A stretch of DNA of 33,035 nucleotides from Paracoccaceae bacterium. Lineage in GTDB: Bacteria; Pseudomonadota; Alphaproteobacteria; Rhodobacterales; Rhodobacteraceae. Under the pieces are notes generated by a model. The model saw nothing but the letters and a program-made list of their open reading frames with translations. It was not told where the DNA came from and ran no database searches. Positions 1 through 33,035 of the stretch are shown here, in pieces (position 1 is the first letter of the stretch; each line of letters opens with the position of its first letter). The stretch is from contig JAGQRV010000028.1 of NCBI GenBank assembly GCA_020425125.1, positions 1 to 33,035 on the forward strand, in the 5' to 3' direction. A program made the position numbers and the translations under genes.

Positions 1-602
1 TTGTTCTTGGTGCGCCGGCTCAGCACCTGCATGGTGCGCCGGATCTCCTCGTCGCGGCCGATGATCGGGTCGATCTTGCCGTCCTTCGCCGCCTGGGTCA
101 GGTCGCGGGCATACTTCTTCAGTGCGTCATAGCCTTCCTCGGCCGAGGCGGTGTCGGCGGTGCGGCCCTTGCGGATGTCGTTGATCGCCTCGTTCAGCTT
201 CTGCGCGGTCACCGCGCCGGCATCGAGCGCGTCCTTCGCGGGCGACCGGACCACGGCCAGCGCGGTCAGGATCCGCTCCACCGGCACGAAGCTGTCGCCC
301 GCCTTGGTGGCGATCTTCTCGGCCTCGTCCAGCACCTTTGCGGTCTGCTGGTCCATGTAGGTCTGGCCCGCATCGCCCGAAATCTTCGGGATCTTGCGCA
401 AGGCAAGCTCGGTCGCCTGGACCACCTGCTCGGGCGCGCCGCCCGCGCGGCGGATCAGGTTGGCGGCGAGGCCCTCCTGGTCGTCAAGCAATGCCTTCAG
501 CAGATGTTCGGGGGCCAGCTTCTGGTGGTTCTCCCGCATCGCAATCGTCTGGGCGGCCTGCAGGAAGCCGCGCGACCGCTCGGTGAACTTCTCCAAGTTC
601 AT
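1..602 (-). CDS. clpB: ClpB disaggregase, N-terminal part (runs off window)
   Basis: The reading frame begins [17 protein letters not shown] and gives about 200 residues before the left edge. It covers the Clp N-terminal repeat domain (residues 1 to about 150), the linker, and the conserved [13 protein letters not shown] segment at the entry to the first AAA+ module; the window ends at SRRTKN, just before Walker A. ClpB is a hexameric cytosolic ATPase that, with DnaK, pulls polypeptides out of heat-induced aggregates. The start is supported by a strong AAAAGGAGAG ribosome-binding site about 7 bases upstream of the ATG. A heat-shock-like promoter lies about 75–100 bases upstream (separate entry). 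The N-terminal substrate domain and the match to ClpB rather than ClpA or ClpC are clear; everything downstream is outside the window. Confidence 0.97.
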
Positions 603-676
603 CAGCACACTCTCCTTTTCCAAAGCGCCTGTCCGTCCGCCCGACTTCGGCACGGTCCCCGCAGGCCTTGACAGAG

Positions 677-705
677 ATTTGGGAAAACGAATGCGTGAAC
701 GCAAG
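677..705 (-). promoter_or_regulatory. Candidate RpoH-type heat-shock promoter of clpB
   Basis: On the minus strand CTTGCG (705–700) is followed after 16 bases by CCCAAAT (683–677). This resembles the sigma-32 pattern CTTGAA … CCCATNT; the -10 differs at one specified base. It would give a leader of about 65–70 bases before the clpB ATG at 602. ClpB genes are commonly under heat-shock sigma control, which agrees with the match. Confidence 0.55.
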
Positions 706-723
706 TCATCCGGGCACCGATTA

Positions 724-1083
724 TCACTGCGGCCCGGTGTCCCTGGCCGCTGGCAGGCGGTCCTCGGGCGTGCGCTCCCATTCAACCGGCGGGACGACCG
801 GGCGCACCACCGGCCGTGGCATTGGCACTGGCTCGGGCAGGTTGCGGTACCGGTCGAAATCGCCTTCGATCGGCGCGTCGAGCGGATTGCCCGGCTTGCC
901 AAGTCCGTTCAGCGGATCGGCATAATCGGGGCTACCGAATGGCAAGCGGCCGCCCAAGTCCATGGGATAGAGCGGACCGGCACCGGGAACGGGACCGACC
1001 CGCAAATCCTGCCCCGCAACCGGGCCTCCGGCGGCGATGCCGGCGAGACATGCGGAAAGAACAACATCGCGAAACCGCCCCAT
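724..1083 (-). CDS. Small secreted proline-rich protein, unknown function
   Basis: I do not recognise a family. The protein is 119 residues. Its N-terminus MGRFRDVVLSACLAGIAAGG has a basic start and a hydrophobic core and ends near VAGQD, which fits a Sec signal peptide. The mature part is rich in Pro, Gly, Arg and Asp, with low complexity near the C-terminus (EPVPMPRPVVRPVVPPVEW). The start at 1083 is chosen because of the signal sequence and a purine-rich GGAAGGAAGGGGG site just upstream; an in-frame ATG further upstream would bury the signal peptide. It lies about 100 bases downstream of another small proline-rich gene on the same strand and just upstream of clpB. A periplasmic location is inferred. 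Confidence 0.6.
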   Translation of the reverse strand: MGRFRDVVLSACLAGIAAGGPVAGQDLRVGPVPGAGPLYPMDLGGRLPFGSPDYADPLNGLGKPGNPLDAPIEGDFDRYRNLPEPVPMPRPVVRPVVPPVEWERTPEDRLPAARDTGPQ

Positions 1084-1185
1084 CAGCCCCCTTCCTTCCG
1101 GCATTGGCCGGCGGTGCATGGCCGAGAAATTCGCGCGCTCCCGCGGCACGGTCAAGCTGGCGCTGTCGCGCCAGCACGGTCTCGG

Positions 1186-1518
1186 TCAGGCAAAGGCCGC
1201 AATCAGGATGACAACGGCAAGGATCGCAACGCCGCCCCAGATCAGCATCCGCCGCGATCCGAACTCGATGCCTGCAGGCAGCGATGTCCGATGCGCGGGC
1301 GCCGGATCGGTCCGCGCCGGTCGATCCGGGCGGGCCGGCCGTACCGGTTCGGCGTCCTCGGCACGTGGTGGACGCGGCGGGACATCCGCGGCGACCTCCG
1401 GCGGCCTGCGGGGCGGGTCCAAGTCGAGATGTTCGTGACCGGGCCGCGGCGCATCTTCGGGGCGGGGCTCCGCATCGGCTCGTCGCGGGGCCTGCGGGGA
1501 TCTCGGGATCTCGTTCAT
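1186..1518 (-). CDS. Proline/arginine-rich protein with C-terminal membrane anchor
   Basis: 110 residues with no family I recognise. Residues 1 to about 85 are a charged, Pro/Arg/Asp/Glu-rich, apparently disordered segment. This is followed by one C-terminal hydrophobic helix (MLIWGGVAILAVVILIAAFA) that reaches the last residue. That is the layout of a tail-anchored or single-pass inner-membrane protein with a cytoplasmic disordered arm. ATGGAGGAAA sits about 10 bases upstream of the ATG, a good ribosome-binding site. Low-complexity GC-rich sequence could produce a spurious frame, but the terminal TM helix and the ribosome-binding site argue that it is real. Confidence 0.6.
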   Translation of the reverse strand: MNEIPRSPQAPRRADAEPRPEDAPRPGHEHLDLDPPRRPPEVAADVPPRPPRAEDAEPVRPARPDRPARTDPAPAHRTSLPAGIEFGSRRMLIWGGVAILAVVILIAAFA

Positions 1519-1702
1519 GTCGGTGTTTCCTCCATTTCGGTTTGGACGGACGCGCGGCGGCGAGGCACACCACCCGCGTCATCAGGACAACCCGTCGCAC
1601 CCGGGCCAGTTCCGCCCGCCTCCGCGCATTCCGCATGCCGGCGAAAGCCCGCTTGACCCTTCCGGCCGGGGGCGCCATTGCCGGGACGAAAGGATCGCGT
1701 CC

Positions 1703-2416
1703 ATGACCCAGCCCAAGACGGATGATCGCCTGATCGTCGCGCTCGACGTTCCCGACGCCCATTCGGGGCTCGGACTCGCCGCCCGGATCGGCGACGCGGC
1801 GGGGTTCTACAAGATCGGTCTCGGGATGCTCACCGGGGGCGGGCTGGCGCTGGCCCGGGAACTCAAGGACGAGCACGGCAAGCGGATCTTCCTCGACCTC
1901 AAGCTCTTCGACATTTCCGCCACGATCGAAGCGGCCGTGCGGGGTCTGGCGCGGTTCGACATCGACTTCCTGACCGTGCACGGCGATCCGCACGTGGTGC
2001 GGGCGGCGAAGGCGGGCGCGGGCGCGGCGGGGCCGAAAATCCTGGCCGTGACCATCCTGACCTCGCTCGACCGCGCCGATCTGGATGCCAGCCTGATCCG
2101 CGACGGCGAACTGGCCGATCTGGTGGCGCTGCGGGCCGCGCGGGCCTTCGCCGCCGGCGCCGACGGCGTCATCGCCTCGCCGCAGGAGGCGGCCCTGATC
2201 CGCGCCCTGCCCGAGGCGTCCGGCCGGCTGATCGTCACGCCCGGCGTGCGCCCGGCAGGCGCCGCGCACGGCGATCAGAAGCGGATCGCCACTCCGGCCC
2301 GGGCAATCGCCGACGGTGCCGACCATATCGTCGTCGGGCGGCCGATCTGGCAGGCGCCGGACCCACGTGCCGCAGCGCTCGCGATCCAGGCCGAGATTGC
2401 CGCCATCGGCGGCTGA
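1703..2416 (+). CDS. pyrF: Orotidine 5'-phosphate decarboxylase
   Basis: 237 residues, normal for the bacterial short form. It decarboxylates OMP to UMP, the last step of de novo pyrimidine synthesis, as a cytosolic TIM-barrel dimer. The catalytic Asp/Lys network is visible: D15 in IVALDVPD, K37 in FYKIGLGM, and the D-x-K-x-x-D signature DLKLFDI at 65–71. The phosphate-binding VTPGVRP and the C-terminal IVVGRPI segments are also present. An upstream extension of the frame to 1517 is rejected because the barrel starts directly after this ATG, and GAAAGGA lies about 8 bases before it. It is transcribed divergently from the small membrane-anchored protein gene and converges on the PLD gene. Confidence 0.97.
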   Translation: MTQPKTDDRLIVALDVPDAHSGLGLAARIGDAAGFYKIGLGMLTGGGLALARELKDEHGKRIFLDLKLFDISATIEAAVRGLARFDIDFLTVHGDPHVVRAAKAGAGAAGPKILAVTILTSLDRADLDASLIRDGELADLVALRAARAFAAGADGVIASPQEAALIRALPEASGRLIVTPGVRPAGAAHGDQKRIATPARAIADGADHIVVGRPIWQAPDPRAAALAIQAEIAAIGG

Positions 2417-2482
2417 CAGGGCCAACCGGGGGGCTCCCGCCCGTCTTCGCCGACCGCGGACGCGGCCGGCTCATCCCGTTGG

Positions 2483-2511
2483 GCCCGGCCCGTCCCCATT
2501 CGGGGCCGGGC
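2483..2511. terminator. GC-rich hairpin between convergent pyrF and PLD genes
   Basis: A 9-bp perfect stem (2483–2491 with 2503–2511, GCCCGGCCC / GGGCCGGGC) lies in the 134-base gap between two converging genes, a position that suits a bidirectional terminator. There is no T-tract on either side, so intrinsic termination is not certain. Confidence 0.35.
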
Positions 2512-2550
2512 GGTCGCGCGACCCGGTCCCAGCCGGGGCGAGGCGGCGCA

Positions 2551-3936
2551 TCACAGGATCGGGGCGAACAGGCGCGCCGCCGGGGCGGCGACCCGCCGGG
2601 TGAACCTCGACAGGGTCGCGACCCGCTCCCCATGCGGCCGTGCCTTGGCGAAATCGGCTTCCAGCATCGCGGCAACCTCGGCCGCGAACCGCTCGTCGAA
2701 GACCAGCGCGGTGACCTCGAAATTCAGCCGGCAGGAGCGGTTGTCGAGATTGACCGTCCCGACCGAGGCGAAGCGGTCATCGACCAGGATCACCTTCTGG
2801 TGCATGAACCCCTCGCCATAGCGCAGCACCGTCACGCCGGAGGTCGCGATCTCGCCCACGAATTCGAACGCGGCCAGCCAGGCAAGCCAGTGGTCGCGCC
2901 GGTCCGGGATCAGCAGCCGGACGTCGACACCCCGCAGCACGGCCAGTTCGAGCGCCCGCATGATGTCGATGTCGGGCACGAAATAGGGCGAGGCGATCCA
3001 GAGCCGCGTCTGCGCCGCATTGATCGCGTTGCAGAAATAGAGGCTGCCGGCTTCCACCTCGTCCGCCGGTCCGGTTGCCACGATCAGCGCGTCCTCATCG
3101 TCGGCCTGCCGCCGGGGCTGCCAGTTCAGCTCCAGCCGCTCGCCGGTGGCCCAGTGCCAGTCCTCCACGAAGACGAGCTGGAGCTGGGTGACGACCGGGC
3201 CGTCGATTCGCAGATGGGTGTCGCGCCACGGCCCGAATTTCGGATCCCGTCCCATGTATTCGTCGCCCACGTTCAATCCGCCGACGAACCCGGCCGCACC
3301 GTCGACGATGACGATCTTGCGGTGGTTGCGGAAGTTGATCTGCAGCCTGCTGCGCGGTTGGCGGATCGAATGGAAGTTCCGCACCACGACCCCGGCCGCC
3401 TTCAGTTCCTCGAAATAGGATTGCGGCAGGCCGTGGCTGCCCAGCGCGTCATAAAGCAGCCGCACCGTGCAGCCCTCGCGCGCCTTCGCCATCAGGCATT
3501 CGCGGAACTCCGCGCCGATCCGGTCGTCGCGCAGGATGTAGTATTGCGCCAGGACGTAGGACTCCGCGCTCCGGATCGCATCGAGGATCGCGCCGAAGGT
3601 CGCGTCGCCGTCCACCAGAAGCCGCACGGAATTGCCCGAGACCGCCGGAAGGTCGGTCATCCCCTCGAACGCGGCGATGGTGCGGCCCTCGGCGGTCTCG
3701 CTGCCGCCGCGCGCCGCGCCGTGTTCGGCGCCGTATTTCTTCAGCGCGTCGACCACGCTCCGCGCCGACCGCCGCGCCGAGACATAGCCCGGGAACCTCG
3801 AATGGCCGAGAACGAGATAGAAGGGCAGCGCGAAATGCGGCGCGCTGAGCAGGAACACGACCCAGCCCACCGCGCCCTGGGGAGTGCGGGCCGTGCGGAT
3901 GGCCCGGTAAGCCGCAACGATGGCAGCGGCCTGCAA
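2551..3936 (-). CDS. Cardiolipin synthase-like phospholipase D family protein
   Basis: About 461 residues with two PLD phosphodiesterase motifs: HRKIVIVDG followed by GFVGGLN in the middle, and HQKVILVDD followed by SVGTVNLDNRS near the C-terminus. This is the two-HKD layout of cardiolipin synthases, which join phosphatidyl groups at the inner membrane. The N-terminus has membrane helices (GWVVFLLSAPHFALPFYLVLG). The start is uncertain. 3936 is a TTG and the most upstream conventional start codon in frame. The hydrophobic helix continues upstream of it, and AGGGGAGA (3987–3980) is ideally spaced 7 bases from an ATC at 3972, which may be the real start. The gene begins where the upstream nuclease-fold gene ends, so the two are probably co-translated. 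Substrate is not proven; other PLD-family transferases look similar. Confidence 0.88.
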   Translation of the reverse strand: MQAAAIVAAYRAIRTARTPQGAVGWVVFLLSAPHFALPFYLVLGHSRFPGYVSARRSARSVVDALKKYGAEHGAARGGSETAEGRTIAAFEGMTDLPAVSGNSVRLLVDGDATFGAILDAIRSAESYVLAQYYILRDDRIGAEFRECLMAKAREGCTVRLLYDALGSHGLPQSYFEELKAAGVVVRNFHSIRQPRSRLQINFRNHRKIVIVDGAAGFVGGLNVGDEYMGRDPKFGPWRDTHLRIDGPVVTQLQLVFVEDWHWATGERLELNWQPRRQADDEDALIVATGPADEVEAGSLYFCNAINAAQTRLWIASPYFVPDIDIMRALELAVLRGVDVRLLIPDRRDHWLAWLAAFEFVGEIATSGVTVLRYGEGFMHQKVILVDDRFASVGTVNLDNRSCRLNFEVTALVFDERFAAEVAAMLEADFAKARPHGERVATLSRFTRRVAAPAARLFAPIL

Positions 3937-3959
3937 TGCCAGCAGGGCAAGCGCAATGA

Positions 3960-4724
3960 TCAGGCTGACGATGGCGCGGTCTCCCCTCGGCCGGGCGCGG
4001 TCTCTGAGGCGTCAGGGTGCACCAGTTCGATCTCGGCGAGAAGCGGCAAATGATCGGATGCCCGACGTGACGCGAGCGAGCGGTGCAGGCTCAGATGGCG
4101 AAACCGCAGGCCGCCGCCCAGCAGGATCCGGTCCAGCGGCGCCACCGGCAGCGAAGTATGGAACGACCGGAGCGGCGCCGAGGCCTGGAAGTTCCGCGAC
4201 AGCGCCGCGACCGCCGGCCCCGCCGCCGACCACTCGTTCAGGTCCCCCATCAGCACCGTCGGCATCGCCTCGTCGAGATCCTCCAGCGCGCGGACCACGG
4301 CCTGCGCCTGGCGCAGCCGGTCCGCGGGCCTTAGCCCCAGATGCAGCGCGGCGACCCGCAACCGGTGCCCGTGAAGCTCCAGATCCGCGACCAGCGCGCC
4401 GCGCGGCTCCAGCGACGGCAGGTCGAGCGCCCGGACATCGACGACCCCGGTGCCCTCGCGGACCAGAAGGGCATTGCCGTGGTGGCCCGAACTCGCCGAG
4501 ACATTGGGCAGCGTCACGGCCCGCAGCCCGGCCCGCTCGGCCAGCGCGCCTGCGGGCAGGGTCGCGGTGCGCCCGCCAAAGCGCTTGTCGGCCTCCTGCA
4601 CCGCCACGACGTCGGCCCTCATCTCGCCGATCACCTCGACGATCCGCTCTGGCCGCCGCCGCCAGTCGAGACCGACGCATTTGCGAATGTTGTAGGTCGC
4701 GACCCGGAACACCGGTCCCCTCAC
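3960..4724 (-). CDS. Endonuclease/exonuclease/phosphatase (EEP) family protein
   Basis: About 254 residues. The EEP (DNase I-like) fold motifs occur in order: ATYNIRKCVG, QEADKRFG (metal-binding Glu), GNALLVRE, AALHLGLR, MGDLNEW (catalytic Asp/Asn), PLDRIL and SDHLPLLAEI (terminal catalytic Asp-His). These Mg-dependent enzymes cleave phosphodiester or phosphate ester bonds; the substrate cannot be read from sequence. The start is ambiguous: GTG at 4724 (chosen), GTG at 4712 with AGGGG just upstream, and TTG at 4742 are all possible. No signal peptide is seen. Its stop overlaps the start region of the PLD-family gene, so the two form a unit. Nearby clpS is transcribed divergently. Confidence 0.85.
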   Translation of the reverse strand: MRGPVFRVATYNIRKCVGLDWRRRPERIVEVIGEMRADVVAVQEADKRFGGRTATLPAGALAERAGLRAVTLPNVSASSGHHGNALLVREGTGVVDVRALDLPSLEPRGALVADLELHGHRLRVAALHLGLRPADRLRQAQAVVRALEDLDEAMPTVLMGDLNEWSAAGPAVAALSRNFQASAPLRSFHTSLPVAPLDRILLGGGLRFRHLSLHRSLASRRASDHLPLLAEIELVHPDASETAPGRGETAPSSA

Positions 4725-4972
4725 GAACTGCCCTGACCGCAATCGACTGTAGCGTCCTCGGCCCGGCAGGAAACCCCTGGCCCCTGTCCGGCGGCGGATT
4801 CGCGATCAACGGCGCAGCGGCGCTGCCGCTGTTTCAGGCAGACGCCGCGTCGACGCCGGCCACGAACCGCACAGGGGGCACTGGCGGATGATCCGCGCTG
4901 GACCCGATCCAGGCGATCTGGGATCCTCTCTGCGCCGAATGCCCCCGGCCTGAGTCTGGACGAGACCCGGAC

Positions 4973-5278
4973 ATGCCTGACGTGACAACCCTGCCGAAGA
5001 CCAAGGCGCGCACCAGGACCGAACGGCCGCGCCTCTACAAGGTCATCCTGCTGAACGACGACTACACCCCGCGCGATTTCGTCGTCACCGTGCTGAAGGC
5101 GGTGTTCCGGATGACCGAAAGCGAAGCCTACGGGGTGATGCTGACGGCGCATCGCCGCGGCGCCTGCGTGGTCGCCGTCTTCACCCGCGAGGTTGCCGAA
5201 ACCAAGGCCAAGGAAGCCACCGATGCCGGGCGCGGGCTCGGCTATCCGCTGGCCTTCACCACCGAACGGGAAACCTGA
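4973..5278 (+). CDS. clpS: ATP-dependent Clp protease adaptor ClpS
   Basis: 101 residues. After a short basic tail of about 20 residues comes the ClpS core: LYKVILLNDDYTPRDFVV (the N-degron pocket region), then MLTAHRRGACVV and FTREVAETK. ClpS binds proteins with destabilising N-terminal residues and hands them to ClpAP. Alphaproteobacteria often carry two paralogues; the R in place of the usual M after DDYTP and the shorter divergent C-terminus make me suspect the ClpS2 type, but that is inference. No clpA follows. The ribosome-binding site is weak. The 230 bases upstream, shared with the divergent EEP gene, show no promoter that I can defend. Confidence 0.93.
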   Translation: MPDVTTLPKTKARTRTERPRLYKVILLNDDYTPRDFVVTVLKAVFRMTESEAYGVMLTAHRRGACVVAVFTREVAETKAKEATDAGRGLGYPLAFTTERET

Positions 5279-5389
5279 GCCGGCGGCTTGCTGCGGTCCC
5301 TGCCCACGCCCCCCGGGCGGCAGGTCACGCCCGGCATCCCCGCCCCGCGTTTCTGCAAGCGGCATGGAGGCGGCCCTCAGACACGACAA

Positions 5390-5412
5390 GGCCCGGCCGA
5401 AAGGGCCGGGCC
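5390..5412 (-). terminator. Probable terminator of the 38-residue small gene
   Basis: A 9-bp perfect stem GGCCCGGCC/GGCCGGGCC (5390–5398 with 5404–5412) with a 5-base loop. Read on the minus strand it lies about 45 bases after the small gene's stop and is followed by TTGTCGTGT, a poor T-rich tail. Confidence 0.5.
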
Positions 5413-5456
5413 ATCATCTTCCGGCACGTCAGGCGTGCCGGCGCGCAAGCGTCAGA

Positions 5457-5573
5457 TCAGGCGTGCTTTTGACGGAAGTTCAGTTCGCGGATCAGCGCCC
5501 GCGCCGCAAGATGCATGCCGGACTTCTGAAGGTCCTCGATGCGGCGCTCCAGTTCCTCGATGCTCAGACCCAT
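5457..5573 (-). CDS. Small 38-residue protein, amphipathic helical, unknown
   Basis: The frame encodes 38 residues: MGLSIEELERRIEDLQKSG followed by MHLAARALIRELNFRQKHA. The spacing of Leu/Ile residues and the many Glu/Arg/Lys suggest two short amphipathic or coiled-coil helices. I recognise no family. Support for translation is a very good ribosome-binding site (GAAAGGAGA about 6 bases before the ATG) and a hairpin terminator about 45 bases after the stop. A longer in-frame extension to 5672 exists but lacks a ribosome-binding site and has junk-like composition. It is monocistronic and faces the clpS gene. It could be a regulatory or scaffold peptide; no function is claimed. Confidence 0.65.
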   Translation of the reverse strand: MGLSIEELERRIEDLQKSGMHLAARALIRELNFRQKHA

Positions 5574-6074
5574 GGGTGTCTCCTTTCTTGTCGTTTCGAT
5601 GCCGTTTGGCAGAAAGCGACCGGTTGACCCGGCCTCATCGAGACCGGGAACGGCGTCGCCACTGACAGGCACATTTCCGGGGCGACGCGCAGGACGCGCA
5701 TGGGACAGCCCCGAGGACCGGGCGCACGCACAGGGCGCGCCAAAGCCCGGATTGAGGTCTCGTATATCGCCGGTCCGGGCGCAAACATCAACCCCCGGCG
5801 GCGCCCGGATGCCGGAAACGGCGTTCCCCGTGCCCGTTTTGCCGCCGCAGCGCCGCGATCGTCAGATCGACCAGCGTCGATATGGACAATCGCCACGCGG
5901 CACCTCACATGCAGGGTATAGAATGCAACCGAGGCCCGGCATGGCTCGCCGCCCAGCTGTCTCCGCCGGCCCTGCGGGGGCACCGGCGGCGGGACGCCGC
6001 GACAGCCACGCGGGAAGGGCGGCAGCAGGCGGAGCGGCATCGCCCGGCATTACGGGATCGGAAAGGATGGCCCC
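5574..6074. other. 500-base intergenic region
   Basis: This lies between the divergent 38-residue gene and the permease gene and must hold both promoters. I find no convincing -35/-10 pair: TATAGA at 5917 has no -35 partner at 17 bases. Open frames on both strands (for example the minus-strand frame ending at 5564) have no ribosome-binding site and no recognisable domain. No RNA gene or long inverted repeat is evident. Confidence 0.4.
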
Positions 6075-7136
6075 ATGAGCGTCACGACCCAGGATCTTCC
6101 CTCCGCGCGGCGGAGCGCGCTGGTCTGGACCTCCGGCATCGCCGTCGCGGCGGTGCTCTGGTGGGTCGTCTATCACCGGCTTTCCGCCGCGGCCGACTGG
6201 ATCGTCGCGCAGCTTCCCGTGGACCCCGCCAGCCACACCGGAGCGGCCCTCGCCTTCTTCTTCTACGATGTTCCGAAGGTGATGATGCTGCTCGCGCTCA
6301 TCGTCTTCGCCATGGGCGTGGTGCGCAGCTATTTCAGCCCCGAGAAGACCCGCGCGCTGCTGTCGGGACGGCGCGAGGGCGTCGCCAATACCATGGCGGC
6401 GGGGCTCGGGGTCCTGACGCCGTTCTGCTCCTGTTCGGCGGTGTCGCTCTTCATCGGCTTCGTCTCGGCCGGCATCCCGCTCGGCGTCACGTTCTCGTTC
6501 CTGATCGCCGCGCCGATGGTCAACGAGGTCGCGCTGATCCTGCTCGTCGGCCTGGTCGGCTGGCCGATCGCGCTGATCTATCTCGGCTTCGGCCTTGCCA
6601 TCGCCATTGGCGCCGGCTGGGTGATCGGGCGGATGCACCTCGAAGGCTGGCTGCAGGACTGGGTGCGCGAGATCCATTCCGGCGGCAACGCCTCGGGCGC
6701 GGACGACTCCACCAGCCTCACCCTGCCCGAGCGCTACCGGAAGGGACTGGACTCGCTGCGCGAGATCTTCGGCAAGGTCTGGCTCTGGATCGTGCTCGGC
6801 ATTGCCATGGGCGCCGCGATCCACGGCTACGTGCCGCAATCTCTGATGGAGCGGATCATGGGCGCCGATGCCTGGTGGTCGGTCCCCGCGGCGGTGGTGC
6901 TGGGCGTGCCGATGTACACCAACGCCGCCGGCGTCATTCCGATCGTCGAGGCGCTTTTGGGCAAGGGCGCCGCGCTTGGCACCGTGCTCGCCTTCATGAT
7001 GTCGGTGATCGCGCTCAGCCTGCCCGAGATGATCATCCTGCGCCAGGTTCTGACCCTGCGCCTGATCGTCGTCTTCATCGGCGTCGTGGCCAGCGGCATC
7101 CTGGCCGTGGGCTTCCTGTTCAACGCCCTGTTCTGA
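6075..7136 (+). CDS. ArsP/DUF318-type membrane permease
   Basis: 353 residues with about eight or more hydrophobic helices (for example ALVWTSGIAVAAVLWWVV, MMLLALIVFAMGVV, VWLWIVLGIAMGAAI and LIVVFIGVVASGILAVGFLF). The signature LTPFCSCSA (Cys118 and Cys120) followed by GIPLGVTFSFLIAAPMVNEVA, and the second-half repeat VLGVPMYTNAAGVIPI, identify the ArsP_1/DUF318 permease family. Some characterised members export trivalent organoarsenicals; for most the substrate is unknown. A central soluble loop (about residues 195–230) joins the two halves. It is followed 10 bases later by a CxxC thioredoxin-fold gene, so they form an operon. No ArsR-like regulator is adjacent, so an arsenic role is only suggested. 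Confidence 0.88.
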   Translation: MSVTTQDLPSARRSALVWTSGIAVAAVLWWVVYHRLSAAADWIVAQLPVDPASHTGAALAFFFYDVPKVMMLLALIVFAMGVVRSYFSPEKTRALLSGRREGVANTMAAGLGVLTPFCSCSAVSLFIGFVSAGIPLGVTFSFLIAAPMVNEVALILLVGLVGWPIALIYLGFGLAIAIGAGWVIGRMHLEGWLQDWVREIHSGGNASGADDSTSLTLPERYRKGLDSLREIFGKVWLWIVLGIAMGAAIHGYVPQSLMERIMGADAWWSVPAAVVLGVPMYTNAAGVIPIVEALLGKGAALGTVLAFMMSVIALSLPEMIILRQVLTLRLIVVFIGVVASGILAVGFLFNALF

Positions 7137-7146
7137 GGATGGGTTC

Positions 7147-7383
7147 ATGAAGGACGTGAAGGTCTACGGCCCCGGCTGCAAACGCTGCCAGGCCACCGAG
7201 ACAATGGTGCGCGAGGTCGCCGCCGAGCTTGGCGTCGACGTCCGCGTCGAGAAGGTCACCGACATCGTCGCCATCGCCAAGGCCGGGGTGATGTCCACCC
7301 CGGGCGTCAGCGTCGACGGCCGGCTGGTCCATTCCGGCGGCCTGCCCGACCGGTCGCGCGTCGCCGGCTGGCTGGCGGCCTGA
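7147..7383 (+). CDS. Small thioredoxin-fold protein with CxxC
   Basis: 78 residues. The N-terminal strand MKDVKVYGPGCKRC carries the redox pair C-K-R-C, and the cis-Pro segment MSTPGVSVDGRLVHSG follows at about residue 50. This is the compact redox-active disulfide/glutaredoxin-like fold (thioredoxin_3 type), about two thirds the size of thioredoxin. It starts 10 bases after the permease stop, with a GAGGATGG-like site upstream. The pairing with DUF318/ArsP permeases recurs in other bacteria; a role in delivering or reducing a thiol-reactive substrate of the permease is inference. It is cytosolic, with no signal peptide. Confidence 0.87.
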   Translation: MKDVKVYGPGCKRCQATETMVREVAAELGVDVRVEKVTDIVAIAKAGVMSTPGVSVDGRLVHSGGLPDRSRVAGWLAA

Positions 7384-7414
7384 GCCCCCGGCCGCCGGCC
7401 GGGGCCGTCGCGGG

Positions 7415-8488
7415 TCAGCCGCCCATCTGCGCCGAGGGCGTCGACAGCGAGATCTCGCGCTCCTCCTCGCTCATGTCCTCGGGGATCTCCTCGAACATCG
7501 GCGTGGAGAGATAGCGCTCGCCGGTATCGGGCAGCATCGCCAGGATGACCGAGCCTTCGGGCGCCGACTCGGCCACCTGCATCGCCACGCCCACCGTCGA
7601 GCCGGCGGAGATGCCGCAGAAGACCCCTTCCTCCGCCGCCATCCGCTTCGCCCAGGCCATCCCGTCGGGGCCCGAGATCGGGATCAGCTCGTCGTAATAG
7701 CGCTTGTCCAACGCCTCCTGCAGCACGTAGGGGATGAAATCCGGCGTCCAGCCCTGGATCGGATGCGGCTGGAAGGCCGGGTGGCTTTCGGTCGGCTGGT
7801 GCGCCGCGTTCCGCGTGTTCACGTAGCCCGAGGCGACCAGCGCCGCGTTCGCGGGCTCGGTCAGGATGATCTTCGTCTCCGGCCGCTCGCGCCGGAGCAC
7901 CCGCCCGACCCCCGACAGGGTGCCGCCGGTGCCGTAGCCGGTCACGAAGTAGTCCAGCCGCCCGTCCGCGAAATCGGCCAGGATCTCGCGCGCCGTGGTG
8001 GATTCGTGGATGTTCGCGTTGTCCGGCGTCTCGAACTGGCTCGCCAGGAACCAGCCGTTGGCCTCGGCCAGTTCCTTGGCCTTGGTGTACATGCCGAAGC
8101 CCTTCTGCGCCCGCGGCGTCAGCACCACCTTCGCGCCGAGGAACCGCATCAGCCGCCGCCGCTCGACCGAAAAGCTGTCGGCCATCGTCACCACCAGCGG
8201 ATAGCCCTTGGCAGCACAGACCATCGCCAGCCCGATCCCGGTATTGCCGCTCGTCGCCTCGACGACCGTCTGGCCGGGCTTGATCCGCCCTTCGCGCTCG
8301 GCCGCCTCGATGATGTTGAGCGCGAGCCGGTCCTTCACCGACCCCGCCGGATTGAACGCCTCGAACTTCACATAGGCCTCGACATGCTTCGGCGCGATCC
8401 GGTTGAGCCGGATCACCGGCGTGTCGCCGACCGTGTCGACGATGCTGTCGTACCGGCGCCCGCGGCCCTGGGTCTGTCTGATGGACAT
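7415..8488 (-). CDS. cysK: Cysteine synthase A (O-acetylserine sulfhydrylase)
   Basis: 357 residues, somewhat longer than the roughly 320 of the E. coli enzyme because of a tail ending STPSAQMGG. It makes L-cysteine from O-acetylserine and sulfide with PLP. NPAGSVKDR carries the PLP lysine (K52), EATSGNTG (about 78–84) binds the substrate carboxylate, and GYGTGGTLSG binds the PLP phosphate. An acidic C-terminal segment (EEIPEDMSEEEREI) follows the fold; whether it binds serine acetyltransferase is unknown. The start at 8488 follows CAGGAGGGC at good spacing. A frame extension to 8677 is not supported. No cysE is nearby. It converges on the thioredoxin-fold gene. Confidence 0.95.
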   Translation of the reverse strand: MSIRQTQGRGRRYDSIVDTVGDTPVIRLNRIAPKHVEAYVKFEAFNPAGSVKDRLALNIIEAAEREGRIKPGQTVVEATSGNTGIGLAMVCAAKGYPLVVTMADSFSVERRRLMRFLGAKVVLTPRAQKGFGMYTKAKELAEANGWFLASQFETPDNANIHESTTAREILADFADGRLDYFVTGYGTGGTLSGVGRVLRRERPETKIILTEPANAALVASGYVNTRNAAHQPTESHPAFQPHPIQGWTPDFIPYVLQEALDKRYYDELIPISGPDGMAWAKRMAAEEGVFCGISAGSTVGVAMQVAESAPEGSVILAMLPDTGERYLSTPMFEEIPEDMSEEEREISLSTPSAQMGG

Positions 8489-8640
8489 GGTGCCCTCCTG
8501 TCGGTGCAGTGTTTTTTGCCCGGACCGGCTCCGCACGACGGCAGGACCGGCCCCGGATGCGCCCAGAACACCACGCCCCCGGACGCAGCGCCAGTCCCAT
8601 GTCTGCCTGACGCGCGGGCACGCAACACCGCAGGTGCTGT

Positions 8641-9327
8641 TCACACCTTGGGCCGATCTTTCACGGGGACCTCCCACGGGTCATCAAGGGTGACGAGACT
8701 GTAGCGGTCTCCATCATGGCCGGCCTTGGGTAAGAAGGCGAGCAATGCCACGCCCAAGATCGTCCCTCTGTCCCGCATGTGCTGCTGACGGAAGTGGCCG
8801 AAGTGGGTGAGATACCCGAGGCCCTCCAATTCGAGGCACAAATCAGCGATGCTGGTCGCATATCCGAGCCGTTGCATGGGCGTACTGATCCCCCATACCC
8901 CGTCAAGATCGTCCATCCATTCCAAGATCGTCACAGTCAGCTCGAGCGCATCTTTCGCGGCCACAGCCGCTGAGTCGATCATGATCGCGTGCCATTCGCG
9001 GTTGCGGGAAAAGAAGTCGTTCGCCGTTCTAATGGGCGACGTTGGCACCAGAATGGTCTGCCTTAGCGCGCCATCTATTTCCTCTTGCTGCCGTCTCTCC
9101 CGCTCTGGCGTCGGTTTGCTGAACATAGCCACATCAAACCCGACGCCACGAGAAATGCTCAGCAAAGTCTGCATGTCAGGTACGTGCCGCCCGTTCTCCA
9201 CCTCTTGAATCGTGCGGGTCGTCAGGCCGGCAATTTCCGCTAGGTTCTCTTGGGTCAGCCCAAACTTCTTCCGAAGGAACTTGCACTGGCTGGCGATATA
9301 CGCGGCGTCTCGTTCCATAGTCTCCAT
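8641..9327 (-). CDS. XRE-family helix-turn-helix protein with novel C-terminal domain
   Basis: 228 residues. Residues about 10–65 are a Cro/CI-type HTH: FLRKKFGLTQENLAEIAGLTTRTIQEVENGRH, with the typical GLTQ, AG-T and ENG positions. After a charged linker (PERERRQQEE) comes a C-terminal domain of about 140 residues (starting near NDFFSRNREWHA) that I cannot place. It is Trp/Asp-rich and has no visible membrane segment. The start at 9327 has GGAG 7 bases upstream; ATG at 9318 is an alternative. The gene is clearly less GC-rich than its neighbours and uses codons they avoid, suggesting horizontal acquisition. It is probably a DNA-binding regulator; its target, possibly its own promoter, is unknown. 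Confidence 0.82.
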   Translation of the reverse strand: METMERDAAYIASQCKFLRKKFGLTQENLAEIAGLTTRTIQEVENGRHVPDMQTLLSISRGVGFDVAMFSKPTPERERRQQEEIDGALRQTILVPTSPIRTANDFFSRNREWHAIMIDSAAVAAKDALELTVTILEWMDDLDGVWGISTPMQRLGYATSIADLCLELEGLGYLTHFGHFRQQHMRDRGTILGVALLAFLPKAGHDGDRYSLVTLDDPWEVPVKDRPKV

Positions 9328-9589
9328 CAGACTACTCCATCTTTCCGATGGGACAATCATTGCAGGCAAGACCGCCAGCGTCCCCGAACGCAACGCGAAC
9401 GCTGGCCGAACCGCCTCCAATTCTGCCGTGGTGGGACGCCTGCGTCTTTGCTTAAAAGGTTTGCAATGACGGCCCGCCTCGCCGCCAAAGCACAACTCGC
9501 GCGCCCGTAGCGAACAATAACCAGCCCGCGGCAAAAGGTCTGCAAATGCTCGCGATCAGCCGCATTGAGAAATTGCCGAACCGCTGACC
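9328..9589. other. AT-richer intergenic stretch upstream of the XRE gene
   Basis: 262 bases with composition like the XRE gene and unlike the Nudix gene. Fragmentary open frames on both strands (for example a minus-strand segment reading AADREHLQTFCRGLVIVRYG) have no start and no recognisable family. It may be a degraded relic of the DNA that brought the XRE gene. No terminal inverted repeats or target-site duplication are evident. Confidence 0.35.
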
Positions 9590-10015
9590 TCACCCGTCTG
9601 CCCAGAACGCCGCCAGCCGGTCGCGGAAATGAGGGATCGCTTTCGGATGGGCAAGGAACTCGGCCACCGGCATCGCCGCCCAGCCCTGGCCCTCGTTGCC
9701 GAAGCGGACCCGGCCCAGATCCAGGTCCGGCCAGCGGGCGCCGAAGAACCAGGTCCGCTCTGGGGCGCGGTAGAACCGGCGATAGCCGATCCGCGCCGCG
9801 TCGAGCCTGAGGCCCAGTTCCTCCTCCAGTTCCCTCAGCGCGCAGCTTTCCGGGCTCTCGCCTATCTCGCGGCCGCCGCCGGGCAGGTCCCAGTGTCCCG
9901 GCCAGGGCAGTCCGGGGATGTCGTCGCGCAGCAGCGCGAGCACGCAGTCGCCGGTGATCACCGCGATCTTGGCGCCGACGAAGTCCTCCCGGCCGGTCTC
10001 GCCGTCCTGACCCAT
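9590..10015 (-). CDS. Nudix hydrolase
   Basis: 141 residues. The Nudix box GX5EX7REUXEEXGU is complete at residues 47–69 (GGREIGE … RELEEELGL) and follows PGHWDLPGGG. Such enzymes hydrolyse nucleoside diphosphates linked to another moiety, with Mg. The substrate is not readable; placement beside a translesion polymerase suggests, without proving, nucleotide-pool or repair work. The start at 10015 is set by AGGAGG 7 bases upstream; the frame runs open to 10246 but that part is intergenic-like. It is divergent from dinB across 112 bases that hold an 11-bp-spaced repeat array. Confidence 0.92.
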   Translation of the reverse strand: MGQDGETGREDFVGAKIAVITGDCVLALLRDDIPGLPWPGHWDLPGGGREIGESPESCALRELEEELGLRLDAARIGYRRFYRAPERTWFFGARWPDLDLGRVRFGNEGQGWAAMPVAEFLAHPKAIPHFRDRLAAFWADG

Positions 10016-10060
10016 CGCGCTGCCTCCTGCCCGTTTCTGCCCCGGTCCCATCTTGCACGG

Positions 10061-10103
10061 GTCCGATGGAATTCCGATGAAAGTCCGATAGAATTCCGAT
10101 ACC
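10061..10103. repeat. Four TCCGAT repeats at exact 11-bp spacing (possible operator)
   Basis: TCCGAT occurs at 10062, 10073, 10084 and 10095. The repeat is also a 22-bp duplication: GTCCGATGGAATTCCGAT, then AAA, then GTCCGATAGAATTCCGAT. It lies 25 bases before the dinB start and 45 before the Nudix start. One-helical-turn spacing suggests cooperative protein binding on one DNA face. The 11-bp period recalls the alphaproteobacterial LexA box GTTC-N7-GTTC, but the half-sites do not match it exactly. Confidence 0.6.
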
Positions 10104-10127
10104 CGATTTTGCACCCTTCCGGCCGCC

Positions 10128-11381
10128 ATGCCCGCCCTCTGCCGCGACTGCCTGACCGCCTTCGATGCCGGCCCGCGCTGTCCGGCCTGCCTGAGCCCGC
10201 GCGTCCTGACGCATCCCGAACTGTTCGATCTCAGCATCGCGCACATGGACTGCGACGCCTTCTATGCCTCCGTCGAGAAACGGGAAAACCCCGATCTCGC
10301 GGACAAGCCGGTGATCGTCGGCGGCGGCCGCCGCGGGGTCGTCTCGACCTGCTGCTACATCGCCCGGATCAAGGGCGTGCGCTCGGCCATGCCGATGTTC
10401 CAGGCGCTGAAGCTCTGCCCCGAAGCGGTGGTCGTCAGGGGCCGGATGGAAACCTATGTCCAGGTCTCCCGCCAGATCCGTAACATGATGGAATCATTGA
10501 CACCTTCGGTGGAGCCGCTGTCACTGGACGAGGCCTTCCTCGACCTCACCGGCACCGCCCGGCTGCACGGCGCGCCACCCGCCATCATGCTCGCCCGCCT
10601 CGCCCGCCGGATCGAGACCGAGCTGCGCCTGACCGTCTCCATCGGCCTGTCGCACAACAAGTTTCTCGCCAAGATCGCCTCGGACCTGGACAAGCCGCGG
10701 GGCTTTTCCGTGATCGGCCGTGCCGAGACGCTCGACTTCCTCGGCGACCGCCCCGTCCGACTGATCTGGGGCGTTGGCCCCTCCGCCCAGGCGGCTCTGG
10801 ACTCCGCTGGCATCCGCAACTTCGCCGATCTGCGCCGCTGGGAGCGGCGCGATCTCGGCCAGCGCTTCGGCGAGTTCGGCGACCGGCTGTGGCACCTCGC
10901 CCGCGGCGAGGACAGCCGCCGCGTATCGCCCCATTCCGCACCGAAATCGATCAGCAACGAGACCACCTTCGCCACCGACACGGCCGATCCGGATCTCCTC
11001 GACGGGCACATCTGGCGGCTGTCCGAAAAGGTCTCGGACCGCGCCAAGGCCAAGGACCTAGCTGGCCGCGTGGTTACCCTGAAACTCAAGCGCGCCAACC
11101 ACGAAATTCTGACCCGCCGCCATGCACTGCGATCAGCCACCCAATTGGCCGATACCATCTACCGGGAGGCGCGCGCGCTGTTCGACCGGTCCGCGGATGC
11201 CGGGCCCTACCGGCTGATCGGGATCGGCCTGTCCGAGCTTTGCCCCGCTGCCGGTTCGGACACCACCGAAGACCTGCTTGATCCCGCTGCCCGCACCCGC
11301 GCCGCAGCCGAACGCGCCGCCGATCGCATCCGCGCCCGCTTCGGCGCAGACGCCATCGTCAAGGGCCGGTCGCTGCGCTGA
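10128..11381 (+). CDS. dinB: DNA polymerase IV with N-terminal zinc ribbon
   Basis: 417 residues, Y-family translesion polymerase. Palm motifs are present: MDCDAFYASVE (metal ligand D41) and SLDEAFLDL (D134, E135), then SIGLSHNKFLAKIASDLDKP, the GVGPSAQAAL helix-hairpin-helix and a little-finger domain from about 260. Upstream of the core sit C5, C8, C18 and C21 (CRDC … CPAC), a zinc-ribbon-like addition seen in many alphaproteobacterial DinB proteins and absent in E. coli. These cysteines also fix the start at 10128 although the ribosome-binding site is weak. No C-terminal clamp motif is obvious. SOS control is plausible given the upstream repeats. Confidence 0.95.
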   Translation: MPALCRDCLTAFDAGPRCPACLSPRVLTHPELFDLSIAHMDCDAFYASVEKRENPDLADKPVIVGGGRRGVVSTCCYIARIKGVRSAMPMFQALKLCPEAVVVRGRMETYVQVSRQIRNMMESLTPSVEPLSLDEAFLDLTGTARLHGAPPAIMLARLARRIETELRLTVSIGLSHNKFLAKIASDLDKPRGFSVIGRAETLDFLGDRPVRLIWGVGPSAQAALDSAGIRNFADLRRWERRDLGQRFGEFGDRLWHLARGEDSRRVSPHSAPKSISNETTFATDTADPDLLDGHIWRLSEKVSDRAKAKDLAGRVVTLKLKRANHEILTRRHALRSATQLADTIYREARALFDRSADAGPYRLIGIGLSELCPAAGSDTTEDLLDPAARTRAAAERAADRIRARFGADAIVKGRSLR

Positions 11382-11390
11382 AAGCCAGGA

Positions 11391-12245
11391 TCACTCCGCT
11401 GCCATCGGCAGATCGGGTCGGCGGCCGAGATCGACCAGATCGGCCATCACGCGGGTGATCATCGCGCGAAACTCGTCGAATCCCGGCTTCGTCGCAAGGG
11501 TCACTTCGTCCATGTAGAGCGACCGGTCGATCTCGATCTGGACGACATGGAAGCCCTGCGACGGCCGGCCATAGCGTTGCGAGATGAAGGCCCCCGCAAA
11601 GGGGGCGTTGCGGGCGACCCGCAGCCCTTCAGCGGCAAAGGCGCGCTCGACCCTTTCCACGATTTCGGGGTCGGCCGCCGCACCGAACCGGTCGCCCAGC
11701 ACAACGTCCGGCGCCGAGCGCGACCGGCCCGACAGCCCGTCAATCGCCTCGTGCGGCATCGAATGCCAGTCGATCAGGACCGCCTTGCCGAATTCTTCCC
11801 GGCTGCGGCTCAGAAGACTGCGCAGCGTCTCATGATAAGGCTGCCAATGCTGTTCGATCCGCCGGCGCGCCTCTGCCAGCGTCAACTTGCCGGAATAGAT
11901 CGCGCGTCCGTTGGCCACGACGCGGGGGATCACGCCCAGTCCCGAAGTGACCCGCGGGTTGTGGACCACCCTCCGGACGCCTTCGACGAGCGCCGGGTCA
12001 AGCTCGTCGCATGACCTGTTGAGATCCACGTAGGACCGCGGCGTCCGCGCCACGAGCAGGGGCGCTCCGTGCAGCGGCGCGTCGGCCACCAGCCGGTCCA
12101 TATGGGCATCTTCCGAGGAGCGCAGCACGTGCTCGCTCAGGACCGTCCGGACACGCATGTCCTCGGGATAGTCGCGACCGCTATGGGGAGAGGCGAAGAC
12201 CACACCTGTCGACAAGACTTTCGGCCAGATCAGATCGAACGTCAC
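11391..12245 (-). CDS. N-formylglutamate amidohydrolase family protein
   Basis: About 284 residues. It has the family layout VVFASPHSGRDYP (metal-binding His), RSSEDAHMDRL, RSYVDLNR, an IDWHSMPH segment, and QIEIDRSLYMDE near the C-terminus. Members release formate from N-formyl-glutamate in histidine breakdown, but no hut gene is nearby, so substrate and pathway are open. The start is uncertain. GGAGGG lies one base before ATG 12251 but 6–7 bases before GTG 12245, so the GTG is preferred; ATG 12272 has no ribosome-binding site. It ends 9 bases after the convergent dinB stop. Confidence 0.87.
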   Translation of the reverse strand: MTFDLIWPKVLSTGVVFASPHSGRDYPEDMRVRTVLSEHVLRSSEDAHMDRLVADAPLHGAPLLVARTPRSYVDLNRSCDELDPALVEGVRRVVHNPRVTSGLGVIPRVVANGRAIYSGKLTLAEARRRIEQHWQPYHETLRSLLSRSREEFGKAVLIDWHSMPHEAIDGLSGRSRSAPDVVLGDRFGAAADPEIVERVERAFAAEGLRVARNAPFAGAFISQRYGRPSQGFHVVQIEIDRSLYMDEVTLATKPGFDEFRAMITRVMADLVDLGRRPDLPMAAE

Positions 12246-12304
12246 CGCCATCCCTCCAAAGCGCCGTACCATATAGCCGGATTCTTTTGCGCTCCAATAC
12301 CCCC

Positions 12305-12333
12305 TTGAACCGCCCAGCGACTCCTTCTATAGA
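12305..12333 (+). promoter_or_regulatory. Sigma-70 promoter of tRNA-Val/rpmJ
   Basis: TTGAAC (12305–12310), 17 bases, then TATAGA (12328–12333), close to the housekeeping consensus. The expected transcription start near 12340 is about 60 bases before the mature tRNA. This is the best-matching promoter I found in the window. Confidence 0.75.
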
Positions 12334-12399
12334 CCCTCCACCGACGCGGAGCCCTCCGCGTCTTGTTTGTTTGAACAAGGCGCCGGGACGGTCGGAACC

Positions 12400-12474
<75 letters not shown>

Positions 12475-12574
12475 TGCGCCAGGACCAGGCGCGCCGCAAT
12501 GAACGCGCTCTCGCGGGAGGGCGGAAACACAAACCCAAGGCGCAAGGACGCGCCGCGACGAAAAGGAGAGGGCC

Positions 12575-12700
12575 ATGAAGGTCAGGAACTCGCTTCGCTC
12601 GCTCAAGCAGCGTCACCGCGATTGCCGCGTCGTGCGCCGCAAGGGGCGGATCTACGTCATCAACAAGACGCAGAAGAAGTTCAAGGCACGTCAGGGCTGA
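12575..12700 (+). CDS. rpmJ: 50S ribosomal protein L36
   Basis: 41 residues, beginning [17 protein letters not shown] and continuing [24 protein letters not shown]. This is the L36 form of alphaproteobacteria. It keeps only part of the four-residue zinc ligand set of E. coli L36 (one Cys is visible), so it is the zinc-independent C-minus type. AAAGGAGAGGGCC just upstream is a strong ribosome-binding site. It follows tRNA-Val and ends at an intrinsic terminator. It is far from the usual spc ribosomal operon, which is normal for this clade. Confidence 0.96.
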
Positions 12701-12731
12701 CACCGCGCCAGCCCGGTACGACCTTACGACC

Positions 12732-12755
12732 GAGCCGCCTGCGGGCGGCTTTTTC
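12732..12755 (+). terminator. Intrinsic terminator after rpmJ
   Basis: Stem AGCCGCC (12733–12739) with GGCGGCT (12744–12750), 4-base loop, followed directly by TTTT. It lies 32 bases after the rpmJ stop. Confidence 0.85.
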
Positions 12756-13110
12756 GTGCGGGTTGCCCCTTGGCCAGCGCCCCCGAAGCGATGCCGCACC
12801 TCGGAATCGGCCATTTCTGCAGCTCCGACGAAGGACCAGGTCCCGCAGCCGAACTTGGCCGGGTGGCCAATATTGCAATCTTAAGGGGAAACTGACGGGC
12901 TGAATTTCGGCCTGCCGGGTTCCGACCAGACGGATCGAAGCATTTGCGGTCGGACGACGCCGCGGAAGATGCCGCGCTTGCGAAATGCGCCGGCCTCGCG
13001 GCGCCGGCACGCGATGGCTTTGAAATTGCGTTAATTTCTTGTGACCAACAATGCCTGAAATGCGCCTTTTCCCATGCAGCAGCGGTATAGCAGCTCTTCC
13101 GAAGCGGGGA
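12756..13110. other. Intergenic region upstream of the DUF1127 gene
   Basis: About 355 bases without a gene. The 10-mer GAAATGCGCC occurs twice (12982 and 13057), and TATAGC at 13086 lacks a -35. Open frames on the minus strand here are composition artefacts with no ribosome-binding site. I see no RNA structure that stands out. Confidence 0.35.
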
Positions 13111-13138
13111 TTGTGCACCTGCAGCATTGTCATATCTT
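13111..13138 (+). promoter_or_regulatory. Candidate promoter of the DUF1127–CcsR locus
   Basis: TTGTGC (13111–13116) and TATCTT (13133–13138), spaced 16 bases, lie about 60 bases upstream of the chosen start. The match is weak. In R. sphaeroides the equivalent locus is driven by RpoHI/RpoHII; I cannot assign the sigma factor here. Confidence 0.25.
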
Positions 13139-13197
13139 GATCACGTAACAGCCGGACGCGTTCCGGCGCAGCAATGATCGAGCAAGCGAGATACGAC

Positions 13198-13419
13198 ATG
13201 GCACATGTTCTTGAAGCCCGGGGCGCCTACGGTGCCCGCGAAAGCTGGCTGGCCGCACTTCGTGAATCCATCGCCCAGCGGATAAGGTGGAATGCCGCCT
13301 ATCGCGAGACCCGCCGAGAGCTGGAGCGGCTGAGCGACCGTGAGCTGGCCGATCTCGGTCTGGCGCGCGAGTCGATCCGCGCGATCGCAAGCCAGGCCGC
13401 CTACGATACCGTCCTCTGA
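13198..13419 (+). CDS. DUF1127 protein, CcaF1-like
   Basis: 73 residues from ATG 13198 (ATG 13174 would add 8). The C-terminal half RRELERLSDRELADLGLARESIR is the DUF1127 signature, an Arg-rich helical motif. In R. sphaeroides a DUF1127 protein of this size, CcaF1, binds RNA and affects maturation of the CcsR small RNAs encoded directly downstream of its own gene. Here too the stop codon is followed within 25 bases by two hairpins with CCUCCUCCC loops, so the same pairing is likely. The start is chosen because DUF1127 proteins often begin MA…; the ribosome-binding site (AGCGAGATACGAC) is mediocre. The protein is basic with no TM segment. That it binds RNA is inferred from the relative. Confidence 0.85.
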   Translation: MAHVLEARGAYGARESWLAALRESIAQRIRWNAAYRETRRELERLSDRELADLGLARESIRAIASQAAYDTVL

Positions 13420-13440
13420 TCCGTCTCGAAAGATTCGCGT

Positions 13441-13525
13441 TCCGGCGGCCCTCCTCCTCCCGGGGCCGCCCAACCTGGCGGCGATGTCATTCCTCCTCCC
13501 GTGGCATCGCCGCCGATTTCTTTTC
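13441..13525 (+). ncRNA. CcsR-like small RNA: two CCUCCUCCC-loop hairpins
   Basis: Hairpin 1 pairs GGCGGCCC (13444–13451) with GGGCCGCC (13463–13470). Its 11-base loop contains CCTCCTCCC (13453–13461). Hairpin 2 pairs GGCGGCGATG (13477–13486) with CATCGCCGCC (13505–13514), a perfect 10-bp stem whose loop contains a second CCTCCTCCC (13492–13500). It is followed by GATTTCTTTT, a terminator-like tail. The loops are complementary to Shine–Dalgarno sequences (GGGAGGAGG). This is the hallmark of the CcsR RNAs of R. sphaeroides, which are made by processing from the DUF1127 mRNA under stress. The transcript ends given here are estimates. Confidence 0.8.
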
Positions 13526-13734
13526 GCAGATTGATCCGGCGTGACAGCGGCGTCCGTCCGTGATGGGCCAAAGCTCAGCATCACACTCACCAATGGCTAA
13601 GCCGAAATGACATGGGGCCTCCGGCGATTGCCGAAAGCCCCATGCCGGTGATCGAACCGGCCGCTCACGCGCCACGATCTTCCGAGTGCGTCCCTCTGAC
13701 CCGCTCCGCACGCTCCTCCTCGTGCGGCGCCCGG
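13526..13734. other. Structured intergenic stretch after the CcsR-like RNA
   Basis: It holds a hairpin CATGGGGC (13611–13618)/GCCCCATG (13637–13644) with an inner CGGC-GATT-GCCG stem, and a second hairpin CCGCACG (13706–13712)/CGTGCGG (13721–13727) whose 8-base loop is CTCCTCCT. The latter resembles a degenerate CcsR loop but lies next to the 3' end of a minus-strand gene, for which it could also mark the transcript end. No open frame here is convincing. Confidence 0.45.
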
Positions 13735-13983
13735 TCAGCTCGTGCTATCCGAGAATTCCTCTTCCAGCCGGGCGCGCGCTGACGCGCGCCGTCCATGCAT
13801 CTTCGGCGCGTAGTGCATGACTCGATACCAGCCGATCAACCCCGCACCAAGACCCACGAGGCAAAGCACAAAATCCGCGATGCTGGTCGGGCGATCGCCC
13901 AAGAGCCCCGCGAGGGCGGTGTAGCCGTAGGTGCAAAACACAACGAACCCGACGACACACACGATCGCCCAAACCTGCTTCAT
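13735..13983 (-). CDS. Small two-TM membrane protein, unknown
   Basis: 82 residues with no family recognised. Two hydrophobic helices are clear: VWAIVCVVGFVVFCTYGYTAL (about 4–25) and SIADFVLCLVGLGAGLIGWY (about 34–54). A basic then acidic cytoplasmic tail follows (HGRRASARARLEEEFSDSTS). The start at 13983 follows GAGGAGACGGCGGGG. An in-frame ATG at 14049 would add a polar Cys-containing segment of 22 residues and lacks a ribosome-binding site. A TTGACG at 14063–14058 (minus) could be a -35, but no -10 pairs with it. Composition is less GC-rich than the flanking operons. Confidence 0.65.
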   Translation of the reverse strand: MKQVWAIVCVVGFVVFCTYGYTALAGLLGDRPTSIADFVLCLVGLGAGLIGWYRVMHYAPKMHGRRASARARLEEEFSDSTS

Positions 13984-14167
13984 CCCCGCCGTCTCCTCAA
14001 AGCCACACTGACCGTGACATTCTGACACCGTGTCTTTCTGCCGAGTCACGAGTCATGCGTCAAGTGTATATCCGCGCTGCATTTTTTGCTGCGCCGCGGC
14101 GCAACCGGCTGCGTTTCGCCGATCTACCTAGGCACGCCACACTCCTGTCGGGCAGGCCTGCGACAGC

Positions 14168-14539
14168 TCAGTAGAGGTCGTTCTCTGCGTCGGAGGCGGA
14201 GATTCCCATCGCTTCCAGACCGCTTTCCAGATGTTCGGCCAGAAGCGGTACGCCGAGCAGGTAGTCCTCGGTCCGGTTGACCGCCTCCGCCCGGGCGGTT
14301 TCAAGCGCGTCGTCGTATTCGTCGGGCGAGAAGCTCTCGCGTCCGATCCAGTAAAGCACGACGAGGTCGAGCTTTTCGTCGACGGTCAGGCCAGAGACGA
14401 AGGCGCGGAACTCCCGCGCAGCCTGTGTCGCGCCGGCGCCATTGGTCACGCCGTCACGGGCCCCGACGCTGGCAGCCTCGCTCAGCTCGCGCGCCAGCAG
14501 GATCACTTCGGCAACGGTATCGGCATGTATCTCGGGCAT
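14168..14539 (-). CDS. DUF3775 family protein
   Basis: 123 residues, soluble and acidic. The segments LTVDEKLDLVVLYWIGRESF and YLLGVPLLAEHLESGLEAMG match what I know of the DUF3775 family, small alphaproteobacterial proteins of unknown function. No catalytic motif or membrane helix is visible. The start at 14539 has only a weak ribosome-binding site, but the frame is well conserved from IHADTVAEVILLARELSEAA onward. It lies 147 bases downstream of rmuC on the same strand, so it may have its own promoter. Confidence 0.75.
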   Translation of the reverse strand: MPEIHADTVAEVILLARELSEAASVGARDGVTNGAGATQAAREFRAFVSGLTVDEKLDLVVLYWIGRESFSPDEYDDALETARAEAVNRTEDYLLGVPLLAEHLESGLEAMGISASDAENDLY

Positions 14540-14686
14540 GGCGGGACTCTGCAGCTACTGGCCATTGAAACGGTGGTGCGCACCATGCGCCGGGATCGCC
14601 GGCGACGCAAGGCAAGGTCGGCGGAACCGCACGCGCCCTTGAGCCGCAGCAGACCGGCGGCGCCCGGTTCAGAAGCGCGCTGTTTC

Positions 14687-15868
14687 TCAGCCCTGGCCGT
14701 CCGCAAGCCGGATCGCCGGCAGTGCCGGGGCCTCCATGTCCTCGAAGTCGAAGCGGTCCAGACGCTGCGCCCGCCGGCCGGCCTTTTCGGCTGAAATCCG
14801 GATCTCGGACAGGTCCTTCGAAGCCTGGGCGAAGTGCCGGTCGAGATTGCCGACGCGGGAGGCAAGACGCTCCACATCGCCGTGCAGCATGTGCAGTTCG
14901 CGCCGGATCAGACCCGCCTGCTCCCGCATCCGCACGTCCTTGAGCACCGACCGAAGCGTGTTCAGCGTTGCCATGCAGGTCGTCGGCGATACCAGCCAGA
15001 CCCGCGCCTCGAAGCCCTCGCGGACGATTTCCGGGAAGCGGGCGTGAAGCTCGGCATAGACCGCCTCGGAGGGCACGAACATCAGCGCACCGTCTGCCGT
15101 CTCGCCCTCCAGGATGTACCGTTCGGCGATCGCGCGGATGTGCCGGCGCACCGCCATGCGCATGTCGCGCACGGCCTGTCCCCGCTCATGGTCGGTCTCG
15201 GCGAGGGTCAGCGCCTCGTAGGGCTCCAGCGGGAACTTGCTGTCGACCACCAGCGGCCCCGGCGGATTCGGCAGGTGGATCAGGCAATCCGCGCGCCTGC
15301 CGTTCGACAGCGTCGCCTGCATCGTGAAGCTGTCCGGCGGTAGCGCCTTGGACACGATGTCGTGCAACTGGATCTCGCCGAAGGCGCCCCTTGCCTGCTT
15401 GTTCGAAAGGATCTCCTGCAGGCCGAGAACATTGCCCGATAGCTTCTCGATATTGGCCTGCGCCTTGTCGATGGTCTCGAGCCGCTGCTGCAATTCGCCA
15501 AGGCTCCGCGCGGTGCGGGTCGCCGAGCCCTGCAGGGTCTCGCCCATGGATCGCGTGACGTCCTCCAGCCGCTTTTCCAGCGTCATCATCATAGCGGCGT
15601 GTGCCTGAGTCTGCGCTTCGCCGACCGCGCTCAACCCGCCGCTGAGCCGCAGCTGCGTCTGTCCCATCTCGTCCACCCGCCGATCGATCTGGCCGATCTG
15701 GCGCAGAAGCGGCTCGATCAGCCGGGTCGCGCGTGCCTGAGACCGAAGCGCGGCAACGAGAAGCAGGAGGATCAGGAACGCGGTGCACGCGCCGGCCAGC
15801 AGTGCCAGCGTTGCCGGGTCGTCGAGCCGCAGCGACTTCCCACCGATGCTCAGCATGGCCCCGTTCAT
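14687..15868 (-). CDS. rmuC: DNA recombination protein RmuC
   Basis: 393 residues. It has an N-terminal membrane helix (LALLAGACTAFLILLLLVAAL, about residues 16–36) and a long coiled-coil region to about 170. The RmuC nuclease-like core follows: GAFGEIQLHDIV, VVDSKFPLEPY, GALMFVPSEAVYAELHARFPE and LVSPTTCMATLNTLRSVLKD. RmuC limits recombination at inverted repeats; its PD-(D/E)xK-like fold suggests nuclease action. The start is fixed by an ATGA overlap with the mutL stop (ATG at 15868–15866), so translation is coupled. A frame extension to 16030 lies entirely inside mutL and is rejected. It is the last gene of the long minus-strand series. Confidence 0.93.
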   Translation of the reverse strand: MNGAMLSIGGKSLRLDDPATLALLAGACTAFLILLLLVAALRSQARATRLIEPLLRQIGQIDRRVDEMGQTQLRLSGGLSAVGEAQTQAHAAMMMTLEKRLEDVTRSMGETLQGSATRTARSLGELQQRLETIDKAQANIEKLSGNVLGLQEILSNKQARGAFGEIQLHDIVSKALPPDSFTMQATLSNGRRADCLIHLPNPPGPLVVDSKFPLEPYEALTLAETDHERGQAVRDMRMAVRRHIRAIAERYILEGETADGALMFVPSEAVYAELHARFPEIVREGFEARVWLVSPTTCMATLNTLRSVLKDVRMREQAGLIRRELHMLHGDVERLASRVGNLDRHFAQASKDLSEIRISAEKAGRRAQRLDRFDFEDMEAPALPAIRLADGQG

Positions 15869-17715
15869 CGGCGTCCGAACAGCCGTTCGATGTCGCCAAG
15901 CTTCAGCTCGACATAGGTTGGCCGACCGTGGTTGCACTGCCCGGACAATGGCGTGGCTTCCATCTCGCGCAGCAGCGCGTTCATTTCCTCGGCCTGCATT
16001 CGCCGTCCCGACCGAACAGAACCGTGGCACGCCATCCGCGACAGCACGGCATCAATCCTCTTACGCAGCGAAGCGGAGTCTCCCCCGTCCTCGGCATCGG
16101 TCAACTCGTCGAGGATGTCGGTCAGCAGCGCCTTTGCATCGACCGTGCCCAGGATTGCCGGGGTTTCCCGGACCGCGACGGACCCCTGACCGAACGGTTC
16201 CACGGCCAGCCCCATCCGGTGCAGGTCCTCGGCCGCGGCAAGGATCGTCTCCGCCCCTTCGCCCAGATCGACGATGTCGGGGATCAGCAGAACCTGGGCC
16301 GCCACGCCGTGCCCGGCCAGGTCGGCCTTGAGACGCTCGTAGACCAGCCGCTCATGTGCAGCGTGCTGATCGACGATGACCAGCCCGTCCTCGGTCTGGG
16401 CCAGGATGTAGTTTTCATGCACCTGGGCGCAGGCGGCGCCCAGCGGACGGTGGCGCGCGTCATCGTTCTCGCCAGACGGCTCAACGGCATGGCGGCTCGA
16501 CAGCCCCTCAGTTTCGGCAAAACCAGTTGCCTGATCGAGCGGGGACTGCGCCGCATAGGCCGCAGCCAACGGCCGGGGACCGGGCCGGTCCATCTGATAG
16601 ATGCGGGGCGCCGCGAGATCGGCGCGCATCGCTCCGAGCGCCGCCGCGGAGACCGTGCTTGCCGCCCGGTGGCCTGCCTCTGCCAGCGCATGGCGGATGC
16701 CCGACACCACCAGCCCGCGCACGATCCCAGGATCGCGAAACCTCACTTCGGCCTTCGCAGGGTGCACGTTCACATCCACGAGAACCGGGTCGCAGTCGAC
16801 AAACACCGCCGCCGCCGGTTGCCGCCCCGCCGGCAGCACGTCGGCATAGGCGGCCCGGAGCGCGCCGAGCAGCAGCTTGTCCCGAACAGGACGCGAATTC
16901 ACGAAGACATGCTGGGCAACGGCCGACCCGCGGGCATAGGTGGGCAGCGCCGCATATCCGGTCAGGCGGACACCCTCGCGCGCGGCATCAAGCCTCAAGG
17001 CGTTCTCGGCGAATTCGCGGCCCAGAAGCCGCGCGAGCCGGCTGTGAAGCGCGTCGAAAAGGTCGCCCGCTTCCGGATCCGCGCGCAGCACAACCCGGTC
17101 ACCACCAGCGGAGACATCGCGCAACGTGAAGCCAACGAAAGGCTGGGACAGCGCAAGGCGCCGCACCGTATCGGTGACGGCCTGCGCTTCGGCCCGGTCG
17201 GAGCGCAGGAACTTGAGCCGCGCGGGCGTCGCGTGGAAGAGATCGCGCAGTTCCACCCGCGTCCCGCGGGGCAGCGCCACGGGACGCACGAAACCGATTG
17301 CACCACCGAGCACGGTGATCTCGGCAGCTTCGGCTCCGTCAACCCGCGATGCGACACAAAGGCGTCCCACTGCCCCGAGCGAGGGCAGCGCTTCGCCCCG
17401 GAAGCCGTAGCTGTGGATGTTCAGCAGGTCGCTGCCGTCGATCTTGGAGGTCGCGTGGCGCGACAAGGCCAGCGGAAGGTCCGAGGCACGGATGCCGTGA
17501 CCGTCGTCGGCAACCCGGATCAATGTCTTGCCACCATCCGCACAGGCGATCTCGATCCGCCGTGCGCCGGCATCGAGCGCGTTCTCGACAAGTTCCTTCA
17601 CGGCCGAGGCGGGGCGCTCCACCACCTCCCCGGCCGCGATCCGGTTGATGGCGGCCTCCCCAAGCTGCATAATTCTTGGGGGTTCCGAGATTATATTGGG
17701 GATCGGCGCGTTCAT
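15865..17715 (-). CDS. mutL: DNA mismatch repair protein MutL (endonuclease type)
   Basis: 616 residues. The GHKL ATPase motifs are in place: ENALDAGA (45–51), VADDGHGI (68–75), ATSKI (88–92) and YGFRGEAL (103–110). Then come the VNVHPAKAEV segment, a linker (about 340–430) and the C-terminal dimerisation domain. That domain contains the metal-dependent endonuclease motif DQHAAHERLVYE (449–460) plus ACHGSVRSG and CNHGRP near the end. MutL proteins with this motif nick the strand themselves, as expected in bacteria without MutH. The ATG at 17715 is the likely start. The gene follows the M16 peptidase pair by 67 bases and overlaps rmuC. Confidence 0.96.
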   Translation of the reverse strand: MNAPIPNIISEPPRIMQLGEAAINRIAAGEVVERPASAVKELVENALDAGARRIEIACADGGKTLIRVADDGHGIRASDLPLALSRHATSKIDGSDLLNIHSYGFRGEALPSLGAVGRLCVASRVDGAEAAEITVLGGAIGFVRPVALPRGTRVELRDLFHATPARLKFLRSDRAEAQAVTDTVRRLALSQPFVGFTLRDVSAGGDRVVLRADPEAGDLFDALHSRLARLLGREFAENALRLDAAREGVRLTGYAALPTYARGSAVAQHVFVNSRPVRDKLLLGALRAAYADVLPAGRQPAAAVFVDCDPVLVDVNVHPAKAEVRFRDPGIVRGLVVSGIRHALAEAGHRAASTVSAAALGAMRADLAAPRIYQMDRPGPRPLAAAYAAQSPLDQATGFAETEGLSSRHAVEPSGENDDARHRPLGAACAQVHENYILAQTEDGLVIVDQHAAHERLVYERLKADLAGHGVAAQVLLIPDIVDLGEGAETILAAAEDLHRMGLAVEPFGQGSVAVRETPAILGTVDAKALLTDILDELTDAEDGGDSASLRKRIDAVLSRMACHGSVRSGRRMQAEEMNALLREMEATPLSGQCNHGRPTYVELKLGDIERLFGRR

Positions 17716-17782
17716 GCCACCAGACCTAGCATGGCCCGCGCCGATTCGACCAGAGGTGAGGTCGTCCCCTTGCTGCCCCCCT

Positions 17783-19093
17783 TCAGTTGCCGGGCGTTAC
17801 GCCTTCCGGCTGACCGACCACGATGAAGGTGAGCTTTCCGGGCTGGAGCAGTTCGCCCGCAACCCGCTTCACATCGTCAAGCGTGACAGCACGGATCTTG
17901 TCGTTGCGCGTGTTCACGTAGTCCGCGGGGAGCCCGTCGAGTTGCATTCCGACAAGGATGGTCGCTATGTCGTCGTTGCCGTCGAAACGCAGCGGGTAGG
18001 CGCCGATCAGGTAGGTCTTGGCCTGATCGAGTTCGGCCGCGGTCGGGCCCTCCTTGGCCATCTTCGCCCATTCGTCGCGCACCACCGAAATCGTTTCGCC
18101 GGCGCGTGCATTGGCGGTTCCGGCACGTCCGACAATCAGGTCGGCGTGGTCCTTGTCCGCAAGGTACGAATAGATCCCGTAGGTCAGCCCGCGCTTTTCC
18201 CGGACCTCGGTCATCAGTCGCGCGCTGAAGCCGCTTCCGCCGAGGATCTGGTTCAGGAGGTAGGCCGCAAAGAAGTCGGGATCGTCCATGGCGATCCCCG
18301 GCTGCCCGAAGAGGATGACCGATTGCGGCGTCTGGAACGGCACCACGTCGGTCCCGCCGTCGAAATCTACGCTGGCCTCTCCCGGCATCGGCGCGCCGGT
18401 TTCGGGCAGTTCCGCCATCAGCTTGTCGATCACCTCTGCGAGCTTGTCGGGAGAGATGTCCCCTGCCGCCGCGATATACACGCGGTCACGCGCCAGCGCC
18501 CCCTTGTGGGCGGCGATCAGATCGTCGCGGTCCAGCGCGGTGACGGTGTCGATCGTGCCTTCGCCCGGACGGCCATAGGGGTGGTCGCCGAAGACCTTCG
18601 CAGAGAAGGCATTGCCCGCGATGGCATTCGGGTCCTCGGCGTCTGAACGCAGTCCCGAAAGGACCTGCTCCCGAACCCTCTCGACCGCATCCGGGTCGAA
18701 GCGCGGATGCGCCAGCGCGGTCTCGAGCAGGGCTGTCGCCTGATCGGTCGAGTCGCTCAGGAACCGCGCCGATACGGTGACCGCATCGTCGTACGAGTCG
18801 AAAATGAAGCTGGCAGCCAGATCGTCACGGGCCTTGGCGAAGCCCTGGGCATCGAGATCGCCGGCGCCCTCTTCGAGCAGCCCGGTCATCAGATTGGTCG
18901 CGCCCTGAACGTCCGCGGCGTCGAGGGACGTCCCGCCTCGGAACACGAGCCTCAGCGAGACGAAGGGGATCGACGGCTCTTCGACCAGCCAGGCATGGAA
19001 GCCGGCCGGGGTCGTCACTTCGGTGATGTCGATGGCGGCGACGGCAGGCAGCGCCGCAAGCCAGAGCGCCGCCGCAAGCAACAGCCGTTTCAT
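17783..19093 (-). CDS. M16 peptidase-like protein, lacks zinc motif
   Basis: 436 residues with a cleavable signal peptide (MKRLLLAAALWLAALPAVAA), so periplasmic. It has the M16 two-domain fold: FVSLRLVFRGGTSLD at the start and GGSGFSARLMTEVREKRGLTYGIYS in the second half. The catalytic HxxEH is absent; the equivalent position reads NLMTGLLEEG. The second half keeps the Arg/Tyr residues (REKRGLTYG) that position substrate. This is typical of the non-catalytic subunit of a bacterial M16 heterodimer, whose active partner is the gene directly upstream (ATGA overlap). The substrate is unknown. Confidence 0.92.
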   Translation of the reverse strand: MKRLLLAAALWLAALPAVAAIDITEVTTPAGFHAWLVEEPSIPFVSLRLVFRGGTSLDAADVQGATNLMTGLLEEGAGDLDAQGFAKARDDLAASFIFDSYDDAVTVSARFLSDSTDQATALLETALAHPRFDPDAVERVREQVLSGLRSDAEDPNAIAGNAFSAKVFGDHPYGRPGEGTIDTVTALDRDDLIAAHKGALARDRVYIAAAGDISPDKLAEVIDKLMAELPETGAPMPGEASVDFDGGTDVVPFQTPQSVILFGQPGIAMDDPDFFAAYLLNQILGGSGFSARLMTEVREKRGLTYGIYSYLADKDHADLIVGRAGTANARAGETISVVRDEWAKMAKEGPTAAELDQAKTYLIGAYPLRFDGNDDIATILVGMQLDGLPADYVNTRNDKIRAVTLDDVKRVAGELLQPGKLTFIVVGQPEGVTPGN

Positions 19094-20493
19094 TGGAGCA
19101 CCTCCGATCCACCCGCATTCGGGAAACCGGCAACCGGAGTCGCCGCAACGGGCGCGGCGCCTTCCGGCGCCCGCAGCCAGCCGGTGACCGACGTCTGGGG
19201 CACCAGCACCGCGCGTGCCGCCGCCATGATGTCGTCTTCGCTGACCGATTGCAGGATGTCGGGCCAGGCCTCCACATCGGCGACGGTCAGGCTCGTCGCG
19301 AGTGCCCGGCCATAGCGCTGCGCGCGGCGACCGACGTCATCAAGCTCGTAGATCGATTCGGCCGCATATTGCCGTTTCAGCCGGGCCAGCTGCTCGCTGT
19401 CCACGCCTTCTGCCAGGAAATCTGCGACCGCGCCATCGAGCGCGGCCTCGGCGTCCGCCAGGCTGACGCCTGGTGCCGGTACGATCACAAGCGAAAACGT
19501 CGTGGGATCGAGCGAGGTCCCCGAATAGTAGGCGCCGGTATAGATCGCCTTCGGGTCGTCGAACTGCAGCCTGCGGCCCAGATAGGATGTCGCCGGCTCG
19601 CCGCCAAGAAGACCTGCCAGAAGTTCGAGCGCCGCGGCGGGCTTCTGGTCGCCCGAGTTGCGCTCCGGTGCGAGGTAGCTGCGCGTCACATAGGGTTGGG
19701 CAACGCGCGGATCCTCGAAGACCAGATGACGGGCAGCGGTTTGCGGCGGCTCGGAGGGCCGAATCCGCGGCGCCAGATCCGGATTGGCCGGAATCGGACC
19801 ATAATAGGTCTCAGCAAGCTTGCGCACCTCATCCGGCGTCACGTCGCCGGCAACCACGAGGATTGCGTTGTTGGGCACGTAATGCGCGCGATAGAAGTCC
19901 AGCGCCTGATCGGCCCCCAGAGCGGCCACCTCGTGGCGCCAGCCGATCGTCGGATGGCCGTAGGGGTGGTTGAGATACTGCGCCGCCTGAGCCTGTTCAC
20001 GGAAGAGCGCATCGGGATTGGTCTCGACACGCTGGTTGCGTTCCTCGAGCACCACGCTGACCTCCGGCGCGACCTGATCCGGGGTGAGCCGAAGATGCGT
20101 CATCCGGTCGGCCTCCAGGTCCATCATCTTCGGCAGCAGATCGGCCGCGACACGCTGGTAATAGGCCGTGTAGTCGGTCGTGGTGAAGGCGTTCTCCTCG
20201 CCGCCATGAGCCTCCACGATGGCCGAGAACTCGCCCGGCGCATGGGTGTCGGTGCCCTTGAACATCAGGTGCTCCAGAAGATGCGCCACGCCCGAAACGC
20301 CTGGCGCCTCGTCCGCGGACCCGACCTTGTACCAGACCATCTGTTCGACGGCAGGCGACCGGTGATCCTCGATCACCACCACATCCATGCCGTTGTCGAG
20401 AGTGAATTCGGTCACGTCACCGGCATGCGCCGGCACGAGCGCCGGCAGCACGAGGGCAAGGGATAGCGTCAGGGGAGATGTGGCGCGTCGCAT
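19090..20493 (-). CDS. M16 family zinc metallopeptidase, catalytic subunit
   Basis: 467 residues. A signal peptide (LTLSLALVLPALVPAHA) directs it to the periplasm. The inverted zinc motif HLLEH is at 71–75, with the third ligand among E144–E151 (EVSVVLEERNQR). The flanking YKVGSADE, GGEENAFTTTDYTAYY and HPYGHPTIGW are typical of processing-peptidase-like M16 enzymes. It cleaves peptides, probably as a heterodimer with the zinc-less protein encoded directly downstream. The stop overlaps that gene's ATG (19093–19091), so expression is coupled. It lies 84 bases after the BamF-like lipoprotein gene. Confidence 0.94.
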   Translation of the reverse strand: MRRATSPLTLSLALVLPALVPAHAGDVTEFTLDNGMDVVVIEDHRSPAVEQMVWYKVGSADEAPGVSGVAHLLEHLMFKGTDTHAPGEFSAIVEAHGGEENAFTTTDYTAYYQRVAADLLPKMMDLEADRMTHLRLTPDQVAPEVSVVLEERNQRVETNPDALFREQAQAAQYLNHPYGHPTIGWRHEVAALGADQALDFYRAHYVPNNAILVVAGDVTPDEVRKLAETYYGPIPANPDLAPRIRPSEPPQTAARHLVFEDPRVAQPYVTRSYLAPERNSGDQKPAAALELLAGLLGGEPATSYLGRRLQFDDPKAIYTGAYYSGTSLDPTTFSLVIVPAPGVSLADAEAALDGAVADFLAEGVDSEQLARLKRQYAAESIYELDDVGRRAQRYGRALATSLTVADVEAWPDILQSVSEDDIMAAARAVLVPQTSVTGWLRAPEGAAPVAATPVAGFPNAGGSEVLQ

Positions 20494-20577
20494 CGGAACT
20501 CCTGCTCAGGGACGGGCAAAGATACCCCGCCCCGATCCGGGCGCAACCGCACGCGCGGGAATGTGAGCCGGAGCGAT

Positions 20578-21105
20578 CTATTCGGGCTTCAGCACCGCCG
20601 GGGGCGATGACGGGGTCGGCACGCCGGCCTTGCGGAAGCGTTCCGTCTCGGCCTGCTGGTTGAGCGACTGGCTGTCGTAGGCCCGGTAATAGAGGTTGAC
20701 GTTGAACATCCGCTCCAGGAACAGCCCGCTGTTGCGCCGGCGGAATTCATAGTCGTCGCGGGCCAGCACCTGGCGGATGGAGGGATCGAGACCGAAGCGT
20801 TCGGCGTAGCGCAGGAGCCCGGCATCGGAAGCCGTGATGCCCGTCCTGTTCAGTGCCTGCGGATTGCCGCCCAGGGCGGCCACCGCATCGGCCTCCGGCG
20901 AGGGATCGGCACGGTTCGTTCCGCCGGGTGCCGGAGGCGGCAGCGCACCCGGGTTCGCAGGCATCTCCAAGGGCTTCGCGGGTGCCACAAGGAACTCGTC
21001 GGGTCCCTCCTGGCTGGAAGCGAAGTTCATCAGATCTGGCTCGCCGCCGCCGCAGGCGGAAAGGCTGAGGGCGGCCAGCATGGCCAGCACGGTCGGGCGC
21101 GGCAT
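20578..21105 (-). CDS. DUF3035 / BamF-like lipoprotein
   Basis: 175 residues. The N-terminus MPRPTVLAMLAALSLSAC is a lipoprotein signal ending in the lipobox LSAC before GGG, so the mature protein is lipid-anchored, probably in the outer membrane. The motif PDEFLVAPAKPLEMPAN with a following Pro-rich stretch and a C-terminal helical part (DYEFRRRNSGLFLERMFNVN) match DUF3035. That family includes the alphaproteobacterial BAM-complex lipoprotein BamF, so a role in outer-membrane protein assembly is likely but inferred. It sits directly after lspA, the peptidase that matures it, with a 59-base gap. The ribosome-binding site is weak. Confidence 0.85.
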   Translation of the reverse strand: MPRPTVLAMLAALSLSACGGGEPDLMNFASSQEGPDEFLVAPAKPLEMPANPGALPPPAPGGTNRADPSPEADAVAALGGNPQALNRTGITASDAGLLRYAERFGLDPSIRQVLARDDYEFRRRNSGLFLERMFNVNLYYRAYDSQSLNQQAETERFRKAGVPTPSSPPAVLKPE

Positions 21106-21164
21106 CACTTCGGCAAGGCCTCCGGTCTGAAACAGCGTCTGTCTACCGCAGCCGTCCGGCGCCG

Positions 21165-21632
21165 TCACGGGGTCTTGTGGGCACGGCCCCACAGGACAAG
21201 CGCCGCGGCGCCGCCGAACACCGCCACATCGGCAAGATTGAACGCATAGGGATTGGCGATACCGCAGCACGACATGTTCAGGAAATCGGCCACCGCACCG
21301 TGTACCAGCCGGTCGAACACGTTGCCGAGCGCCCCGCCGATCAGCGCGCCGCCAGCGATTTCCATCTGCACCCGGCCGTCGCGCAGCGAGAAGCGCGCAA
21401 CCCAGAGACAGATCACCAGCGCCAGCCCCACCAGGACCCAACGCATCGCCCCCGGATGGCCCGCAAGAAGACCGAAATTCACCCCTTCGTTCCAGCCCAT
21501 CACGAAGCGCAGATAAGGCGGCGCGACATCGATCACCAGCCGGTGACGCAGGTCGAGATCGAAGACCACCGCCCATTTCGACGCCTGGTCCACGATGAAC
21601 GTGGCAAGCGCCGCGAGCGCCAGAGGATACAT
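21165..21632 (-). CDS. lspA: Lipoprotein signal peptidase (signal peptidase II)
   Basis: 155 residues with four hydrophobic helices, typical for LspA. This aspartic membrane protease removes signal peptides from diacylglyceryl-modified prolipoproteins in the inner membrane. The catalytic Asp pair is D116 in VADFL (after [10 protein letters not shown]) and D135 in [15 protein letters not shown] near the N-terminus and NEGVNFGLL are also family segments. The gene starts 3 bases after the purH stop and is followed by a lipoprotein gene, its probable client, so it is part of the operon. Confidence 0.95.
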
Positions 21633-21635
21633 CCG

Positions 21636-23225
21636 TCAGTGCCGGAAATGCCGCTGGCCGGTAAAGACCATGGCGAGCCCCGCCGAGTCGGCCGCCGCGA
21701 TCACCTCCGCGTCGCGCATCGACCCGCCGGGCTGGATCACCGCCGTCGCCCCGGCCTCGGCTGCGGTGATCAGGCCGTCGGGGAACGGGAAGAACGCATC
21801 GGAGGCGACGCAGGACCCTTGCGTGAGCGGCTCGCTCAGGCCCAGCACCTCGGCCATGTCACGCGCCTTCGAGGCGGCGATGCGGGTGCTGTCGACCCGG
21901 CTCATCTGTCCTGCCCCGACGCCGACCGTGGCCCCTTTGTTGGCGTAGACGATGGCGTTCGACTTCACGTGCTTGGCGACGCGCCAGGCGAAGAGAAGGT
22001 CGGCGAGTTCGGCGTCGCTGGGCGCCCGCCGGGTCACGACCCTGAGATCGCCTGCCGTGACCTGGCCGCAATCCTTGTCCTGGACCAGAAACCCCCCGGA
22101 AACCTGCCGGATGGTCAGGCAGGGCGCGGCGGGATCTGGCAGTTCGCCAGTGGTCAACAGGCGCAGGTTCTTCTTCGCGGCAAAGACGGCGCGGGCATCC
22201 GCATCGGCGTCGGGCGCGATGACGACCTCGGTGAAGATCGACGCGATGGCCTCGGCGGTCGGTCCGTCGAGCGGGCGGTTCAGCGCCACGATGCCGCCGA
22301 AGGCAGACGTGCGGTCACAGTCGAAGGCCCGGGAATAGGCCTCGGCCAACGTTGCGCCCCGCGCGACGCCGCACGGATTCGCGTGCTTGACGATGACGCA
22401 GGCCGGCCCCTCCTCGGGCGGGAATTCCGCCGCCAGTTCGAAGGCCGCGTCGGTGTCGTTGATGTTGTTGTAGCTCAGTTCCTTGCCCTGGACCTGAACC
22501 GCAGTCGCGACGCCGGGCCGGGAAGACCCATCGGTGTAGAACGCGGCGGCCTGATGCGGATTCTCGCCGTACCGCAATGTCTGGGCAAGCCGTCCGGCGA
22601 CGGCGCGGTAGCGCGGCGCCGGCTCGCCAATGGCCCCCGCCATCCATGTCGACACCGCGGCGTCGTAGGCGGCCGTCCGGGCGAAGGCCGTCTGCGCCAT
22701 CTTCTGGCGGAAGGCGAAGGATGTCGCGCCGTCACCGGTCTCCAGTTCGTCGAGAAGGGCCGGATAATCGGCCGGATCGACGATCACCGTCACGCCGTCA
22801 TGGTTCTTGGCCGCGGCCCGGATCATCGCCGGCCCGCCGACATCGATGTTCTCGATGCATTCGTCGTATTCCGCGCCGCGGGCCACCGTCGCCTCGAACG
22901 GGTACAGGTTGACCACCAGAAGGTCGATCGTGCGGATCCCGTGCGCCGCCATCGCCTGACGGTCGGCGGCGTTGCCGCGCCGCGCCAGAAGGCCGCCATG
23001 CACGCGCGGATGCAGCGTCTTGACCCGGCCGTCCATCATCTCGGGAAAACCCGTCTCCTCGGACACGTCGGTGACGGCGAGCCCGGCGTCCCGCAAGGCT
23101 TTGGCGGTGCCGCCGGTGGAGATCAGCCGCACGCCCCGCGCAGCCAGCGCCGCGGCAAGCTCGCCCAGCCCCGACTTGTCGGAAACCGAGATCAGGGCGG
23201 TGGCGATACGCATACGGTCGGTCAT
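21636..23225 (-). CDS. purH: Bifunctional AICAR formyltransferase / IMP cyclohydrolase
   Basis: 529 residues, full length. The N-terminal MGS-like cyclohydrolase domain ([20 protein letters not shown] … STGGTAKAL) spans about residues 1–145. The formyltransferase domain follows, with KHANPCGVA and [14 protein letters not shown], and ends in [16 protein letters not shown] and TGQRHFRH. It carries out the last two steps of purine synthesis (AICAR to FAICAR to IMP). The start at 23225 is set by an ATGA overlap with the upstream heparinase-like gene; upstream in-frame codons lie within that gene. It is separated from lspA by 3 bases. Confidence 0.97.
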
Positions 23226-24982
23226 CTCGGATCCTCTAGGGCACTCGTGGGCTCGTGGTCCGCCTCCACGCCGATCCGCGGCACCTCGCGCAGGAAGGCC
23301 GGGGCGGTGCCGTCCCGGGTCAGGCTCCACTTTACCGAGGTCGCGTGGTGCATCGCCAGACCGCTGAGAACGATCTGCCGGGCGGCGGCGGGTTCGGCGC
23401 GGGTTTTCTCCAGATAGACGCCGGGGTCAAGACCGATCGTGCAGGCACTGGCGTGGCGGAAGGTCCAGCCATCCCCATTGCCCAACATCAGGCGGACGAC
23501 CCCAAGCGCCGGGTCAAGCTCGGCATCGACGTCGGGATGAAGATGGAAGCGGATCGCGAACGGAAGCCCGTGGCCGGGACCCGCACCCGATTGTCGGCCC
23601 GCTGCCGCACGGGCCTGCACGAAGCGCCGCTTCTCCGCTTCCGTCACCGCGCTGAGAAGGTCCTCACCGCGCAGCGCGCCGCCGTCGAGAGACAGGTCGA
23701 GACGCCGCACATGGATCAGACCGTGGCTCCCGGCATAACCGCTATGGGCGGCAACCAGTCGCGCCGCCGGCCGATCGGTTCCGAGATCGGCTTCGACCAC
23801 CCGCGGCCCTTCCGTCAGCACGTCCGGCCCCGCGACCTCAGCGGCAAAGCGTGCCGACGACGCTTCGGCCACAACAAGAGTCGAATGCGCCGCCGTGGCA
23901 CGGCCTGCCGCGCACCAGTCGGGTCCGAAACTGCAGCCCGGACCGCTGCTGACGATGAAGGGGCGGCGTCCGACCGTCATCTCGAAAGCGAGCGTGGAGG
24001 CATGCGCCGTACGCCCGCCCTTCCCGCCGGCGGGCGGCGCGGCGCAATCCACGATGACGCTGCTTCGTCCGCGCGACAGCCGGCCATATCCCATGGCGAT
24101 CTCCGGCGCAGCGGCATGTCGGGCGGCTGCCGCGGCCAGCGCGGCGTCGATGCGCGCGACATCTCCCGCCCCGCCGCCATGGAAGCGCGCCAGGTGCCCA
24201 TCGGCATGCCGCAGGGCACGCAGAACCGGGGCAGCGGCGGCCAGCGCCCGGCGGTGTTCGGGGCCGACCGCAGTTCCCGTCTCCTCAAGGCCGCTGGCAG
24301 CGAAGGCAAGGTCGGTAAAGACCTTCGCGAGCGTTTCCGGCGCCCGGTCGGACACCGCGCCGGACAGGTCGATCAACTCCGGACAGAGCCGTTCGAGGGC
24401 GACCTGCGCGCGTGCCACGAGGCCAGCCCCATCCTCGAGCGAAACTCCGGCGAGAATCAGGCGGGTGCATATTGCGGCGCCCTCGGCCCCGCCTGGAAGC
24501 GTGCCGAGGCGCCGCTGCGCGAAGCGCTGATGCCGGGCAAAGGCGCGTTCGAGCTGGCCGGGCGCAAGTCCGCCTTCACCGCCCGCCAGAAAACCGGCAT
24601 GGTCGAGAAGCCGTGACAGCCGGTCGGACGCCAGCGCCAGCGTCCAGCCCGGTCCGTGGCCATTGCCGAAGCGGTTGAGCCATTCGCGGGTCCAGCCCCG
24701 CGCCGCCTGTCGCGCCGACGCGGTGCCATAGGCGGCGAGATCGTCGAGCCATCCGAACCCCTGACGTTCGGCCTCGAACGCCGCCGTCGGCGCGTCCGGC
24801 TCCCAGACCGACCCCGCGGCATCGACACGCGCGCCGGCAAGACGAAATCGCCCCGCCAGGAGAGCCCGGCCGCGGTCGGCCTGACCCGAGATCGGCCGTT
24901 CCGGATCGGCGATCCGCGACAGCCGGCGGTGCATCGGCCCTGCCAGGCGCGCATGCAGGTGGTCGGCCCAGGTCATGCGCAT
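23222..24982 (-). CDS. Heparinase II/III-like protein
   Basis: 586 residues. The N-terminal half is helical, with the toroid-like segment [21 protein letters not shown] and [12 protein letters not shown]. The C-terminal half is beta-rich, with [46 protein letters not shown] and the long [11 protein letters not shown] stretch. This is the heparinase II/III layout (PF07940 type). Family members cleave acidic polysaccharides, but no signal peptide is visible, and such proteins in this clade have no proven substrate. It sits between rsmB (113 bases upstream) and purH (4-base overlap), and the linkage suggests co-expression with housekeeping genes. Catalytic residues cannot be assigned confidently. 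Confidence 0.87.
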
Positions 24983-25095
24983 CGCTGAGCGTTCTCCGAT
25001 TGCGCCGCGCCGATCCGGTCACGTCCGGAACGGCCTTTCGGTCCCGGACCATAGGCACTCTCCGGGCAACTGTCATGAGCGATCCGCAGCGCGCG

Positions 25096-26433
25096 TCAGC
25101 CGGATCGCCGGAAGGCCGCAATGAAGAACCCGTCGATCCCGCCGCGTCCGGCCCAGTGATCTGGGCGAAGGCGCAGACCGAGCGGTGTGCGCCACGCCGG
25201 ATCGATCCAGGATCGGTCGAACGCGGCCGCGTCGGGGTGCAGTTCCGGGTGGCGCCCCAGAACGGCGCTTGCCTGCGCCTCGCCCTCTTCGGGCAGCAGG
25301 GAACAGGTGCAGAAGACCAGCCGTCCTCCCGGACGGGTCAGCTGAATTGCACGGTCGAGAAGCGCCGCCTGCAGCACCGCCAACGGTTTGAGGTCGGCGG
25401 CGGTCTTGACGAAGGGCAGGTCGGGGTGGCGTCGGATCGTGCCGGTGGCCGAGCAGGGCGGATCGAGAAGGACGGCATCGAACGGCCCCCCCTGCCAGTC
25501 GAGAGCGTCGGCCACGACCACTTCGGCGGCAAGGCGCGTCCGGGCAAGGTTGTCATGCAGCCGGCCCAGCCGCGGTTCGGACACATCGAGCGCGGTGACA
25601 TCGGCGCCGGCAGCGGCAAGCTGCAGGGTCTTTCCGCCCGGTGCGGCGCAGAGATCGAGGACCCGCTCTCCAGCGCGTGCCGCCAGCACCCGCGCGGGCA
25701 ATGCCGCAGCCGCGTCCTGGACCCAGAACTTTCCCGATCCGTAACCCGACAGCGCCGAGATCTGGCGGCCAGCGTCGAGGCGGACGGATCCGGTCGGCAG
25801 CAGCGTGCCGCCGGTCGCCGCGGCGAGCGCTTCCGGATAGCCCTTCGCAGTCAGGTCCACCGGCGGCGTCATCGCATGGACGGCCTCGATCGCCGCCGTC
25901 ACCTTGGCACCCCAGGCCGATTGCATCCGCCCGCGCAGCCATCCGGGCAGGCGCTGGGGCGGCAGGCCGGTCCACCGCGCCGTGCCCTCACTGGCGACCC
26001 GGCGAAGGACGGCGTTGGCCAGTCCGGATAGATGCGCAGTCTTGCGGTCTTCGCCCATCAGCGCGACCGCGGCGCCGACTGCGGCGTGCGGCGCCACGCC
26101 CTCGGCACAGATCTCGACGGCGGCAAGGCGCAGGATCTGGCGCGCCCGCGCGTCGGGGAGCTTGCGCAGGAACGGCTTAAGGACCGCGTCGGCAGGATCC
26201 GCGTGGCGCAGCACGGCCAAGGCAAGCCGCTGCGCCCGCGCCCGATCCTCCGGTGCCAGCGCAGAAAGCGGACCGTCCGGCGCGTCGATCAGCGCCGACA
26301 GCAGGGCTCCGTCCTCGAACACTCCCCTCAGAAGCGCTACTGCCGCCCGGCGGGCGGTCAGGCCGCCCCGGTCCGATCCTGCCCGATCTGCCACGCCGCG
26401 CCCCCGCGTCCCCGTATCAACTTGTTCTGCCAT
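25096..26433 (-). CDS. rsmB: RsmB/NOP-family rRNA (cytosine-C5) methyltransferase
   Basis: 445 residues. Residues about 24–150 form a NusB-like RNA-binding domain (ARRAAVALLRGVFEDGALL … GLANAVLRRV). The SAM-dependent methyltransferase domain follows, with DLCAAPGGKT (260–269), a DPPCSATG motif (Cys327) and the FCTCSL motif with catalytic Cys377. This arrangement matches RsmB, which makes m5C967 in 16S rRNA; paralogues exist, so the exact target is inferred. The start at 26433 (MAEQVDTG) is chosen because the upstream frame to 26706 overlaps the divergent DUF1674 gene. The ribosome-binding site is weak. It leads the minus-strand series. Confidence 0.88.
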   Translation of the reverse strand: MAEQVDTGTRGRGVADRAGSDRGGLTARRAAVALLRGVFEDGALLSALIDAPDGPLSALAPEDRARAQRLALAVLRHADPADAVLKPFLRKLPDARARQILRLAAVEICAEGVAPHAAVGAAVALMGEDRKTAHLSGLANAVLRRVASEGTARWTGLPPQRLPGWLRGRMQSAWGAKVTAAIEAVHAMTPPVDLTAKGYPEALAAATGGTLLPTGSVRLDAGRQISALSGYGSGKFWVQDAAAALPARVLAARAGERVLDLCAAPGGKTLQLAAAGADVTALDVSEPRLGRLHDNLARTRLAAEVVVADALDWQGGPFDAVLLDPPCSATGTIRRHPDLPFVKTAADLKPLAVLQAALLDRAIQLTRPGGRLVFCTCSLLPEEGEAQASAVLGRHPELHPDAAAFDRSWIDPAWRTPLGLRLRPDHWAGRGGIDGFFIAAFRRSG

Positions 26434-26495
26434 CGGCGCGGCGTATATCAGCGGGACGCGCACCACAAGCGCGCGCCAGCCCCGAGGAACCTGCC

Positions 26496-26684
26496 ATGTC
26501 CGATCCCGACCGCCAGCACCCGTCCGACCTGCCGCCGGCCGCACAGCGTGCGCTGGCCGAAGCCGAAGCGCGGCGAAAGGCGGCACACGGCCCGGACTTG
26601 CCGCCGGAACTTGGCGGCCGCGACGGGCCGGAACCGGTGCGGTACGGCGACTACGAGAAGAACGGGCTCGCCATCGATTTCTGA
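26496..26684 (+). CDS. DUF1674 protein, SDHAF4-like
   Basis: 62 residues. The C-terminal motif GGRDGPEPVRYGDYEKNGLAIDF is the DUF1674 signature shared with the mitochondrial succinate dehydrogenase assembly factor 4. In mitochondria SDHAF4 binds flavinylated SdhA and aids its assembly; a matching bacterial role is likely but inferred. The N-terminal half is polar and probably disordered. CGAGGAACC is a good ribosome-binding site. It is divergent from rsmB with 62 bases between starts and convergent with dapB. No sdh genes are in the window. Confidence 0.92.
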   Translation: MSDPDRQHPSDLPPAAQRALAEAEARRKAAHGPDLPPELGGRDGPEPVRYGDYEKNGLAIDF

Positions 26685-26739
26685 GACCTTCGGACGCGCT
26701 GACCAACTGCCAAGGCGACAGACACCGCAGACCTAACCT

Positions 26740-27552
26740 CTATCCGAGCCCGAGAACGTCGAGCATCGAGTATTCCCCCGGCTCCTGCCCATGCGCCCAG
26801 AGCGCCGCCTTGAGCGCACCGCGGGCGAAGACCGACCGGTCGGACGCGACATGGCGCAGGATGACGCGCTCTCCCGGACCGGCAAAGATCACGTCATGTT
26901 CGCCGATCACGTCGCCGCCGCGGATCGCGACGAAGCCGATGTCCCCGCGCTTGCGGGCCCCGGTGATGCCGTCCCGGCCGCGGTCGGCGACCTCGGACAA
27001 GACCACACCGCGCCCCGCCGCCGCCGCTTCGCCCAGCATCAGCGCGGTCCCCGACGGCGCGTCGACCTTGTGGTGATGATGCGCCTCCACGATCTCGATG
27101 TCGTAATCCGCGTCGAGCGCGCCGGCGACCATCCGGGTGAGTTGCACCAGGAGATTGACCCCGAGACTCATGTTCCCCGCCCGGACCACCGGGATCCGCG
27201 CCGACGCCTCGGCGACGCGGGCAAGATCGTCGCCGGTCATGCCGGTCGTGCCGATCACATGCGCGACGCCGGCTGCCGCCGCCTGGGCCGCAAAGGCGAC
27301 CGTCGCCGCGGGCGCGGTGAAGTCGATCACAGCATCCGCGCCCCGGAAGGCCGAGACAGCATCGTCGGCCACGATCACGCCGGTCGGCTGGCCGCCCATC
27401 GCCGCCCCCAGATCCTGCCCGACCCACGGGTGCCCGGCGCGCTCGACGGCGCCGCACAGCCGCGCCTGGCCACTTTCGGCGACCGTGCGCACCAGCATCT
27501 GGCCCATCCGCCCCGACACCCCCGTCACCACGATTTCCGCCACATCCGCCAT
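26740..27552 (-). CDS. dapB: 4-hydroxy-tetrahydrodipicolinate reductase
   Basis: 270 residues. It has an N-terminal Rossmann motif [12 protein letters not shown], then [20 protein letters not shown], and the catalytic signature [15 protein letters not shown] (His/Lys active site). [13 protein letters not shown] is near the C-terminus. DapB reduces HTPA to tetrahydrodipicolinate with NAD(P)H, for lysine and diaminopimelate synthesis. The start at 27552 has GGGAGG about 6 bases upstream; the longer frame to 28188 lies antisense to rbfA and truB and is rejected. It is divergent from rbfA, with 99 bases between starts. Confidence 0.96.
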
Positions 27553-27651
27553 TCCGGCCTCCCTCACGCGTTCGTCCCGGCTGCCTAGCCGTTCAGACCA
27601 AGCTTGGCAAAGCCTGTTGCGGCATCGAACGTGATCCCCTAGATGCGCGGG

Positions 27652-28095
27652 ATGAGCAAACACAGGCATCATGGCAGCGGGCCGTCGCACCGTCAGCTCC
27701 GGGTCGGAGAACTGATCCGCCGCACCCTTTCGGACGTGCTGATGCGGGGCGAGGTCCACGACCCCGAGCTCAACCGCCTGTCGATCACCGTGGGAGAGGT
27801 CCGCACCTCGCCGGACCTTCGTGTCGCGACCGCCTACGTCCTGCCGCTGGGCGGGATCGATGCGGATGGCGCCCTTGCAGCACTGCGCCGCAACCGGAAC
27901 GAATTGCGGCGGCTGGTCTCGCACGCGCTCAGCCTGAAATTCGCGCCCGAGATCCGTTTCGTCATCGACGACACGTTCGACCGGATGGACGACACCCGCG
28001 CCCTCTTCGCTCGCGCCGAAGTCCAGCGCGATCTTGCCCGGCACGAGGATGAGGAACCCGCGGACGGCGAAACCCCGGGCGACGAGGAGGAATGA
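27652..28095 (+). CDS. rbfA: Ribosome-binding factor A
   Basis: 147 residues from ATG 27652 (ATG 27643 would add three residues; neither has a clear ribosome-binding site). The KH-like core is visible: [25 protein letters not shown], then [23 protein letters not shown] and [17 protein letters not shown]. The acidic tail ([16 protein letters not shown]) is common in the alphaproteobacterial form. RbfA binds the 16S 5' helix late in 30S maturation. It is followed 4 bases later by truB, the usual operon order. Confidence 0.94.
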
Positions 28096-28099
28096 CGCC

Positions 28100-29008
28100 A
28101 TGGCCCGCCGCCGCAAGGGACGCGACGTTTCGGGCTGGCTGGTCATCGACAAGCCGGCCGGACTGACGTCGAACGCCGTCGTCAACAAGGTCCGCTGGGC
28201 CTATGGGGCGCGGAAGGCCGGACATGCCGGCACGCTCGACCCGGCGGCGACCGGGCTTCTCGCGGTGGCGCTGGGAGAAGCGACCAAGACGGTTCCCTTC
28301 GTGGCCGACGCGCTCAAGGCCTACCGCTTCACCGTCCGGTTCGGTCAGGCCACTGATACCGACGACGCCGAAGGCAGGATGATCGCAGAGTGTCCCGACA
28401 GGCCATCCGACGACGCCGTGACCGCGGCGCTGGCACAGTTCCGCGGCGACATCCTGCAGGTGCCTCCGCAATATTCCGCGGTGAAGATCGACGGCGAACG
28501 GGCCTACGACCTCGCCCGTGCCGGCGAAACGTCCGACATCGCGGCGCGGCCGTTGTATGTGGAGCATCTTGAGCTGGTCGACCGCCCCGACCCCGACCAT
28601 GCGGTCCTCGACCTCATCTGCGGCAAGGGCGGCTACGTCCGCTCTATCGCCCGCGATCTTGGTCGGAATCTCGGCTGCTACGCTCATGTCACCATCCTGC
28701 GCCGGCTCTGGTCGGGGCCGTTCGATCTGGAAAATGCCCATTCGCTGTCCGAGATCGAGACGCGGGCCGGCGATGCCGATCTCGACAATCTGCTGCTGCC
28801 GCTGCAGACCGCACTAGCCGATTTGCCGGAGCTTACCTGTTCGGCCGATGGTGCGACGCGGCTCAGGAACGGAAACCCGGCGCCGGTCCTTGCCTCGACC
28901 GCGGATTATGGCGACGCGGCCTGGGCCTCCTATCTCGGGCAGCCGCTGGCGGTCGGCATCTACCGCGCCGGCACGCTTCATCCAAGCCGCGTCTTCAATC
29001 TGGACTGA
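28100..29008 (+). CDS. truB: tRNA pseudouridine-55 synthase
   Basis: 302 residues. Motifs are [17 protein letters not shown] (12–28), [15 protein letters not shown] with catalytic Asp47, [38 protein letters not shown] and [12 protein letters not shown]. TruB makes pseudouridine 55 in the T-arm of nearly all tRNAs and acts as a tRNA chaperone. The start is set by GAGGAGG, which overlaps the 3' end of rbfA, 4 bases after its stop, so the two are coupled. A terminator follows the stop. Confidence 0.96.
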
Positions 29009-29016
29009 CCGCCTCC

Positions 29017-29035
29017 GCCCGCCTCTCGGGCTTTT
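29017..29035 (+). terminator. Intrinsic terminator after truB
   Basis: GCCCG (29017–29021) pairs with CGGGC (29027–29031) over a 5-base loop and is followed by TTTT. It lies 9 bases after the truB stop. Confidence 0.7.
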
Positions 29036-29161
29036 GTCTGCAATCGGCCACGATCTCTGCTATCGTGAAAATTGACTCAGGAACCAGTGCCAGTCCGGCA
29101 CTCATGATGCGTGCCGGCCGGCTCTGCTCCCGACATCACGGGCGAGAGTGGGAGGACGATC

Positions 29162-30028
29162 ATGGTCAAGACAATCGGAAATCCAATGACATGGGGCGCC
29201 GACGCCGTCAGCGCGGCAGGCAGCGCCATGGCAGAGGCGACAGCGCGCATGGGCGGGCGCGACCAGGCCGCACCCGAGGTCCGCACGATCACGACCTCGG
29301 ATCTGGTGGAGTCGCTGCGCCTGGGGCTCGCGGACTTCACCGAAATGCGCACCGACGCGATCTTCATCGTGATCTTCTACCCGATCATCGGCGCCGTCCT
29401 TGCCTGGTTCGCGACGAACGGAAACCTGGCGCATTACCTCTTTCCGATGGCCTCGGGCTTTGCGCTTCTGGGTCCCGTTGCCGCGACCGGCCTCTACGAG
29501 ATGAGCCGCCGCCGCGAAGCGGGCCAGGAGGTGCACTGGACCGATGCCTTTGCGCCGCTGCGGACACCGTCATTCGGGCCGATCCTGGTCCTCGGCTTCT
29601 ATCTGCTCGGCATCTTCCTGATGTGGATGGTCACGGCGGGCATCCTGTTCCGGATCACGATGGGGAGCGAAGTCCCGCCGTCGGCGATGTTCTTCTTCCA
29701 TGAGGTCTTCACGACGGCCGCCGGCTGGGCTCTCATCGTGCTCGGAATCGGAATCGGGGCCTGCTTCGCCGGATTGGTCCTTGCGATCAGCGTCGTGTCC
29801 TTCCCGCTGCTCGTCGACCGCAATATCGGCCTGCCGCGCGCCGTTGTGACCTCACTCGAAGTGACCCGGAAGAACCCGCAAACGGTCGCGATCTGGGGCC
29901 TGATCGTGGCGGTTCTGATGGCGCTTGGCTCGATTCCGGTCTTCCTCGGGCTGATCGTGGTGATGCCGGTGCTCGGCCATGCAAGCTGGCATCTCTACCG
30001 CCGGGCCGTGGCCCAGAAGCCCCGGTAG
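29162..30028 (+). CDS. DUF2189 integral membrane protein
   Basis: 288 residues with about six hydrophobic helices: IFIVIFYPIIGAVLAW, FPMASGFALLGPVAATGLYEM, PILVLGFYLLGIFLMWMVTAG, WALIVLGIGIGACFAGLVLAI, and a C-terminal pair in VAIWGLIVAVLMALGSIPVF and LGLIVVMPVLGHASWHLYRR. The RTITTSDLVESLRLGLADF lead-in, the SFPLLVDR segment and the ending ASWHLYRR are typical of DUF2189, whose function is unknown. GGGAGG sits 7 bases before the ATG. It lies between truB and rpsO, after a terminator, so it is its own unit. Confidence 0.9.
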   Translation: MVKTIGNPMTWGADAVSAAGSAMAEATARMGGRDQAAPEVRTITTSDLVESLRLGLADFTEMRTDAIFIVIFYPIIGAVLAWFATNGNLAHYLFPMASGFALLGPVAATGLYEMSRRREAGQEVHWTDAFAPLRTPSFGPILVLGFYLLGIFLMWMVTAGILFRITMGSEVPPSAMFFFHEVFTTAAGWALIVLGIGIGACFAGLVLAISVVSFPLLVDRNIGLPRAVVTSLEVTRKNPQTVAIWGLIVAVLMALGSIPVFLGLIVVMPVLGHASWHLYRRAVAQKPR

Positions 30029-30077
30029 TCCCGCGGCGCTTCCCGCGCTCCCGCTCGAGCCCGCGCAGGATTCGGCC

Positions 30078-30094
30078 TGACCGGTTTCCGGTCA
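30078..30094 (+). terminator. Hairpin after the DUF2189 gene
   Basis: A perfect 7-bp stem TGACCGG/CCGGTCA with a 3-base loop lies 50 bases after the stop. There is no T-tract, so termination is uncertain. Confidence 0.3.
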
Positions 30095-30159
30095 TCGGGT
30101 CCTGCACGGATTTCAATGCATGTTTGCGCCCGCCCCCGATCTGGCGCAATACCGGCGCC

Positions 30160-30675
30160 ATGATCACCCGAAGCCATACCAAGGGCGACGCCGCCTCGAC
30201 CGCCACCTATTCGGATTGCGAACGCTACCGCTACACCCTGACCCGGACCTGGAATGCGGGCGGAAAGCGGGTACTGTTCGTCCTGCTGAACCCGTCGACC
30301 GCGACCGAGGTCCAGAACGACCCGACGGTCGAGCGATGCGAACGCCGCGCCCGCGCACTCGGATACGGCGCGTTCAGGGTCTGCAACATCTTCGCCTTCC
30401 GCGCCACCGACCCGCGGGTGATGCGCGCGCAGGCCGACCCGGTCGGACCGTTGAACGATGCGGCCATCCGCGACGGGTGCGGCTGGGCCGACGCGGTGAT
30501 CTGTGCCTGGGGCACGCACGGTGCGCATCTGGACCGGGGAGCGGCCGTCGAGGACCTGATCCGCGACGCGACCGCCGTTCCCTACCATCTTGGCCTCAGT
30601 CAGGCCGGGCACCCGAAGCACCCGCTCTATATTCCCTACGCCCAGGCGCCCGAACCTTGGGCAACGGCCGGTTGA
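30160..30675 (+). CDS. DUF1643 family protein
   Basis: 171 residues, soluble. The order of segments YRYTLTRTWNAGGKRVLFVLLNPSTA, PTVERCERRARALGYGAFRVCNIFAFRATDP and the WADAVICAWGTHGA region is the DUF1643 signature. These proteins occur in many bacteria and phages and their function is unknown; no catalytic motif stands out beyond the conserved NPSTA and N-FAFRAT stretches. The start at 30160 (MITRSHT) has no strong ribosome-binding site; it is preferred over an upstream TTG. It precedes rpsO by 153 bases. Confidence 0.85.
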   Translation: MITRSHTKGDAASTATYSDCERYRYTLTRTWNAGGKRVLFVLLNPSTATEVQNDPTVERCERRARALGYGAFRVCNIFAFRATDPRVMRAQADPVGPLNDAAIRDGCGWADAVICAWGTHGAHLDRGAAVEDLIRDATAVPYHLGLSQAGHPKHPLYIPYAQAPEPWATAG

Positions 30676-30703
30676 GCCGACCGCAAACCCGCGCGGTTTC
30701 CCC

Positions 30704-30732
30704 TTTTCATCGGGCCGGTTTTCCCCTATACG
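30704..30732 (+). promoter_or_regulatory. Possible rpsO promoter
   Basis: TTTTCA (30704–30709), 17 bases, TATACG (30727–30732), each matching four of six consensus positions. The predicted leader is about 90 bases. This is the best candidate before rpsO, but it is weak. Confidence 0.35.
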
Positions 30733-30828
30733 CCCCCATCTTCGCGCCGTGTGCGGCGAAGACCCAAGGGCCCTGCTGGACGACATCCCGGCTTGCGCCT
30801 TCCACCTCCAGCCAAAAGGAGTTGCCCG

Positions 30829-31098
30829 ATGTCGATCACGGCCGAAGAGAAGACCCGCATCCTGAAGGAATATGCGACCAAGGACGGCGACACCGGGTCG
30901 CCCGAAGTCCAGGTCGCGCTTCTGACTACGCGGATCTCCGCGCTGACCGAGCACTTCAAGACCCACAGCAAGGACAACCATTCCCGCCGCGGGCTCCTGA
31001 AACTGGTGGCGCAGCGCCGGAACCTGCTCGACTATCTCCAGCGCAAGGACGACGCCCGCTATCGCGAGTTGATCAAGCGCCTCGGCATCCGCCGCTGA
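30829..31098 (+). CDS. rpsO: 30S ribosomal protein S15
   Basis: 89 residues, the usual S15 length. The core segments are [37 protein letters not shown] and [12 protein letters not shown]. It binds the 16S central domain early in 30S assembly and in many bacteria represses its own mRNA. AAAAGGAG lies 7 bases before the ATG. It is followed by a strong terminator and then pnp, the classic gene order. Confidence 0.97.
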
Positions 31099-31112
31099 GC
31101 CCAATCCGGAAG

Positions 31113-31140
31113 CGCGCCGAATCCGGCGCGTTTTCTTTTT
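31113..31140 (+). terminator. Strong intrinsic terminator between rpsO and pnp
   Basis: CGCGCCG (31113–31119) pairs perfectly with CGGCGCG (31124–31130) over a 4-base loop and is followed by TTTTCTTTTT. It lies 14 bases after the rpsO stop. It may be partial, letting some transcripts continue into pnp. Confidence 0.88.
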
Positions 31141-31291
31141 CTGACCCGGACGGGCCTGTGCGGCCCCTTCGGAAACGCGCTTCCCGACGGGCCTCGCGGG
31201 GCAAGCGGAAATCACACGCCAGAGGCCACGGGCATGGGGCCCGTACGCAACCCGGCCGGGGGAGGGTCCCTCGGCCAGAACAGGACCGCAG
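31141..31291 (+). promoter_or_regulatory. pnp leader region
   Basis: 151 bases between the rpsO terminator and the pnp ATG. A short hairpin GGGCC (31152–31156)/GGCCC (31162–31166) is visible. In other bacteria the pnp leader is a site of RNase III-dependent autocontrol; whether that applies here is not readable. No clear promoter was found. Confidence 0.3.
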
Positions 31292-33035
31292 ATGTTCGAC
31301 GTCAAAACCAAATCGATGCAATGGGGCGAGGAAACCCTCACCCTCGAGACCGGAAAGGTCGCCCGCCAGGCCGACGGATCGGTGATCGCCACGCTGGGCG
31401 AGACCTCGGTCATGGCCAACGTGACCTTCGCCAAGGAAGCGAAGCCGGATCAGGACTTCTTTCCGCTGACCGTTCACTACAACGAGAAATACTATGCTGC
31501 CGGCAAGATCCCCGGCGGCTACTTCAAGCGCGAGGCGCGTCCGACCGAGAAGGAGACGCTGACCTCCCGCCTGATCGACCGGCCGATCCGTCCGCTCTTC
31601 GCATCGGGCTTCAAGAACGAGGTTCTGGTGATCTGCACCGTCCTCAGCCACGATCTGGTCAACGATCCCGACGTGGTGGCGATGATCGCCGCCTCGGCCG
31701 CGCTGACGATCTCGGGCGTTCCGTTCATGGGGCCGATCGCCGGCTGCCGCGTCGGCTTTTCGGACGGTGAGTACATCCTGAACCCGACCATCGACGACAT
31801 GGACAAGCTGCGGGAAAACCCCGAACAGCGCCTCGACCTGGTCGTCGCCGGTACCCGCGATGCGGTGATGATGGTGGAATCGGAAGCCTACGAGCTGTCC
31901 GAAGCCGAGATGCTGGGCGCCGTGAAGTTCGGTCATGACGCGATCAAGCCGGTGATCGACCTCATCATTGCGCTGGCCGAAGAGGCGGCGAAGGAACCCT
32001 ACGATTTCGCCCCGCCCGACTATTCCGAGCTGTACGCCGCAGTGAAGGCCGCGGGCGAAGCCGAAATGCGCGCCGCCTTCGCGATCCGCGACAAGCAGGA
32101 GCGGACCAACGCGATCGCGGCCGCCCGAGAAACGGCCAAGTCGCGGCTGAGCGACGACCAGCGTGCCAGTTCGAGCCTCGGCTCTGCGTTCAAGAAGCTC
32201 GAAAGCAGCATCCTGCGCGGCGATGTCATTTCCGGCGGGGCGCGGATCGACGGCCGCGACAACCAGACGGTTCGTCCGATCGTCGCCGAAACCGGCATCC
32301 TGCCGCGCACGCACGGGTCGTCGCTGTTTACCCGCGGTGAGACCCAGGCGCTGGTCGTCACCACGCTGGGCACCGGCGAGGACGAGCAGATGATCGACGC
32401 GCTGCACGGCATGTCGAAATCGAACTTCCTGCTGCATTACAACTTCCCGCCGTATTCGGTCGGCGAAGTGGGCCGGTTCGGCCCCCCGGGCCGGCGCGAG
32501 ATCGGCCATGGCAAGCTTGCCTGGCGGGCCTTGCAGGCGGTGCTTCCCGCCGCGACGGACTTCCCCTACACGATCCGGGTTGTCTCGGAGATCACCGAGT
32601 CGAACGGCTCGTCGTCGATGGCTACGGTCTGCGGATCGTCGCTGTCGATGATGGATGCGGGCGTACCGCTCGCCGCGCCGGTCGCCGGCGTCGCGATGGG
32701 CCTGATCCTGGAAGAGGACGGCCGCTTTGCGGTGCTGACCGACATCCTCGGTGACGAGGACCACCTGGGCGACATGGACTTCAAGGTGGCCGGCACCGAG
32801 AAGGGCATCACCTCGCTGCAGATGGACATCAAGGTCGCCGGCATCACGCCCGAGATCATGGAACAGGCGCTGGCACAGGCCAAGGACGGCCGGATGCACA
32901 TCCTGGGCGAAATGGCCAAGGCGCGCTCGGAACACGGCGCATTCTCGGCCCATGCCCCGCGCATCGAGACGATGACGATTCCGCAGGACAAGATCCGCGA
33001 AGTGATCGGCTCCGGCGGCAAGGTGATCCGCGAGA
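31292..33035 (+). CDS. pnp: Polyribonucleotide nucleotidyltransferase (runs off window)
   Basis: 581 codons are present before the right edge. The first RNase PH domain starts at [21 protein letters not shown] and contains [18 protein letters not shown]. The helical linker follows, then the second RNase PH domain with [31 protein letters not shown] and the catalytic region [19 protein letters not shown]. The window ends at [14 protein letters not shown], the start of the KH domain, so the S1 domain is outside. PNPase degrades RNA 3' to 5' with phosphate, often with RNase E. A large open frame on the opposite strand (32953 to 31073) is a codon-bias shadow. Confidence 0.97.

Follow-up and report, generated by a model that had tools for sequence, protein, structure and literature searches.

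Does the short DUF1127 gene in the stretch of DNA analysed here (the window, 33,035 nucleotides from a Paracoccaceae bacterium), together with the two hairpins that follow it, form a small-RNA locus of the ccaF1-CcsR type (CIN1, cuckoo RNA), and if so, what controls it? The window very probably does hold such a unit, with a single twin-hairpin CcsR RNA that works in the CcsR manner, and a conserved operator pair suggests PhaR as a possible regulator. The features of the locus are the following.

13081-13098, plus strand: operator site 1, decayed, AGCGGTATAGCAGCTCTT, with six mismatches to the family site TGCTGCATNGCAGCATTG
13111-13126, plus strand: operator site 2, PhaR-box-like, TTGTGCACCTGCAGCA, an exact match
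13111-13137, plus strand: putative heat-shock-sigma-like promoter, TTG-N17-CATATCT, overlapping site 2, with the conserved TTG and a C[TC]AT-type -10
13198-13419, plus strand: gene for a DUF1127 small protein of 73 amino acids, CcaF1-like (Pfam PF06568; Met-Ala start)
13439-13518, plus strand: predicted CcsR-type RNA (Rfam CcsR1, RF02791)
13444-13470, plus strand: hairpin 1 from the fold, 9 pairs including a U-G closing pair, loop CCUCCUCCC (13453-13461)
13476-13515, plus strand: hairpin 2 from the fold, 15 pairs, loop UCCUCCUCCC (13491-13500)
13516-13526, plus strand: T-rich tail in the sequence, with hairpin 2 a possible terminator

The initial annotation had read the frame as a DUF1127 gene, and a Pfam profile search agrees (PF06568, scoring 38.8 bits where the cut-off is 23.3). 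The start at 13198 is backed by a Met-Ala pair that is invariant across 13 aligned proteins, and the stop codon, which ends at 13419, is followed after 24 nt by hairpin 1 on the same strand. No close copy of the protein was detected in the six other genomes of the genus, where the best match is at 1.0e-6, versus 2.8e-46 for the protein itself.

Both hairpins are real, and each carries CCUCCUCCC in its loop. The stems, at 9 and 15 pairs, are longer than the 8 and 10 bp first given, and the loop is exactly the claimed sequence only in hairpin 1, that of hairpin 2 being one base longer. Folding energies are -19.3 kcal/mol for hairpin 1 (z -3.14) and -26.8 kcal/mol for hairpin 2 (z -6.15), and a 101-nt stretch with both reaches -47.5 kcal/mol (z -4.80), a value that none of 200 shuffled sequences equalled. 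The T-rich tail is only modest, and the one terminator-like site that the window scan placed at hairpin 2 is no more than chance would give (0.8 expected). Two other structures lie 3' of the unit. A third hairpin on the same strand, at 13706-13727 (CCGCACG-CTCCTCCT-CGTGCGG) and some 190 nt 3' of the twin, has a loop without the final CCC, and a lenient search turns up roughly 0.9 hairpins of this kind in each shuffled 3.2-kb locus. At 13611-13646 there is a long imperfect inverted repeat (CATGGGGC...GCCCCATG) without a T run, to which two weak minus-strand matches of microRNA families, apparently due to chance, also map.

In an E-value scan of 13000-13700, the twin matches the CcsR1 model over its full length (RF02791, model positions 1-83 of 83, 44.3 bits, E 1.5e-9). 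The covariance match that had been proposed as a check is thus present in extent and expectation value, but its score lies below the curated cut-off of 65.3 bits, which is a curation threshold and not a structural feature. At gathering cut-offs, Rfam reported one tRNA in the window and no CcsR. The same scan also returned the alphaproteobacterial sRNA ar14 (RF02344), which matches the window twin with 38 bits (E 1.9e-5; cut-off 58.8) and so scores lower than CcsR1, as well as weak matches to Scr3202 (26.6 bits), ar7 (24.3) and ncS035 (13.7). Low scores call for caution, as CcsR1 at E <= 0.01 also matches, below its cut-off, in two of 14 control genomes. Two weak CcsR1 matches elsewhere in the window's own genome, on contigs C33 and C34 (20.5 and 16.7 bits), were rejected because they lack CCTCCT on the match strand. 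A search of that genome for two CCTCCTCCC motifs 8 nt apart found none, this spacer being too short even for the window twin.

The natural comparison is with the ccaF1-CcsR1-4 locus of Rhodobacter sphaeroides (RSP_6037, the CIN1 locus, RF02791), which was compared by description. As PMC10253847 describes it, that locus likewise has a DUF1127 gene followed directly by twin-hairpin RNA with CCUCCUCCC loops and a hairpin end; its RpoH-like promoter has a putative counterpart in the window. The window differs in having one RNA unit, not four, and a score below the Rfam cut-off; its genome also contains an RNA-only twin and a DUF1127-only locus, and the mrp-type gene that is usual in relatives does not adjoin the unit. 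Membership of the ccaF1-CcsR family with a reduced array of one RNA and two hairpins, as originally suggested, is backed by the Rfam match and by the hairpins of relatives.

Those relatives were read in two sets. The family set comprises 149 genomes, 141 of which match the window protein; 110 loci were read, one per genome, and 31 were not fetched. For one genome (G039) the second-best DUF1127 match was taken, chosen because site 2 adjoined it. The second set holds the best 80 of at least 548 loci, mostly from genera such as Paracoccus, Ruegeria, Limimaricola and Rhodobacter. Because at least four of its loci (L237, L253, L257 and L283) are on the same contigs as L015, L019, L026 and L023 of the 29 family loci fetched first, these 29 and the 80 are not all independent. 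At least two C-rich-loop hairpins, and up to 17, lie downstream of the DUF1127 gene in 89 of the 110 family loci, including all 29 fetched first, where they are on the gene's strand; in the second set (best 80 of at least 548) the figure is 76 of 80. Very long arrays were counted at two single DUF1127 loci, L026 and L032, with 17 and 16 such hairpins. Of the 580 hairpins with the loop CCTCCTCCC at 88 loci of relatives, 84% form seven or more of the eight stem pairs, versus 27% in a control with arms swapped between loci. Among 12 twins of the genus, 11 of the 19 consensus pairs include sequences in which both sides have changed and the pair is kept. The initial annotation had made its reading depend on the conservation of loops and stems in relatives; both proved to be conserved.

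The genomic position is a different matter. The upstream, divergent neighbour in 86 of 109 loci of relatives (25 of the 29 first fetched and 61 of 80 in the second set, with at least four contigs in both) is a gene named by eye, which we take to encode an mrp-type ATPase. This neighbour is absent at the window and sits on contig C68 of the same genome, where it adjoins a second CcsR twin (50.4 bits) that is RNA-only, without a DUF1127 gene. The window unit does not share the neighbours of its relatives, and its position does not support the claim that it is the orthologous locus. Across the seven genomes of the genus, CcsR1 at E <= 0.01 gives 19 matches in six genomes, none above the cut-off; two of 22-23 bits (L335 and L336) were dropped for want of C-rich loops, which leaves 17. 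In the fetched flanks of 16 of these 17 twins, two of which had less than 0.5 kb upstream, there is no DUF1127 gene, the window being the exception, and in five genomes an RNA-only twin lies beside the mrp-type gene. Each of the seven genomes also has one DUF1127 gene, on contig C26 in the window's genome, preceded by site 2 at zero or one mismatch and not followed by a hairpin array. In this genus, protein and RNA genes therefore mostly stand apart, and a joined unit like that of the window was not found in the other six genomes. Outside the window's genus, an exact site 2 at G092:C27:212623 (L093) precedes an array of C-rich hairpins, and the frames listed there include no DUF1127 gene; RNA-only arrays may therefore exist beyond this genus too.

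Two other accounts of the hairpins bear on this reading. That they are chance products of GC-rich sequence, as the yield of the lenient search on shuffled loci could encourage one to think, is almost certainly wrong: it is already contradicted by the conservation in relatives, and neither the fold of the joint stretch nor the CcsR1 expectation value fits it. It is also quite improbable that their sole role is on the DUF1127 mRNA itself, stabilising its 3' end or acting as a double terminator, and that no trans-acting RNA is made. Their place directly 3' of the gene and the T-rich tail of hairpin 2 would suit such a role; yet the loop sequence is conserved while the stems vary, a pattern that termination does not call for, and nearly all twins of the genus stand without a DUF1127 gene in their fetched flanks. 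A CcsR-type RNA remains the preferred reading of the twin.

Upstream, relatives have two blocks in common, site 1 (TGCTGCATNGCAGCATTG) and site 2 (TTGTGCANNTGCAGCA). Among the 89 family loci with at least two hairpins, site 2 is present at two or fewer mismatches in 81, versus 5 of the 21 without such hairpins, and site 1 at three or fewer in 79; in shuffled upstream sequences used as a control, site 2 appears at three or fewer mismatches in 9 of 550. The second-set loci with hairpins (from the best 80 of at least 548) have site 2 in 72 of 76 cases and site 1 in 65. Where both sites are clear in the family set, their starts are 31 bp (45 loci), 30 bp (27) or 22 bp (3) apart, and in the second set (best 80 of at least 548) 31 bp (40 loci) or 30 bp (21). 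By itself, site 1 of the window is no better than chance would give, but its distance to site 2, exactly 30 bp, is the canonical one. Exact site 2 was counted at 109 places, spread over 84 of the 149 genomes, versus 4 for the reversed pattern; 30 of these places were read, and a DUF1127 gene or a C-rich array follows in 19 of them and neither in 11. Exact copies also lie upstream of an acetyl-CoA acetyltransferase-like frame (L109) and near malyl-CoA-lyase-like frames (L090 and L104), all named by eye.

In the 4.0-Mb genome of the window, exact site 2 is confined to three places: the window, the C68 twin and the C26 DUF1127 gene. Among the genus twins it lies upstream of 13 of 17 at two or fewer mismatches and of 15 at three or fewer, and it precedes all seven lone DUF1127 genes. 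The split organisation of the genus is a natural experiment: the protein and RNA parts lie at unlinked places and yet have retained the same operator, an argument for selection on their joint regulation. A C[TC]AT-type -10 element is also kept in relatives, in the window as CATATCT 17 nt after TTG, and the promoter scan gave no sigma-70 match there. An RpoHI/RpoHII promoter has been reported for ccaF1 of R. sphaeroides (PMC10253847), and RpoH promoters require TTG (PMC3441632). The TTG and CATATCT of the window are compatible with such a promoter, which fits the stress control that the initial annotation had in mind.

PhaR is a repressor that comes off DNA as PHB granules form. That of R. sphaeroides binds CTGCNNNGCAG, and the PhaR box of the Sinorhizobium meliloti sRNA gene mmgR, CAATTGTGCACCGCAGCATTA, is bound efficiently (PMC12542648). 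Of the operator pair, one site fits the published R. sphaeroides sequence. CTGCNNNGCAG occurs upstream in 57 of 89 CcsR family loci, whereas a control stretch of these loci has it in 1 of 89. The second-set counts (from the best 80 of at least 548) are 48 of 78 upstream and none of 78 in the control, and 29 of 30 phasin promoters carry the sequence. CTGCNNNGCAG is present upstream of the orphan twin on C68 and absent upstream of the window gene, which keeps site 2 with a 4-nt spacer. With its flanks, site 2 of the window reads GATTGTGCACCTGCAGCATTG and nearly equals the mmgR box. In the same genome, the site 1 pattern at three or fewer mismatches has 27 matches, both phasin promoters among them, versus 4 for the reversed pattern. 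The likeness to mmgR, a PhaR-repressed gene, is one of sRNA promoters: the two RNAs are not recognised as one family, and the mmgR box has a 3-nt spacer and PhaR binding seen by EMSA (PMC12542648), whereas for the window the likeness is one of sequence. PhaR is the most probable binder of the operator at the window's CcsR promoter, a putative link with about an even chance of being right.

A PhaR domain (PF07879) was detected in 144 of the 149 genomes, at G000:C80:81523-81705 in that of the window. The one-contig genome G003, without a PhaR match, keeps the CcsR hairpins and the CATATGTT element and has lost both sites; an exact site 2 elsewhere in it was set aside as a chance match, as it seems to lie inside a protein gene, far from the DUF1127 gene. 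G098 has no PhaR match and both sites, and since this genome is 84% complete and has a phasin match, the absence of PhaR may be a gap. Three further genomes (G033, G090 and G136) have neither a PhaR match nor a match to the window DUF1127 protein. At two other DUF1127 loci (L139 and L173), two CTGCNNNGCAG-like palindromes stand just 5' of the start codon, another possible link between DUF1127 and PhaR. With at least two hairpins, site 2 is lacking in all three genomes without a phasin match versus 5 of 86 with one (Fisher p 0.0005, which ignores kinship).

The chief alternative accepts the unit as CcsR-type and takes the TGC element for the site of another regulator, or for part of an extended RpoH promoter, and its chances fall a little short of even. 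Two of the three genomes that lack both a phasin match and site 2 hold a PhaR-domain gene, which weakens a simple PhaR reading and would suit another regulator; in G093 and G069 a PhaR-domain gene is present and the operator absent. The spacers also count against PhaR, being 4 nt in site 2 versus 3 in phasin boxes and a differing AT[AG] in site 1, as do the decay of the window's own site 1 and the 11 exact sites followed by neither gene nor array. On the other hand, the half-sites of site 1 are those of phasin promoters, site 2 is close to a box that PhaR binds, and PhaR-less G003 kept hairpins and a -10-like element while losing both sites. As to an extended promoter, site 2 does overlap the TTG needed by RpoH promoters (PMC3441632), but site 1 is in helical phase 30-31 bp further upstream, outside the promoter core. 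The PhaR reading, in its broader form, has about an even chance of holding: across Rhodobacteraceae, the PHB-granule sensor PhaR would directly control ccaF1-CcsR via the operator pair, CcsR would be an output of carbon storage and stress, and in this genus the protein and RNA genes would have split, each keeping operator and promoter.

As described for R. sphaeroides in PMC10253847, PMC8625941 and PMC8307010, RNase E and CcaF1 together process the ccaF1-CcsR transcript; flhR mRNA is a target of the CcsR RNAs, which also have an effect on glutathione and pyruvate dehydrogenase. By analogy we infer for the window unit that a heat-shock-sigma-like promoter would give an mRNA for the DUF1127 protein, that its 3' untranslated region would fold into the two hairpins, and that RNase E, together with the DUF1127 protein, would set free an RNA some 80-90 nt long. 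The CCUCCUCCC loops equal what we take to be the ribosomal anti-Shine-Dalgarno core. The likely mode of action is for this reason that both loops mimic the anti-Shine-Dalgarno sequence and pair with G-rich ribosome-binding sites of target mRNAs. PhaR on the conserved TGC palindrome operator, which overlaps the promoter, would repress the unit, and on PHB formation PhaR would be released and CcaF1 and CcsR would rise.

None of the papers among the matches listed links PhaR to ccaF1-CcsR; the primary CcaF1, CcsR and cuckoo RNA papers lay outside that search. PMC9230146 includes both PhaR and DUF1127 and, in the text available, treats them apart. PhaR control of CcsR would be new, if experiments confirm it. 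It would mean that a storage-polymer signal reaches central carbon metabolism via an RNA, as with MmgR in S. meliloti.
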